Positions 1 to 64,000 of a DNA stretch of 64,000 nucleotides are shown here, piece by piece. The notes below the pieces were generated by a model, which did not search any database, was not told where the DNA came from, and saw nothing but the letters and a program-made list of their open reading frames with translations. The stretch is from contig NZ_CP061309.1 of NCBI RefSeq assembly GCF_018687955.1, positions 1,596,007 to 1,660,006 on the forward strand, read 5' to 3'. The position numbers and the translations under genes are program-made. The stretch's first letter is position 1. Each line of letters starts with the position of its first letter. Source of the DNA: Polynucleobacter ibericus (GTDB lineage Bacteria > Pseudomonadota > Gammaproteobacteria > Burkholderiales > Burkholderiaceae).

Positions 1-346
1 GGAGCCCAGTGATCGCAAACGATTACATCTCAATTTAGAAAAACGCTTTGACGAAATGCTCGCTGCCGGTTTTATGGATGAAGTCAAAAAGCTTCGCACC
101 AATACTGAATTGCATGCAGATCTTCCAGCTATTCGTTCAGTAGGCTATCGTCAGGCTTGGGAATTTCTCAACGGGGAAATTGACGCTGAACAGATGCGCT
201 ACAAGGCCTTGGCAGCAACCAGACAACTTGGCAAGCGGCAGCTCACTTGGCTGCGCGCAATAGAGGGCAGAAATACCTTTGACCCCTTCAACCCTGGTGA
301 GCTTAAGGCGGCGCTGGATTACTGCAAAAAGAATTTAGCTCGGTAA
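1..346 (+). CDS. miaA: tRNA dimethylallyltransferase, 3' part (cut by window edge)
   Basis: MiaA transfers a dimethylallyl group to N6 of A37 in tRNAs that read UNN codons. Only the last ~115 codons are in the window; the frame is open from base 2 with no start needed. Visible features are the family's C-terminal motifs: a PSDR..LH stretch, RFDEML..GFMDEV, then IRSVGYRQAWEFL and the TRQLGKRQLTWLR segment that contacts the anticodon loop. The gene ends 21 bp before the convergent purM stop. The identification is firm; the start and the ATP-binding N-terminus lie outside the window. Confidence 0.95.
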   Translation, partial: EPSDRKRLHLNLEKRFDEMLAAGFMDEVKKLRTNTELHADLPAIRSVGYRQAWEFLNGEIDAEQMRYKALAATRQLGKRQLTWLRAIEGRNTFDPFNPGELKAALDYCKKNLAR

Positions 347-367
347 GTAGATGATTCTCTGAGTAGC

Positions 368-1420
368 TTAAATAACGATCGTTTGTGGCGCATCTTTTGG
401 ACGCTCAACCACTTCACCAACCGTCCAAGCTTTAAGACCTTGAGCCGTTAGCGACTTGATCGCTACATCTACCTGGTCAGGGGCAACAATGACCACCATG
501 CCGATGCCGCAGTTAAATACGCGCACCATTTCTGCATCAGCAACGCCACCCTTCATTTGCAACCAACGGAAGAGCTCAGGCATTTGCCAACTATCCCGAT
601 GCAAAACTGCTTGAGTATTTTCTGGTAGCACGCGTGGTACGTTATCAACCAAGCCGCCACCAGTAATATGCGCCATACCTTTTACATTGATTTCAGAAAT
701 CAACTTCAGTAGCGGCTTCACATAAATCTCGGTTGGCGCCATCACGACATCGCCCAGTGAACGACCACCTAAATCATCGCTTGGCTTTGCACCAGCGCGT
801 TCAATAATTTTCCGTACCAAAGAGTAACCATTTGAATGTGCGCCACTTGAGCCAATTGCCAATGCTGCATCACCGGGGACAATCGTTGCACCAGTAATGA
901 TTTTGGATTTCTCAACTGCGCCCACTGCAAATCCAGCCAAGTCATATTCACCCGGTGGGTACATGCCAGGCATTTCTGCAGTTTCGCCGCCAATTAATGC
1001 GCAGCCAGATAGCTCACATCCCTTGGCAATACCACCAACAACAGTTGCCGCCGTATCAACGGTTAATTTTCCGCAGGCAAAATAATCTAAGAAGAAAAGG
1101 GGTTCAGCGCCTTGGACCAAAATGTCATTCACACTCATAGCCACCAAGTCTTGACCAATGGTTTCATGGCGATTCCATTCAAAAGCCAACCTGAGCTTGG
1201 TACCAACACCATCGGTACCGGACACCAATACTGGCTCCTTGTAGCGCTTAGGCACCTCAAAAAGGGCTCCAAAGCCACCAATTCCAGCCAAAACACCCTC
1301 GCGCATTGTTTTCTTAGCAAGCGGTTTGATACGATCAACTAAGGCATCCCCAGCATCAATATCGACGCCAGCGTCACGGTAGGAAAGGCCTTTTGAGGAA
1401 GAATTAGTAGATGAGGTCAT
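368..1420 (-). CDS. purM: Phosphoribosylformylglycinamidine cyclo-ligase (AIR synthetase)
   Basis: PurM closes formylglycinamidine ribonucleotide to aminoimidazole ribonucleotide with ATP, step 5 of purine synthesis in the cytosol. The 350-residue length is usual for the family. The GTDGVGTKL nucleotide-binding motif is at residues 68-76, followed by [21 protein letters not shown] near 90-110, and [11 protein letters not shown] further on. The ATG start is followed by a short Ser/Thr-rich lead-in ([20 protein letters not shown]) typical of betaproteobacterial PurM. It stands alone here, away from purB, purK, purE and purC elsewhere in the window, and is divergent from the permease gene, with 72 bp between their starts. 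Confidence 0.97.
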
Positions 1421-1448
1421 ATTAGCGCTGGAATATTAGTAAAAAATG

Positions 1449-1463
1449 CTACTGGGTCAGTAG
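1449..1463. repeat. Inverted repeat between purM and the permease gene
   Basis: CTACTG-GGT-CAGTAG, two perfect 6-bp arms around 3 bp, lies in the divergent promoter region between purM and the AI-2E-type permease. It could be an operator half-site pair or chance. It does not resemble the E. coli PurR box. Confidence 0.35.
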
Positions 1464-1492
1464 AATCATTGAATTCTAGAGGATTACTCGTA

Positions 1493-2482
1493 ATGGCTGA
1501 AATTTTTACCCCTTTTCTGGCTGCATTCATCCTGGCCTACATCCTGCGGCCCGCTTTTCTATGGCTCGAGGGGCGTCGATTACCTGCGCCGGCTGCTGCT
1601 GGTCTGACGGTAATACTGGGTTTAGGTGTGGTTATAGCGATTTTGAGTCTCTTTGTTGGACTACTCAAAACAGAGATCCCCCTCGTTAAGGAACAATTGC
1701 CTGATTGGATCGCAAACACTCAGGCTTGGCTTGGGCCCAAACTGGCCGAACTTCATCTCAATATCGATTGGGGTGCTTTAAAAACGACCGCCTCTCAAAA
1801 AATTTCAACGCATATTAGCGATCACGCAGATGCTCTAATGACGAGCACTTTTGAAACTGTACTCATGTCTGGTAGCTCAGTCATCGCAGCATTTGTGAAT
1901 TCGGTTTTGATTGTGTTTGTGATGTTTTATTTGCTAATCGATTGGGATCACTTCTTTGGGTTAGTTAAAAAAATAGTTCCCGTACGAGCACAGGAGACAG
2001 TTCATCACTTAGCAATGCATACCGATGGTCTACTCTCACAATATTTGAACGGCATGGTGATTGTGATTTCCATCATGTCCGCTTTTTATAGCATCGGCCT
2101 GAGCATTATTGGCATCAAAGGCGCTGTTGCTCTAGGCATCTTTACCGCACTGATGATTGTGATTCCCTATATTGGAATTACTTTAGGCTTCAGCCTTGCC
2201 ATTTTGTCGGCGCTGCTTCAGTTTGGCCCGCAACATGAAATCATCTGGGTATTAGTACTTTATGGCCTAGGCCAATTCCTAGAAGGCTTTGTCTTAACTC
2301 CACGCCTAGTGGGTGAGCGCATTGGCTTGCATCCAGTGGCTGTCCTATTTGCCTTACTTCTCTTTGGCAAACTCTTCGGCTTCTTTGGTGTTTTGCTAGC
2401 CCTTCCGATCAGCGCTGTAAGTTTGGTATTAGTCCAGTATTTCTGGTCTGTATACACCCAAAGTTCCTGGTATCAAAAGTAA
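1493..2482 (+). CDS. AI-2E family transporter (PerM-like permease)
   Basis: A polytopic inner-membrane protein of the AI-2E/PerM family. Members include the E. coli TqsA autoinducer exporter and sodium(potassium)/proton antiporters, so the substrate cannot be assigned. The protein opens with TPFLAAFILAYILRPAFLWLE and continues with several hydrophobic helices, the charged central region of the family, and a C-terminal GxHPVAVLFALLLFGKLFGFFG region. I chose the ATG at 1493 because AGAGGA sits 9 bases upstream; a TTG at 1469 in the same frame has no visible ribosome binding site. With this start (329 residues) the N-terminus is somewhat shorter than many relatives, which often have one more helix before the TPFL segment. 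It is followed 11 bp later by hda. Confidence 0.85.
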   Translation: MAEIFTPFLAAFILAYILRPAFLWLEGRRLPAPAAAGLTVILGLGVVIAILSLFVGLLKTEIPLVKEQLPDWIANTQAWLGPKLAELHLNIDWGALKTTASQKISTHISDHADALMTSTFETVLMSGSSVIAAFVNSVLIVFVMFYLLIDWDHFFGLVKKIVPVRAQETVHHLAMHTDGLLSQYLNGMVIVISIMSAFYSIGLSIIGIKGAVALGIFTALMIVIPYIGITLGFSLAILSALLQFGPQHEIIWVLVLYGLGQFLEGFVLTPRLVGERIGLHPVAVLFALLLFGKLFGFFGVLLALPISAVSLVLVQYFWSVYTQSSWYQK

Positions 2483-2493
2483 ATTTAGCGGTA

Positions 2494-3249
2494 ATGAATA
2501 CATCCTCACTTCCAAAGCAATTTGCGCTCGATATCAGCCATTCCCCTAAAGCGAGTTTAGAAAATTATCTGCCTGGAAAAGATCTTGCCTTAATTTCTGC
2601 TTTGCGCGACTTAGAGCGCTCTTGGGTAAATGTTGACATACAAAGTTCCACCAATCCCTTAAATCAGCGCTGGATTTACTGGTGGGGACCCGAAGGTTCT
2701 GGGCGCAGTCATTTACTCAATGCCATTGGGAATGCCGCCGAGCAAATAGGGCTAGAACATATTGCCCTATCCCAACACGAACCGATATCTTGGGTTCGTT
2801 TAGAAGAAAAAATGGGGGCGCTTACTGATAGCGCCACTCCTTCAGTCATTACCGTAGATGATGTTGATGGCCTAGATGAGCGCCTTGTTGGGTCACTTTT
2901 TCGCATCCTGAATGAAGTACGGGCTAGCAAGGCAATTCATATTTTTATGGCTGGCAATGCTGCACCAGCCAGCTTGAAGCTCCGGGAGGACCTACGAACC
3001 CGTCTAGGCTGGGGTTTGATCTTTCAGACACAGCTTTTGGATGATGATGAGAAAATACAGGCATTAGAGGAAGCGGCCAAAGCACGAGGACTCGTTTTAT
3101 CTCCGGATGTATTGCCTTGGTTATTGAGTCGGTTTTATCGAGATATGCCTAGCTTGATGGCTTTGATTGACGCATTGGACGCCTACTCTCTAGAAACAAA
3201 GCGTGCTGTAACCTTGCCACTTGTACGTGAGCTCTTGCAGCCTAAATAA
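2494..3249 (+). CDS. hda: DnaA regulatory inactivator Hda (DnaA-like AAA+ protein)
   Basis: Hda works with the DNA-loaded beta clamp to stimulate ATP hydrolysis by DnaA and so prevent re-initiation of replication. The 251-residue protein has an N-terminal clamp-binding type segment (LPKQFALDI), a Walker A region GPEGSGRSHLL at about residues 65-75 where Arg replaces the usual Lys (seen also in known Hda proteins), and a Walker B VITVDDVDGL. It lacks the DNA-binding domain IV of DnaA, which fits Hda rather than DnaA. The ORF lies in a run of same-strand genes from the permease through panB, and the following phosphatase starts 19 bp downstream. Confidence 0.9.
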   Translation: MNTSSLPKQFALDISHSPKASLENYLPGKDLALISALRDLERSWVNVDIQSSTNPLNQRWIYWWGPEGSGRSHLLNAIGNAAEQIGLEHIALSQHEPISWVRLEEKMGALTDSATPSVITVDDVDGLDERLVGSLFRILNEVRASKAIHIFMAGNAAPASLKLREDLRTRLGWGLIFQTQLLDDDEKIQALEEAAKARGLVLSPDVLPWLLSRFYRDMPSLMALIDALDAYSLETKRAVTLPLVRELLQPK

Positions 3250-3268
3250 TTTATTCAATATTTCATTT

Positions 3269-3949
3269 GTGACCCAGTTAGCCCTTTTCGATTTAGACCA
3301 CACTCTTTTGCCCTGCGATAGCGATTACGAATGGGGCCAATTTTTGGCGCGTATTGGTGTTGTAGACAGCGAATACTACGCACGACAAAACGAACGCTTT
3401 TATCAAGACTACAAAGAGGGCAAGCTTGATATTCATGAGTTTCTGCGTTTTGCTCTTAAGCCACTTTCAGAACATTCGCGCGTGCAACTCAAAGAGTGGC
3501 ACGATGCTTTTATGAAAGAAGTGATTAACGGGCAACTTCGCCAACAAGCAATGGATCTAGTAAAGCGCCACCAAGATGCGGGAGATCTCTGCTGTGTGAT
3601 TACCGCCACCAACAGCTTTGTAACTCGTCCTATCGTGGAAAGTTTTGGTATCGAACATCTCATCGCCACCGAACCAGCCACCGCAGATAACCAGCCACTG
3701 GCTAATTACACCGGTGAAGTGAAAGGTATTCCGAATTTTCGTGAAGGCAAGATTCAGAACCTGCATGATTGGCTGGCATCTCAAAAACTGTCCTTAGATA
3801 CCTTGCCTTACAGTTACTTTTATTCTGACTCGATGAATGATCTTCCTTTACTTGAAAAGGTAAGCCATCCTGTCGCCACCAATCCAGATGATCGCCTTCG
3901 CAACGAAGCTAAGCAGCGTAACTGGCCCATTCTTGAATTGTTTGCATGA
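3269..3949 (+). CDS. HAD-superfamily (subfamily IB) phosphatase
   Basis: A soluble HAD hydrolase resembling the phosphoserine-phosphatase branch; the physiological substrate is not evident. Motif I is LFDLDHTLLPCDSD, with nucleophile Asp8 and acid/base Asp10 counted from the GTG. Motif II is the Thr of ITATNSF, motif III a Lys in GKIQNL, and motif IV YSDSMNDLPLL. I prefer the GTG at 3269 (226 residues) because the family begins almost directly at motif I; the open frame reaches back to a TTG at 3221 inside hda. No clear Shine-Dalgarno is seen, so translation may be coupled to hda. Its stop overlaps the pcnB start (ATGA), suggesting a shared transcript. Confidence 0.85.
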   Translation: MTQLALFDLDHTLLPCDSDYEWGQFLARIGVVDSEYYARQNERFYQDYKEGKLDIHEFLRFALKPLSEHSRVQLKEWHDAFMKEVINGQLRQQAMDLVKRHQDAGDLCCVITATNSFVTRPIVESFGIEHLIATEPATADNQPLANYTGEVKGIPNFREGKIQNLHDWLASQKLSLDTLPYSYFYSDSMNDLPLLEKVSHPVATNPDDRLRNEAKQRNWPILELFA

Positions 3950-5346
3950 TCACTAAATTTATTAAACGTATTTTGCGGCGCGACCCGATGGTCAAGCACA
4001 CCCAAGCGAACAATACTGGCGCTCCGAAACGCATTCCTAAAAAATCACATCGGATTGATCCGCACTTGCTTTCCAAGAACGCAGTAAAGGTAACCCATAC
4101 ATTGCAACAAGCAGGCTATGAGGCATTTATTGTGGGGGGCGCCGTTAGGGATCTTGCTCTTGGTATTAGCCCAAAAGATTTTGATGTTGCTACTAACGCT
4201 ACGCCCGATCAAGTGCAAAGACTCTTTCGCAAGGCACGCCTGATTGGTCGCCGCTTTCAGATTGTGCATGTCACCTTTTTTGGCAAAGGTCATCCTGAAA
4301 TCATCGAAGTATCCACCTTCAGAGCTCTACTGGATAACGCAGGAGATCATGTGGCTGAAAGTGGTCGAATCCTACGCGACAATGTGTGGGGCTCTCAAGG
4401 TGAAGATGCCGCCAGACGTGACTTCACGATCAATGCAATGTATTACGATCCCTCCTCCGAAACTGTTCTTGACTATCACGGCGGAATGGCAGACATGCAA
4501 AAGAAGACCTTGCGCATGATTGGCGACCCTGCTAAACGCTATCGCGAAGATCCTGTACGCATGCTCAGAGCTGTGCGTTTTGCAGCTAAAACGGGTTTTG
4601 AATTAGACGCTGCTACACGCGCTCCGATTGCAAAGCTAGGCACTCTATTGAACGATGTTCCTTCAGCCAGACTCTTTGACGAAATTCTCAAACTTTTGAT
4701 GTCAGGCTACTCCTGGAAAGCAATCCAAGGACTAAAGGATGCCGGACTTCATCATGGACTGCTGCCACTGCTTGATCACATCCTAGATAAGGGCGAAGAT
4801 TCTAAAGGGGCTAATAACTTCGTAAAGCTTGCTTTAGCCAACACCGACGATCGTATTCAGTCCGGCAAAAGTGTTTCTGCTGGATTTTTATTTGCCACCC
4901 TACTTTGGCCTGATCTACTGAAGAACTGGAAAGCCAACTCCGCCAAAGGTATGGCTAATATTCCCGCCTTGCACGATGCGATGGATGACACGATTGCCAC
5001 CCAGAGCAGCGGCATGACCATTCAACGCCGCTTTGAAAGCGATATGCGCGAGATTTGGTCCATGCAACCCCGCTTTGAGAGACGCGTAGGTCGTTACCCC
5101 TTCCGCCTGATTGAATCCCCTCGTTTCAGAGCGGGTTATGACTTTATGTTGCTACGCTGCGCAACTGGGGAGCTGAATTCAGCTATTGGCCAATGGTGGA
5201 CAGACTTCATCGCGGCTGATCCCACTGGGCAGGAAGAGCTGATGGCTAGCGTCAAAAATGAATCTGGCAACAATACTAGCCCTGCCAAAAGAAGGCGCCG
5301 TAGAAAGCCAAAATCAGCAGCGCCCCCAGAGAGTGCAGCAAGCTAA
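3946..5346 (+). CDS. pcnB: Poly(A) polymerase I
   Basis: PcnB adds 3' poly(A) tails to RNAs, marking them for degradation. The 466-residue protein has the class II nucleotidyltransferase signature: GGAVRDL at residues 64-70 and the metal-binding DFD at 78-80. The ARRDFTINAMYYD motif shared with CCA-adding enzymes follows. The RRFQIVHVTF region and the very basic C-terminal tail (KRRRRRKPKSAAPP) point to PcnB rather than Cca. Its ATG overlaps the stop of the upstream HAD phosphatase by 4 bases. folK follows after 52 bp, a placement common in betaproteobacteria. Confidence 0.93.
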   Translation: MITKFIKRILRRDPMVKHTQANNTGAPKRIPKKSHRIDPHLLSKNAVKVTHTLQQAGYEAFIVGGAVRDLALGISPKDFDVATNATPDQVQRLFRKARLIGRRFQIVHVTFFGKGHPEIIEVSTFRALLDNAGDHVAESGRILRDNVWGSQGEDAARRDFTINAMYYDPSSETVLDYHGGMADMQKKTLRMIGDPAKRYREDPVRMLRAVRFAAKTGFELDAATRAPIAKLGTLLNDVPSARLFDEILKLLMSGYSWKAIQGLKDAGLHHGLLPLLDHILDKGEDSKGANNFVKLALANTDDRIQSGKSVSAGFLFATLLWPDLLKNWKANSAKGMANIPALHDAMDDTIATQSSGMTIQRRFESDMREIWSMQPRFERRVGRYPFRLIESPRFRAGYDFMLLRCATGELNSAIGQWWTDFIAADPTGQEELMASVKNESGNNTSPAKRRRRRKPKSAAPPESAAS

Positions 5347-5398
5347 GCAAACTTAGAGAAATTTCAGTAAAGTAGTTTCATCTCTCGTTTGGAAAACT

Positions 5399-5926
5399 AT
5401 GGCACGAGCATTTATCGGATTTGGCGGCAATATCGGCGACACGCGTCAGCTTATTACTGATGCTATTGTTTGCTTGGCACTACGTGCTGAGCTACAAATT
5501 CTGGCAAAAAGCTGCTTTTATCAAAGTGCGCCCGTTGAAGCTACCGGCGGTGATTACATTAATGCCGTTATCGAAGTTGAAACTGAATTAAGCCCATATG
5601 GCCTTCTTCATGTCTGCCAAACCATTGAGCAAGAGTTTGGTCGTGAACGTCCATATGCAAATGCACCCCGGACCCTTGACCTCGACATTCTCTCTTTTGA
5701 AGGGGTTACGCAGAACGAAACTGAGTTAATGCTGCCACACCCCAAAATCATAGAGCGCTCATTTGTACTTCTACCCCTGCTAGAAATAGCCCCGGATATT
5801 TTTCTGCCCAACTGGGGTGAACTCAAAGCCTACCTACCGAATGTAGCTCATCAAAGAATTGAAAAACTCGCTTGCAGGAACTGCAATTGCGGGGAAAAAG
5901 ACGTTTATAGCCAAACGGCACATTAA
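5399..5926 (+). CDS. folK: 2-amino-4-hydroxy-6-hydroxymethyldihydropteridine diphosphokinase
   Basis: FolK transfers pyrophosphate from ATP to 6-hydroxymethyl-dihydropterin in folate synthesis. The 175-residue protein starts FIGFGGNIGD, has the substrate-loop Y.SAPVE..GGDYINAVIEV and the Mg-binding RTLDLDIL motif (Asp94 and Asp96), and then LPHPKIIERSFVLLPLLEIAPD. The last ~20 residues carry a small Cys-rich tail (CRNCNCGEK) beyond the usual domain end; its role, if any, is unknown. panB follows 17 bp downstream, so a folate and a pantothenate gene probably share one transcript. Confidence 0.95.
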   Translation: MARAFIGFGGNIGDTRQLITDAIVCLALRAELQILAKSCFYQSAPVEATGGDYINAVIEVETELSPYGLLHVCQTIEQEFGRERPYANAPRTLDLDILSFEGVTQNETELMLPHPKIIERSFVLLPLLEIAPDIFLPNWGELKAYLPNVAHQRIEKLACRNCNCGEKDVYSQTAH

Positions 5927-5943
5927 TTCATTAAACTCTCGCC

Positions 5944-6762
5944 ATGGGTTACTTACAAGGCGACAAGCCAATCACAATCACTAAGCTCCTCGCAATGCAT
6001 GCTGAGGGTGAAAAGATCTCTATGCTCACCGCATATGACTCCACTATGTCAGCGCTTCTTAATCGCTGCGGCGTGGAGACCATTTTGATTGGTGACTCAC
6101 TCGGCAATGTAATTCAGGGGCACTCCTGCACAACGCCGGTAACAATTGAACAAATGGCATATCACACCGAATGTGTGGCACGCGCAAATACTCATGCCTT
6201 TCTCATTGCCGATCTTCCGTTTGCAAGCTATGGCGACCCAGTACAAGCCCTAGAGTCCTCCGCTCAACTAATGCGCGCTGGTGCCGATATGGTTAAGCTT
6301 GAAGGCGGCGGTGACTGGCAAGTAGATGTCATTAGTCATTTAGTTGAACGTAGCGTTCCTGTCTGTGCCCACTTAGGCTTACTCCCGCAATCCGTTCACG
6401 TCTTGGGTGGCTATAAGGTGCAAGGTAAATCTAAAGATGCAGCTAGCGTGATGCTTGAACAAGCGCTTGCATGCCAAGCTGCTGGTGCGCAAATGGTGGT
6501 GCTAGAAGCAATCCCCTCTTCCTTGGGCGAGAAGATCACTGCAGAACTTCACATTCCGACTATTGGTATTGGCGCTGGACCAGATTGCTCAGGTCAAGTA
6601 TTGGTTCTGCAAGATATGCTGGGCATTAGCCCAGGTAAGCCGCCGAAGTTTGTCAAAAACTTCATGGATGGTCACCACTCGGTTGAAGCTGCCATCAAGG
6701 CGTACATTAGAGAAGTGAAGTCCGGGAAATTCCCCGGACCAGAATACGGCTTTGCTGGCTAA
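5944..6762 (+). CDS. panB: 3-methyl-2-oxobutanoate hydroxymethyltransferase
   Basis: PanB makes ketopantoate from alpha-ketoisovalerate using methylene-tetrahydrofolate, the first committed step to pantothenate and CoA. The 272-residue protein shows the [19 protein letters not shown] start of the TIM barrel, [12 protein letters not shown] with metal/substrate residues Asp51-Ser52, the VKLEGG motif, HLGLLPQSV, the catalytic Glu in VVLEAIPS, and the closing [20 protein letters not shown]. It ends directly against the dnaJ stop (convergent, no gap), so any terminator for this operon must lie inside dnaJ or be absent. Confidence 0.97.
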
Positions 6763-7899
6763 TTAGCTAAAGAAGCTCTTCACACCATCAAACCAACCCT
6801 TTTGCTGAGGGCTGTGCTTATCGCCACCAGACTTAAGGCTATCGTCAAACTTCTGTAGTAATTTCTTTTGTTCTTCAGTCAACTTCACCGGTGTCTCCAC
6901 GAGAACATGAACGAAGAGATCGCCTACTAATGTTGAGCGTAGACCCTTGATGCCTTTATTCCGCAAGCGGAATGTCTTCCCGGTTTGCGTACCCTCTGGA
7001 ATCGGAAACTCAACGCGTCCGGCCAGGGTTGGCACTTCGATGTCTCCACCAATAGTTGCCGTCGCAAAAGAGATTGGCATCTGCACGTGCAAATCACTAC
7101 CGTCGCGCTCAAATACTTTATGCGGCTTAACGCGCACTTCTACATAGAGATCGCCAGATGGTCCGCCATTAATGCCTGGCTCACCATTACCCACTGAACG
7201 AACACGCATACCGTCATCAATGCCTGCTGGTATTTTGATCTCGAGTGTTTTTTGTTCTTTATGTTTACCGCTGCCATGACATGTTTTACATGGCTTAGGA
7301 ATGTACTCGCCAGTACCACGACACTTAGGGCAAGTTTGCTGCATGGAGAAGAAGCCTTGCTGCACGCGCACCTGCCCATGCCCGCCGCAGGTTGTACAGG
7401 TCTCTGCTTTTGTGCCCGGCTCAGCACCAGTACCATGACAGGGTTTGCAATTACTCCAGCTAGGAATGCGAATTTGAGTTGTATAACCCTCGGCAGCTTG
7501 CTCAAGAGTAATGTCCATGTTGTAGCGTAAATCCGCACCTTTGTAGACTTGCGGACCAGACTGACGGCCGCCGCCTTGACCAAAAATATCTCCGAAAATA
7601 TCACCAAAAGCATCGGCAAATCCGCCACCGCCAAAACCGCCCCCACCAAATCCGCCACCCATGGATGGGTCGACTCCAGCGTGACCATACTGATCATAAG
7701 CAGCACGCTTATTAGGGTCAGTTAGGGTTTCGTAAGCTTCTTTAACTTCTTTAAACTGGGCTTCAGCCGTTTTGCTATCGGGATTGCGATCTGGATGATG
7801 TTTCATCGCCATCTTGCGATAAGCCTTTTTCAACTCATCATCACTGGCACCTTTTGCTACACCAAGCACTTCATAAAAATCGCGTTTACTTTTAGGCAC
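6763..7899 (-). CDS. dnaJ: Chaperone DnaJ (Hsp40)
   Basis: Co-chaperone that delivers substrates to DnaK and stimulates its ATPase. In order: J domain with the HPD triplet at residues 35-37; Gly/Phe-rich linker (about 77-125, many [10 protein letters not shown] units); four CxxCxGxG zinc-binding repeats; then the C-terminal substrate-binding beta domains. The length, 378 residues, is typical. The start is GTG with a good Shine-Dalgarno (GAGAGGAAT) just upstream. It follows dnaK by 100 bp, and the gap contains a 10-bp stem-loop. Expression probably comes from the sigma-32 promoter in front of dnaK. Confidence 0.97.
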
Positions 7900-7928
7900 G
7901 GCCTATTCCTCTCAACAACCTGAATGGC

Positions 7929-7953
7929 ACAAGTCGGCACGAGGCCGACTTGT
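7929..7953 (-). other. Stem-loop in the dnaK-dnaJ gap
   Basis: A perfect 10-bp stem (ACAAGTCGGC pairing with GCCGACTTGT) closes a 5-nt loop. On the coding (minus) strand it lies between the dnaK stop and the dnaJ start and is not followed by a U-run, so it is not a canonical terminator. It may be an RNA-processing or stability element, or a weak attenuator that sets the DnaK:DnaJ ratio (inference). Confidence 0.6.
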
Positions 7954-7999
7954 TATTTAAGTACATCAAAACTACGTTAATGAATGTCTGATTTCAGAA

Positions 8000-9937
8000 T
8001 TACTTCTTGTCATCAACCTCTTTGAAATCAGCGTCAACAACGTCTGCATCAGGAGCAGCGCCAGCAGCTTGACCGCCAGGGGCCGCGCCAGGAGCAGCGC
8101 CACCTGCTTTAGCTTGCTCAGCAGCCATGACTTTTTCGCCAAGCTTCTGACTGGCTTTACCCAAAGCTTCTGTCTTAGCTTCAATCGCTTCTTTATCGCT
8201 ACCTTTGATTGCTTCGTCCAAGTCTTTCAAGGCCGCTTCAATCGCTTCTTTTTCAGCAGCTTCTAAGCTGGCGCCATGCTCTTCCAAGGCTTTCTTAGTT
8301 GAGTGAGCCAAGGCATCTGCCGTATTGCGTGCAGTTACCAACTCAAGCGCTTTCTTGTCCTCAGCAGCATTAGCCTCGGCATCTTTCACCATGCGTTGAA
8401 TTTCTTCTTCGGTTAAACCAGAGTTTGCCTTGATAGTGATCTTGTTCTCTTTGCCAGTGGTTTTGTCTTTTGCAGTTACGTGCAAGATACCGTTAGCATC
8501 AATATCAAAAGTCACTTCAATTTGCGGCATACCGCGTTGCGCAGGGGCTATACCTTCAAGGTTAAATTCACCGAGCAACTTATTCGCAGCAGCCATCTCG
8601 CGCTCACCCTGGAAACACTTGATGGTTACCGCTGGTTGGTTATCTTCCGCAGTGGAGTAGACCTGTGAATGTTTGGTAGGAATCGTTGTGTTCTTAGGAA
8701 TCATCTTGGTCATTACGCCACCAAGGGTCTCGATACCCAATGACAACGGGGTAACGTCCAAGAGCAATACGTCCTTGCGATCACCAGACAATACAGATCC
8801 CTGAATTGCGGCACCAACAGCAACAGCCTCATCTGGGTTAACGTCTTTACGTGGCTCTTTGCCAAAGATTTCTTTTACTTTGTCCTGAACTGCAGGCATA
8901 CGGGTTTGACCACCAACCAAAATAACGTCGTCAATGTCAGCAACATTCACGCCAGCATCTTTAATCGCAGTTAAGCAAGGGCCAGCTGTACGCTTGATCA
9001 ACTCTTCTACCAAGGACTCTAATTTGGCACGGGTTAACTTCAAGTTCAAATGCTTAGGACCGCTAGCGTCAGCTGTCACGTAAGGCAGATTGATTTCTGT
9101 TTGTTGTGCGGATGACAATTCAATCTTGGCTTTTTCTGCAGCATCCTTCAAGCGTTGCAACGCTAATACGTCTTTGCTCAAATCAACGCCCTGTTCTTTC
9201 TTGAACTCAGCAATGATCCAGTCAATAATGCGTTGGTCAAAGTCTTCACCACCCAAGAATGTATCGCCGTTAGTAGAGAGCACTTCAAACTGCTTCTCAC
9301 CGTCAACGTTAGCAATCTCAATGATGGAAACGTCGAATGTACCGCCGCCTAAGTCATACACAGCGATCTTGCGATCCACTTTGTCTTGCTTGTCCAAACC
9401 GAATGCCAATGCAGCAGCTGTTGGCTCATTGATGATGCGCTTAACATCCAGGCCAGCAATACGACCTGCATCTTTAGTTGCTTGACGTTGACTGTCATTG
9501 AAGTAAGCAGGAACAGTAATCACTGCCTCTGTCACTTCTTCACCGAGGTAATCTTCGGCAGTTTTCTTCATCTTGCGCAAGATTTCAGCGGACACTTGTT
9601 GTGGCGCCATTTTCTTGTCGCGCGCTTCAACCCAAGCATCACCGTTATCGGCAGCAATAATTGCATAAGGCATCAAGCCGATGTCTTTTTGTACTTCAGG
9701 ATCTGTAAATTTACGACCCATCAAACGCTTAACTGCATAAATAGTGTTTTTAGGATTCGTCACTGATTGACGCTTTGCAGGCGCACCAACCAATACTTCG
9801 CCATCCTCAACGTAAGCGATGATGGATGGAGTTGTACGAGCGCCTTCGGCGTTTTCGACAACTTTAGGTGCATTGTTTTCAACGACTGAAACACATGAAT
9901 TCGTGGTTCCTAAGTCGATTCCGATAATCTTTCCCAT
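8000..9937 (-). CDS. dnaK: Chaperone DnaK (Hsp70)
   Basis: ATP-dependent cytosolic chaperone. The 645-residue protein begins with the actin-fold phosphate-binding loop [17 protein letters not shown] and carries [39 protein letters not shown] and [11 protein letters not shown] of the ATPase domain. Next come the linker [13 protein letters not shown], the substrate-binding domain, a lid, a Gly/Ala-rich tail ([16 protein letters not shown]) and the terminal EVDDKK motif. A GGAGC Shine-Dalgarno precedes the ATG. It has its own sigma-32 promoter at 9994-10022, downstream of a terminator that follows grpE, so it forms a separate heat-shock unit with dnaJ. Confidence 0.98.
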
Positions 9938-9993
9938 AATTGCTCCAAAAAATTAAATTGTTTTGTTGTACTGATAAATATTTCGATACCCAG

Positions 9994-10022
9994 TAAATGG
10001 GGTCTAAAAAGGAGATTTCAAG
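9994..10022 (-). promoter_or_regulatory. Sigma-32 heat-shock promoter of dnaK-dnaJ
   Basis: On the minus strand, CTTGAAA (10022-10016), a 13-bp spacer, then CCCCATTTA (10002-9994). This matches the RpoH consensus (CTTGAAA, 11-16 bp, CCCCATnT) essentially perfectly. The expected start is near 9987, giving a leader of about 50 nt before the dnaK ATG. No CIRCE inverted repeat is present here. Confidence 0.88.
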
Positions 10023-10034
10023 GGCATAAAGAGC

Positions 10035-10060
10035 AAAAAAGGCAGAAATCTGCCTTTTTT
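10035..10060 (-). terminator. Rho-independent terminator after grpE
   Basis: An 11-bp stem (A6GGCAG pairing with CTGCCT6) closes a 4-nt loop, with A and T runs on both sides so it can work in either direction. It lies between the grpE stop and the dnaK promoter, separating the two heat-shock genes into different transcription units. Confidence 0.82.
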
Positions 10061-10093
10061 ATGCTTTTTTGGGAGGTTTAGCCCCTATTCTGC

Positions 10094-10642
10094 CTATTTT
10101 GGAGCGCTAACCGTCACTAAAGCAGGTCTCAAAACCCGTTCGGCTACGGTATAGCCGCGCTGTAATACAGAAACCACGGTATTGGACTCTTGCTCGGCAG
10201 GAACCGAGGCGATTGCCTGATGGTGGTGAGGATCAAACTTATCTCCAACCGCAGGGTTAATTTCAGTCATGCGGCCTTTTTCAAAGGCGGAAAGCAGTTG
10301 CTTGAGGGTGATCTCCAAACCTTCTTTGAATGCCTTGGCATCACCAGCATCAGTACTTAATGCCGCATAAAGACTATCCGTCACAGGCACTAAATGCTCT
10401 GCAAAACTTTCAATTGCAAACTTATGCGCTTTAGCAATATCTTCCACGGCACGACGGCGAATATTTTCTCCCTCAGCCTTTGCGCGCAAGAAGTTATCTT
10501 GCAGCTCACCAATCTTTTGATTGAGTTCAGCAATTTCCTGTTCAGGCGTCTTTACAGCCGGAGTTTCTGCTGTAGCTTCTATGATCGGCTCAGCTGCAGA
10601 ATTCTCTTGCTCAGGGGAAGGGTTTTGATTTTCTTGTGTCAT
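10094..10642 (-). CDS. grpE: Nucleotide exchange factor GrpE
   Basis: GrpE releases ADP from DnaK. The 182-residue protein has an acidic, poorly conserved N-terminus (residues 1-30), a long coiled coil ([30 protein letters not shown]) and the beta-domain ending [17 protein letters not shown], which includes the family signature around [13 protein letters not shown]. It has its own sigma-32 promoter 43 bp upstream and is followed by a strong terminator. The Shine-Dalgarno is weak. Confidence 0.96.
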
Positions 10643-10684
10643 GGACGCTATTTTACTTTTCTATAAAGATGACTATTACTTTGT

Positions 10685-10713
10685 AACATGGGGTCAATTA
10701 AATCAATTTCAAG
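10685..10713 (-). promoter_or_regulatory. Sigma-32 promoter of grpE, overlapping the hemH stop
   Basis: On the minus strand, CTTGAAA (10713-10707), a 13-bp spacer, then CCCCATGTT (10693-10685): a near-perfect RpoH promoter. The hemH stop codon TGA (10711-10709) lies inside the -35 element. The predicted start, near 10678, is about 36 nt before the grpE ATG. The spacer length equals that of the dnaK promoter. Confidence 0.86.
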
Positions 10714-11803
10714 ACTTCATTCTTTCGGCTAATTCAGCTCTTTCATTACGCTTTGCTAATTCAGCCTCAGACTCCACCCCTAAAGACCAGCCTTGTAGAT
10801 GATGATGGGCAATATCGCTCATAGCCTCAATCCACTTAGGGCTGCTGTTCAAGCAGGGAATATAGCGATAGTCCTTACCACCATGCTCCAAGAAGATTTC
10901 ACGGGCCTCCATCGCAATTTCCTCAAGCGTTTCTAAGCAATCCGCCGGAAATCCAGGACAAAAAATATCAATGCGTTGACAACCTTCTTTAGCCAACTTC
11001 TCAATCGTTGGCGCTGTATAGGGCTTTAACCATTCCGCTTTACCAAAGCGCGACTGGAAGGTCACAATATATTGACCAGGCTCTAAGCCTAAAGATTCAC
11101 CAAGTAGACGCCCCGTTTTCAAGCACTCACAATGATAGGGATCGCCCTTCATGAGGTTACGTTTCGGCAAACCATGAAATGACATGACAAAACGATCGCC
11201 CCTTGCAAAATCAGGACGACCATCTTGATCCCAACTACTTAAAACTTGATCACGTAGTGCGGTAATGTAAGCAGGATTGTCGTGATAGTGCTTCACTAAT
11301 CGCAACTCAGGCTGATCACGCCAAGTACTGAGCACTCGAAATGCTTCATCAAAACTAGATGCTGTTGTAGTGGCAGAGTACTGGGGGTATAAAGGCAGGA
11401 GCAATAAACGCTCCATGCCTTGTGCCTTGAGGCTCTCAAGAGCAGATTGCGTGGATGGCTGACCATAACGCATGGCCAGATCCACCAAAACAGTATGCCC
11501 CTCATTGGTAAATTTTTCGCCAAGCTCTTTAGCCTGTAAGCGTGAGTAGTGCATTAATGGGGAGCCTAATTTTGGCAGCCAAATAGAAGCATATTTTTTG
11601 GCAGAGGCACCACTACGGATTGGCAAAATAATGCCATTCAATATGCACCACCAAATAATGCGTGGAATCTCCACTACTCGCGGATCAGAAAGGAATTCTT
11701 TTAAATAGGCGCGTACTGCTTTAGCTGTCGGCGCAGACGGCGTGCCTAAGTTCAGCAGTAGGACTGCTGTTTTGGATGCGCGTAGATGCGGATTTGGATT
11801 CAA
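10709..11803 (-). CDS. hemH: Ferrochelatase
   Basis: HemH inserts Fe2+ into protoporphyrin IX, the last step of protoheme synthesis, at the inner face of the membrane. The 364-residue protein shows the N-terminal AVLLLNLGTP, the metal-binding His210 in MSFHGLPKRN, CECLKTGRLLGESLG, TFQSRFGKAEWLKPYT, and the CPGFPADCLETLEEI segment with the conserved Glu. The start is TTG (no ATG nearby before the conserved block), with AGAGA upstream. It has a good sigma-70 promoter in the gap after hrcA. Ferrochelatase next to hrcA and grpE is usual in Burkholderiales. Confidence 0.95.
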   Translation of the reverse strand: MNPNPHLRASKTAVLLLNLGTPSAPTAKAVRAYLKEFLSDPRVVEIPRIIWWCILNGIILPIRSGASAKKYASIWLPKLGSPLMHYSRLQAKELGEKFTNEGHTVLVDLAMRYGQPSTQSALESLKAQGMERLLLLPLYPQYSATTTASSFDEAFRVLSTWRDQPELRLVKHYHDNPAYITALRDQVLSSWDQDGRPDFARGDRFVMSFHGLPKRNLMKGDPYHCECLKTGRLLGESLGLEPGQYIVTFQSRFGKAEWLKPYTAPTIEKLAKEGCQRIDIFCPGFPADCLETLEEIAMEAREIFLEHGGKDYRYIPCLNSSPKWIEAMSDIAHHHLQGWSLGVESEAELAKRNERAELAERMKS

Positions 11804-11833
11804 GATATTGTGTCTCTAGTAGTAAGGTTTAAA

Positions 11834-11862
11834 TATATAAGCAGTGTGTTCGATATTGACAA
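11834..11862 (-). promoter_or_regulatory. Sigma-70-type promoter of hemH
   Basis: On the minus strand, TTGTCA (11862-11857), a 17-bp spacer, then TATATA (11839-11834) within the hrcA-hemH gap. The predicted start is about 24 nt before the TTG start codon of hemH. This suggests hemH can be expressed independently of hrcA. Confidence 0.65.
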
Positions 11863-11868
11863 TATAGA

Positions 11869-12879
11869 TTAGGAACTTAACGCGCCCGATAATAATTTTG
11901 AAGTGATATCCACAATAGGAATGACTCTGTCGTAAGCCATGCGAGTTGGCCCAATGACACCAAGTGTTCCTACTATTTGACCGTCTACGCTATACGGAGC
12001 GCTAATGACCGCTAGATCTTCATAGGGTAATAAGTCACTCTCACCGCCAATAAATATTTGAATGCCGTCAGCATGACTCGATACATCGAGTAGCTGCATC
12101 AGAACGGATTTTTGCTCCAACATATCAAACATCTTGCGCAACTTATCCAAGTTGGAACTTAAATCTCCAACATTCAGCAAACGTCGCTCACCCGAGAGCA
12201 CCATATCGCCACGACCCATATCGTAATCTGCAACACCGCTCTGCAGTGCTAAAGCCATCAACCCAGAAATATCCGCGCGTAAATTATCGAGATCAGATTT
12301 CAAATGCATACGTACTTGATCGAAACTTTTTCCAGCAAACTGAGCGTTAATAAAATTACCTGCCTCGATTAACTGACTCGGTGTGTAGTCTTGCGTTGTG
12401 GGCAAAATGCGGTTTTGCACGTCACCCTCTGGGGTAACCATGATGAGCAAAATCTTGCCTTCACCCAAACGCAAGAACTCAATATGCTTAAAGACCTGGG
12501 CTCGCTTGGGTGTCATGACGACCCCGGCGAAATGGGTCAGGTTCGACAAAATTTGGGCTGCCGAGTTCAGTACTCTTTGAGGGGAATCTGGCAACAAGCC
12601 TTTTTCAACCTCTCGAGCTGCCATTTCTTCTAATGGGCGAACAGTAACCATGGTGTCCACAAACAGGCGATAACCTCGTGGGGTCGGAATGCGACCCGCA
12701 GAAGTGTGGGGGCTGGTCACCAGACCCATATCCTCCAAATCCGCCATCACATTGCGGATAGTGGCCGCAGAGAGGTCCAAACCTGAGAATCTGGATAGCG
12801 TACGCGAGCCAATGGGCTGACCCTCCTCGATATATCGCTCGATGAGGGTTTTTAGTAAGGCGCGGGAACGTTCATCCAT
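11869..12879 (-). CDS. hrcA: Heat-inducible transcription repressor HrcA
   Basis: HrcA binds the CIRCE inverted repeat and represses chaperone genes; its activity depends on GroEL. The 336-residue protein has an N-terminal winged helix-turn-helix ([27 protein letters not shown], then [17 protein letters not shown] and [13 protein letters not shown], about residues 1-70) followed by the GAF-like and dimerisation domains, with FIGGESDLL and a terminal [30 protein letters not shown] copy is found upstream of groES in this window but not upstream of dnaK, grpE or hrcA itself. The gene is divergent from nadK, with 37 bp between the start codons. Confidence 0.96.
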
Positions 12880-12916
12880 GGTGGAAGGGATTTTATGCCT
12901 ATGGTTTAATCGTTAT

Positions 12917-13822
12917 ATGTTAAGCCCATCCCCAAATTCCAGCAAAAAGGCATTTAGCCGGGTTGCACTTGTCGGCAAATACCAGGCAGACGGTATCGAG
13001 GAGCACCTCAAAGATCTCAGCAAACTCCTAAAGGATCTGGGTTGCGAGGTATTTCTGGAAGCGGCCACAGCCCAACATCTGGGTTTAAAAGACTTTCCCA
13101 CTAAAACTGTCGAGAATTTTGCAGGGGCAATTGATTTAGTAGTGGTTTTAGGGGGTGACGGAACAATGCTTGGCATTGGTCGCCAACTCGCAGGCAGTAA
13201 TGTGCCTCTGGTCGGCATCAATATGGGTCGATTAGGCTACATGACAGATATTCCCATTCAGTCAGTACAAGCCATCCTTCCTAAAATTATTGCAGGTGAC
13301 TACGAAGCGGATACCCGTACCTTGCTTGATGCCGTAGTGCTGCGGGATGGTAAAGAGATCAATCGTGCATTAGCGCTCAATGATGTGGTTGTAAATCGTT
13401 CTGGCATTTCCGGAATGGTCGAGTTAGCCGTGCATGTCAATGGTTCGTTTATGTACAACCAACGATCTGACGGCTTGATCGTATCAACCCCTACCGGCTC
13501 TACTGCTTACGCACTCTCAGCTGGAGGACCGATTTTGCATCCCCACGTTGCTGGCATTTTGTTAGCGCCCATTGCGCCGCACTCACTCTCTAATAGACCG
13601 ATTGTCTTGCCACAAGATAGCGTTACAGTGATTGAGGTTGTCAACGGACTTGGAGTAATTGTGAATTTTGATATGCAATCGCAAACCAACTTGCAAAGCG
13701 GTGACAAGATTGAAGTACGCCAATCTGACAAAACGATCGCCCTTTTACATCCCAGCAAGCACAGCGACTACAAAACTTTGCGTGAGAAACTGCATTGGAA
13801 TGAGTATCCATCGACATTTTGA
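12917..13822 (+). CDS. nadK: NAD kinase
   Basis: NadK phosphorylates NAD+ to NADP+. Using the ATG at 12917 the protein has 301 residues. The catalytic GGDGTM motif is at residues 79-84 (VVVLGGDGTMLGIGR), followed by NMGRLGYMTD, the NE/D-type ALNDVVVNR, and the Gly-rich TPTGSTAYALSAGGPI. The frame stays open to 12842, but that would run into the hrcA coding region on the other strand and add residues not typical of the family. The stop codon lies inside a terminator hairpin just before recN. NADPH supply links it functionally, though not physically, to the pnt genes at 45.6 kb. Confidence 0.93.
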   Translation: MLSPSPNSSKKAFSRVALVGKYQADGIEEHLKDLSKLLKDLGCEVFLEAATAQHLGLKDFPTKTVENFAGAIDLVVVLGGDGTMLGIGRQLAGSNVPLVGINMGRLGYMTDIPIQSVQAILPKIIAGDYEADTRTLLDAVVLRDGKEINRALALNDVVVNRSGISGMVELAVHVNGSFMYNQRSDGLIVSTPTGSTAYALSAGGPILHPHVAGILLAPIAPHSLSNRPIVLPQDSVTVIEVVNGLGVIVNFDMQSQTNLQSGDKIEVRQSDKTIALLHPSKHSDYKTLREKLHWNEYPSTF

Positions 13823-13835
13823 TGTCGAGTTTTTT
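13811..13835 (+). terminator. Terminator overlapping the nadK stop
   Basis: TCGACAT-TTTG-ATGTCGA (7-bp perfect stem, 4-nt loop) is followed by G and six T. The nadK TGA (13820-13822) sits in the loop and the 3' arm. recN begins 14 bp after the T-run, so the hairpin may act as an attenuator between nadK and recN. Confidence 0.7.
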
Positions 13836-13848
13836 GCTACGCTAATAC

Positions 13849-15519
13849 ATGCTTCAGACCATCTCCCTCCGTGACTTTGTCATCGTTGATCAGTTAGAGC
13901 TAGATTTTTCTAGCGGCTTTACTGTACTCACTGGAGAAACTGGCGCCGGCAAATCTATTCTGCTTGATGCCCTGGGCTTGGTCTTGGGCGAGCGTGCCGA
14001 TAGCAGCCAAATACGTGAAGGCAGTAACCGCGCAGAAATTTCTGCACTCTTTCGGATTGAGCCTGAGCTGGTGGAATCGTTTAGCCATTGGCTTGATGCG
14101 CAAGGCTTTCCATTGGAAGATGATGGGCAAAGCTTATTACTGAAAAGAACCGTCGAAAGCAGTGGGCGGAGTCGTGCCTTTATCAATGGAAGTGTTGCGA
14201 CACTGGTGCAGTTACGTGATGCAGGTGATCAACTGGTAGATATTCATGGGCAACATGCGCATCAACTTTTATTAAAAGGGGGAGCACAGCGTGAGCTCCT
14301 GGACCGCCATGCTGGCTTACTGCCACTCGCTACAGAAGTAGCGCAAATATTCAAAACTTTAGCGGACTCTCGTCGCCTCCTTCAGCAAGCCGAAAATGCA
14401 GGTCAAGATGTTGAACGTGAGCGTGAACGTCTTGAGTGGCAACTCGAAGAATTGACCGAACTTTCACCACAAGAGGGTGAATGGGTAAGCATACAGAGTG
14501 AGCATGCCCGCTTAGCGAATGGCGCAAAACTGATTGGTGGTTGCCAGGAGGCAATTGACGTTTTGAGCGATGCTGATAACTCTCTTGAATCCACCCTTTC
14601 AAAAGTCTGCTCGACTGTCAGTGCATTGGCTGAACATGACCCAGCGCTAGGCGAAATCAATCAAGCCCTAGAATCGGCCAGTATTCAACTTGACGAAGCT
14701 ATTCATGGACTGAATCGCTATCTACAAAAAATTGACTTAGACCCCGCCAGGCTTGCCCAAGTAGAAGAGCGCATGCAAGCATTACACAGCACAGCTAAAA
14801 AATATCGTGCTGAAGTAGATGAATTGCCAGTATTACTGCAAACCACATCCGAGCGACTAAATGCCTTAACTGCATCCCAAAATATCGAAGTATTACGAGA
14901 CCAAGTTAAACAGGAAGAGGCTAACTACCTCAAGCTCGCTAAACAACTTTCACAGAAACGTGAAAAAGCAGCAACCGATCTTGGGAACTTAGTAACCGAT
15001 GCAATGCAAGATTTATCTATGGCAGGTGGTCGCCTAGAGATAGCCTTGACGCCTCTTAGCGAGGGTGGCTCCCATGGTCTCGAGCAAATTGAGTTTTTAG
15101 TTGCAGGCCATGCTGGCAGTACCCCACGATCACTTGCCAAAGTAGCCTCTGGCGGTGAATTAGCACGTATTAGCCTAGCAATCAGCGTAATTACGAGTAA
15201 AGCCTCGTTTACACCGACACTCATATTTGATGAAGTGGATGCGGGTATTGGTGGCGCTGTGGCTGAAACCGTTGGCAAACTTTTGCATCAATTGGGTCAA
15301 TCACACCAAATCTTATGTGTAACCCATTTACCTCAGGTAGCAGCTCAAGGTAACCACCACCTTAAGGTAAGCAAGTCACAAACTGGAGACAAGACAGTGT
15401 CGCAGGTTCAGATTTTGGGCAGAGCCGAACGAGTTGAAGAGGTAGCACGTATGCTCGGCGGCGCCACAATTACTGACACCACACGTCGTCATGCTCGAGA
15501 GTTACTGGAGCAAAACTAA
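13849..15519 (+). CDS. recN: DNA repair protein RecN (SMC-like ATPase)
   Basis: RecN helps repair double-strand breaks and holds sister chromosomes together. The 556-residue protein has an N-terminal Walker A GETGAGKS (residues 29-36), a long alpha-helical coiled coil in the middle (Glu/Gln/Leu-rich, about 160-380), the ABC signature ASGGELARISLAI and a Walker B TLIFDEVDAGIGG, then the H-loop VTHLPQVAAQGNHH. No CTG-N10-CAG LexA box is visible before the start, so SOS control is not supported by the sequence. It converges on glnE, with 10 bp between the stops. Confidence 0.96.
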   Translation: MLQTISLRDFVIVDQLELDFSSGFTVLTGETGAGKSILLDALGLVLGERADSSQIREGSNRAEISALFRIEPELVESFSHWLDAQGFPLEDDGQSLLLKRTVESSGRSRAFINGSVATLVQLRDAGDQLVDIHGQHAHQLLLKGGAQRELLDRHAGLLPLATEVAQIFKTLADSRRLLQQAENAGQDVERERERLEWQLEELTELSPQEGEWVSIQSEHARLANGAKLIGGCQEAIDVLSDADNSLESTLSKVCSTVSALAEHDPALGEINQALESASIQLDEAIHGLNRYLQKIDLDPARLAQVEERMQALHSTAKKYRAEVDELPVLLQTTSERLNALTASQNIEVLRDQVKQEEANYLKLAKQLSQKREKAATDLGNLVTDAMQDLSMAGGRLEIALTPLSEGGSHGLEQIEFLVAGHAGSTPRSLAKVASGGELARISLAISVITSKASFTPTLIFDEVDAGIGGAVAETVGKLLHQLGQSHQILCVTHLPQVAAQGNHHLKVSKSQTGDKTVSQVQILGRAERVEEVARMLGGATITDTTRRHARELLEQN

Positions 15520-15529
15520 ACCATAGCCT

Positions 15530-18343
15530 CTAATCGATACTAGAAGGCGCCTTAAAGATCTCCAACCAAAGCGCTTGCACGGCAGCTCTTGCTGTAATGA
15601 ACTCAGGTTGATTTTCTAAATTGATACGGGTTTTTTCTGCACCATCCAGACGTAAACGATGTTGACGAGCTCTCAATAATCGATAAGCACTACCAACCGA
15701 TTGAGCAGCTTCATGGGTAATTAAACCTACATCGCTAGCAATACGTAACAAGGCAATATTACCTAAATTACCTATGAGTTGTGGATGTTTGTGCGCATAT
15801 GCCAATACTAAAAATTGCACAATAAATTCAATATCGACCATACCTCCAGCATCATGCTTTAAGTCAAATTCAGTATTGGCATTCGGGTGTCCTGCATGTA
15901 CCTTGCGACGCATCTCTAGAATCTCAAATCGCAGAAGATTCACATCTCTCTGCTGACTTAATACTTCTGATCGAACCGAGTCAAAAAAAGTTCCTACACT
16001 TGAACTACCAGCGGAGAAGCGCGCCCGGGTCAGGGCTTGATGCTCCCATACCCAGGCAGCGTTATCGCCTTCACGCAACTGATATTTTTTAAAGGCCTCA
16101 GCATTAGTTACCAAAAATCCAGCAGAGCCATTTGGACGAAGACGTGTGTCAATTTCAAACAAACTACCTGTTGAGGTAAAGGCTGTGAGCCAATTAATCA
16201 TTCGCTTTGCAAGTAGGGCATAAATTTCTTGCGCAGCATAATCAGACTCATGTGCTTGATATAAAAATACGATATCCAAGTCAGAGGCATAGCCTAATTC
16301 TTTGCCACCTAACTTTCCATAAGAAATAACGGCAAAGGGAGGACTTGATTCAGAAGGAAGGTCAAACTTTCTGGCTACGCTAGGCCAAACGCGCTCAAAA
16401 GTAGTCTGCAAAATTAAATCTGCCAATGCTGATAAATGGTCACTCACCCGCTCTACTGGCAGCGCTTGCTGTACGCCAATACCCAGATCCGTTAATAAAG
16501 TAATAAACGTTTCGTTGTGATGGGTTACGCGCAAAATATCCATCGCCTGCTCAGAGCCGTCGCCATCAGCCATGACATCATCAAGCCGCATATTGAGATT
16601 TGATCGTACTTCTTGCCAATATTGTTGAGGGTCTTCAATTAACTCCCTCTCTGATTGAGCGTTTAATAAGTGATCTAATAAATGGGGGTGGCGCGTTAGG
16701 TATTGAGCGCCCCACTGGGAGGCTTTGAGCAAGTCCAAAACATTGGATAGGGCCCTAGGGTACTCAACCAAAATGGATAGGTAGGCACTGCGTCTTGCAA
16801 TTGCCTCAAGTAGATCAAAGAAACGTAATAGCGTTTTATCAGCAAAGATTGACAAAGCTCCTTCAATCTGCAAACTCTCCGCTGCCTTACGCATTAAGTT
16901 ATCGAATATTAAACGGCTTTTTTCTGGCAACAATTTTTGTTTTGGGCTATCTGTCCATGCCTGCCAACGACTATAGGAATCCGGGAAAATTGTCCGGTCA
17001 GGTGCCCAGTCTTGAGCTAATGGAGCAATCTTCAGGCGAGCGCTATCGTCTAGTGAAAATGCCTTCTCGAACAGCTGCGCAACATTATTTTGATGGCGCT
17101 CTAGTTCCACCATAAAAGTCTTTACTGAAGTATTTGGCTCTTGCATCGACATTGCTAAACGTGATCGAGCATCGTCATCATCGGGCAAATAGTGTGTTTG
17201 CTGATCATCCCATATCTGAATACGGTGCTCTAAGCGCCTTAAGTAAATATAAGCCGCTTGCAAGGATTCCACTTCATGCATGGGCAAGATGCCGCTTTGT
17301 TTAATAAGCTCCAAAACTTCCATCGTAGGGCGCAATCTAAAGCGAGGGTCTGTCCCACCTCGCATCAGTTGAAACATTTGGGCTAGAAACTCAATCTCGC
17401 GGATACCGCCACGCCCCAACTTAACATCCCGTGAACGTCCTTGATGACCTGTGGACCGCTTTTCTGCTTCAGCCTGAATCTGCGCATGCAAGTCACGAAT
17501 GGAGGCGATCACACCGTAGTCTAAATGTCGGCGATACACGAAGGGGCGAATGAGTTGATCAAGCTCTTTTTGACAGTGCGCAAAATCTGGAGAGTCTGGT
17601 TGAGGTGCAATTAATCGACCTTTAATCCAAGCATAGCGTTCCCACTCCCTACCCTGCACCAATAGATACTCTTCCAACATATCAAGACTGCATACTAAGG
17701 GCCCGGAGTCCCCATTGGGACGAAGACGCATATCTACACGAAATACAAATCCATTAGCATCATGCTCAGCCAACAACTTGATCAAACGCTTACCCATCCG
17801 CGTAAACCACTCGTGATTAGATAAGCTCTTGGGACCACCAGTCGTCTCGCCCTCATGCTCATACAGAAAAATTAAATCAATGTCTGAAGAGAGATTTAAT
17901 TCAAGGCCACCTAATTTACCCATCCCAACAACCATGAGAGGCATTTCAGACTGCGTTGACTTGCTCCATGGCAAGCCAAAACGAGTTTTGAGATCTGCAC
18001 GCGTAAAAGCAATGGCAGCTGAAACGGCAAATTCTGCAAAATGACTAAGCGCGTTCGTAACCTCACAGAGGTCAGCCATACCATTTAAATCCCGAAATGC
18101 CACCCACAGCATCAGGCGCTGTCTTGCCATGCGAATATTGGCCATCCATAGAGCCTCATCTTGCTCATCTGCCTGGATGCCTGCACCACAGTCTTCGAGA
18201 AGATCTCTGATACCCTGTACATCAACTTTTTTCTGCCCCTGAATACGAAGCCACTCAAGCCATTCGGGGTGAGCGCTTAGCCAACGCCTCGCATAAGTCG
18301 AGTGCCGCTCCAAAAAATCGATTTGTCGGGAAAAATCATCCAT
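15530..18343 (-). CDS. glnE: Bifunctional glutamine synthetase adenylyltransferase/adenylyl-removing enzyme
   Basis: GlnE adenylylates glutamine synthetase (C-terminal domain) and removes AMP from it (N-terminal domain) under control of PII. The 937-residue length is close to the family's usual ~945. Two nucleotidyltransferase domains are visible: MVVGMGKLGGLELNLSSDID in the N-terminal half and AVISYGKLGGKELGYASDLD in the C-terminal half, each with the paired Asp residues. The GRGGIREIEF and DAGGMVDIEFIVQFLVL motifs follow each of them. It is a single gene with no visible nitrogen-control promoter; the divergent gap to yhdP is 77 bp. Confidence 0.96.
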   Translation of the reverse strand: MDDFSRQIDFLERHSTYARRWLSAHPEWLEWLRIQGQKKVDVQGIRDLLEDCGAGIQADEQDEALWMANIRMARQRLMLWVAFRDLNGMADLCEVTNALSHFAEFAVSAAIAFTRADLKTRFGLPWSKSTQSEMPLMVVGMGKLGGLELNLSSDIDLIFLYEHEGETTGGPKSLSNHEWFTRMGKRLIKLLAEHDANGFVFRVDMRLRPNGDSGPLVCSLDMLEEYLLVQGREWERYAWIKGRLIAPQPDSPDFAHCQKELDQLIRPFVYRRHLDYGVIASIRDLHAQIQAEAEKRSTGHQGRSRDVKLGRGGIREIEFLAQMFQLMRGGTDPRFRLRPTMEVLELIKQSGILPMHEVESLQAAYIYLRRLEHRIQIWDDQQTHYLPDDDDARSRLAMSMQEPNTSVKTFMVELERHQNNVAQLFEKAFSLDDSARLKIAPLAQDWAPDRTIFPDSYSRWQAWTDSPKQKLLPEKSRLIFDNLMRKAAESLQIEGALSIFADKTLLRFFDLLEAIARRSAYLSILVEYPRALSNVLDLLKASQWGAQYLTRHPHLLDHLLNAQSERELIEDPQQYWQEVRSNLNMRLDDVMADGDGSEQAMDILRVTHHNETFITLLTDLGIGVQQALPVERVSDHLSALADLILQTTFERVWPSVARKFDLPSESSPPFAVISYGKLGGKELGYASDLDIVFLYQAHESDYAAQEIYALLAKRMINWLTAFTSTGSLFEIDTRLRPNGSAGFLVTNAEAFKKYQLREGDNAAWVWEHQALTRARFSAGSSSVGTFFDSVRSEVLSQQRDVNLLRFEILEMRRKVHAGHPNANTEFDLKHDAGGMVDIEFIVQFLVLAYAHKHPQLIGNLGNIALLRIASDVGLITHEAAQSVGSAYRLLRARQHRLRLDGAEKTRINLENQPEFITARAAVQALWLEIFKAPSSID

Positions 18344-18370
18344 TCCCCCATCTTAATCCGACCCCAAGAC

Positions 18371-18387
18371 CCAAGCCAGAAGCTTGG
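18371..18387. repeat. Inverted repeat in the glnE-yhdP divergent gap
   Basis: CCAAGC-CAGAA-GCTTGG, two 6-bp arms around 5 bp. A third partial copy (CAAGCCAAGG, from 18392) follows. Possible operator or leader hairpin; the function is unknown. Confidence 0.35.
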
Positions 18388-18420
18388 CGATCAAGCCAAG
18401 GCTGACGGATAATAGGGGTC

Positions 18421-21400
18421 ATGCTGCAAAAGTTCATCCCGCCTCGCCTCAAGAGCGTGCTCACCAAACGTCCTCCAGGTTCGAGTAGGGCCTTGCGTAA
18501 GCGCGCCTTGATCCTGGCATGTATTGTTGCGGTCCTTTTTGTGATTGGGCATGTAGGTGTGCGTTTCATCCTTTGGCCGCAAATTGAGAAATCTAAGGCC
18601 TCAGTTGAAAAGCTCATCAGCGCTCGAATTGGTGCTGAAGTTTCGATGGAATCCCTGCAGGTTTCATGGACGGGCATTAGACCTAATTTTGAAATTGATG
18701 GCTTACGTTTTAACGGCCCAGATAAGTCAAAACCACTCTTATCTATTCAAAAAATTCATGGGCAGCTAAGTTGGGCATCGTTTTATCACTTGGCTCCATA
18801 TTTTCATGAACTCAATATTGAGAACGCTCAAATTTATGCGCAACGTGATAGCAAGGGTGCGATTAATTTTGCCGGTATCTCTATAGATGGAAATTCAAAT
18901 AGTTACGCAGCAGAAAATTGGCTCTTTGCACAGAATGAAATTCAGATTAGCAATGTCAAATTATTTTGGGATGATCAACTGAAGAAGAAACCAATTACTA
19001 CTATAGACATTCAAAGTCTCTCTCTTAGTAATGGTATTCGCAGTCACCAAGGATCGTTAAGTGCCAGCACACCCTGGACTAAGGGCCCCCTCACCTTTGA
19101 TATTGATTTAGTTCACCATCTCGGCGGCCAGGCTGGTAAATGGCAAGACTGGATTGGGACCATCTCTTGGAATCTAAATGAACTGCAGCTTACTCAAATA
19201 GCTAGCGACTTTTCTATCCCCCTAAATACGCTTGAGGGAATCCTAAACTCTAGTGGAAAACTAAAAATTGATAACGGCAAGCCCGATGGTGGAGAAATTT
19301 ATTTAGCGGCCGATAACCTAACCATTCAGCTTTCCAAAGGTGAAGATGCCATCACTCTTGGAAGACTAGAAACCAACCTAACTCAAGAAACTGATGGTGG
19401 GTTGATATCCATTACAACCAAGACATTTGCCTGGCGTGATATCGATAGCCCCAAAACTACTCCACTCGAGAAGTTGAGCCCCATGACCTTCCGCTGGAGA
19501 CCACCATCTGGAGGCGGAGAAATTAAAGAGTTTGGCTTTTCCTCTCCAAAGATTTTGGTAGAGGACATTGCCTTATTTGCACTTAACCTGCCGCTATCAA
19601 AAAAGGTTCACCAATGGATTAAGGCCTCACAAGCAGATGGTGAGCTACAAGATCTAGACATCAAATGGTCAGAAAGTAAGTCACCCCTGTCAGCACTTAA
19701 TATTCCTGGCGGATGGTTCAAGTCCAATAAACTGGACTTTACTGTCAGTGGAAAAATGATCGACTTAAGTTTTGTTGGCATTAATAAGACGATGCCCTCT
19801 GTCTCCAAGCTTTCAGGCTTTCTGACGGCCGATCAAAGCAAGGGAAGTTTCTCCATTAGATCGAATGATCTTACTCTTGAGATAAACGACTTACTTGTCG
19901 CTCCTAAAATTCAACTGGATCAAGCCAGCGGTCAAATATCTTGGACAAAACAAAAAGGGAACTGGGTTATCAATGCTAAACAGCTGATGCTGAGCAATCC
20001 TGAGATCACAACAACGCTTAACCTAAATTACACTGTTGGCACAGGCAAAAATCCTGACTTCATGTCTCTGGATATGGATTTTGAACAGGCTAATTTAAAA
20101 ACGGCCTACCGTTATTTGCCAGTTGGGATGGGCGCTGAGGCTAAATCCTATTTGAGCAAAGCTTTTGATGCGGGAACAATTCAAAAGGGGCAACTACATA
20201 TTAAAGGTGATCCCAATGAAGTGCCATTCTCTAAAGCAGGCTCGGGAGAATTCACGCTCAACCTACCTATCAGTGGCGCAACATTCAGTCCAGTGCCGAC
20301 CCAACCTACTGCACAAGGCACTTGGTCCGCCTTCAACAAGGTCAATGGTGTTATCAATATGCAAAATGCCAGCTTCACAGTTGACATTGATCAAGCGAGC
20401 TACAAACAAGTTGCTCTTAGCAACTTTCATGCAGCAATTCCTAGCGTCAGTGCAAAGCAATTAGTGTTAACAGTTAATGGTGAGGCACAGGGAGAAGCCT
20501 CCCAATTGCTTGAATATCTATTTGCCTCGCCCGTTGGGAAAAAACAAGTCGCACTGGAACGAAACCTCAAAATAACTGGACCGATCAACTTGAACCTGGG
20601 TCTCAAGGTTCCGCTGTCGGGCAGTGAAGACACTAGTACGGACGTTAAGCTGAGCTTCCCAGGGAATAGAGCTCAATGGGCTGACTTACCACCCTTTGAG
20701 AACCTTAAGGGGAAGATTCGCATTACGGAAGTGAATCCAGAATTTGAAGACATCACTGCCAACTTCCTTGGGGGTGATATCAAGATCTCAAGTGCAACAA
20801 CAAATCAGGGTGGACAAAGCTACAACATCATAGGAGATATTGGGGCTAGCTTTATTAAAAACTACTTCAAAAATGATACGGATGTACAGATCATTCCGAT
20901 TTTGCAGGCTATGAGTGGTGTAGCTCGATATCAAGGTGTCATCAACTTCAATAAAGGGGCTAGTGAAACAAACTTAAAGATGGATATGCGCAATTGGGCT
21001 GTCGCAGCTCCAGCACCGCTCAAAAAAGAGATGGGCGCCCCCCTTTCTGGACAAGTAACTTTGAGGACATTTGAAAAAAATAAATCGAATGCAAGTCGTT
21101 TCACATGGGATGGAAAAATTGGTGATAGCTACTATGTACAAGGTGAATTAAATGGTGATGACACCCTTCGCCACTCCATTGGTATTGGGACGCCTGCCGT
21201 TACACCTCCGCAAGGCTTTAGCCTAAATCTGGCAAGTAATGAACTGAACTTTGATGATTGGCTAGACTTTTTAAATCGCAACAATCAAAAAAAATCTACG
21301 CCTAGTACGAATACCAGCAACGCAAATAATATTCAAGCCTCCGTACAGGTTAAGCAATTAACAATATTTGATCGCATATGGCAGGATGTGAACTTAACAG

Positions 21401-22578
21401 CAGGTAATAAAAATACAGCTTGGCAAATTCGCTTGAGAGGGTCGCCTCAAATTGCGGGAAGTATTCAGTATCAGCAAGCAAATCAGACTCAAACGAATGG
21501 TCTTATTAGCGGTAATCTCGCGCGCCTTAAGATTCCAGAACCAATTTCACTCGTTACCACCTCAACGAAGACAGGACAACAGAACAAATCTAATCAAAAT
21601 CAGATTGAACCAAGTTTGATCCCAAGTATTGATTTGACAATTGACGACTTTGAATGGAATAAAGCCCGACTTGGTCAGGTCAAAATTCAAACTAAAACCA
21701 ATGGAAATGCTCTTGAGATTGACACTATTCAATTTAACGATCCACAAGGAAACTCAAGCCTCACTGGGCGCTGGGTTGGATCTACACCAAATTCACCTGC
21801 ACACACCAACTTAAACATCGCCTTAGATATTAGGAATGCCGGCCAAATCATCGGTCATTGGACAAGTCAGAAATCGATAGAGGGCGGCCAGGGCAAACTC
21901 AGCAGCTCCATAGAGTGGGATGGGTCCCCTTTTGGACCAAAATATGACACTCTTTCCGGCAAGGTGGCTTTAAATCTAGAGAAAGGTCGCCTCTTAGAAG
22001 TCAACACTAGCGGCGCAAAATTACTTGATGTACTTAGCTTACAAAGTTTATTCAGATTTGCTACCTTAGACCTCCAAGGCAGTCTTGGCAATATTGTCAC
22101 CAAGGGGACTCCATTTAATTCGATTGAAGCTTCTTTTGATGTTAGTAAGGGTATAGCTCAAACCAAACAGTTCACGATGGGTCTTGATCAAGCTCGAGTT
22201 GCTATGAATGGGCAAATTAATATTCCTCAACAAACCCAAGACTTACGCGTCACTATCTTCCCAACGATTGATGCAACCGCAGGGTCTCTAGCTGCCTTTG
22301 TAATTAATCCGATTGTTGGGCTTGGTGCATTAGTTGGGCAATACTTAATCACTAGTCAAATTAACCGTAATCTTCAATCGGACTATTTAGTACAGGGGTC
22401 TTGGGACAATCCGGAAGTAATCCCCTTGGATCAAAAAGGTCAACCAATCGATGCCAAAACTTTGGAGACAATTCGCAGCAAAGATTTGCTTAAGGAGCAA
22501 AGTAAGCCAAGTGGCAATAGCTCCGGACCGCAAAGCAATCCAAGTAATTCTGGCGCACCAAATAAAAATCCAAATTAA
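18421..22578 (+). CDS. yhdP: YhdP family AsmA-like envelope protein (TIGR02099)
   Basis: A very large (1385 residues) inner-membrane-anchored periplasmic protein of the AsmA-like group with YhdP, TamB and YdbH, which in E. coli move phospholipids toward the outer membrane. It has a basic N-terminus, one membrane helix at about residues 27-50 (ALILACIVAVLFVIGHVGVR), then a long series of beta-rich repeats (DUF3971-type) and the closing AsmA-like domain with VFINPIVGLGALVGQYLI-like sequence before a low-complexity Ser/Asn/Pro tail (about 1355-1385). It leads a cluster with the Nit amidase 6 bp downstream and then tldD, a gene order frequent in Burkholderiales. Confidence 0.88.
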   Translation: MLQKFIPPRLKSVLTKRPPGSSRALRKRALILACIVAVLFVIGHVGVRFILWPQIEKSKASVEKLISARIGAEVSMESLQVSWTGIRPNFEIDGLRFNGPDKSKPLLSIQKIHGQLSWASFYHLAPYFHELNIENAQIYAQRDSKGAINFAGISIDGNSNSYAAENWLFAQNEIQISNVKLFWDDQLKKKPITTIDIQSLSLSNGIRSHQGSLSASTPWTKGPLTFDIDLVHHLGGQAGKWQDWIGTISWNLNELQLTQIASDFSIPLNTLEGILNSSGKLKIDNGKPDGGEIYLAADNLTIQLSKGEDAITLGRLETNLTQETDGGLISITTKTFAWRDIDSPKTTPLEKLSPMTFRWRPPSGGGEIKEFGFSSPKILVEDIALFALNLPLSKKVHQWIKASQADGELQDLDIKWSESKSPLSALNIPGGWFKSNKLDFTVSGKMIDLSFVGINKTMPSVSKLSGFLTADQSKGSFSIRSNDLTLEINDLLVAPKIQLDQASGQISWTKQKGNWVINAKQLMLSNPEITTTLNLNYTVGTGKNPDFMSLDMDFEQANLKTAYRYLPVGMGAEAKSYLSKAFDAGTIQKGQLHIKGDPNEVPFSKAGSGEFTLNLPISGATFSPVPTQPTAQGTWSAFNKVNGVINMQNASFTVDIDQASYKQVALSNFHAAIPSVSAKQLVLTVNGEAQGEASQLLEYLFASPVGKKQVALERNLKITGPINLNLGLKVPLSGSEDTSTDVKLSFPGNRAQWADLPPFENLKGKIRITEVNPEFEDITANFLGGDIKISSATTNQGGQSYNIIGDIGASFIKNYFKNDTDVQIIPILQAMSGVARYQGVINFNKGASETNLKMDMRNWAVAAPAPLKKEMGAPLSGQVTLRTFEKNKSNASRFTWDGKIGDSYYVQGELNGDDTLRHSIGIGTPAVTPPQGFSLNLASNELNFDDWLDFLNRNNQKKSTPSTNTSNANNIQASVQVKQLTIFDRIWQDVNLTAGNKNTAWQIRLRGSPQIAGSIQYQQANQTQTNGLISGNLARLKIPEPISLVTTSTKTGQQNKSNQNQIEPSLIPSIDLTIDDFEWNKARLGQVKIQTKTNGNALEIDTIQFNDPQGNSSLTGRWVGSTPNSPAHTNLNIALDIRNAGQIIGHWTSQKSIEGGQGKLSSSIEWDGSPFGPKYDTLSGKVALNLEKGRLLEVNTSGAKLLDVLSLQSLFRFATLDLQGSLGNIVTKGTPFNSIEASFDVSKGIAQTKQFTMGLDQARVAMNGQINIPQQTQDLRVTIFPTIDATAGSLAAFVINPIVGLGALVGQYLITSQINRNLQSDYLVQGSWDNPEVIPLDQKGQPIDAKTLETIRSKDLLKEQSKPSGNSSGPQSNPSNSGAPNKNPN

Positions 22579-22584
22579 TACGTT

Positions 22585-23418
22585 ATGAGCACAACAACCA
22601 ATAGTGCAGAACTCAAGATTGCCTCCGTTCAGATGGTTTCTACTGCAGATTTACAGGAGAACCTCTCTGCGGCGAGAAGACTTATCGCTGCCGCCGCAGC
22701 AGATGGCGCACAACTAGTTGTTCTGCCAGAATATTTTTGCCTCATGGGCCTAAAAGATACTGACAAAGTACGTGCCCGAGAGAGTATTGGTAAGGGCCCC
22801 ATCCAAGAGCAACTTTCAGATATTGCAAAAGCAAACAATCTTTATTTAGTAGCCGGCACTATTCCCCTGGAAGCAAAAGATCCCAGCAAGGTACTCAATA
22901 CAACCCTGGTATATAATCCTGTTGGCCAACAAATTTCTCGCTACGACAAAATTCATTTGTTTGGCTTTCAAACTACTACTGAGCGCTATCAGGAATCTGA
23001 AACGATTGAGGCCGGTAATGAGCCTGGACTCCTCCAAATTTCCGTCGACGGTATTGAGTGGAAATTTGGTTTAAGTATTTGCTATGACTTACGCTTTCCA
23101 GAGCTCTATCGTGCCCTAGGGCAAGTGGATTGCCACATCATCCCAGCCGCTTTTACCTACACTACCGGCAAGGATCACTGGGAGATCCTGTTACGCGCCC
23201 GTGCCATTGAAAACCAATCCTATGTATTGGCTTCTGCACAAGGCGGTAAACACCAAAATCAACGCCGCACCTGGGGTAACAGCATGCTAATTGATCCTTG
23301 GGGGGAGGTTCTAGCCAACCTACCTGAGGGCGAAGGCTTTATTTCTGGGCTCTTGTGCAAAGATAAATTAAACGAGGTACGCTCTAAGTTACCCGCACTT
23401 GCACATCGCAAGCTTTAA
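22585..23418 (+). CDS. Carbon-nitrogen hydrolase (Nit1-like, probable deaminated-glutathione amidase)
   Basis: A cytosolic nitrilase-superfamily amidase. The catalytic triad is visible as Glu49 ([11 protein letters not shown]), Lys122 (YDKIHLFGF) and Cys166 ([11 protein letters not shown]). The pattern [10 protein letters not shown] and the 277-residue length match the Nit1/YbeM branch, which repairs deaminated glutathione and related omega-amides. Substrate assignment rests on family resemblance only. It begins 6 bp after yhdP and is followed closely by tldD, so the three are probably co-transcribed. Confidence 0.86.
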
Positions 23419-23438
23419 AGAAAGATTTGCCGAATCAC

Positions 23439-24929
23439 ATGAATGCACCAGAAGCACTATTTCCCGCTAATTGGACTAAAGCTAAAAAGCAAGCAGACTT
23501 AATTAAGTTAGCGAAGTCCATCTTGCTCGAGCCTACTGGATTATCTGAGCAAGACCTACACCATACATTTGGCAATCTATTTGCTCATCGTCTTGATGAT
23601 GCAGACCTTTACTTTCAACACACCCGAAGTGAAAGCTGGAGCCTTGAAGAGGGCATTGTTAAATCAGGTAGCTTTAATATTGATCAGGGTGTTGGGGTGC
23701 GAGCCATTTATGGCGATAAGACAGCCTTTGCGTACTCAGATGAAATTAATTTAGAAGCGTTAAATAAAGCGGCTAAAGCTACTCGGGTGATTGGGCCTGA
23801 GGGCGGTAAACAAGCAGTTGCGAGCAAACTATTTCACCCAGTTTCCAACAAGCTATATTCAGATATCAACCCCTTAGACTCTCTGCAGCCTAAAGAGAAA
23901 ATTGCACTACTGGAAAGCATTGAACGTCGCGCCAAAGCACGTGATCCGCGCATCATTCAAGTCATGGCGAGTTTAGCCGGTGAATTTGATGTTGTTTTAG
24001 TTGTGCGTGCAGATGGGCTATTGGCTGCTGATGTTCGTCCACTAGTTCGCGTTTCAGTTCACGTCATCGCCGAGCAAAATGGTCGTCGTGAGTCTGGATC
24101 CTCGGGCGGTGGCGCTCGTCACGACTATCTCTACTTTGATGAAGCAATTATTAATCGCTATGTTGATGAAGCAGTTGATGGCGCACTTGTAAATCTCGAA
24201 TCCCGCCCTGCGCCCGCAGGTCCAATGACTGTAGTGATGGGACCTGGCTGGCCTGGCGTTCTGTTACATGAGGCCGTTGGTCATGGTCTTGAGGGTGACT
24301 TTAATCGCAAGGGTTCCTCTGCTTTTGCTGGTCGTATTGGACAACGGGTTGCCGCCAAGGGCGTCACGGTAGTTGATGACGGCACCTTATCTGGACGAAG
24401 GGGCTCTTTAAATATTGATGATGAAGGTACGCCTACACAATGCACCACATTGATTGAGGATGGCATCTTAAAGGGTTACATTCAGGATAGTCTTAATGCG
24501 CGCTTGATGAAGATGCCGCTTACTGGCAACGGTCGTCGCGAAAGCTTTGCTTCTCTACCAATGCCACGCATGACAAATACCTATATGTTGGCCGGCAAAG
24601 ATGATCCCCAAGAGATTGTGGCGAGCATCAAGCGTGGTTTATATGCTGTCAATTTTGGCGGTGGCCAAGTGGATATTACTAGCGGAAAATTTGTCTTTTC
24701 CGCTTCCGAAGCCTACTGGGTTGAAAACGGCAAAATCCAGTATCCCGTTAAAGGCGCCACCATTATTGGTAGCGGGCCAGAATCCTTAAAACAGGTATCT
24801 ATGATCGGGAATGACCTCAAATTAGATGGTGGTGTGGGCGTTTGCGGCAAGGAAGGACAAAGCGTTCCGGTCGGGGTTGGCCAGCCTACTCTAAGGATTG
24901 ATAGCCTAACTGTGGGCGGAACTGCCTAA
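23439..24929 (+). CDS. tldD: Metalloprotease TldD
   Basis: TldD pairs with TldE (PmbA) to form a zinc protease that trims modified peptides; TldE is not in this window. The active-site motif [11 protein letters not shown] (HExxxH) is near residue 270, in [25 protein letters not shown]. The C-terminal part contains the metal-ligand Cys of [22 protein letters not shown] chose the ATG at 23439 (496 residues). A TTG at 23427 in frame lies only 2 nt after a purine-rich AAAGAAAG and would add four residues, so the exact start is open. aroG follows 30 bp later. Confidence 0.93.
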
Positions 24930-24959
24930 TATCAGCTAATTACGGCTTAAAATAGTTAG

Positions 24960-26087
24960 ATGAGCCAACAAATTACGAATCCCGCCAATTGGTACTCCAC
25001 CGTCGACAAGACTTCGGATACTGACGATCAACGCATTGACAAGATTTCTGTTCTGCCACCGCCAGAGCATTTAATTCGCTTCTTTCCAATCTCTGGAACA
25101 CCAACGGAAGCCCTGATCAGCAAAACCCGTAAAAAGATCCGCGACATTATTCATGGTAAAGATGACCGTTTATTAGTCATCATCGGACCATGCTCTATTC
25201 ATGACCCAAAAGCAGCATTGGAATACTGTCAACGTCTTCTTGTTGAGCGCGAGCGTTTTGCTGGTGAATTAGAGATTGTGATGCGTGTGTATTTTGAAAA
25301 GCCACGCACTACTGTTGGATGGAAGGGCTTGATCAACGACCCTTACCTAGATGAAAGTTATCGCATTGAAGAAGGTCTGCGCCTAGCTCGCCAAGTATTA
25401 ATGGAAATCAATCGTCTCGGCATGCCAGCTGGTAGCGAGTTCTTGGATGTAATATCTCCGCAATATATTGCTGACCTGATTTCTTGGGGTGCAATTGGTG
25501 CTCGCACTACCGAGAGTCAAGTTCATCGTGAACTCGCCTCTGGCTTATCTGCGCCGATCGGATTTAAGAATGGCACCGATGGCAATATCAAAATTGCTAC
25601 CGATGCGATTCAAGCAGCTGGTCGTCCACACCACTTCTTATCCGTGCATAAGAACGGTCAGGTATCCGTTGTGGAAACTAAAGGTAACAAAGATTGTCAC
25701 GTTATTTTGCGTGGTGGCAAAGAGCCCAACTACGAAGCACAATTTGTACAGTCAGCCTGCTCCGAGCTAGAAGCAGCCAAGCTTCCAGCCAGTTTGATGG
25801 TAGATTTGTCTCACGCTAATTCAAGCAAGAAACATGAGCGTCAAATTGTTGTTGCCGATGATGTGGCAGGGCAGATGGAGTCTGGCTCTCATCAGATTTT
25901 TGGGGTGATGATTGAAAGTCACTTAAATGATGGTGCTCAGAAATTCACACCCGGTAAAGATGATCCAAGTAAATTGGAATACGGGCGCAGCATCACTGAT
26001 GCCTGTATTAACTGGGATGATTCAGTGAAAGTTTTGGAGCGTCTTGCAACTGCCGTTAAAAAACGCCGAAGCCTAAAGAAGAAATAA
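24960..26087 (+). CDS. aroG: 3-deoxy-7-phosphoheptulonate synthase (DAHP synthase, class I)
   Basis: Condenses phosphoenolpyruvate and erythrose 4-phosphate, the first step of aromatic amino acid synthesis. The 375-residue protein has an N-terminal regulatory extension (residues 1-60), LVIIGPCSIHDPKAALEYCQRL, a central KPRTTVGWKGLINDP, the GARTTESQVHRELASGLSAPIGFKNGTDG core, and a C-terminal SLMVDLSHANSSKKHERQI with metal ligands. Which amino acid inhibits it (AroG, AroF or AroH type) cannot be read safely. It ends in a bidirectional terminator shared with the convergent cobalamin adenosyltransferase gene. Confidence 0.94.
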   Translation: MSQQITNPANWYSTVDKTSDTDDQRIDKISVLPPPEHLIRFFPISGTPTEALISKTRKKIRDIIHGKDDRLLVIIGPCSIHDPKAALEYCQRLLVERERFAGELEIVMRVYFEKPRTTVGWKGLINDPYLDESYRIEEGLRLARQVLMEINRLGMPAGSEFLDVISPQYIADLISWGAIGARTTESQVHRELASGLSAPIGFKNGTDGNIKIATDAIQAAGRPHHFLSVHKNGQVSVVETKGNKDCHVILRGGKEPNYEAQFVQSACSELEAAKLPASLMVDLSHANSSKKHERQIVVADDVAGQMESGSHQIFGVMIESHLNDGAQKFTPGKDDPSKLEYGRSITDACINWDDSVKVLERLATAVKKRRSLKKK

Positions 26088-26112
26088 AGAAATAAGTTCT
26101 AAGAACTACAGC

Positions 26113-26147
26113 AAAAAGAGGCTAATTTATTTAGTCTCTTTTTTTTC
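26113..26147. terminator. Bidirectional terminator between aroG and the cobalamin adenosyltransferase gene
   Basis: A 13-bp stem (26113-26125 pairing with 26131-26143, with one G-T pair) closes a 5-nt loop and runs into a T-tract, with an A-tract on the other side. The stop codon of the reverse gene (26127-26129) lies in the loop. Confidence 0.82.
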
Positions 26148-26696
26148 GTGCTTCCAAAGTACATCGGATCCACCAGCAGCACGATTCAGAATGCGCGCCA
26201 GCACAAACAACAAATCAGATAAACGATTGACGTACTGACGAGGAGAGTCGTATAGAGGCTCTTCCCAGCCTAAGCGGACAATCGAACGTTCCGCTCTGCG
26301 ACAAACCGTACGGCACACATGAGCTTGTGCAGCAGCGCGAGTACCGCCTGGCAGAATGAATTCGGTCAAAGGCGGCAGCTGTTGATTGTATTTTTCAAGC
26401 CAAACATCCAATTGCGCTACATGGGCCGGATTCAGTAGCTTGTAATTTGGGATACAAAGCTCACCACCTAGATCAAATAAGTCGTGCTGCACTTGCAAAA
26501 AAAGCTCATGTAATTCAGCAGCAATCTCTGTAGGAATGTCTTCAGTCATCAAAACACCGATTTCTGAGTTCAACTCATCGATATCGCCCATGGCGCAGAT
26601 CCGCAGATGATCCTTCTCTACGCGACTCCCGTCGCCCAAGCCTGTCATCCCTGCATCGCCTGTTCTAGTGGCGATTTTTGATAGTCGATTTCCCAT
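26127..26696 (-). CDS. Cob(I)yrinic acid a,c-diamide adenosyltransferase, PduO type
   Basis: Transfers the adenosyl group of ATP to cob(I)alamin to make adenosylcobalamin. The 189-residue protein carries the PduO-family ATP motif RTGDAGMTGLGDGSRVEKD near the N-terminus, AMGDIDELNSEIGVL, then the FILPGGTRAAAQAHVCRTVCRRAER and YVNRLSDLLFVLARILN motifs that form the active site. It is divergent from glcD, with 18 bp between start codons, so promoters must overlap the coding ends. No cobalamin riboswitch or cobalamin-dependent enzyme was seen in the window. Confidence 0.93.
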   Translation of the reverse strand: MGNRLSKIATRTGDAGMTGLGDGSRVEKDHLRICAMGDIDELNSEIGVLMTEDIPTEIAAELHELFLQVQHDLFDLGGELCIPNYKLLNPAHVAQLDVWLEKYNQQLPPLTEFILPGGTRAAAQAHVCRTVCRRAERSIVRLGWEEPLYDSPRQYVNRLSDLLFVLARILNRAAGGSDVLWKHEKKETK

Positions 26697-26714
26697 AAAC
26701 CTAATTATAGGTAA

Positions 26715-28229
26715 ATGGCTAAAATGATTCTTATGAATATGGTGACCCCACCCCCCGATTTAGCCGCTATTAGCGCCCTTCAGTCGAAATTGGTAGCAGC
26801 ATTGCGCCCGCTCCTGCCAGAACATGCCCTTTTATGGGAGCCAGAAGACACCATCCCCTATGAATGTGACGGTTTGGCCGCCTATCGACGGATGCCCTTG
26901 GCAGTAGCCCTGCCAGAAACTGAGGAACAAGTCGCTCAAATTTTGAAGATTTGCTATGCAATGCAAGTTCCAGTGGTGCCTCGTGGGTCTGGGACTGGCT
27001 TATCTGGAGGCGCAATGCCGCTCTCTCAAGGATTGGTTCTATCCCTAGCTAAGCTCAAGAAGATTATTAGTATTGATCCATTCACCCGCACTGCAGTGGT
27101 TCAGCCAGGCGTACGTAACCTCGCCATCTCTGAAGCTGTTGCGCATCTTGGTTTGTATTACGCGCCAGATCCCTCTTCACAAATTGCTTGCTCTATTGGT
27201 GGCAACGTCAATGAAAACTCCGGTGGTGTGCACTGTCTGAAGTACGGCCTCACTCTACACAATGTTTTGCGTGTTCGCGGAATTCTGATGAATGGTGAGA
27301 TTGTTGAATTCGGTGGTCTTGCACCCGATGCACCCGGACTCGATTTGTTGGCAATCATGATGGGTAGTGAAGGCATGCTTGCTGTAGTCACTGAGGTTAC
27401 CATCAAATTGGTTGCGAAACCAAAATTAGCTCGCGTCATCATGGCCAGTTTTGACGACATTGAAAAAGGTGGTAACGCCGTTGCTGCCATCATTGCGGCT
27501 GGCATTATTCCCGCTGGACTAGAAATGATGGACAAAGCAACCACTCGCGCCGTCGAAGAGTTTGTACATGCAGGCTACGACCTTGATGCTGCCGCTATTT
27601 TGCTCTGTGAATCTGATGGTACACCAGAAGAAGTTGCTGAGGAAATTGAGCGCATGACCAAGGTGCTTGAAGAAGCTGGTGCGAGCGGTATTCAGATCTC
27701 GAAAGATGAAAGCGAGCGCTTAAAGTTTTGGAGCGGTCGTAAAAATGCTTTCCCAGCAGCCGGTCGCTTAGCGCCTGACTACTACTGTATGGACGGCACC
27801 ATTCCTCGCCGTCACATTGCTACCCTGCTTAAGCGTATTCAAGGTATGGAAGAGAAATATGGTCTTGGGTGTTTAAACGTATTTCATGCTGGGGATGGGA
27901 ATATGCATCCACTAATTTTGTTTAATGGCGCCGATCAAGATGAATGGCATCGTGCAGAAGAATTCGGGACTGAAATTTTAGAAGCCTGCGTAGAACTCGG
28001 TGGCACCATCACGGGTGAGCACGGCGTTGGTATTGAAAAGATTAACTCAATGTGTGTTCAATTTGGCGAAGGTGAACGCGAATCCTTCTGGGGTGTTAAG
28101 AGCGCCTTTGATCCAGAGAAACTACTCAATCCAGATAAGGCCATTCCAACTTTAAATCGTTGTGCGGAATATGGACGCATGCGTATTAGCGGTGGTCAAC
28201 TACCCCACCCCGAATTGGAGCGCTTCTAA
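26715..28229 (+). CDS. glcD: Glycolate oxidase, FAD-binding subunit GlcD
   Basis: FAD-linked subunit of the glycolate dehydrogenase complex, which oxidises glycolate (and often D-lactate) to glyoxylate. The 504-residue protein shows the PCMH-type FAD fold (VALPETEEQVAQILKIC, VVPRGSGTGLSGGAMPL, CSIGGNVNENSGGVHCLKYG) and the C-terminal FAD-oxidase C domain with NVFHAGDGNMHPLILF and the GTITGEHGVGIEK motif. Start choice among ATG 26715, 26724 and 26733 is open; the first follows a short AGG. glcE overlaps its stop (TAATG), and glcF follows, so the three subunits are translationally coupled. Confidence 0.93.
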   Translation: MAKMILMNMVTPPPDLAAISALQSKLVAALRPLLPEHALLWEPEDTIPYECDGLAAYRRMPLAVALPETEEQVAQILKICYAMQVPVVPRGSGTGLSGGAMPLSQGLVLSLAKLKKIISIDPFTRTAVVQPGVRNLAISEAVAHLGLYYAPDPSSQIACSIGGNVNENSGGVHCLKYGLTLHNVLRVRGILMNGEIVEFGGLAPDAPGLDLLAIMMGSEGMLAVVTEVTIKLVAKPKLARVIMASFDDIEKGGNAVAAIIAAGIIPAGLEMMDKATTRAVEEFVHAGYDLDAAAILLCESDGTPEEVAEEIERMTKVLEEAGASGIQISKDESERLKFWSGRKNAFPAAGRLAPDYYCMDGTIPRRHIATLLKRIQGMEEKYGLGCLNVFHAGDGNMHPLILFNGADQDEWHRAEEFGTEILEACVELGGTITGEHGVGIEKINSMCVQFGEGERESFWGVKSAFDPEKLLNPDKAIPTLNRCAEYGRMRISGGQLPHPELERF

Positions 28230-29374
28230 TGAGTCACTCCAATCCACACATCGACGCATTTTGCGAACAAATTCTGAACGCAGCCAAGAGCAATACTAAA
28301 CTTTCCATCGAAGGTGGTGGTACAAAGTCTTGGTATGGGAATCCAAATAACCATGCCAAGCTTGATACACGCACTTACTCAGGTATCTTGGAATATCAAC
28401 CAGAGGAACTCGTGATTACAGCTTGTGCTGGTACACCACTTAAAGAAATTGAAGCAGCGCTCAAAGAAAAAAATCAGGTGCTCGCTTTTGAACCTCCCCA
28501 TTTTGGCGATAGTGCAACGTTTGGTGGGGCGATTGCCGCTGGCCTAGCTGGTCCCGGTCGCATCACGGTTGGTAATTTTCGCGACTTTGTTTTGGGTGCG
28601 CGCATTATCGATGGCAGAGGACAAGATCTTTCCTTTGGCGGCAAGGTCATGAAAAACGTTGCAGGATATGACGTCTCTCGTTTACTCCCGGGCTCTTTAG
28701 GAACGCTTGCGCTCTTACTAGAAGCCTCAGTTAAAGTATTGCCAAAGCCTGCTGCTACAGCCACCCTACGTTGCCAGATCTCTCAAGAGAAAGCTTTGAA
28801 GATCCTCAATGAATGGGCAGGCCAGCCACTTCCCTTATCTGCAAGTTGCTGGATAGGCTCAGCCAAAGGTGGTGATGGCGAGTTAACCTTCCGTCTTGCA
28901 GGCGCAGCAGCAGCCGTGAAAGCTGCTATTCCTCTGATGAGCTCACTAGTCATGGCAGCCGAGATCAACGAAGAAAATGCAGAACAGTTTTGGCATGATT
29001 TGCGCGAACAGAAACTGCCTGCGTTTACTAATCTTGGCGCTGATCAAACACTATATCGCTTGGCACTACCAGCAGCATGCGGACCACTGAACATTACTGG
29101 CGCAGATGATGAAATCGTTCTGGAATGGCATGGTCAACAACGCTGGATTAAGGCGCCAGGTGATGAAGCAACTTTCAAAACCATTAAAGCATTGGCAAAC
29201 TCCCAAGGTGGACATGCAACCCGCTTTAGACAGGGTGCAAGCGTAGACCCTAGCTTTCAACGCTTTACTTTGCTTTCAGAGCAAGCCCACTCCCAAGCCC
29301 TTGAGGCAGTGCAAGAGCGCCTCAGATCGGCATTTGATCCTGTAGGTGTATTCGCTACTAAACGTCTTCCATAA
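28229..29374 (+). CDS. glcE: Glycolate oxidase, FAD-binding subunit GlcE
   Basis: Second FAD-type subunit of the glycolate dehydrogenase. The 381-residue protein has the PCMH-fold pieces IEGGGTKSWYG near the N-terminus, EPPHFGDSATFGGAIAAGLAGPGR, and GGKVMKNVAGYDVSRLLPGSLGTL, then a C-terminal tail ending RLRSAFDPVGVFATKRLP typical of GlcE. Its ATG overlaps the glcD stop by one base. The 8-bp gap to glcF supports one transcript. Confidence 0.94.
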   Translation: MSHSNPHIDAFCEQILNAAKSNTKLSIEGGGTKSWYGNPNNHAKLDTRTYSGILEYQPEELVITACAGTPLKEIEAALKEKNQVLAFEPPHFGDSATFGGAIAAGLAGPGRITVGNFRDFVLGARIIDGRGQDLSFGGKVMKNVAGYDVSRLLPGSLGTLALLLEASVKVLPKPAATATLRCQISQEKALKILNEWAGQPLPLSASCWIGSAKGGDGELTFRLAGAAAAVKAAIPLMSSLVMAAEINEENAEQFWHDLREQKLPAFTNLGADQTLYRLALPAACGPLNITGADDEIVLEWHGQQRWIKAPGDEATFKTIKALANSQGGHATRFRQGASVDPSFQRFTLLSEQAHSQALEAVQERLRSAFDPVGVFATKRLP

Positions 29375-29382
29375 GTCTTTCT

Positions 29383-30660
29383 ATGCAAACTCAACTCGCC
29401 CCTCAATTTGCCAATACGCCGGAAGGTATCGAGGCAGCCCGCATTCTGGGTAAATGTGTTCACTGCGGTTTTTGTACTGCTACCTGCCCAACGTATCAGC
29501 TGCTTGGTGATGAGTTGGACGGTCCTCGTGGGCGCATTTATCTCATCAAGCAAATGGCTGAAGGTCAGGCCCCGACTGAAAAAACCCGTCTTCATTTAGA
29601 CCGTTGCTTAACCTGCCGCAATTGCGAGAGTACGTGTCCTAGTGGCGTGCAATACGGCAACTTAGTAGACATTGGTCGCAAGTGGGCTGAAGAAAATACT
29701 CCGGAGCGCCCACTCGGCCAAAGATTCACACGCTGGGCCCTAAAAGAGGGTTTAACCAAACCCGCTTTATTTAATTCAGCAATGGCTTTAGGTCGTTTAG
29801 TGCGTCCATTGATGCCAAGCGGTATTCAACGCAAGATTCCATTGGCAGTGAATAAAGCATTAAATAGCGCTACTGATGCCTATACAAGGCCTACCGCAGC
29901 CCATCAGCGCAAAATGGTTTTGCTCGAAGGCTGCGTTCAGCCGGGCATGCTGCCGAATATCAATTCAGCAACGGCGCGCGTTCTGGATGCATTAAAGATT
30001 CAATTGATCAGCGCGCCCAGTGCTACTTGCTGTGGAGCACTACGCTATCACCTCAATGATCAAGCTGGTGGATTAGATAATGCCAAACAAAATATTGATG
30101 CTTGGTGGCCTTTAGTAGAGAGTGGCGTAGAAGCGATTGTGATGACCGCATCAGGTTGCGGTGTCATGGTCAAAGATTATGGCCACCTCTTTGCAAATGA
30201 TCCCAGCTACGCTTCCAAAGCTAAGAAGATTTCAGAACTCACGAAAGATATCTCTGAGATTCTTCCTTCACTAGAAAATGAATTAGTGCAGCTCGTAGGC
30301 ACAGATCCTAAGCCAGGTGTGGTGTATCACCCACCCTGCACTTTGCAACATGGCCAGCAAATTCGGGGCAAAGTTGAGGGGCTCCTTACCAGCATTGGTA
30401 TTGGTGTACGTTTATGTGCCGACAGTCATCTTTGCTGTGGATCTGCTGGTACATATTCCGTCACCCAACCAGAGTTATCTGAACAACTCCGCAAAAACAA
30501 GCTAACTCACTTAAATGCTGCTTGTGAAGAGTCTGGCGCCGAGGTTATTGTCTCTGGCAATATTGGCTGCATTACCCATCTCCAGCAAGATGACACTCCA
30601 GTAGTTCATTGGATTGAGATCGTAGATCAATTGATTAGCAAACCTTCTAAGGCCACATGA
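29383..30660 (+). CDS. glcF: Glycolate oxidase, iron-sulfur subunit GlcF
   Basis: Iron-sulfur subunit that passes electrons from the FAD subunits to the membrane quinone pool. The 425-residue protein has two 4Fe-4S motifs near the N-terminus (CVHCGFCTATCPTY and CLTCRNCESTCPSG) and the two CCG-type cysteine-rich repeats (ATCCGALRYH; LCCGSAGTY) that also bind a cluster or heme-like partner in this family. The last bases overlap the yggS start (ATGA). glcDEF implies growth on glycolate, a known phytoplankton exudate (ecological inference). Confidence 0.95.
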   Translation: MQTQLAPQFANTPEGIEAARILGKCVHCGFCTATCPTYQLLGDELDGPRGRIYLIKQMAEGQAPTEKTRLHLDRCLTCRNCESTCPSGVQYGNLVDIGRKWAEENTPERPLGQRFTRWALKEGLTKPALFNSAMALGRLVRPLMPSGIQRKIPLAVNKALNSATDAYTRPTAAHQRKMVLLEGCVQPGMLPNINSATARVLDALKIQLISAPSATCCGALRYHLNDQAGGLDNAKQNIDAWWPLVESGVEAIVMTASGCGVMVKDYGHLFANDPSYASKAKKISELTKDISEILPSLENELVQLVGTDPKPGVVYHPPCTLQHGQQIRGKVEGLLTSIGIGVRLCADSHLCCGSAGTYSVTQPELSEQLRKNKLTHLNAACEESGAEVIVSGNIGCITHLQQDDTPVVHWIEIVDQLISKPSKAT

Positions 30661-31382
30661 ATTCCATAGTTGTAAATCTGATGCAAGTCAGAGAACGAAT
30701 TGAGCTTGCTGCTTTAGAGGCAAAGCGTGAGCCTGAAGACATTGAACTTCTTGCGGTAAGCAAAACTTTCCCAACCTCTGCGATTGAGGAAGCTATGCAT
30801 GCCGGTCAATCTGCTTTTGGTGAAAATTACGTCCAAGAAGCTGTAGAGAAAATTATTAAGCTCGAAAAGCTACGTCCTTGGCTGGTATGGCACTTTATCG
30901 GTCCACTACAAAGCAATAAGACTCGTGAGGTTGCCGAGCACTTTGATTGGGTTCACAGCGTAGATCGACTCAAAATTGCTGAACGCCTCTCCACTCAACG
31001 GGGTGAGTTTCCAGATTTAGCACCTCTTCAGGTTTGCGTCCAAATTAATGTGAGCGAGGAAGAGAGCAAAAGTGGTGTTTCTCAGACAGAGGTAGAGGTA
31101 CTATGTAATGCTATTACCTCTTTACCCAACCTAGTTCTGAGGGGTTTGATGGCCATTCCTGCACCCAGCACAGATTCCGTTGAGCAGCGCCAGGCTTTTG
31201 CTGCAGTCCAAGATTGCTTTCAGCAGATTAAGGCTGCTCACGCTAACGATCTGGGATATCAATTCTTTGATACCCTGTCGATGGGCATGTCTGATGACTT
31301 AGAAGCTGCCATTATTGAAGGCAGCACTATGGTACGTGTAGGTTCAGCCATTTTTGGGAAGCGCGATAAGATTAGCAAATGA
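30657..31382 (+). CDS. yggS: YggS-type pyridoxal phosphate homeostasis protein (PLPBP)
   Basis: A single-domain, fold-type III PLP-binding protein with no proven catalytic reaction; known members keep free PLP and amino/keto acid pools in balance. The PLP-binding Lys is in LLAVSKTFPT near residue 38, followed by FGENYVQEA, WHFIGPLQSNKTR and the C-terminal LSMGMSDDLEAAIIEGSTMVRVGSAIFG. The 241-residue length is normal. It overlaps glcF by 4 bases and proC by 4 bases; the yggS-proC pairing is very widespread. Confidence 0.95.
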   Translation: MNSIVVNLMQVRERIELAALEAKREPEDIELLAVSKTFPTSAIEEAMHAGQSAFGENYVQEAVEKIIKLEKLRPWLVWHFIGPLQSNKTREVAEHFDWVHSVDRLKIAERLSTQRGEFPDLAPLQVCVQINVSEEESKSGVSQTEVEVLCNAITSLPNLVLRGLMAIPAPSTDSVEQRQAFAAVQDCFQQIKAAHANDLGYQFFDTLSMGMSDDLEAAIIEGSTMVRVGSAIFGKRDKISK

Positions 31383-32248
31383 ACTCAAATAAAATCGCAC
31401 AAAACAATAGCAACGCCCACATTACCTTTATTGGTGGCGGCAACATGGGGCGCGCGCTCATCAGCGGCTTACTTGCAAGCGGATTTGAACCGAATCAAAT
31501 CTCTGTGGTGGAAGCAAACGCCGCTACTGCCCTCAAGCTACATGCTGATTTTGGCGTTCAAGGTATTGGCGCTCTAGAGCAAATCGCTTTTGATTTCTCT
31601 AAAAATAATGTCGTTGTCATGGCAATCAAGCCTCAAGACTTTAATGTGGTTGCTAAGGAATTAGCGACTAAGTTAAAGCATGCAAGCGTACCCGGTCCAT
31701 TGATTCTCAGTATTGCTGCAGGTATTCGCTTAAAAGATATGAGTCGCTGGCTAGACCACACACGTTGTGTACGTGCCATGCCCAATACTCCTGCCTTAAT
31801 CGGCAAAGGAATTACCGGTCTCTTTGCAGATGCTGCAGTCGATCAATTTGACCGCGCACTTGCTGAAACAATTTGCAATGCAGTAGGTCAAGCAGTATGG
31901 GTTTCAGAAGAAAAGCTGATGGATGCAGTCACTGCCGTGTCTGGAAGTGGTCCCGCTTATGTCTTTGCTTTTCTAGAAGCAATGCAGTCGGCTGGCGAGA
32001 AGCTGGGCCTTGATACAGAGATAGCACGCAAACTAGCTTACGCAACCCTTGAAGGTGCTACTCAGTTAGCCCATAACTCTGATGAGCATGCTGGCGTTCT
32101 ACGCGAGAGAGTCACCTCAAAAGGCGGCACTACTGCGGCAGCCCTCGATGTAATGAAGCAGCAGGGTTGGCACGAGATTTTAGAAAAAGCAATTGATGCT
32201 GCCAGTCAACGTGGCAAAGCTATGGGTGATGAACTCGGTCAGAACTAG
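31379..32248 (+). CDS. proC: Pyrroline-5-carboxylate reductase
   Basis: ProC reduces pyrroline-5-carboxylate to proline with NAD(P)H. The 289-residue protein has the Rossmann motif [19 protein letters not shown] near residue 17, [25 protein letters not shown], and the signature [26 protein letters not shown] with [16 protein letters not shown] at the C-terminus. It overlaps yggS (ATGA). Its TAG stop and the ubiA TAG stop share the palindrome CTAG at 32245-32248, so the genes overlap tail to tail by 4 bases. Confidence 0.97.
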
Positions 32249-33108
32249 TTCAGACTCAACCCCAGCACAATCCCGAGAAATAAGAATCCACCCAGCCAGT
32301 TGTTGTGGCGGAACGCTTTAAAGCAATTCTCACGATTGCGAGTTGCAACTAACTTCATGTGATAGATTGCACAAGCCAGTGCTGAGAACCAGCCTAAAAG
32401 GAAGTAATTACTTAAGCCGGCCATCTGCGCCACCCATAGCTGACTGATGAACAATATTCCATAACTTATTGCAATGGCGAGTACATCATAGTGCCCAAAA
32501 GTAATGGCAGATGTTCTCAGACCTAAACGCAAGTCGTCATCACGATCAACCATCGCATACGCCGTATCGTAGGCGATTGCCCAGAAAATATTACCGACAA
32601 ATAAGATCCATGCCTCTATGGGAATGAAATCCAAAATGGCTGCATATGCCATCGGGATACCAAAACCAAAGGCAATACCTAAGACAGCTTGAGGCATTGC
32701 AAAAAAGCGTTTAGTGAAGGGATAAATAAAAGCGACTAGTAAGGCCAGTACTGAAAGCTGCTTTGTAAATGCATTCAAGGGCTGAATGAGTAAAAAGGCA
32801 ATGAAAGCCAATAAGCCAGCAACAGCAACTGCTTCTTTACCGGAAATTTTTCCACTAGTAACGGGACGGCCCTGTGTTCTTTTAACGTGCCGATCAAAAT
32901 CTTGATCCGCATAGTCATTAATTGCACAGCCTGCGCTGCGCATCAAAAAAGTGCCGAGAATAAAAATCAGCAGAATAGATAAATCAGGGGTGCCGCTACT
33001 GGCTAACCAGAGAGCCCAGAGCGTGGGCCACAATAGCAATAGCGTGCCAATAGGTTTATCCAACCTAATTAAATACCCATAAGAAATGAAACGCTCTTTT
33101 AAGCTCAT
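32245..33108 (-). CDS. ubiA: 4-hydroxybenzoate polyprenyltransferase
   Basis: Inner-membrane enzyme that prenylates 4-hydroxybenzoate in ubiquinone synthesis. The 287-residue, highly hydrophobic protein has about eight to nine membrane helices and the two Asp-rich motifs: [20 protein letters not shown], and [14 protein letters not shown] with [14 protein letters not shown]. It lies directly downstream of recG on the same strand with a 10-bp gap, so the two may be co-transcribed. Confidence 0.96.
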
Positions 33109-33118
33109 GAAGCAATTA

Positions 33119-35209
33119 TCAAGCTTTTAAGAACTCTGCACGAGATCCAAGCCAGCGCTCTAAATGACGTTCCACCAAATCAGTGTGCTCTGCGAGTAAG
33201 CGATCTGCCGCCTGCTGAGCCAGTTCAATTAGCCAAGCATCCCGCTGTAAATCGACAAAGCGCAACATAGCATCACCTGACTGCTTGGCACCAAGCAACT
33301 CGCCTGGACCACGAAGAGATAGGTCACGCTCGGCAATCACAAACCCATCCGATGTCTCACGTAAGGTTTGCAAGCGCTCTTTAGCAGACATCGAGAGCGG
33401 TTCGGCATACATCAAAATACAGACTGAATCTGCGGAACCCCTACCTACACGTCCCCTCAATTGATGAATCTGTGCATAGCCAAAACGCTCGGCGTGCTCA
33501 ATCACCATCAGCGCTGCATTTGGCACATCTACCCCCACCTCTATGACTGTTGTAGCAACCAAAAGCTGAATCTCATTTGCCTTAAAAGCTGCCATGACAG
33601 CGGCCTTTTCTTCTGCTTTTAGCCTGCCATGCACTAAACCAACCTTAAAGTCAGGCAAAGCTTCGGTGAGCTGCTCAAAACTTTCTACTGCAGTTTGCAG
33701 TTGAAGCACTTCAGATTCCTCAATAAGGGGACATACCCAATACGCTTGCAATCCTTTAGAGAGCCAACCCTGCAAACCACCAATCACCTCATCACGGCGA
33801 CTAGCTTTAACAACTTTGGTAGCAATGGGTTTTCTACCCGGGGGTAACTCATCAATTACAGAGACATCTAAGTCAGCGTAGTAAGTCATCGCTAAGGTGC
33901 GAGGAATAGGCGTAGCTGACATCATCAACTGATGGCAGTAAAACAATTCTGATCCAACCCGCTGTTGAATTTCTAAACGCTGCCTCACCCCAAAGCGATG
34001 TTGCTCATCAATAACTGCCAAGCCTAGCTTTGCAAAACTCACACTCTCCTGAATCAGGGCATGTGTGCCGACAATTAATTGAGCCTGCCCATTTTCAATG
34101 GCCTCTTGAGCCAGTCTTTTGTCTTTAGCTTTTAGACTTCCGGATAGCCATGCAATTTGCACTCCTAGAGGCTCAAACCACTCCTTCATCTTGAGATAGT
34201 GCTGTTCAGCCAAGATTTCGGTAGGGGCCATGATGGCAGCTTGATAGCCATGATCCATCACGCGGGCAGCCGCCAAGGCTGCAACCACGGTCTTGCCGCT
34301 GCCTACATCACCTTGTAGGAGGCGATTCATCGGGAAAGATTTTGTTAGATCATTGCTAATTTCAGACCAAACACGATCCTGCGCATTTGTTAATTTAAAA
34401 GGAAGCACTTTCAACAAGCCTTCTTCAAGACTTTGTACTCCTTCTTCTTTACCTTGAGATTTACCTTTGTCTTTTATAAAACTTGGCGCATGTCTCTCTC
34501 GGCGAATCGCATGCGCGCGCTTTAAAGAAATCTGTTGAGCTAGTAACTCTTCAAATTGCACTCGGCGCCACGCAGGATGAGTGCGCTCTAACAGTGATTG
34601 TGTGTTTGCATCTGCAGGTGGTTGATGCAAATAAGTAATCGCACTTTGTAAATTGGGCCAATCATTGCTGGGCAACAACTCCCCCATCAGTTTTTGAGGC
34701 AAGAATTCTGCCAAGCTATCTTGCAAACTGGGGTCACGCAAAGCTTGCGTTACTGCTTTACGAATAATGGTTTGTGAGACACCGACGCTGGCTGGGTAAA
34801 CCGGAGTCAAACTAGCGGGCAAAGGTGCGTCTGGAGCTACAGCTCGCACAGTAGGATGCACCATCTCTGGACCCTGAAAACCTTCGCGCACTTCACCACG
34901 CACCCGAATATTGACCCCAACCGCCATCTGCTTTTGCTGGCTTGGGTAAAAGTTGAGAAAGCGAAGATTTAAAGTCTCGGTCTCATCCTCAATAGTGACT
35001 ACCATCTGCCTTCTGGGTCGAAACAAGACCTGATTACGGATGACTACCCCCTGAGTCTGGGCTGAGTGAAATCTACCCTGGACAATTGCCTCCTCTATGG
35101 TGAGAAGCTCGGTCTCATCCTCATAGCGGGATGGCAAATGCAAAGCAAGGGCCATAGGGGTGTCTAAACCCATCTTTTGGAGTGTGCTTGGCGCTTGTTT
35201 AGTAGTCAT
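33119..35209 (-). CDS. recG: ATP-dependent DNA helicase RecG
   Basis: RecG remodels stalled replication forks and Holliday junctions. The 696-residue protein has an N-terminal OB-fold wedge domain (about 1-170), helicase motif [16 protein letters not shown], motif Ia [14 protein letters not shown], the DEQH box [13 protein letters not shown], motif [15 protein letters not shown], and motifs V and VI ([30 protein letters not shown]). The N-terminus is short, starting with the [15 protein letters not shown] segment that matches the fork-binding domain. It is divergent from queA with 30 bp between starts. Confidence 0.96.
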
Positions 35210-35239
35210 CGTTAAAATCTAATACCTGATGGTAACGCT

Positions 35240-37440
<2,201 letters not shown>

Positions 37441-37573
37441 TAGCCCTACAGGGGGCAAAACCCCCTGCAAATCCCCTCCAAAGCCCCACACAGTTTAGAA
37501 TTGCGGGTTACGACCTTAGCTATAAGGTCGCAAAATGACGCAGTTTTCAAATGGTAATTAACGGAGGTTATGT
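37441..37573 (+). promoter_or_regulatory. tgt-yajC intergenic region with two hairpins
   Basis: Two stem-loops are visible. CAGGGGG-CAAAA-CCCCCTG (37449-37467) lies just after tgt and lacks a U-run. CGACCTTA-GCTA-TAAGGTCG (37511-37530, perfect 8-bp stem) lies 44 bp before yajC. yajC has a strong GGAGG ribosome binding site at 37563-37567. The second hairpin may be part of a leader that controls yajC-secDF; it does not resemble a known riboswitch that I recognise. Confidence 0.5.
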
Positions 37574-37900
37574 ATGTGGATTAGTAACGCTTTTGCCCAA
37601 GCTCCTGCAGCGGGCGCAGATTCTGGTGGCTTAATGAGCTTCCTCCCCTTGATTTTGATGTTTGCAGTTTTGTACTTCATCATGATTCGCCCACAAATGA
37701 AGCGTCAAAAAGAAACTAAAGCAATGCTTGAGTCATTAGGCGTTGGAGATGAAGTGGTGACTGTTGGCGGCATTATGGGCAAAGTAACGGCCTTGAAAGA
37801 TCAAGTAGTGACTGTTGAAATTTCTGCTGGCACTGAAGTACAAATGCAAAAAGGCGCTATCACTACAGTATTGCCAAAAGGCACTCTGAAGTCCGCTTAA
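37574..37900 (+). CDS. yajC: Preprotein translocase subunit YajC
   Basis: Small inner-membrane protein that associates with SecDF and YidC. The 108-residue protein has one N-terminal membrane helix (LMSFLPLILMFAVLYFIMIRP, about residues 22-42) followed by the conserved PQMKRQKETKAMLESLGVGDEVVTVGGIMGKV cytosolic domain. The short Ala-rich run before the helix is usual in betaproteobacteria. It precedes secD by 38 bp in the classic tgt-yajC-secD-secF order. Confidence 0.96.
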   Translation: MWISNAFAQAPAAGADSGGLMSFLPLILMFAVLYFIMIRPQMKRQKETKAMLESLGVGDEVVTVGGIMGKVTALKDQVVTVEISAGTEVQMQKGAITTVLPKGTLKSA

Positions 37901-37938
37901 TGCATCCGCTTAATTTGTTTGTTTAAAAGTATCTCAAT

Positions 37939-39798
37939 ATGAATCGCTACCCTCTCTGGAAATATCTAGTCATTGCCATTGCATTACTGATCGGCGGACT
38001 ATATTCATTACCCAATTTCTATGGTGAGGCTCCAGCGGTTCAGGTCTCGTCTGCCAAACCAACCATCAAGGTTGATTTGGCAACGCAGGCTCGTGTAGAA
38101 AAAATTCTCTCTGAAGCCAACATTAATAACACCGGCATCTTTTTTGAAGCGGCTGGCAATGTAGGCTCTATCAAAGTTCGCTTCAATAACACCGATATTC
38201 AATTACGCGCACGCGATCTCTTGCAGCAGAAGTTGAATGTGGATCAAAACGATCCCAACTACACCATTGCATTAAATCTACTATCCAATACTCCGGGATG
38301 GCTAAATGCGATCAATGCACTTCCAATGCCTTTAGGTCTTGACTTGCGTGGAGGTGTGTACTTCCTCCTCCAAGTGGATATGAAGGGCGCAGTACAAAAA
38401 AAGGTTACCTCTTTAGCAACCGATATTCGCAGCCAATTACGCGACAAGAACATTCGCCATCAAGGAATCGAGCGTGGCGCGGACTTTATCTCCATCAATT
38501 TCGGCAGTACTGCTGATGCCGAATCGGCTCGCTCCATGCTGATGACCAGTCAACCTGATTTGATTTGGCAAGTAAAGCCCACTGGCCTTTCACCCAAAGT
38601 AGTCGGTGAATTTAAACCTGCAGCCTTAAAAGAAATTCAAGACAATGCTGTTAAGCAAAACATTGTTACGCTCAATAAACGCGTAAACGAACTAGCAGTT
38701 AAAGAACCAGTAATTCAACAGCAAGGTGCCGAGCGCATTGTTGTGCAGCTACCAGGTGTACAAGATACAGCGCGCGCCAAAGACATCATTGGTCGTACAG
38801 CCACACTAGAGTCTCGCTTAGCTGATCCCTTGGTATCTACCATCGCTTTAGGTGAAACACCACCCCCAGGCATGGATACTTTCCGCTTTGGTGAAAACCG
38901 TTTAGGCGTATTTAAAAAGTCAGTGATTTTTAGTGGCGATCGTATTACCGATGCTAGTGCTGGCTTTGATCAAAATCAACGACCCGCTGTAAATATCTCC
39001 CTTGATTCTGCTGGCGGTCGCGTCATGCAAGAAGTGACTCGTGAAAACATTGGCAAACCAATGGGGATGATTCTCTTTGAAAAAGGCAAAGGTGAGGTTC
39101 TCACTATCGCCACCATCCAAAGCGAATTTGGTGCAAAGTTCCAGATTACTGGCCAACCAACCACTGAAAGCGCCAATGACTTAGCCCTCCTCTTGCGTGC
39201 TGGCTCACTAGCAGCGCCAATGGAAATCATTGAAGAACGCACCATAGGACCAAGTCTAGGCGCTGAAAATATCGAGAAGGGCTTTAAATCCCTCTTAATC
39301 GGTTTTGCCGCTATCGCAATTTTTATGATGGCTTACTACTTGTTATTCGGCACCTTCTCTGTTGTAGCCCTAGCAGTGAACCTTCTCTTACTCATCTCGG
39401 TACTCTCAATGTTGCAAGCCACTCTAACCCTGCCTGGTATCGCAGCGATGGCCTTGGCTTTGGGTATGGCGATTGACTCAAACGTATTGATTAACGAACG
39501 TATTCGCGAAGAACTTCGTAACGGCGCTTCACCACAAACAGCAATTTCTGTAGGTTTCGATAAGGCTTGGGCAACGATTTTGGACTCTAACGTAACGACT
39601 TTGATTGCAGGTCTCGCCTTGCTAGCATTTGGATCGGGCCCTATCAAAGGCTTCGCGGTAGTTCACTGTTTAGGTATTCTGACTTCAATGTTCTCGGCTG
39701 TCTTCTTCTCACGTGGCCTTGTAAACCTCTGGTACGGCAGACATAAGAAGATTCAAAAACTCGCTATCGGCCAAGTTTGGCGCCCACAGGAGAAATAA
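37939..39798 (+). CDS. secD: Protein translocase subunit SecD
   Basis: SecD forms with SecF an inner-membrane complex that uses the proton gradient to pull secreted proteins into the periplasm. The 619-residue protein has an N-terminal helix (residues 8-27), a large periplasmic P1 region including LPLGLDLRGGVYFLLQVD, and a C-terminal bundle of five helices with the RND-type motifs GMAIDSNVLINERIREEL and GSGPIKGFAVVHCLGILTSMF. secF begins 3 bp after its stop, indicating a single transcript. Confidence 0.97.
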   Translation: MNRYPLWKYLVIAIALLIGGLYSLPNFYGEAPAVQVSSAKPTIKVDLATQARVEKILSEANINNTGIFFEAAGNVGSIKVRFNNTDIQLRARDLLQQKLNVDQNDPNYTIALNLLSNTPGWLNAINALPMPLGLDLRGGVYFLLQVDMKGAVQKKVTSLATDIRSQLRDKNIRHQGIERGADFISINFGSTADAESARSMLMTSQPDLIWQVKPTGLSPKVVGEFKPAALKEIQDNAVKQNIVTLNKRVNELAVKEPVIQQQGAERIVVQLPGVQDTARAKDIIGRTATLESRLADPLVSTIALGETPPPGMDTFRFGENRLGVFKKSVIFSGDRITDASAGFDQNQRPAVNISLDSAGGRVMQEVTRENIGKPMGMILFEKGKGEVLTIATIQSEFGAKFQITGQPTTESANDLALLLRAGSLAAPMEIIEERTIGPSLGAENIEKGFKSLLIGFAAIAIFMMAYYLLFGTFSVVALAVNLLLLISVLSMLQATLTLPGIAAMALALGMAIDSNVLINERIREELRNGASPQTAISVGFDKAWATILDSNVTTLIAGLALLAFGSGPIKGFAVVHCLGILTSMFSAVFFSRGLVNLWYGRHKKIQKLAIGQVWRPQEK

Positions 39799-39801
39799 GC
39801 C

Positions 39802-40772
39802 ATGGAATTTTTCCGAATCAAAAAAGATATTCCCTTTATGCGCCATGCATTGGTGCTCAATGCGATTTCTTTAATTACTTTTTTAGCGGCAGTCTTCTTC
39901 CTTTGGCATAACGGCCTTCATCTCTCCATTGAATTTACGGGTGGTACGGTCATGGAAGTGAGTTACCCACAGACCGCGCCCTTAGATTCAATACGGTCAA
40001 AGGTTGAGAAGCTCGGCTATGCAGATACTCAGATTCAGAACTTTGGTAGCTCACGTGATGTGATGATTCGCCTACCTTTGCAAAAAGATGCAGAAGGCAA
40101 GCTCATCTCATCAGCCGATCAAAGTAATTCAGTTATGCAAGCTCTTGATCCAGCAACGACTGGTGTAAAGCTTCAGCGTGTCGAATTTGTTGGCCCTCAG
40201 GTTGGTCAAGAGCTGGCTTTTGATGGCTTAAAAGCCTTGATCTTTGTGATCATTGGCATTGTGGTGTATCTGTCCTTCCGCTTTGAGTGGAAATTTGCAG
40301 TTGCCGGCATCATTGCGAACTTGCATGACATTGTCATCATCTTAGGTTTCTTTGCCTTCTTTCAGTGGGAGTTTTCCCTCTCGGTACTGGCAGCAGTATT
40401 GGCGGTTCTAGGTTACTCAGTCAATGAATCCGTAGTGATCTTCGACCGTATTCGTGAGAACTTCCGTAAGTATCGCAAGATGACTACTCGCGAAGTAATT
40501 GATAACGCAATTACCAGCACAATCAGCCGTACAGTCATTACTCACGGTAGTACTGAGATGATGGTTTTAGCAATGCTCATCTTTGGCGGCCCAACACTCT
40601 TCTACTTTGCATTAGCGCTGACCATTGGTATTTTGTTTGGTATCTACTCGTCAGTCTTCGTTGCTGCAGCATTAGCCATGTGGCTTGGTGTTACACGTGA
40701 AGATCTAGTGAAGGGTGATAAAAAGCCAGATGACAATGCCCGCAACGATGACCCCAACTATGGGGCTCGGGT

Positions 40773-40776
<4 letters not shown>
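39802..40776 (+). CDS. secF: Protein translocase subunit SecF
   Basis: Partner of SecD. The 324-residue protein starts with a helix (about 16-36), then the periplasmic segment with the IEFTGGTVMEVSY motif, then five helices including LGYSVNESVVIFDRIREN and the SRTVITHGSTEMMVLAMLIFGG region. Its TAA stop overlaps the convergent waaA stop in the palindrome TTAA (4-bp tail-to-tail overlap), leaving no room for a terminator between them. Confidence 0.97.
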
Positions 40777-43585
<2,809 letters not shown>

Positions 43586-43599
43586 CTATACTTGACCTT

Positions 43600-44214
43600 A
43601 TGAAACTTATCGGATCCCTTACTAGCCCCTATGTACGTAAAGTACGCATTGTTTTTAACGAGAAAAAGGTCGATGTTGACCTCGAATTAGAGAATGTCTG
43701 GGCTGCAGACACCAAAATTAGTGCCACCAACCCCCTAGGGAAGGTCCCCTGCCTCATTTCTGACGATGGCGAGACTATCTACGATTCTCGGGTCATTGCT
43801 GAATATGCGGACGCTTTAAGCCCTGTTAGCAAGCTCATTCCTAGCGATAACCGCGAACGCGCCTCAGTTAAAACTTGGGAAGCGCTGGCTGATGGAGTTA
43901 TGGACGCAGGTATTTTGGCTCGTTTAGAGCGCACCTTACGTCCACCAGAGCAACAAAGCCAAGCCTGGGTTGACCGCCAAATGGGCAAAATTGACGCTGC
44001 TCTTAGTCAAATGTCTGAGCAACTTGGCGAGAATCCTTGGTGTCATGGTAATCAAATGACTTTGGCAGATATCGCCGTTGGTTGTGCGATTGGTTACTTA
44101 CTGTTTCGCTTCCCAGAAGTGAAATGGCAAACGCAATATCCAAACTTAGATCGCTTGTATCAAAAATTATTACAGCGGCCTTCGTTTATGGAAACTGTAC
44201 CGCCTGCTGCTTAA
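43600..44214 (+). CDS. Glutathione S-transferase family protein
   Basis: A cytosolic thioredoxin-fold transferase; the substrate is not readable. From the ATG at 43600 the protein has 204 residues: MKLIGSLTSPYVRKVRIVF (N-terminal thioredoxin fold with Ser in the catalytic-turn position), the glutathione-binding NPLGKVPCLISDDGETIYDSRVI with cis-Pro and Ser, and a helical C-terminal domain with MTLADIAVGCAIGYL, including the conserved N-cap Thr-Leu-Ala-Asp motif. The frame extends upstream to 43549 without family support. A perfect 14-bp terminator follows. Confidence 0.88.
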   Translation: MKLIGSLTSPYVRKVRIVFNEKKVDVDLELENVWAADTKISATNPLGKVPCLISDDGETIYDSRVIAEYADALSPVSKLIPSDNRERASVKTWEALADGVMDAGILARLERTLRPPEQQSQAWVDRQMGKIDAALSQMSEQLGENPWCHGNQMTLADIAVGCAIGYLLFRFPEVKWQTQYPNLDRLYQKLLQRPSFMETVPPAA

Positions 44215-44233
44215 ATAAATTACTGCTTAAATT

Positions 44234-44270
44234 AAAAATGCCAATCAAGTTGATTGGCATTTTTGTTTCT
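44234..44270. terminator. Bidirectional terminator between the GST gene and mnmA
   Basis: A perfect 14-bp stem (44234-44247 pairing with 44251-44264) with a 3-nt apparent loop is flanked by A- and T-runs, so it can stop transcription from both the forward GST gene and the reverse mnmA gene. Confidence 0.88.
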
Positions 44271-44288
44271 GCTGTTTGATGATTCAAT

Positions 44289-45401
44289 TTATGCAGAAAT
44301 AATTCCGCCACCCAAACAAATATCTCCGTCATAGAGTACTGCAGATTGTCCAGGAGTCACTGCCCACTGCGCATCTGGAAAACTTAATTCAAAACTCAGT
44401 GCTTCAGCGCCAGCACTAAAAACGCAAGCGGAGTCTGCTTGACGATAACGCGTCTTCGCTGAATAGTTTCCAGGTGTTGGCGCTGCGCCAGATACCCAAC
44501 TCGCGTCTATTGCAGAAAGCTTATGAGCCAATAACCACGGGTGTTCATGGCCCTGAGCTACATAGAGGGTGTTGTTAGGAACATCTTTACGCGCAACATA
44601 CCAAGCATCACCATTTCCATCTTGGCTGCCGCCTAAACCAATGCCCTTACGTTGGCCTAGGGTGAAAAAAGCTAAGCCCATATGTTCGCCAACGGTCTTA
44701 CCCTCTGGCGTTTTGATGGGACCGGGTACACGAGGTAGGTAGCGGTTTAAAAATTCTCTAAAAGGACGTTCGCCAATAAAACAAATACCAGTGGAGTCTT
44801 TCTTCTTTGCATTGTGCAAACCAATTTGCTCTGCAATTTTTCGGACTTCTGTTTTCGGAATTTCGCCAAGTGGAAACATCACTTTTGCTAATTGTTGCTG
44901 TGATAGACGGTGCAAGAAATAACTTTGATCTTTACTAGCATCCACTGCCTTTAATAATTGAACTTTGCCGCCCTCATGACGAACGCGTGCGTAATGTCCG
45001 GTAGCGATCGCATCTGCGCCCAAACTCATAGCGTGATCCAAGAAGGCTTTGAACTTAATTTCCGCATTACATAAAACGTCAGGATTAGGTGTTCTCCCTG
45101 CAGCGTATTCACGCAAGAAATCGGCAAATACCCGCTCTCGATACTCGGCAGCGAAATTTACCGCCTCAACATCGATTCCGATCATGTCTGCTACAGAGAC
45201 AACATCCAGCCAATCCTGACGCGCGGAGCAGTACTCATCGTTATCGTCATCTTCCCAATTCTTCATAAAAAGGCCGATAACTTCGAAGCCTTGCTCTTTG
45301 AGCATCCATGCGGCAACCGACGAATCTACCCCTCCAGACATGCCAATAACGACTTTCTTGGTCTGGGGCGACGGGATTGCAGAAGAATTGAGCGGGATCA
45401 T
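44289..45401 (-). CDS. mnmA: tRNA-uridine 2-sulfurtransferase MnmA
   Basis: MnmA thiolates U34 of tRNA-Lys, -Glu and -Gln. From the ATG at 45401 the protein has 370 residues and begins a few residues before the PP-loop [18 protein letters not shown]. The catalytic cysteines are in [12 protein letters not shown] and [14 protein letters not shown], and the [11 protein letters not shown] segment is typical. The open frame reaches back to 45521, but those 40 extra residues are not family-like. No sulfur-relay genes are adjacent. Confidence 0.95.
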
Positions 45402-45578
45402 CAAAAAATGCGAGAATTCAATATAAGCTGACAGACCATATTGTAGAAGTCTTAGCCCAATTTCACAGGATTTTGGGTAAAAACCAAGCAAGCGGACTTC
45501 GGGGTAAGTAAATAGGTGCAACTAGCCCTATTTAACTAAAATAGATTTTTTGAAAAATTTTGCTTTTGGAGACATGCC

Positions 45579-46709
45579 ATGCGCATAGGAGTGCCACTGG
45601 AAACAAGGCCTGGGGAAACTCGAGTAGCCGCTACACCAGAAACCGTTAAAAAACTCATCGGTCAAGGTCATACTGTTGTTATTCAAAAAGACGCCGGGTT
45701 AAAAGCAAGCCAACCTGACTCTGCATATGAGGCTGTTGGCGCAAGCATTGGTAGCGCTGCAGATGCCTTCGGAGCTGAGATTGTTCTTAAGGTGCGCGCT
45801 CCTGAAGCAGCTGAACTTAAGCAAATTAAGTCTGGCGCTGTACTCCTTGGAATGCTCGATCCATTTGATAACGACATGATTGCCGCGATGGCTGCGCAAG
45901 GTATTACCGCCTTCTCATTAGAAGCTGCGCCTCGAACAACCCGCGCTCAAAGCATGGACGTTTTGTCTTCGCAAGCCAATATTGCTGGATACAAAGCGGT
46001 GATGGTTGCTGCAAATGAATATCAACGCTTTATGCCAATGCTGATGACAGCTGCGGGTACCGTTAAAGCAGCTCGAGTATTAATCTTGGGCGCAGGTGTT
46101 GCTGGTTTACAAGCAATTGCAACTGCAAAGCGTCTAGGTGCTGTGATTGAAGCATCTGATGTTCGTCCTGCCGCTAAAGAACAAATCGAATCTTTGGGGG
46201 CGAAGTTTGTTGATGTTCCCTATGAAACTGATGAAGAGCGCGAAATTGCTCAAGGCGTTGGTGGCTATGCCCGCCCAATGCCTGAAGCTTGGATGAAGCG
46301 TCAAGCAGCTTTGGTTGCAGAGCGTGCGCAGCAGGCTGATATCGTAATTACTACTGCATTGATTCCAGGCCGTAAACCTCCCGTTCTTCTACATAGCGAT
46401 ACTGTTGCCAATATGAAGCCAGGCTCGATTGTGATTGACTTGGCAGCTGGTAAAGGCGATAACGGCTCAGGCAACTGCCCTTTGACACAGGCAGACAAGG
46501 TGGTTGATGTGAATGGTGTGAAGATTGTTGGATACACCAATTTAGCCAGCATGGTTGGTGCTGATGCTTCGGCGCTTTACTCACGTAACTTGCTCGACTT
46601 TATGAAACTCATAGTAGATAAAGATGCGAAATTGGTTATCCCGAGTGATGACGATATCGTTACTGCTTGCTTAATGTGTCGTGATGGCCAAGCCATCCGC
46701 AAAAACTAA
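45579..46709 (+). CDS. pntA1: NAD(P) transhydrogenase alpha subunit, part 1 (NAD(H)-binding dI)
   Basis: The NAD-binding domain I of the proton-translocating transhydrogenase, here a separate 376-residue protein as in Rhodospirillum-type three-gene enzymes. It opens RIGVPLETRPGETRVAATPETV, has the RQD-type loop region SMDVLSSQANIAGYKAV, the Rossmann motif VLILGAGVAGLQAIATAKRLGA and GKGDNGSGNCPLT. GGAG lies 7 bases before the ATG. pntA2 and pntB follow 24 and 33 bp apart, forming an operon that ends in a clear terminator. The 177-bp gap to mnmA holds its promoter, which I could not place with confidence. Confidence 0.95.
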   Translation: MRIGVPLETRPGETRVAATPETVKKLIGQGHTVVIQKDAGLKASQPDSAYEAVGASIGSAADAFGAEIVLKVRAPEAAELKQIKSGAVLLGMLDPFDNDMIAAMAAQGITAFSLEAAPRTTRAQSMDVLSSQANIAGYKAVMVAANEYQRFMPMLMTAAGTVKAARVLILGAGVAGLQAIATAKRLGAVIEASDVRPAAKEQIESLGAKFVDVPYETDEEREIAQGVGGYARPMPEAWMKRQAALVAERAQQADIVITTALIPGRKPPVLLHSDTVANMKPGSIVIDLAAGKGDNGSGNCPLTQADKVVDVNGVKIVGYTNLASMVGADASALYSRNLLDFMKLIVDKDAKLVIPSDDDIVTACLMCRDGQAIRKN

Positions 46710-46733
46710 TAGTAAAAATACTAAGGAAACACT

Positions 46734-47072
46734 ATGGATCTCGCTGCCTTTCAAAGTATCCTCACCGTTCAAAACATTACCGTGTTTGTACTGGCCATTT
46801 TTGTCGGCTACCACGTCGTATGGAACGTTACCCCAGCATTGCATACGCCTTTAATGGCGGTGACTAATGCCATCTCCGGCATCATCATCGTAGGCGCATT
46901 ACTGCAAACCGAAGTAATCGGTGGTGATGAAATTACGCTCACCAGCATCATTGGTGCGGTAGCGGTATTTCTTGCCTCTATCAATATTTTTGGTGGCTTT
47001 ATGGTCACCCGTCGCATGCTTGAAATGTTCAAGAAAAAAGCTCCTAAAGCTGATGCGGCTGGAACCAAGTAA
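46734..47072 (+). CDS. pntA2: NAD(P) transhydrogenase alpha subunit, part 2 (membrane)
   Basis: The small membrane part of domain II, 112 residues with three to four hydrophobic helices ([62 protein letters not shown]) and a Lys-rich C-terminal tail. The TRRML followed by MFKKK is characteristic of PntA C-terminal segments. Separate coding of this piece is the split-gene form of the enzyme. Confidence 0.94.
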
Positions 47073-47105
47073 ACCTAGAACAAGACCTATATAGAGACCA
47101 AAACT

Positions 47106-48473
47106 ATGTCAAACATAACCGCTATTTCTTATCTCATTTCATCGGTGTTGTTCATCCTCGCTTTGCGTGGCCTATCCTCACCAACCACCTCACGCCAAGG
47201 TAATACCTTCGGCATGATTGGTATGTTGTTAGCAGTCATCACCACCTTCCTCATTCCTGACTTCAAACCAGTCATCTCCCTCATTGGTATTGCTATCGTT
47301 GGTGGCGCCATTATTGGAACCATTGCAGCTAAGCGCGTGCAAATGACCAAGATGCCTGAATTAGTTGCGTTGATGCACTCTTTTGTAGGTCTATCTGCAG
47401 TATTGATTGCAATTGCAGCCGTGTTTAATCCTGCACATGAACATACTGGTGCGCAGAAGATTGAACTCTTTATCGGCGCATTTATTGGCGCTATTACCTT
47501 TACCGCTTCTGTGATTGCTTTCGGGAAGTTGTCAGGTAAGGTTAGCGGTAAGCCAGTGAGTTTTGCTGGTCAGCACTTGCTCAACTTGCTATTGGCTCTT
47601 TCCATGGTGGGTGCTGGCATCGCGTATTACATGGGCGATAGTCATGCTGCTTTCTTGGCTATGTGTGCGATTGCCTTGGTATTGGGCGTGACTTTAATCA
47701 TTCCGATTGGCGGCGCTGATATGCCAGTGGTTGTATCCATGCTCAATAGTTATTCTGGCTGGGCGGCAGCGGGTATTGGCTTTACCCTTAATAACCCAGT
47801 GTTAATTATTGCTGGTGCTTGCGTAGGCTCATCTGGCGCAATTCTGTCTTACATCATGTGTAAGGCTATGAATCGCTCTATTTTGGCTGTATTACTCGGT
47901 GGCTTTGGCGCCGAAGCTGCCGCAGGTGGTGGCGATGATGGCAGTCCTAAAAATTACAAAACAGGCTCACCTGAAGATGCTGCCTTCCTGATGGAGAATG
48001 CTGATACCGTAATCATCGTTCCTGGATATGGCTTAGCAGTTGCCCGTGCTCAACATGCCTTAAAAGAGTTAACTGAAAAATTAACCCACCATGGTGTAAC
48101 CGTGAAGTATGCAATTCATCCAGTAGCTGGTCGTATGCCTGGTCATATGAACGTTCTCCTAGCTGAAGCAGAAGTTCCATACGACCAAGTATTTGAAATG
48201 GAAGATATCAATAGCGACTTTGGCCAAGCTGACGTGGTATTGGTTCTTGGTGCTAATGACGTGGTTAACCCAGCGGCACGCACTCCAGGTAGCCCGATTT
48301 TTGGCATGCCAATCTTGGAAGCATTTAAAGCGAAAACTATTATTGTTAATAAGCGCTCAATGGCTGCCGGTTATGCAGGCCTGGACAATGAACTTTTCTA
48401 CATGGATAAAACCATGATGGTCTTCGGTGATGCGAAGAAGGTGGTTGAGGAGATGGTTAAGGCAGTTGAGTAA
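47106..48473 (+). CDS. pntB: NAD(P) transhydrogenase beta subunit PntB
   Basis: Remaining membrane helices plus the NADP(H)-binding domain III. The 455-residue protein has about eight to nine helices (residues 1-260), then GGFGAEAAAGGGDDGSPKNYKTGSPEDAAFLMENA, the NADP site VPGYGLAVARAQHALKELTE, the HPVAGRMPGHMNVLLAEAEVPYD motif and the C-terminal KRSMAAGYAGLDNELFY loop. Together with PntA1 and PntA2 it uses the proton gradient to reduce NADP+ by NADH. Confidence 0.97.
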   Translation: MSNITAISYLISSVLFILALRGLSSPTTSRQGNTFGMIGMLLAVITTFLIPDFKPVISLIGIAIVGGAIIGTIAAKRVQMTKMPELVALMHSFVGLSAVLIAIAAVFNPAHEHTGAQKIELFIGAFIGAITFTASVIAFGKLSGKVSGKPVSFAGQHLLNLLLALSMVGAGIAYYMGDSHAAFLAMCAIALVLGVTLIIPIGGADMPVVVSMLNSYSGWAAAGIGFTLNNPVLIIAGACVGSSGAILSYIMCKAMNRSILAVLLGGFGAEAAAGGGDDGSPKNYKTGSPEDAAFLMENADTVIIVPGYGLAVARAQHALKELTEKLTHHGVTVKYAIHPVAGRMPGHMNVLLAEAEVPYDQVFEMEDINSDFGQADVVLVLGANDVVNPAARTPGSPIFGMPILEAFKAKTIIVNKRSMAAGYAGLDNELFYMDKTMMVFGDAKKVVEEMVKAVE

Positions 48474-48500
48474 ACTCAAGCTTCAGACTATCAAATAATT

Positions 48501-48522
48501 AACCGCCTTCGGGCGGTTTTTT
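48501..48522 (+). terminator. Terminator of the pnt operon
   Basis: AACCGCC-TTCG-GGCGGTT, a perfect 7-bp GC-rich stem with a UUCG tetraloop, is followed by a run of T. It lies 27 bp after the pntB stop and before the convergent GT41 gene. Confidence 0.9.
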
Positions 48523-48547
48523 ATTTCCAGTTATATTTAGCTGTAAA

Positions 48548-50944
48548 TTAATTTTTTAACAAGTGATCAGGGGGTAGATCATGCACGCAACGCTCGTGCA
48601 TTCTCATAAAAAGTTTCTCTAAATTTTTAGCAAACAATGGAGTATTAAATAGTGGTCCTGACAAACGGTTGCGAGACAAGCGCCCCTTTATCTCAATTAG
48701 CTTTTGAGGGTTTAATGCCAACTCAATTGCCAAATTCTCGTACTCTTGTAATGTGTGCGTTACCAGCTCAGGAATCTCAATGGCTTTAAGTAGACTGGCT
48801 GCTACCCTACCCGCAAAAGCATCCCCATTTTTTGTAAGCACAGGGACCCCTGCCTTTAATGCATCTAAGGCCGTGGTATGAGCATTGTATGGACTGGTAT
48901 CCAAGAAAAGATCGGCCAGGGCAATACGGGTCAAATGATCTTCCATCGGATCGACTTTTGCAGCGAATATAACTCGCTGTGAATTTATTCCAAGCTTTTC
49001 GAACTCATTGTGTAAATTTTTCCTAAACGTGGCATTGTTTTCAGAAAGCCAAAGAACACTATTTGAAACTCGGGATAAAATTCTTGCCCAACTTTGTATT
49101 ACTTCAGAATTAAATTTATAGCTGTTATTAAAACAACAGAAAACAAAGCCCTTTTCTGGCAACCCAAATTCTGACCTAGCAAATAATTTCTGTGAAGGCA
49201 CTCTAGAAGAATCATCAACCATGTAGGTGTCAGGGAGATACGCAACTTTTTCGGTATAAAGTTCGCGACTTTTTTCCGGAATGACGACTTCATCTGCAAT
49301 GATGTAATCCATGAAATCCGTACCCGTTGTGCCTGGATATCCTAAGTAGTTCACTTGAATTGGGGCAGCTCTATAAGAAAAAATACCGGTTCTAGAGTCC
49401 TCGGTTAAGCCCGATAGGTCAATAGCAATATCTACACCTAATTTACGAGCATATCTAGCAACCTCGATATCAGACATCGAAGAGACGTCTATAAAGAGAT
49501 CGAATGCATTAGTTAAGCGTGACCTCATAAAATCTGTTGCGGGAGCCTGCTCTAATGAAAATGCATAGATTTCAAATAAATCCCTATCGTGTAATTCAAA
49601 GAGCTCAGCGGTTAAATAAGAAACAGGATGCTCACAAAAATCCCCCGAAAAATATCCAAGGCGAATTTTTTTATTCTTATACTCCTTTACCAAGCTTCCC
49701 AACGCAGGGTTATAGGGAAATTTTTCATGAGCATATGTTTTTGCAACCTTAAAATGCAGAGTACTGTCATCGATTAGTGAAAGCGCAGAAAAGGGTGTAA
49801 TTGCTTTTTCATGAGAACGAAGTTTATTTTTTAATAACTCAATACTCTCTTGAAGATTTTTCCACATACCTAGCTTGAGTTTTAGATGAAGAGCGTCTCC
49901 AAAAGCCCAATCAATATCAGTCTTATAAGCTAGAGCCTTGTCATAACAAGCAGAGGCTTCTTCATAATGTTTCAGCATTTGCAGGGCCACTGCTTTATTA
50001 GCCCAAGCTTCAGGGTATTGAGGCGCATCACTCAAAGCATTCTCGAAACACGATAGCGCCTCCTCGTGACGCTTTAACATCAAGAGGGTTGCACCCTTGT
50101 TTGACCAAGCTTCAAAGTGGTCCGGCTTAAAACTAAGTGCTTTGTCATAGCAAGATATTGCATCCTCATATCTCTTGAGAGAATATAAGAGTACGGCCTT
50201 ATTTGCCCAGGCTTCAGCATGATCCGGCCTATAAACTAAAGCGCGCTCATAGCAAATTAAAGCATCCTCATATTTTTTTAAATCATGAAGTGTATCTGCT
50301 TTATTAAACCAAGCCATTGAATAATCTGGCTGATAACTCAATGCCTTATCGCAAGATTCGCAGGCCTGTACATATTGCCTTAAATTTTTTAGGGGAATAC
50401 TGCGATTTGACCAGGCCTCAAAAGATGCTGGGCTTAATTTAATAGCCTCATCATAAGAATCAATCGCCTCTTGATAGCGCTCTAAATGATTTAAGGCCAC
50501 CCCTTTATTTAGCCATGCTTCAGGTATATCCCTCTTTAAGGCAATTGCACACTCCAATACCTCAAGAGCAACCTTGTAATTGTTTAAGTCATTTAAAAGG
50601 GCGCCTTTATTTATAAGGATATCTGGGTCTTCAGGGTTAATTATTAAAGCTAAATCATATGCGGCAATTGCACCCAGAAGATCTCCTTGCATTGCGCGTA
50701 TCAGAGCTAAATTAAAAGGAATCCTAGAGTCATCCTGATTGTTTAGTTGCAATTCTTCAAATATTATCCGCGCATCGGAAGATCGATTATTTTGAGCACA
50801 AGCAAGCCCAATTTGAAATATTGAATTTTTATTCTCAACATCTTGGCGAATAGTCTCTTGCAATAGTAGATGATTACTATCAAGTTGATTATCGCGAATA
50901 GCTTCAATAATTTTCGCAATGAGGGGGGATTGAATGTTGCTCAT
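48548..50944 (-). CDS. TPR-repeat protein with O-GlcNAc transferase-like (SPINDLY/GT41) domain
   Basis: A 798-residue protein probably transferring a sugar to proteins or other acceptors; substrate unknown. Residues ~75-345 are tetratricopeptide repeats in near-perfect 34-residue spacing (the EAWxNK motifs recur at about 142, 176, 210, 244, 278 and 312). Residues ~425-790 match the GT41 catalytic domain: RLGYFSGDFCEHPVSYL contains His439 at the position of the catalytic-region His of human OGT, then VDIAIDLSGLTEDSR, NYLGYPGTTGTDFMDYIIAD, CCFNNSYKFNSEVIQSWARIL (Lys as in OGT's UDP-binding Lys), and LDTSPYNAHTTALDAL. It is isolated, with no glycan genes nearby; the pnt terminator lies beyond its stop and a 283-bp gap upstream. 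Confidence 0.82.
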   Translation of the reverse strand: MSNIQSPLIAKIIEAIRDNQLDSNHLLLQETIRQDVENKNSIFQIGLACAQNNRSSDARIIFEELQLNNQDDSRIPFNLALIRAMQGDLLGAIAAYDLALIINPEDPDILINKGALLNDLNNYKVALEVLECAIALKRDIPEAWLNKGVALNHLERYQEAIDSYDEAIKLSPASFEAWSNRSIPLKNLRQYVQACESCDKALSYQPDYSMAWFNKADTLHDLKKYEDALICYERALVYRPDHAEAWANKAVLLYSLKRYEDAISCYDKALSFKPDHFEAWSNKGATLLMLKRHEEALSCFENALSDAPQYPEAWANKAVALQMLKHYEEASACYDKALAYKTDIDWAFGDALHLKLKLGMWKNLQESIELLKNKLRSHEKAITPFSALSLIDDSTLHFKVAKTYAHEKFPYNPALGSLVKEYKNKKIRLGYFSGDFCEHPVSYLTAELFELHDRDLFEIYAFSLEQAPATDFMRSRLTNAFDLFIDVSSMSDIEVARYARKLGVDIAIDLSGLTEDSRTGIFSYRAAPIQVNYLGYPGTTGTDFMDYIIADEVVIPEKSRELYTEKVAYLPDTYMVDDSSRVPSQKLFARSEFGLPEKGFVFCCFNNSYKFNSEVIQSWARILSRVSNSVLWLSENNATFRKNLHNEFEKLGINSQRVIFAAKVDPMEDHLTRIALADLFLDTSPYNAHTTALDALKAGVPVLTKNGDAFAGRVAASLLKAIEIPELVTHTLQEYENLAIELALNPQKLIEIKGRLSRNRLSGPLFNTPLFAKNLEKLFMRMHERCVHDLPPDHLLKN

Positions 50945-51227
50945 ATAAAAATATTTTTAAACACTCACTCTGGATACCAATACTCATTAACTCTAACCGG
51001 CTCCAGAAAATGCTGTTTATTCTTTCGAATGCCAACTATAACAAATTAAAAATGTCTGATTTAAAAGATAAGTATTTTTTATTTGAATGCAAGCTACGTC
51101 CCCGTTTGCATCAGTGATGGTAGCGCAACCACCAAGAACTTCAATTAAATAACCACTATTGGCTGGTTTTTTATTACACTAGGTAAACACATTAATATAG
51201 CCATCAACCACCTTAAGAAAGTTAGCT
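50945..51227. other. AT-rich divergent spacer with possible gene remnant
   Basis: This 283-bp gap separates the GT41 gene from the bestrophin-like gene and must contain both promoters. On the minus strand an open frame of 53 codons (51178-51017) without an ATG, GTG or TTG start reads GYLIEVLGGCATITDANG and further, which looks protein-like at first and then degrades. On the plus strand AACCA-8 nt-TGGTT followed by T's (51151-51174) is a weak terminator-like hairpin. No tRNA or recognised ncRNA was seen. Confidence 0.35.
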
Positions 51228-52019
51228 ATGCATTATTTCATGGAGAATCACGTCAATGTAGTGAGATATGCTCCTTATATTTTTCTAGTATCTATTCTCA
51301 TTTTTTTTAGCATTGGCTGGATCTTTGGTAAATACCGTCTTCGCATTTCAGACAAGGTAATCGTTCAAGATTATTTAGCATCAGCAATCTTCGGCTTATC
51401 CGCTCTTGTTCTCGGTTTTACATTCTCGGGTGCGAATGATCATTTTGATCAACGCGTAAGTCTCATGCGTGCACAAGCGGATGCCATCACTCAAATCTAC
51501 CAATCTAGTAAGTATCTCGCTCCAAAAGATCAAATTGCAGTACGAAACTCTCTTAAAGAAATCATTGCGGATCGACTATCGATTTATCAAGGTATTCGCA
51601 CATTCGTAGCACTCAATGAAAATGTAGCCAACTTGGGAAGCAAGTTAAATGAGTTTAATGAATTGATGATGGTGAGCATTCCTCGCGCACCGTCGAATAA
51701 CAGGGACTTGGCAGATAAGATTTTGAGGCCGCAAGTAGACCGTCTCATGGAGGTCATGAGAGACGGAATGTTAAATTCCAGACACCACCCCCCCGCCATT
51801 CTTGAGCGCTTTTTATTTACTCTTCTGACGATTGGCGCACTTTTAAGTGGTTACGCTATGGCAATTAAGAAGGAAGAGGATTGGTTTTTAACCATTATTT
51901 ATCTGGCGCTCATGGGATTTGCTCTGTATGTCATCTTCGCACTAGAGTTCCCGAATGAACTATTCCCATATGAGGCCTTCAATGCTGACTTATTGCGGAC
52001 ACAAACTCTGTTGCAATAA
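51228..52019 (+). CDS. Bestrophin-like (DUF4239-type) membrane protein
   Basis: A 263-residue inner-membrane protein with four predicted helices: about residues 15-34, 49-68, 195-213 and 221-242. Between the two pairs lies a ~125-residue soluble loop. The segment LVLGFTFSGANDHFDQRVSLMRAQADAI, followed by a helical stretch with regular charged residues, resembles the DUF4239/bestrophin-like family, whose function in bacteria is not established (channel activity is suggested by the name only). AAGAAAG lies 7 bases before the ATG; a second ATG at 51240 is possible. It converges on the next gene, with 13 bp between the stops. Confidence 0.65.
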   Translation: MHYFMENHVNVVRYAPYIFLVSILIFFSIGWIFGKYRLRISDKVIVQDYLASAIFGLSALVLGFTFSGANDHFDQRVSLMRAQADAITQIYQSSKYLAPKDQIAVRNSLKEIIADRLSIYQGIRTFVALNENVANLGSKLNEFNELMMVSIPRAPSNNRDLADKILRPQVDRLMEVMRDGMLNSRHHPPAILERFLFTLLTIGALLSGYAMAIKKEEDWFLTIIYLALMGFALYVIFALEFPNELFPYEAFNADLLRTQTLLQ

Positions 52020-52032
52020 TCTACTGAGAAGC

Positions 52033-52779
52033 CTATCTTCTTTGATAGCTATTGGATAAATTGTCCTGCAGAACATAGGCAATGCCATTGGCTATTAAAG
52101 AAAGGTCTTGATCTAACACTCGGCTACGGTATGTCCAGCCAGCAGGTAATTTCAACTGCTCACTTAATACAGGTAAGTCTTTCATATTCAAGTGTGGGTT
52201 GACTATTTGTGAGTATGACTGCATCACATAGACATCTCCTGCAGGAGATGTGAGTTCGTAAACAGCACTACCAGCTCTGTAGATAAAATTAGTTATGCGG
52301 TTAATTTCATTAGGGGTGAAGTTTTTGCTGCCCATGAGTTGCTTAAACAAGCTCAACTGTACCGTTGCACGTAAATTCATCTCAATGCCACCAAAGGATT
52401 CTTTTACATCATTCACGGTATTGCCTGCTGCTTGAATTTCATCCATCGTCCAATAGCGTGGGCCATTTAAATAAACAAATGAGACGTCAAAATTTTGGGC
52501 GATAGATTCTTTATTGAGTGCGTGCCACTGGGTTTCAGGACAAAGATTAAGGCCTTGAGTATTAAAAACTTTCACCTCCAGTTTGAGCCAGTCGCGCTTA
52601 CCCATCAGCACCTCACAATAGCGCTGGTTACGAAGATTGGAAATGCTCTTTTGATATGAGAATTCAGGTTTGGCAGGTTGGGCAATTACATCACCAGAAC
52701 CTGAGAAATAGACCATGAAGACTAAAAACACACTAATACAGTGAGTTGCCAGATTGCGACCAGTCATATTGATGCCCAT
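52033..52779 (-). CDS. Hypothetical secreted protein
   Basis: I do not recognise this 248-residue protein. It has a clear Sec signal peptide (a basic start, then CISVFLVFMVYFSG, with a likely cleavage after VIAQ or nearby), so it should be periplasmic or secreted. The mature part has two cysteines (QRYCEVL and LNLCPETQ, about 30-40 residues apart) that could form a disulfide, few charged clusters, and no repeats. The ATG at 52779 or the in-frame ATG at 52767 could be the start; neither has a strong Shine-Dalgarno. It faces the bestrophin-like gene tail to tail and backs onto the groEL terminator. Confidence 0.6.
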   Translation of the reverse strand: MGINMTGRNLATHCISVFLVFMVYFSGSGDVIAQPAKPEFSYQKSISNLRNQRYCEVLMGKRDWLKLEVKVFNTQGLNLCPETQWHALNKESIAQNFDVSFVYLNGPRYWTMDEIQAAGNTVNDVKESFGGIEMNLRATVQLSLFKQLMGSKNFTPNEINRITNFIYRAGSAVYELTSPAGDVYVMQSYSQIVNPHLNMKDLPVLSEQLKLPAGWTYRSRVLDQDLSLIANGIAYVLQDNLSNSYQRR

Positions 52780-52814
52780 TTAAAGGTAAATTTTGATACA
52801 GCTTACACCCAAAT

Positions 52815-52848
52815 AAAAACGCCCGGTCTTTTGAACCAGGCGTTTTTT
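52815..52848 (-). terminator. Terminator of groESL
   Basis: A stem of about 12 pairs with one mismatch (52815-52827 with 52835-52847) and a 7-nt loop, ending in a T-run on the coding (minus) strand, 38 bp after the groEL stop. Confidence 0.83.
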
Positions 52849-52885
52849 ACTTCTTCAGCTAGATTGCCGAGGAAATTGACAGCTA

Positions 52886-54553
<1,668 letters not shown>

Positions 54554-54566
54554 TTAAATACCGAAA

Positions 54567-54857
54567 TTACTTCTGTACAACAGCCATGATGTCGTCTTCA
54601 CGCATCACGATGAGTTCTTCGCTGTCAACTTTGACCGTTTGACCTGCATATTTACCAAACAACACACGGTCGCCTACTTTGACGTCAGGTGCGTTTAATT
54701 TGCCACTGTCATCGCGCTTGCCTGGGCCTACTGCCAATACTTCACCTTGATCCGGTTTTTCTGCAGCAGCGTCAGGAATGATGATTCCGGAAGCAGTTTT
54801 TGATTCTTGATCTAAACGCTTGATGATTACGCGATCATGTAAGGGACGCAAATTCAT
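54567..54857 (-). CDS. groES: Co-chaperonin GroES (Hsp10)
   Basis: The 96-residue lid of the GroEL chamber: [18 protein letters not shown], a mobile loop ([22 protein letters not shown]) and the C-terminal [18 protein letters not shown]. It has a strong AGGAG Shine-Dalgarno before the ATG. A CIRCE element and a promoter with both sigma-70 and sigma-32 character lie 110-166 bp upstream. Confidence 0.98.
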
Positions 54858-54966
54858 CTCTTCTCCTATGTTAGTAAGTGTTAACTATTTAAATAAACTA
54901 TAAAAAACAATGCTTTACAGCCTCATTACCCGCGAAATAAAGGTAATTTACTGATAAATAACCTTT

Positions 54967-54993
54967 TTAGCACTCGCGTGTAGAGAGTGCTGA
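54967..54993 (-). promoter_or_regulatory. CIRCE operator (HrcA-binding site) of groESL
   Basis: TTAGCACTC-N9-GAGTGCTGA, the CIRCE inverted repeat with its exact 9-bp spacer and one mismatch to consensus (TGA for TAA). It directly follows the -10 element of the groESL promoter at the expected transcription start, so HrcA bound here would block initiation. The cognate repressor gene hrcA is at 11869-12879. Confidence 0.93.
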
Positions 54994-55023
54994 TTATATA
55001 GGTCTAATTCCCGAGATTTCAAG
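54993..55023 (-). promoter_or_regulatory. groESL promoter, sigma-70 and sigma-32 features combined
   Basis: On the minus strand CTTGAAA (55023-55017) serves both as a sigma-32 -35 and, as TTGAAA, a sigma-70 -35. The -10 region CCTATATAAT (55002-54993) holds TATAAT 18 bp from TTGAAA and CCTATATA, a poorer form of the sigma-32 CCCCATnT, 14 bp from CTTGAAA. The CIRCE repeat starts at the last base of the -10. Confidence 0.75.
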
Positions 55024-55063
55024 GGTGGATCGCCATAAATTCTTTAAGGATTTAGCCTCTTTT

Positions 55064-55069
55064 TATAAT
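55064..55069 (+). promoter_or_regulatory. Probable -10 element of the EAL-like/response-regulator/kinase operon
   Basis: A consensus TATAAT. The -35 is weak (TCTTTA at 55041-55046 would give a 17-bp spacer), which suggests activator dependence. The expected start is near 55076, giving a leader of about 98 nt before the chosen ATG at 55174. This promoter faces away from the groESL promoter, 41 bp from its -35. Confidence 0.55.
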
Positions 55070-55076
55070 GGGGACA

Positions 55077-55110
55077 GGTTGGTAGGACTGTTCCTACAGA
55101 TAAATCAACC
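55077..55110 (+). other. Leader hairpin 1 of the EAL-like operon
   Basis: GGTTG and GTAGGA on the 5' side pair with TCCTAC and CAACC on the 3' side, with a CTGT loop and an 8-nt bulge (55098-55105) between the two 3' segments. It begins at about the predicted transcription start, so it would form the 5' end of the mRNA. Confidence 0.55.
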
Positions 55111-55124
55111 CAAAGCCCTTACCG

Positions 55125-55166
55125 CTCCAATCCGTCCTGCCTAGACTGGACAGTCACTGATTGGAG
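55125..55166 (+). promoter_or_regulatory. Leader hairpin 2 burying the ribosome binding site
   Basis: CTCCAATC (55125-55132) is the exact complement of GATTGGAG (55159-55166), and the latter contains the GGAG Shine-Dalgarno of the EAL-like gene. An inner 4-bp stem, GTCC (55134-55137) with GGAC (55148-55151), can extend the structure. The loop also holds the palindrome GACTG-GA-CAGTC (55144-55155), which could be a protein site. If the stem forms, translation of the first gene should be blocked until it opens. Confidence 0.6.
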
Positions 55167-55173
55167 AATGCTG

Positions 55174-56016
55174 ATGAGCCCGAAATCCCGGCTGTACACG
55201 CTTGTAAAGGCATGGAAGAACAAACCCTTCCAAGAAGTACGTGACGCCTGTGGCGACCCCTGGCTTGGCCTTAGTAGCCAAGCCCTAGAAGAACACCAAT
55301 CTTGGTCCAAGCGACAAGCGATTAGTCATGAACCAATTTTTAACTGCAAGGGCACAAAACTGACAGGATCTTTATTTAGACCGCTACTGACAGCAACTGA
55401 TATGCAATTACTTCGTCTTTTCATGGAAGGCTTAGACACAATTGCCTATTGGTATCGTAGCGGTCGCTTTATCCCTGGAATCCTGCCAGTACCCAGCCAC
55501 GCCATAGCCTCTGGTAGCTATGTAGACGCGATGACTGAATTAATTTTGAACTCACGTCTACCAGTGGGTCTAGTGACTATTGGAATTTCATCTATCCCTG
55601 AATCTGATGCCACCGGTGCATTCAAAGAGGGTTTGCTGCGTTTGCGACGTCTTGGTGTCTTGCTTCATTTCCTGAAATTTTCTGGCAGCATCGAGGAATT
55701 GCATTGGGTAACAGAGATGCAGTTAGAAGGTGTTCATATTGATATGGGTAAGATTCGTGAACGTCAACTGGCGAGCGACGTGCTCTCTCAACTAAGGCAA
55801 TCAACTTACTCACCAACACAAATTTATGCCAGCAATATTGGACTGGTAAAAGATTTAGAGCGTGCTTCTAAGCTAATAGCAGATCACTCTTACGGCAGCA
55901 TCATGATGTCTCCCGTAAGTCGCCATCAAATGCTACAGATTGACGATAGCCGAATCGCAAAAGCCATTTTTTCGCTGCACCCTCATCCACACCCAAACCA
56001 AAACGGAGACAAGTAA
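55174..56016 (+). CDS. Degenerate EAL-domain protein (predicted non-catalytic)
   Basis: A 280-residue soluble protein with the overall plan of an EAL phosphodiesterase domain but without its active-site residues. EPIFNCKGTKLTGSLFRPLL aligns with the start of the fold, where the EAL triplet would be; here it is SLF. Later segments (VGLVTIGISSIPES, LRRLGVLLHFLKFSG, GVHIDMGKIRE, IYASNIG, YGSIMMSPVS) lie where ExTES, DDFGTG, KxD, AEGVE and QGYLF would be, with most acidic ligands gone. The ATG at 55174 has GGAGA six bases upstream; the ATG at 55168 overlaps that site. Its stop overlaps the response-regulator ATG (TAATG), so the two are coupled. Comparable proteins bind partners rather than c-di-GMP (YdiV), which is the likely mode here (inference). 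Confidence 0.68.
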   Translation: MSPKSRLYTLVKAWKNKPFQEVRDACGDPWLGLSSQALEEHQSWSKRQAISHEPIFNCKGTKLTGSLFRPLLTATDMQLLRLFMEGLDTIAYWYRSGRFIPGILPVPSHAIASGSYVDAMTELILNSRLPVGLVTIGISSIPESDATGAFKEGLLRLRRLGVLLHFLKFSGSIEELHWVTEMQLEGVHIDMGKIRERQLASDVLSQLRQSTYSPTQIYASNIGLVKDLERASKLIADHSYGSIMMSPVSRHQMLQIDDSRIAKAIFSLHPHPHPNQNGDK

Positions 56017-56639
56017 TGAGAAAACGCGTGATGTTAGTAGATGACCATCCAGCAATGCTGATGGCTCTTAAAAGTATGTTGCAAGACCAGTTGTTATTTG
56101 AAATTGCAGGGCAAGCTCAGAATGGTGAAGAGTGCCTCAGATCCATGAAAGAGGTAAATCCCAATATGGTTATTCTAGATCTAGATATGCCCAAAACAGA
56201 TGGGTTTGATGTTATTCGTCGTATTGGCTTGATGTATCCCGATGTACGAATGCTAGTCCTTTCTAGCATGGACGAAGCAGTCTATGGTGGAAGGGTTCGA
56301 TCATTAGGTGGACATGGGTTCGTCAATAAAACCGCAGGTGCTGATGTCATTCTGGCTGCCTGTGTTGCGATCTCTCAGGGTTACAACTTTTTTACCCATG
56401 GAAAAAATGGTAATAGCTCATTGAGCGATAACGATAAGTTGGCACTGATATCCGATCGCGAGCTTCAAGTCATGAAATACCTCGGAAAAGGTAATACCAA
56501 TCAACAGATATCTGACATGTTGCATATCAGCAATAAAACAGTAGCCACATACAAAACCAGAGTCTTCGACAAACTAGGCATAAATAATATTGCTGACCTG
56601 ATTTTGTTCTGCCGCATGAATAACATTATCGAGAGCTAA
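56016..56639 (+). CDS. NarL/BvgA-type response regulator
   Basis: A two-component DNA-binding regulator of 207 residues. The receiver domain has acidic pair Asp9-Asp10 (LVDDHPAM), phospho-acceptor Asp55 (ILDLDMPKTDGFDV), Ser in VLSSMDE and Lys in VNKTAG. The C-terminal LuxR-type helix-turn-helix is SDRELQVMKYLGKGNTNQQIS followed by HISNKTVATYKTRVFDKLGI. It overlaps the EAL-like gene by one base with GGAG 7 bases before its ATG, and precedes the hybrid kinase by 4 bp, so it is the obvious partner of that kinase. Confidence 0.9.
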   Translation: MRKRVMLVDDHPAMLMALKSMLQDQLLFEIAGQAQNGEECLRSMKEVNPNMVILDLDMPKTDGFDVIRRIGLMYPDVRMLVLSSMDEAVYGGRVRSLGGHGFVNKTAGADVILAACVAISQGYNFFTHGKNGNSSLSDNDKLALISDRELQVMKYLGKGNTNQQISDMLHISNKTVATYKTRVFDKLGINNIADLILFCRMNNIIES

Positions 56640-56643
56640 CAGC

Positions 56644-59070
56644 GTGCGTCGATCCATCACCCGTATTGCCTTCTTCACATTACTAAATGGATTATTAGGC
56701 AATTCATATGCAAATTTACTCGGCTCTGCAGAGCAGAGGTGGATCGATGCGCATCCTGTAGTACGTTTTAGCATTCATGAGAAGTACGCGCCCTATTTAG
56801 AAACTAATGAACGCGGTGAATCTGGGGTCTTTCACAGCCTACTAAGCAAACTCAGTCGTTACACCAAACAAGAATATCTACCGAAGTGGCGCAAAAGCGA
56901 TCAAGAAGGACTCCAACAGCTTGCCAATGGAGAGGTGGATTTCATCATTGATCCACCCACATTAAGTGATGATTATCTCAAGTTTGGCTCCCTTTCAGAG
57001 GCAATCTTTTGGGGTCACGACGCTATTGTTACAAAGCGCCCAAAGAATGATGCGCCCATTAAACCAAGCAATATCGCGTACTTTGATCGTGGCTTTGAAA
57101 ATCCCCCAATCCCAACCAATTCCATGGGAGATATTTCCAGCTCTGCAGAGAGATTAGTTGTCGCTCTTCTTAAAAACGATATTGAAGCAGTCGTATTGCC
57201 AATTAGGCTAGCGCAGCAACTCATTCATAAATTCAATGGCGATCAACTACAGGTTGATGGCTTATACAGCCGGGAGCCATTTGAATACCGTTGGTTTGTC
57301 CCGCATCAGCACGAGGCTTTACATGGCGTACTAGGGCGCTTTCTGAATAACTTAGATCCAGTTGCATCCCGCCAACTTTTTAAACTTAATATATCTACAC
57401 TTGAGACGGGCCATACTGCCCCGTCAAAATCGATGCCTTGGTTCACCGCTTTAGGAATTCTGCTAATAGGCTCTTTCCTAATCTGGCGCATGTATCAAAA
57501 ACAATCTATGCAAAAAGAAGAGGCTCAACAACTAATGTCATCCAAAGAGCGGGCTGAAAATGCAAACGCAGCGAAGTCCGCCTTTCTTGCAACCATGAGC
57601 CACGAAATTCGTACGCCTATGAATGCAATTTTAGGGGTACAGGAATTATTACTGAACAGCCCCCTCCCAAAAAATGAAAAGACTCTGCTGAAGAGTGCTC
57701 ATTCATCAGCAGAATGTTTATTGGGGATCTTGAATCAAGTATTAGATCTTTCGAAAATTGAAGCGGGAAAGCTCACTCTGAATATTGAACCTTGCAACCT
57801 GAATGCCTTGATTGATGATATTGATTCGACATTCTCAACAGTTGCCCAAAGGCAAGGTCTAAAACTTCACACTTCTAAAGATCCGCGCGTTGCAGAGGTT
57901 TTACTGCTAGATTCACTACGCTTACGTCAAATACTACAAAATCTCATTAGCAATGCGATTAAATTCACCAACCATGGTGAAATCTATTTCTCCATCAGCG
58001 TATTGGCAGATGATCATGCTGGTCAGCTCATTGAATTTAGAGTAATTGATACAGGCATTGGCATGGGACAAGAGGAGATCGAAATTGCACTGCAAGCCTT
58101 TGAACAAATACCTGGAAATGCCGAACAACCAAATGGGACGGGTCTTGGCTTAACCATCAGCAACCACTTAGTCACCTCCATGAATGGTCAGCTCCTCTTT
58201 GAGAGTGCACCTGGCTTTGGTAGCAATATCCATTTTTGTCTTGCTTTTCCACGTACCAGTATTGCAGCGACCAGATCCCCCATGCCAAATAGCACTGGCT
58301 GTATCAGGAAGTTAGTCCCTAAGGATATAGAAAGTAATGCACGTCCATTGCAAGCATTGGTTGTGGAAGATCATCCAGCAAGTCGCCAAATAATTTCACT
58401 CCAACTCCAGGCGCTAGGCATTGATCCCTCAGTTTGTGATAACGCCATTACCGCACTAGATTTAATTCAGCAAAAGCATTTTGATCTTCTCCTAACAGAT
58501 CAATCCATTCCCGGCATGCAGGGTTCTGATCTTGCTAAACACTTACGTGATGCAGGATACCAAGATCTCGTCATCATCGGAATTACCGCTGATATTTATG
58601 CGCTAGAGTCTCGTCATCAGTTCTTAGCTGCCGGCATGAACGGCGTCCTCATAAAACCTTTAAGTCTAATGACCTTAGAAAATGAACTCTCACGTTATTT
58701 TAAAACTGAGGAAATTAGTAACAGAGTATTACCCGCCAAGAATCAGGAAGAATATTCCTTTGATGCCTTTCAAAATCTGCTACGGAAAAGTCCAGAGTAC
58801 ATTTTGATCATTCTGGAAGAAATTAAACAAGTTCATGATGAGGTCCTATTTGCGCTCAAGAATAAGGATTTAGATAAGACTTGCTTTAAGCGTATGGTTC
58901 ATAAAGTAAAGGGTGGCGCGCAACTCCTGAGCGCCACAAAATTTGTTGAATCCTGCGAAGCTCTTGAGCAGGAAGGAAATTTAGTTGAGCAAGCCACTAC
59001 CCTCACCCGATTATTAGAAGATCAAAATCAAGTTATCAATCACTATCAATCTAGATATTCAGAGCACTAG
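56644..59070 (+). CDS. BvgS/EvgS-like hybrid sensor kinase with phosphorelay
   Basis: An inner-membrane sensor of 808 residues, GTG start 4 bp after the response regulator. Order of domains: signal peptide (1-24); one periplasmic solute-binding type domain (about 28-250, starting QRWIDAHPVVRFSI); a single membrane helix (266-283); a short linker with no PAS domain; HisKA with His320 (FLATMSHEIRTPMN); HATPase with Asn437, DTGIGMG (469-475) and NGTGLGLTIS (497-506); a receiver domain with Asp619 (LLLTDQSIPGM) and Lys671; and a C-terminal Hpt domain with His753 (MVHKVKGGAQLL). All four phosphorelay residues are intact. BvgS has two periplasmic domains and a PAS, so this is a smaller version. The ligand is unknown. 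Confidence 0.88.
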   Translation: MRRSITRIAFFTLLNGLLGNSYANLLGSAEQRWIDAHPVVRFSIHEKYAPYLETNERGESGVFHSLLSKLSRYTKQEYLPKWRKSDQEGLQQLANGEVDFIIDPPTLSDDYLKFGSLSEAIFWGHDAIVTKRPKNDAPIKPSNIAYFDRGFENPPIPTNSMGDISSSAERLVVALLKNDIEAVVLPIRLAQQLIHKFNGDQLQVDGLYSREPFEYRWFVPHQHEALHGVLGRFLNNLDPVASRQLFKLNISTLETGHTAPSKSMPWFTALGILLIGSFLIWRMYQKQSMQKEEAQQLMSSKERAENANAAKSAFLATMSHEIRTPMNAILGVQELLLNSPLPKNEKTLLKSAHSSAECLLGILNQVLDLSKIEAGKLTLNIEPCNLNALIDDIDSTFSTVAQRQGLKLHTSKDPRVAEVLLLDSLRLRQILQNLISNAIKFTNHGEIYFSISVLADDHAGQLIEFRVIDTGIGMGQEEIEIALQAFEQIPGNAEQPNGTGLGLTISNHLVTSMNGQLLFESAPGFGSNIHFCLAFPRTSIAATRSPMPNSTGCIRKLVPKDIESNARPLQALVVEDHPASRQIISLQLQALGIDPSVCDNAITALDLIQQKHFDLLLTDQSIPGMQGSDLAKHLRDAGYQDLVIIGITADIYALESRHQFLAAGMNGVLIKPLSLMTLENELSRYFKTEEISNRVLPAKNQEEYSFDAFQNLLRKSPEYILIILEEIKQVHDEVLFALKNKDLDKTCFKRMVHKVKGGAQLLSATKFVESCEALEQEGNLVEQATTLTRLLEDQNQVINHYQSRYSEH

Positions 59071-59108
59071 GTAATCACTTTGAGCAATGTGGGTTTATCC
59101 TATGGGTA

Positions 59109-60638
59109 ATGCGCCTCCATTTAATTTGCCAGTCCGCCTTTGCTGCAGCCTTCCTTTGGCTTCCTAGTTCGCTAGTCCTTGCCAATGAGACGCCGCCCTT
59201 GGCTATTCCCCAAGTTGTATTTAGTAGTCTAGAGCGCAATCAAATTCCAAAAGATGCAGTGAGTATTTCGGTTACAGAGATCGAACCTGGACGACCTGGT
59301 AAGCATCTAGCAAAAAAGATTCTAGATTGGCGGTCTAACGATCCAATGAACCCCGCCTCAACTATGAAGTTATTTACTACGCTTACAGGCTTAGATATTT
59401 TGGGGCCGCAATATCGTTGGCGTACAAATGTCTATAGCGATGGTGTAATTCGTCAGGGAGTATTGAAGGGCAATCTGTATTTGCAAGGCACAGGCGATCC
59501 CAAACTTGTTCCTGAAGAGTTAGCCAAGATGATGAAAGAGCTTCAAGGCCTAGGCATTCAGAAGATTGATGGCAATTTATTCTTTGATCGTAGCGCTTAT
59601 GCGCCAACTGTCATGGAGCACAACACGATTGATGGCGAGTCTTTACGTGCCTATAACGTTCCACCAGATCCGCTGCTTTATGCATTTAGAACACTCTCAT
59701 TTCAGATTGGAAAATCTAAAACAGCAGACTTTATCGATATTAGCTATACGCCAGCACTGTCACAACTCAAGGTATCCAATCAAATGCAGTTGGTTGATCG
59801 CCCGTGTGATAACTGGAAAAGTGATATTCGCTTTAATTTAGATCCAGAAGGCATTAGCAACACCGATCAGCCCCTAACCGCTCAGTTCTCTGGAGCATTT
59901 CCCGGATCATGTAGGGGTGTGAACTTTAACGTTGTTGCTCTTGATGCCAATACCTTCCTTACTCAAGGCTTTGCTGCTGCATGGGAACGAGCTGGTGGGA
60001 CTTGGGTCCAAGCTCCAGTTGGCAAAAACGGAAGTGTGCCACTAGCAGCACGATTACTTCTGCAGTTTGAGGGCATTGCACTAGCGGATGATGTATTGGA
60101 TATCAATAAATACTCGAATAACGTGATGGCTCGCCAACTGCTATTAACTTTAGCTTTGGAGAAAATGGGAAAACCTGCTACGACCGCTAATGGTGAGCTT
60201 GTTATGCAAAGTTGGCTCAAACAAAATGGCCTGGACTTTCAGGGTCTAGTTATTGAGAATGGCTCTGGTCTGTCGCGCAATGAAGCTATCTCTGCTAGTC
60301 AGATGAATCAACTCTTGTTGACTGCACGTAATTTACCCGTAGGCGATATTTTTTATAACAGTCTTCCGATTGCCGGTACTGATGGCACTATGCGTAACCG
60401 CCTTATGGGTCAGTTACGTAAGTTTTTGCATCTCAAGAAAAAGCCTGAGGCCCGAATCAAAACGGGCTCACTTGTGGATGTACGTGCAATCTCGGGTTAC
60501 GTCTTGAGTAAGTCCGGCAAAATGTATGCAGTAACTTCATTCATTAACCACCCTAATGCATGGAGAGGTTTAGAAGCGCACGATCAGTTACTAGCGTGGC
60601 TGCTTGAAGATGGTCCGGAACCAAAACACGCACGCTGA
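59109..60638 (+). CDS. dacB: D-alanyl-D-alanine carboxypeptidase/endopeptidase (PBP4)
   Basis: Periplasmic penicillin-binding protein that trims and opens peptidoglycan crosslinks. The 509-residue protein has a signal peptide (1-25, FAAAFLWLPSSLVLA), catalytic Ser84 in the SxxK motif (NPASTMKLF, Lys87), the SxN motif in NKYSNNVMARQ and the KTG motif in RIKTGSLVDVRAISGY. It begins 38 bp after the hybrid kinase stop on the same strand and could be read through from that operon. Its last 55 bp overlap the convergent sua5 gene. Confidence 0.94.
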   Translation: MRLHLICQSAFAAAFLWLPSSLVLANETPPLAIPQVVFSSLERNQIPKDAVSISVTEIEPGRPGKHLAKKILDWRSNDPMNPASTMKLFTTLTGLDILGPQYRWRTNVYSDGVIRQGVLKGNLYLQGTGDPKLVPEELAKMMKELQGLGIQKIDGNLFFDRSAYAPTVMEHNTIDGESLRAYNVPPDPLLYAFRTLSFQIGKSKTADFIDISYTPALSQLKVSNQMQLVDRPCDNWKSDIRFNLDPEGISNTDQPLTAQFSGAFPGSCRGVNFNVVALDANTFLTQGFAAAWERAGGTWVQAPVGKNGSVPLAARLLLQFEGIALADDVLDINKYSNNVMARQLLLTLALEKMGKPATTANGELVMQSWLKQNGLDFQGLVIENGSGLSRNEAISASQMNQLLLTARNLPVGDIFYNSLPIAGTDGTMRNRLMGQLRKFLHLKKKPEARIKTGSLVDVRAISGYVLSKSGKMYAVTSFINHPNAWRGLEAHDQLLAWLLEDGPEPKHAR

Positions 60639-61690
60639 AGACGATCTCTAACGCCATCCCAATTTTCGCCTGCTGGTGGCTCAGGGAACAAAATCAAGTC
60701 CCACCCCTGCTGATCCAAGTCACGCAGAGTGCGATATAGACGACTAGCAAAGGTATTTGGGTCGCTAGAAACAATGATTTCTTCTGCATCGATTGATGGG
60801 TGATCCTCCAAAACCAAAGAAGATTCAGAATCCCAAACTACAACCGCAACTTGTGACTTTGTATCAGGATATTCACTCAAAGCATCCAATACGCGGCCAG
60901 AAGCATATAGACGCAAAGGGGTTGTAGGTGCGTAATGAGCTTTAAGACTTCCAGAGACTCTAGGCAGATCTTCCTTTGCTCCATGGCCTTCTAAGTTATC
61001 CTGTAATTCACCAACTTGATATACCTTTACTCCTGTCCTTGCAAAGATCTCACTTGGAGTAATCGCGCCAGGCCTCAGAAGGACTGCTTTATCGCCTGAG
61101 GATAAGTCAATGATGGTTGACTCGATGCCAACCTCACAATCACCGCCATCCAAGACCATCAAATCCAGCATACCTTCAAATTCACTTCGGACATCTGCAG
61201 CGCTGGTAGGCGATACCTTACCAAAACGATTAGCCGAGGGAGCTACAACACCACCTTTAAATTTACGCAATAGTTCTTGAGCAATTGGATGAGCGGGAGC
61301 CCGAATTGCCACCGTGTCTTGACCACCAGTCAGCTCATTTAAAACATTTTTATCTTTTTTAAAGACCAACGTTAATGGCCCAGGCCAAAAAGCATTAATT
61401 AACCTTAAGGCTTCTTCAGATAAATCCCTTGCCCATGGTGCCAGGAGCGCAACCCAATCAATTTGGGCTTGATCAAATTTATCTGGTGCAGCTAGATGGA
61501 CGATCAAGGGATGATTTGAGGGGCGACCCTTGGTGGTGAAAATTTTCTTGATGGCCTCAGGATTTTTAGCATCTGCACCCAAGCCATAAACCGTCTCCGT
61601 GGGGAATGCAACCAATCCACCATCACGCAAGGTTTGTACTGCTTCATTGATCACTGCAGAAGATTGCAGTGGGGTACTGTCTGCGGACAT
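60584..61690 (-). CDS. L-threonylcarbamoyladenylate synthase (Sua5 long form)
   Basis: Makes threonylcarbamoyl-AMP for t6A37 modification of ANN-reading tRNAs. The 368-residue protein has the YrdC/Sua5 catalytic domain (LRDGGLVAFPTETVYGLGADA, TTKGRPSNHPLIVHL, FWPGPLTLVFKKD, VAIRAPAHPIAQELL, APSANRFGKVSPTSA) and an additional C-terminal Sua5 domain beginning PRVSGSLKAHYAPTTPLRLY, making it the two-domain form rather than the short TsaC. The C-terminus overlaps dacB by 55 bp on the other strand. It follows purK by 2 bp and is therefore in the pur operon. Confidence 0.93.
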   Translation of the reverse strand: MSADSTPLQSSAVINEAVQTLRDGGLVAFPTETVYGLGADAKNPEAIKKIFTTKGRPSNHPLIVHLAAPDKFDQAQIDWVALLAPWARDLSEEALRLINAFWPGPLTLVFKKDKNVLNELTGGQDTVAIRAPAHPIAQELLRKFKGGVVAPSANRFGKVSPTSAADVRSEFEGMLDLMVLDGGDCEVGIESTIIDLSSGDKAVLLRPGAITPSEIFARTGVKVYQVGELQDNLEGHGAKEDLPRVSGSLKAHYAPTTPLRLYASGRVLDALSEYPDTKSQVAVVVWDSESSLVLEDHPSIDAEEIIVSSDPNTFASRLYRTLRDLDQQGWDLILFPEPPAGENWDGVRDRLQRACFGSGPSSSSHASN

Positions 61691-61692
61691 TT

Positions 61693-62877
61693 CTAGGGCT
61701 CGATCCCTAATTCAGTAGCAACGGCTGCGCAATTTTGGCGAGCCTCATTAAGTGCTTCGCCCAGACAATTGATATGCCCCATTTTTCTACCAATGCGTGG
61801 CTCAGATTTTCCATATAGATGTAGCTTTGCATCAGGATGAGCAAGAACTTTATTCCATGCAGGTTCACGGGCTTTATCTTCGCTGCCTTCAAACCAGAGA
61901 TCGCCTAATAAATTGAGCATCGATACAGGCGCAAGCAGGCGCGTATCACCCAAAGGCAACCTTGCCATTGCTCTTACTTGTTGCTCAAACTGACTGCTGA
62001 CACAAGCATCCATGGTGTAGTGACCAGAGTTGTGTGGACGTGGTGCAATTTCATTAGCAACAATATCACCACTCTTCAGAACAAAGAATTCAACACAAAG
62101 AACGCCAACATAATCAATCTTCCGAATCAGCGCTTTAGCTGCATCAATAATTTTCTTCTCTTGGGCAGGCTTTAATGATGGAGCTGGAACAGTAGAGGTA
62201 TGCAAAATACCATCGCGATGAATATTTTGAGAAACGGGGTAAGCCACCACCGCATCATCATATCCACGAACAACAAGTGCTGATACTTCAAAATCTAACT
62301 CCATGCGTTTTTCAAGGACGCAAGGAACTTTACTTAGTTCCGCCCAAGCCGCTGGTAAATCAGCAACCGTGTAAACGGTAATTTGACCTTTACCGTCATA
62401 ACCCATACGGGCAGTCTTTAGAATTCCAGGGAATAAATCTGTTGGAAGATGAGCAATATCAGCATCATGCTCCAGGACTGCATAGGGAGCTGGGCCAATG
62501 TTCGTCTCAGTTTTCCAGGTTGCCAGAAATTTTTTCTCAGCTACCCGATTCTGCGCTAAAGAAACGCAACTACTACGTGGTGCGACAAAGACACCTAAAG
62601 CCTCTAACTCATCAAGCGCTTGCGCGGAAACATTTTCAAATTCAGTACTGACAGATGTGCACAAAGCAGCCATCTCTTTTAAAGCAGCACTATCAGTGTA
62701 TTCGGCTTGAATAAATTTTTCGGCAATAGAGCCTGCAGGACTATCCGAGCCTGGATCAAGTACGCAAACTTTATACCCCATCGCTTGAGCAGCCTGAGTA
62801 AACATCCGACCTAGTTGACCGCCACCTAATATTCCTAAATATGAACCCGGTAAGATGGGTTCCATGCGATCTGCCAT
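61693..62877 (-). CDS. purK: 5-(carboxyamino)imidazole ribonucleotide synthase
   Basis: PurK carboxylates AIR at N5 with ATP and bicarbonate. The 394-residue ATP-grasp protein starts LGILGGGQLGRMFTQAAQAMG and has LKTARMGYDGKGQI, the central grasp segment VCVEFFVLKSGDIVANEIAPRPHNSGHYT, and LMGHINCLG-like sequence near the end. It starts 4 bp after purE and ends 2 bp before sua5, so translation is likely coupled across the operon. Confidence 0.97.
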   Translation of the reverse strand: MADRMEPILPGSYLGILGGGQLGRMFTQAAQAMGYKVCVLDPGSDSPAGSIAEKFIQAEYTDSAALKEMAALCTSVSTEFENVSAQALDELEALGVFVAPRSSCVSLAQNRVAEKKFLATWKTETNIGPAPYAVLEHDADIAHLPTDLFPGILKTARMGYDGKGQITVYTVADLPAAWAELSKVPCVLEKRMELDFEVSALVVRGYDDAVVAYPVSQNIHRDGILHTSTVPAPSLKPAQEKKIIDAAKALIRKIDYVGVLCVEFFVLKSGDIVANEIAPRPHNSGHYTMDACVSSQFEQQVRAMARLPLGDTRLLAPVSMLNLLGDLWFEGSEDKAREPAWNKVLAHPDAKLHLYGKSEPRIGRKMGHINCLGEALNEARQNCAAVATELGIEP

Positions 62878-62881
62878 GTAA

Positions 62882-63376
62882 TTAATATCCCGGCAAATTC
62901 ATTGAACGTGCGGTATCAGACTGCTTCGCACGGAAATCTTCTAAACGCTTCGCTAAATCAGCGTCATGTAATGCTAAACCAGCAATGACATGCAAAGCGG
63001 CATTGGCTGCACCAGCCTCACCAATTGCAAAAGTGGCAACTGGAATGCCTTTAGGCATTTGCACAATAGAGTAAAGAGAATCTTCGCCACGCAAATACTT
63101 GCTGGCAACAGGAACGCCATACACTGGAACAATAGTCTTGGACGCCAACATACCTGGCAAATGGGCTGCGCCACCTGCGCCAGCAATAATGGCTTGCAAA
63201 CCATTGATTTGTGCTTTTTCAGCGTACTGAAACATGTCATCTGGCATGCGGTGTGCGGAGAGTACTTTGGCTTCGTGAGCAATACCAAATTGCTCGAGCA
63301 TTTGAGCGGCATGCTGCATGGTGTCCCAATCTGAATTGGATCCCATGACTATTCCGACGATTGGCTTCTTGCTCAT
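62882..63376 (-). CDS. purE: N5-carboxyaminoimidazole ribonucleotide mutase
   Basis: PurE moves the carboxyl of N5-CAIR to C4, giving CAIR. The 164-residue protein is the class I type that works with PurK: VGIVMGSNSDWDTM (phosphate-binding Ser-Asp), LSAHRMPDDMFQYA (catalytic His), GAGGAAHLPGMLAS and the QMPKGIPVATFAIG segment. It lies 40 bp after purC and 4 bp before purK on the same strand. Confidence 0.97.
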   Translation of the reverse strand: MSKKPIVGIVMGSNSDWDTMQHAAQMLEQFGIAHEAKVLSAHRMPDDMFQYAEKAQINGLQAIIAGAGGAAHLPGMLASKTIVPVYGVPVASKYLRGEDSLYSIVQMPKGIPVATFAIGEAGAANAALHVIAGLALHDADLAKRLEDFRAKQSDTARSMNLPGY

Positions 63377-63416
63377 TTACCTCTCCAAATACTTTTAATA
63401 TTCTCTAAGGACTCTA

Positions 63417-64000
63417 TTATCCCTGAGTTAGGCGTGTCAGTGCTTCGCGATATTTTTGGGCAGTTTTTTCAATCACATCAGCTGGTAATTGTGGTGCAGG
63501 GGCTGTTTTAGGCCATAGCTTCCCGTTTACCTCGGCCGTTTCAAGCCAATCACGGACAAACTGCTTGTCGTAGGAAGGTGGATTTGAGCCTACATAATAG
63601 GTCTCTGCCGGCCAGAAGCGAGAAGAGTCTGCTGTGAGGATCTCATCCATCAACACCAATTGCCCATTAGCGTCTAAACCAAATTCAAATTTAGTATCGG
63701 CAATGATGATCCCACGAGTGGCTGCATATTCTGAAGCTTCTTTATATAAACGAATACTCACTTCGCGGATTTGATTGGCTAACTTTTCACCAATCATTTC
63801 AATTACTTTTTCAAAAGAGATATTTTCGTCATGCTCACCCATTTCAGCCTTGGCAGCAGGTGTAAAAATAGGCTCTGGTAATTTTTGTGCATTCTCTAGA
63901 CCTTCCGGCAGAGCAATGCCGCACACCTTGCCAGTTTCTTTGTAGTCTTTCCAACCGCTACCAGCCAGATAGCCGCGCACTACCGCCTCAACTAATATTG
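63417..64000 (-). CDS. purC: SAICAR synthase, 3' part (cut by window edge)
   Basis: PurC ligates aspartate to CAIR using ATP. The coding frame stays open past base 63980 to the window edge. It reads [19 protein letters not shown] at the top, so the GTG at 63980 is an internal Val and not a start. Further motifs are [60 protein letters not shown] and [12 protein letters not shown], all typical of the PurC C-terminal two thirds. The N-terminus lies beyond the window. It leads the purC-purE-purK-sua5 run. Confidence 0.95.

Follow-up and report, generated by a model that had tools for sequence, protein, structure and literature searches.

We characterized a three-gene module of Polynucleobacter ibericus (GCF_018687955.1, NZ_CP061309.1) that occupies positions 55174-59070 of the window, i.e., the whole 64,000-nt stretch of DNA analyzed here (1,596,007-1,660,006 of the contig). 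The module encodes an EAL-fold protein without catalytic residues, a response regulator (RR) of the BvgA/EvgA/FimZ type and a BvgS-like hybrid kinase (Table 1). The ORFs bear out the 1-base and 4-base spacings reported in a first-pass annotation of this DNA, the former being an overlap: the EAL-like and RR genes are joined by TAATG, and the kinase begins with GTG 4 bases downstream of the RR stop codon. A second possible ATG for the EAL-like gene occurs at 55168, but the start at 55174 was preferred because the GGAG at 55163-55166 fits it better. Two features were missed in the first reading, namely a probable extension of the operon into a carboxypeptidase gene and a conserved box upstream. 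The dacB-type gene is probably the operon's final member. Its position behind the kinase is kept across main-clade loci, with gaps mostly of 20-60 bp, and its enzyme identity is taken from the annotation of Pnuc_1810, its counterpart in P. asymbioticus (PMC7522526). In a complete genome that has lost the module (L190), groES is followed closely by dacB. An Rfam scan of 54500-59200 for RNA elements was negative.

Table 1. Genes and promoter features of the module and its flanks (positions in the window).
Feature	Position	Strand	Description
Inverted-heptad box GTAGGACTGTTCCTAC	55082-55097	+	Putative site for the operon's own RR (autoregulation)
TAGACT, -10-like element	55142-55147	+	Conserved in promoter alignment
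EAL-like gene	55174-56016	+	280 aa; degenerate EAL fold, conserved basic N-terminal helix, no catalytic or c-di-GMP-binding residues
RR gene	56016-56639	+	207 aa; NarL/FixJ-type, EvgA/FimZ/BvgA group; extremely conserved within the genus
Kinase gene	56644-59070	+	808-aa hybrid sensor kinase; signal peptide, one VFT, TM, HisKA-HATPase-REC-Hpt
Carboxypeptidase gene	59109-60638	+	D-Ala-D-Ala carboxypeptidase/endopeptidase, DacB/PBP4-type; 38 bases past the kinase stop

Regulator, kinase and promoter box

The second and third genes had been described as a BvgA/NarL-type regulator and a hybrid phosphorelay kinase, and Pfam domains together with matches to EvgS and BvgS structures uphold this description. 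The RR carries Pfam REC and GerE domains, and its best NCBIfam relatives are EvgA and FimZ, with scores under the equivalog cut-offs. Given its REC and GerE helix-turn-helix domains and the inverted TTTCCTA-type sites, it falls within the BvgA/EvgA/FimZ group and is predicted to bind DNA. The kinase matches Pfam HisKA, HATPase_c, REC and Hpt (the last slightly below cut-off), with the motifs SHEIR at 319 and HKVKGG at 753. Its N-terminus profile-matches the solved periplasmic domains of EvgS and BvgS (E 1e-6 to 5e-5, EvgS best), and weak SBP_bac_3 matches occur in 4 of 8 kinase orthologs. With a periplasmic VFT, a TM segment and the order HisKA-HATPase-REC-Hpt, it is a member of the BvgS family, but it has one VFT and no PAS domain was found in it, whereas BvgS has two VFTs and a PAS. 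Through the RR models and the VFT, the likeness extends to FimZ and EvgAS; we know of no EAL gene in the EvgAS or FimZ operons.

The box consists of inverted BvgA-like heptads, GTAGG-N4-TTCCTAC, 92 bp 5' of the EAL-like start codon, and its half-site matches the BvgA heptad TTTCCTA (PMC4314077). It lies at -86 to -93 from that codon in nearly all main-clade loci, with a variable centre, and several deep lineages have it at -91 to -101; it is absent from the basal lineages L082-L086, L099, L100, L104 and L105. In an alignment of promoters from 57 main-clade loci, a conserved block, CTGCCTAGACTGG, holds the -10-like TAGACT, which, if used as a -10, would put the box near -65. No -35 matching TAGACT was found by consensus scan, as is expected of an activator-dependent promoter. 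The full exact box was unique to this promoter in 19 of 20 genomes, and a regulon search with it returned, beyond the operon, nothing above a reversed-pattern control, a full-box pattern that weaker or half-site targets elsewhere could escape. A literature search on the EvgA box found no paper with the consensus string tried.

Fold and lost active site of the EAL-like protein

The EAL fold was visible only through family profiles, because searches with the single sequence gave nothing: the window protein had no Pfam match at E<=1, and phmmer was also empty. Among 32 diverse orthologs, 25 match PF00563 (best 3e-8; the window member itself is unmatched), and the family profile matches EAL structures, RocR included. 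An AlphaFold model reached pLDDT 81 and pTM 0.74, improving on a poor earlier model built from near-identical orthologs (pLDDT 67) because deep lineages were added, and the 50 best PDB matches listed by Foldseek were exclusively EAL structures. By its TIM-barrel fold and homology, the protein belongs to the EAL domain family PF00563. No REC match was found in its 280 residues, and it does not have the REC-EAL architecture of RocR and VieA.

Active-site positions were mapped via profile alignment to 2r6o/RocR. All of them are substituted in the window protein and, scattered relics apart, across the 32 orthologs, in keeping with the earlier report of an EAL protein without catalytic residues. 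The glutamate of EAL is replaced by L/I/V/T, N by P, E by G/P, DD by LK-type residues, K by H (30/32) and Q by Y (32/32). The ExLxR arginine and both metal-site glutamates are also replaced nearly throughout, and the relics comprise a loop E kept in 4/32 and one D in 3/32. The residue set of an EAL c-di-GMP phosphodiesterase (E, N, E, DD, K, E, Q) is thus missing and, judged by these positions, the protein cannot be a normal enzyme of this kind; their loss supports the suggestion, made at first pass, that it would not hydrolyse c-di-GMP.

Linkage in the genus and comparison with known systems

The first-pass annotation had proposed surveying relatives for co-occurrence and gene order, and the survey revealed a constant arrangement rather than random placement. 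Of the 151 Polynucleobacter genomes surveyed, 134 carry both the EAL-like gene and the RR, 13 carry neither, and 4 are discordant owing to contig edges, a diverged RR (one case) or a decayed module (one case). Gene order and the overlap or coupling are fixed in all intact loci having both genes, and the order persists down to ~25% protein identity. Such conservation puts the arrangement well outside what chance would give, and the linkage of EAL-like gene, RR and kinase is a genus-wide trait. In basal lineages the kinase has no periplasmic VFT sensor (TM only), yet the EAL-like gene and RR are retained. This variation of the sensor region beside two persistent genes indicates that the EAL-like protein is tied to the RR/kinase core and not to the periplasmic sensor.

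Outside the genus, a family-level search for the same EAL-like family gave one weak match, within an ordinary 825-aa frame, and an order-level profile search of 349 Burkholderiales genomes (E<=1e-7) found no further stand-alone degenerate EAL; its matches were ordinary EAL proteins, mostly linked to GGDEF or REC. Of the nearest relatives of the RR detected outside Polynucleobacter, the majority adjoin intact RocR-like REC-EAL genes. In the EAL tree the family was neither placed with support beside these REC-EAL neighbours nor rejected there (p-AU 0.31), and its long branch leaves the tree without a fixed origin.

The BvgAS/BvgR system has in common with the module a BvgA-type regulator, a BvgS-type VFT hybrid kinase and an EAL-fold protein, BvgR, which reportedly lacks catalytically required residues and probably works through contacts with other proteins, its mode of action being stated as an open question (2025 review, PMC12805831). 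The contrast with BvgR drawn at first pass therefore holds only in part. Being stripped of catalytic residues is not distinctive, because BvgR is reported likewise, but the operon position does differ: compared with the published description of BvgR, the Polynucleobacter EAL-like gene opens the operon of the RR and kinase and shows coupling to the RR gene. Its product has also lost the canonical c-di-GMP-binding positions, whereas BvgR is thought to retain binding motifs (PMC12805831). A BvgS-like kinase, a NarL-type DNA-binding RR and an EAL protein are likewise common to Pseudomonas RocS1-RocA1-RocR (Roc1/Sad) and Vibrio VieSAB. RocR and VieA bear REC domains and RocR is an active phosphodiesterase, unlike the Polynucleobacter protein, which has neither REC nor active site. 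Within the Roc system RocR regulates negatively, and RocR3 continues to repress despite its compromised motifs (PMC12051241). YdiV/RflP (STM1344) and STM1697 are also stand-alone EAL folds and bind a transcription regulator (PMC3510510, PMC10100727); their target is FlhD and they do not belong to a phosphorelay operon, and the likeness is one of fold and, as proposed here, of mode.

Possible roles of the EAL-like protein

A published proteome of P. asymbioticus (PXD020103, as cited in PMC7522526) already supplies inducing conditions: the RR rises by log2 4.04 at 4 C and 3.19 under UV, the kinase by 1.75 at 4 C and the carboxypeptidase Pnuc_1810 by 4.69 under UV. Since operon products increase in cold and/or UV and the operon with its dead EAL protein is near-universal in freshwater Polynucleobacter, the EAL-like protein most likely serves the signalling system as a binding partner or as an effector.

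We favor, with a probability of roughly one half, an autoregulated phosphorelay operon of the BvgAS/RocSAR type in which the EAL protein has given up phosphodiesterase activity and become a subunit that binds protein. The kinase would sense an envelope or periplasmic cue (through the VFT domain in this clade) and relay phosphate H-D-H to the RR, which would bind the inverted heptad box and raise its own operon, an activation that probably extends to the cell-wall carboxypeptidase gene further downstream. Co-translated with the RR, the EAL-like protein would not touch c-di-GMP; it would most likely exert feedback by binding the RR or kinase core, with inhibition the likelier sign if YdiV on FlhD is a guide. 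Tentatively, and at less than even odds, we extend this to a genus-wide system in which a dead EAL protein, stripped of its ligand-binding residues too, belongs to the RR/kinase core as a dedicated subunit, the transcriptional output is largely the operon itself, including its cell-wall enzyme, and the whole serves abundant freshwater bacteria under cold and UV stress. New here are the inverted heptad box, the sensor-less basal kinases, the RR relatives beside REC-EAL genes and the tie to the published cold/UV proteome. The operon offers a naturally simplified BvgR-like case in a freshwater bacterium that is harmless, with one operon, one strong promoter box and a dead EAL protein locked to the RR. 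An active c-di-GMP role being very nearly precluded by the sequence, it could allow the control of two-component systems by degenerate EAL proteins to be studied without the second messenger.

It is plausible, though less likely, that the EAL-like protein is instead the system's output and binds an unrelated regulator or enzyme, with the RR mainly activating its own operon. Because each genome has essentially a single full box, the one at this operon, control by the RR would fall chiefly on the EAL-like protein and carboxypeptidase; BvgR, produced under BvgA~P control, is likewise proposed to oppose RisA (PMC12805831). However, the pattern used leaves room for weaker or half-site RR targets elsewhere, and a local partner would account at least equally well for the consistent co-loss and for translation being coupled to that of the RR.

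The genome has three GGDEF proteins (GGDEF/GGEEF motifs), two of which have HD-GYP-like ORFs beside them, as well as a 924-aa frame that matches PilZ twice, so c-di-GMP is probably present in its bearer, and the idea of a genome without c-di-GMP was dropped. A non-catalytic receptor of the LapD/FimX type, feeding c-di-GMP into the phosphorelay, might be envisaged on this basis and by reference to the motifs attributed to BvgR. We consider it improbable, since the EAL glutamate, ExLxR arginine, N, metal-site E pair, DD, K and Q are replaced in almost all orthologs, whereas FimX/LapD-type receptors retain most of the ligand pocket.

An active phosphodiesterase with altered chemistry deserves scarcely any credence: the TIM barrel is retained, and residues invariant in the family (W93, R159, G161, Y240, G241) or nearly so (H188, R195, H251) could build a new site, but the metal-binding residues are all gone, and to our knowledge no EAL enzyme works without them. 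Just as hard to credit is a functionless, decaying relic of a RocR-like protein. Several genomes do hold broken copies, but the gene is intact in most of the 134 genomes and under strong purifying selection (dN/dS 0.06-0.13 in all pairs tested), which contradicts decay, and in the main clade the N-terminal helix and C-terminal SRHQ block are near-invariant. Some observations do count against the favored partner model, among them the lack of the box in the basal lineages and the unsupported placement in the EAL tree. Evolution is also much faster in the EAL-like protein than in the RR, for which dN/dS is about 0.002-0.02 in most pairs. In addition, the EAL-like gene is broken beside an intact RR in G313, G319 and G260 and frameshifted in L055/G412, so the RR can persist without it for some time at least. 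The genomes in which this occurs are mostly smaller ones.

Organization and distribution of the module

Open reading frame analysis of the window placed the EAL-like gene, the response regulator (RR) gene and the hybrid kinase gene where the first-pass annotation had put them (table). The EAL-like stop codon shares one base with the RR start codon (TAATG), and the RR stop is followed after 4 bases by the GTG start of the kinase. Pfam recognized full REC and GerE domains in the RR, and HisKA, HATPase_c and REC domains in the kinase, with an Hpt match slightly below cut-off. Since a family profile of the kinase's N-terminal 280 residues matches the periplasmic-domain structures of EvgS (E = 1e-6) and BvgS (E = 8e-6 to 5e-5), the kinase has one Venus-flytrap (VFT) domain. 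No PAS domain was found in it, and its earlier description as compact and BvgS-like is a fair label.

Features of the module and its upstream region (window positions)
Feature	Position	Remarks
CIRCE element	54967-54993	TTAGCACTC-N9-GAGTGCTGA; conserved; HrcA-type operator of groES
Inverted repeat box	55082-55097	GTAGG-N4-TTCCTAC; 92 bp before EAL-like start; separate from CIRCE
-10-like element	55142-55147	TAGACT
EAL-like gene	55174-56016	
RR gene	56016-56639	
Kinase gene	56644-59070	
Carboxypeptidase gene (dacB)	59109-60638	3' of kinase

Within family- and order-level searches, the EAL-like family was found in Polynucleobacter only: it occurs in 39 of the 40 Polynucleobacter genomes of a 300-genome family-level sample, which otherwise gave one weak match to an ordinary 825-aa frame, and the order-level search returned ordinary EAL proteins only. 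The survey of co-occurrence and gene order proposed at first pass was run on 151 genomes of the genus. Comparison by hand of the EAL-like and RR genome surveys gave 134 genomes with both genes, 13 with neither and four discordant, namely two with contig ends (G374, G392), one with a diverged RR (G275) and one with a decayed module (G084). The EAL-like-RR-kinase order is kept in every examined locus with sufficient contig, even at 22-30% identity between EAL-like proteins, and EAL-RR gaps are -29 to +23 bases once broken copies and a single case with a poorly defined RR start are set aside. The module is real, conserved and under selection, and is of the Bvg/Roc kind rather than a new category.

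The complete genome G355 shows a clean loss, with dacB closely following groES. In a few genomes the EAL-like gene is broken but the RR next to it is intact (G313, G319, G260; frameshift at locus L055 of G412). Smaller genomes show stepwise decay (loci L090 in G084, L091 in G260, L162 in G319 and L167 in G313), the EAL-like gene being broken first or along with the kinase, and the RR last. In one deep lineage group (loci L093, L096, L101, L102, L107, L108), the distance from the kinase to dacB is about 2.3-2.4 kb; thus, the carboxypeptidase gene is probably outside the operon there.

The EAL-like protein and its lost active site

As a single query, the window's EAL-like protein is too diverged to match anything in Pfam or phmmer. 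Its EAL fold is clear once orthologs are added: PF00563 was matched by 25 of 32 diverse orthologs, the family profile matches EAL structures (RocR among them), and the best 50 PDB matches listed for an AlphaFold model from a deep alignment (pLDDT 81, pTM 0.74) are EAL structures only. The active site was mapped by profile alignment to 2r6o and RocR, with the EAL motif itself placed by weak alignment and strand pattern. The claim of a degenerate EAL protein without catalytic residues extends to the family, as the site is gone in all 32 orthologs. The EAL glutamate is replaced by L, I, V or T, N by P, the metal-site E by G or P, DD by LK-like residues, K by H and Q by Y. The only relics are the loop glutamate (four deep members) and one aspartate (three), and the EAL-motif stretch of the window protein (residues 61-72) has no acidic residues. 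New invariant (W93, G132, R159, G161, Y240, G241) and near-invariant residues (H188, R195, D227, H251, Q252) are present, a basic N-terminal helix is conserved (MSPKSRLYxLVKxWKNKP), and the gene is under purifying selection (dN/dS 0.06-0.13; 18 locus pairs). The RR evolves far more slowly, near GroES (dN/dS mostly 0.002-0.02, at most 0.046 in one basal pair). In the main clade, RR identity is 90-100%, about GroES level, whereas that of its kinase is 57-77%, a difference that is unusual between cognate partners.

Promoter and published expression

Among main-clade loci whose upstream sequence is long enough, nearly all have the box at -86 to -93; several deep loci have it at -91 to -101. Its centre varies among loci, and the box is missing in some basal lineages. 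In some lineages it reads GTAGGAAATTTCCTAC, i.e., two inverted TTTCCTA heptads, and TTTCCTA is a high-affinity BvgA half-site (PMC4314077). Of 20 genomes that are complete or nearly so, 19 have a single exact copy, at the EAL-like promoter, and one-mismatch copies of the box are no commoner than those of the reversed pattern. We infer that the RR autoregulates the operon through this box, with TAGACT as the -10-like element of the promoter. A second exact copy in genome G254 (G254:C1:545506-545521) could point to an extra target. The phosphorelay promoter shares its intergenic region with the strong minus-strand groES promoter that goes with CIRCE.

In the portions of PMC7522526 covering P. 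asymbioticus QLW-P1DMWA-1, Pnuc_1805 is GroEL, Pnuc_1808 a LuxR-type two-component regulator, Pnuc_1809 a histidine kinase and Pnuc_1810 a D-Ala-D-Ala carboxypeptidase. This order matches the window; therefore, judging by locus numbers, Pnuc_1807 should be the EAL-like gene. Protein log2 changes were +4.04 (Pnuc_1808) and +1.75 (Pnuc_1809) at 4°C, and +3.19 (Pnuc_1808) and +4.69 (Pnuc_1810) under UV, the UV assignment following the legend and the section on UV and cell structure, as Table 1 panels C and D are headed "4°C / Down-regulated" while the legend gives UV up- and down-regulated. Those portions discuss the carboxypeptidase and leave the adjoining kinase and regulator undiscussed.

Origin and probable role of the EAL-like protein

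The best RR relatives among 399 Burkholderiales genomes have 38-42% identity and come from few genomes. Three of the five neighbourhoods examined (L182, L183, L185) contain a divergently transcribed gene whose 408-423-aa product is a REC-EAL protein in which the EAL residues are intact, and locus L191 combines a REC-EAL gene and RR with a 1156-aa BvgS-like kinase having SBP_bac_3 matches. These REC-EAL loci have the layout of RocSAR/VieSAB, which suggests that the Polynucleobacter protein derived from such an EAL partner that lost its REC domain and its catalytic activity. The EAL tree gives this origin no support but does not reject it either. The first-pass annotation had contrasted the protein, stripped of catalytic residues, with Bordetella BvgR. 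Since BvgR is reported likewise to lack them, perhaps acting through protein contacts (PMC12805831), the contrast falls and this shared absence strengthens the parallel.

Main-clade kinases have the VFT domain and about 800 aa. Those of several basal lineages have 510-590 aa and short or transmembrane-only N-termini, and share the HisKA-HATPase-REC core; Hpt was also recognized in some of them. The EAL-like gene is found beside both types and therefore follows the RR and the core of the kinase rather than its periplasmic sensor. Most likely, the protein serves the RR or kinase as a non-enzymatic partner, probably by direct contact, in a phosphorelay that would be autoregulated and stress-responsive and may also drive a cell-wall enzyme. 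The chief alternative makes it an output protein directed at a different target, like BvgR towards RisA; absence of enzymatic activity, common to both readings, is almost certain. Genome G000 has no canonical EAL domain at all, so c-di-GMP turnover there would depend on HD-GYP enzymes. A c-di-GMP gene cluster in that genome (C1, about 1135000-1156000; loci L059-L061, L192, L193) encodes three GGDEF proteins along with HD-GYP-like ORFs, and includes a 924-aa frame matched twice by PilZ.
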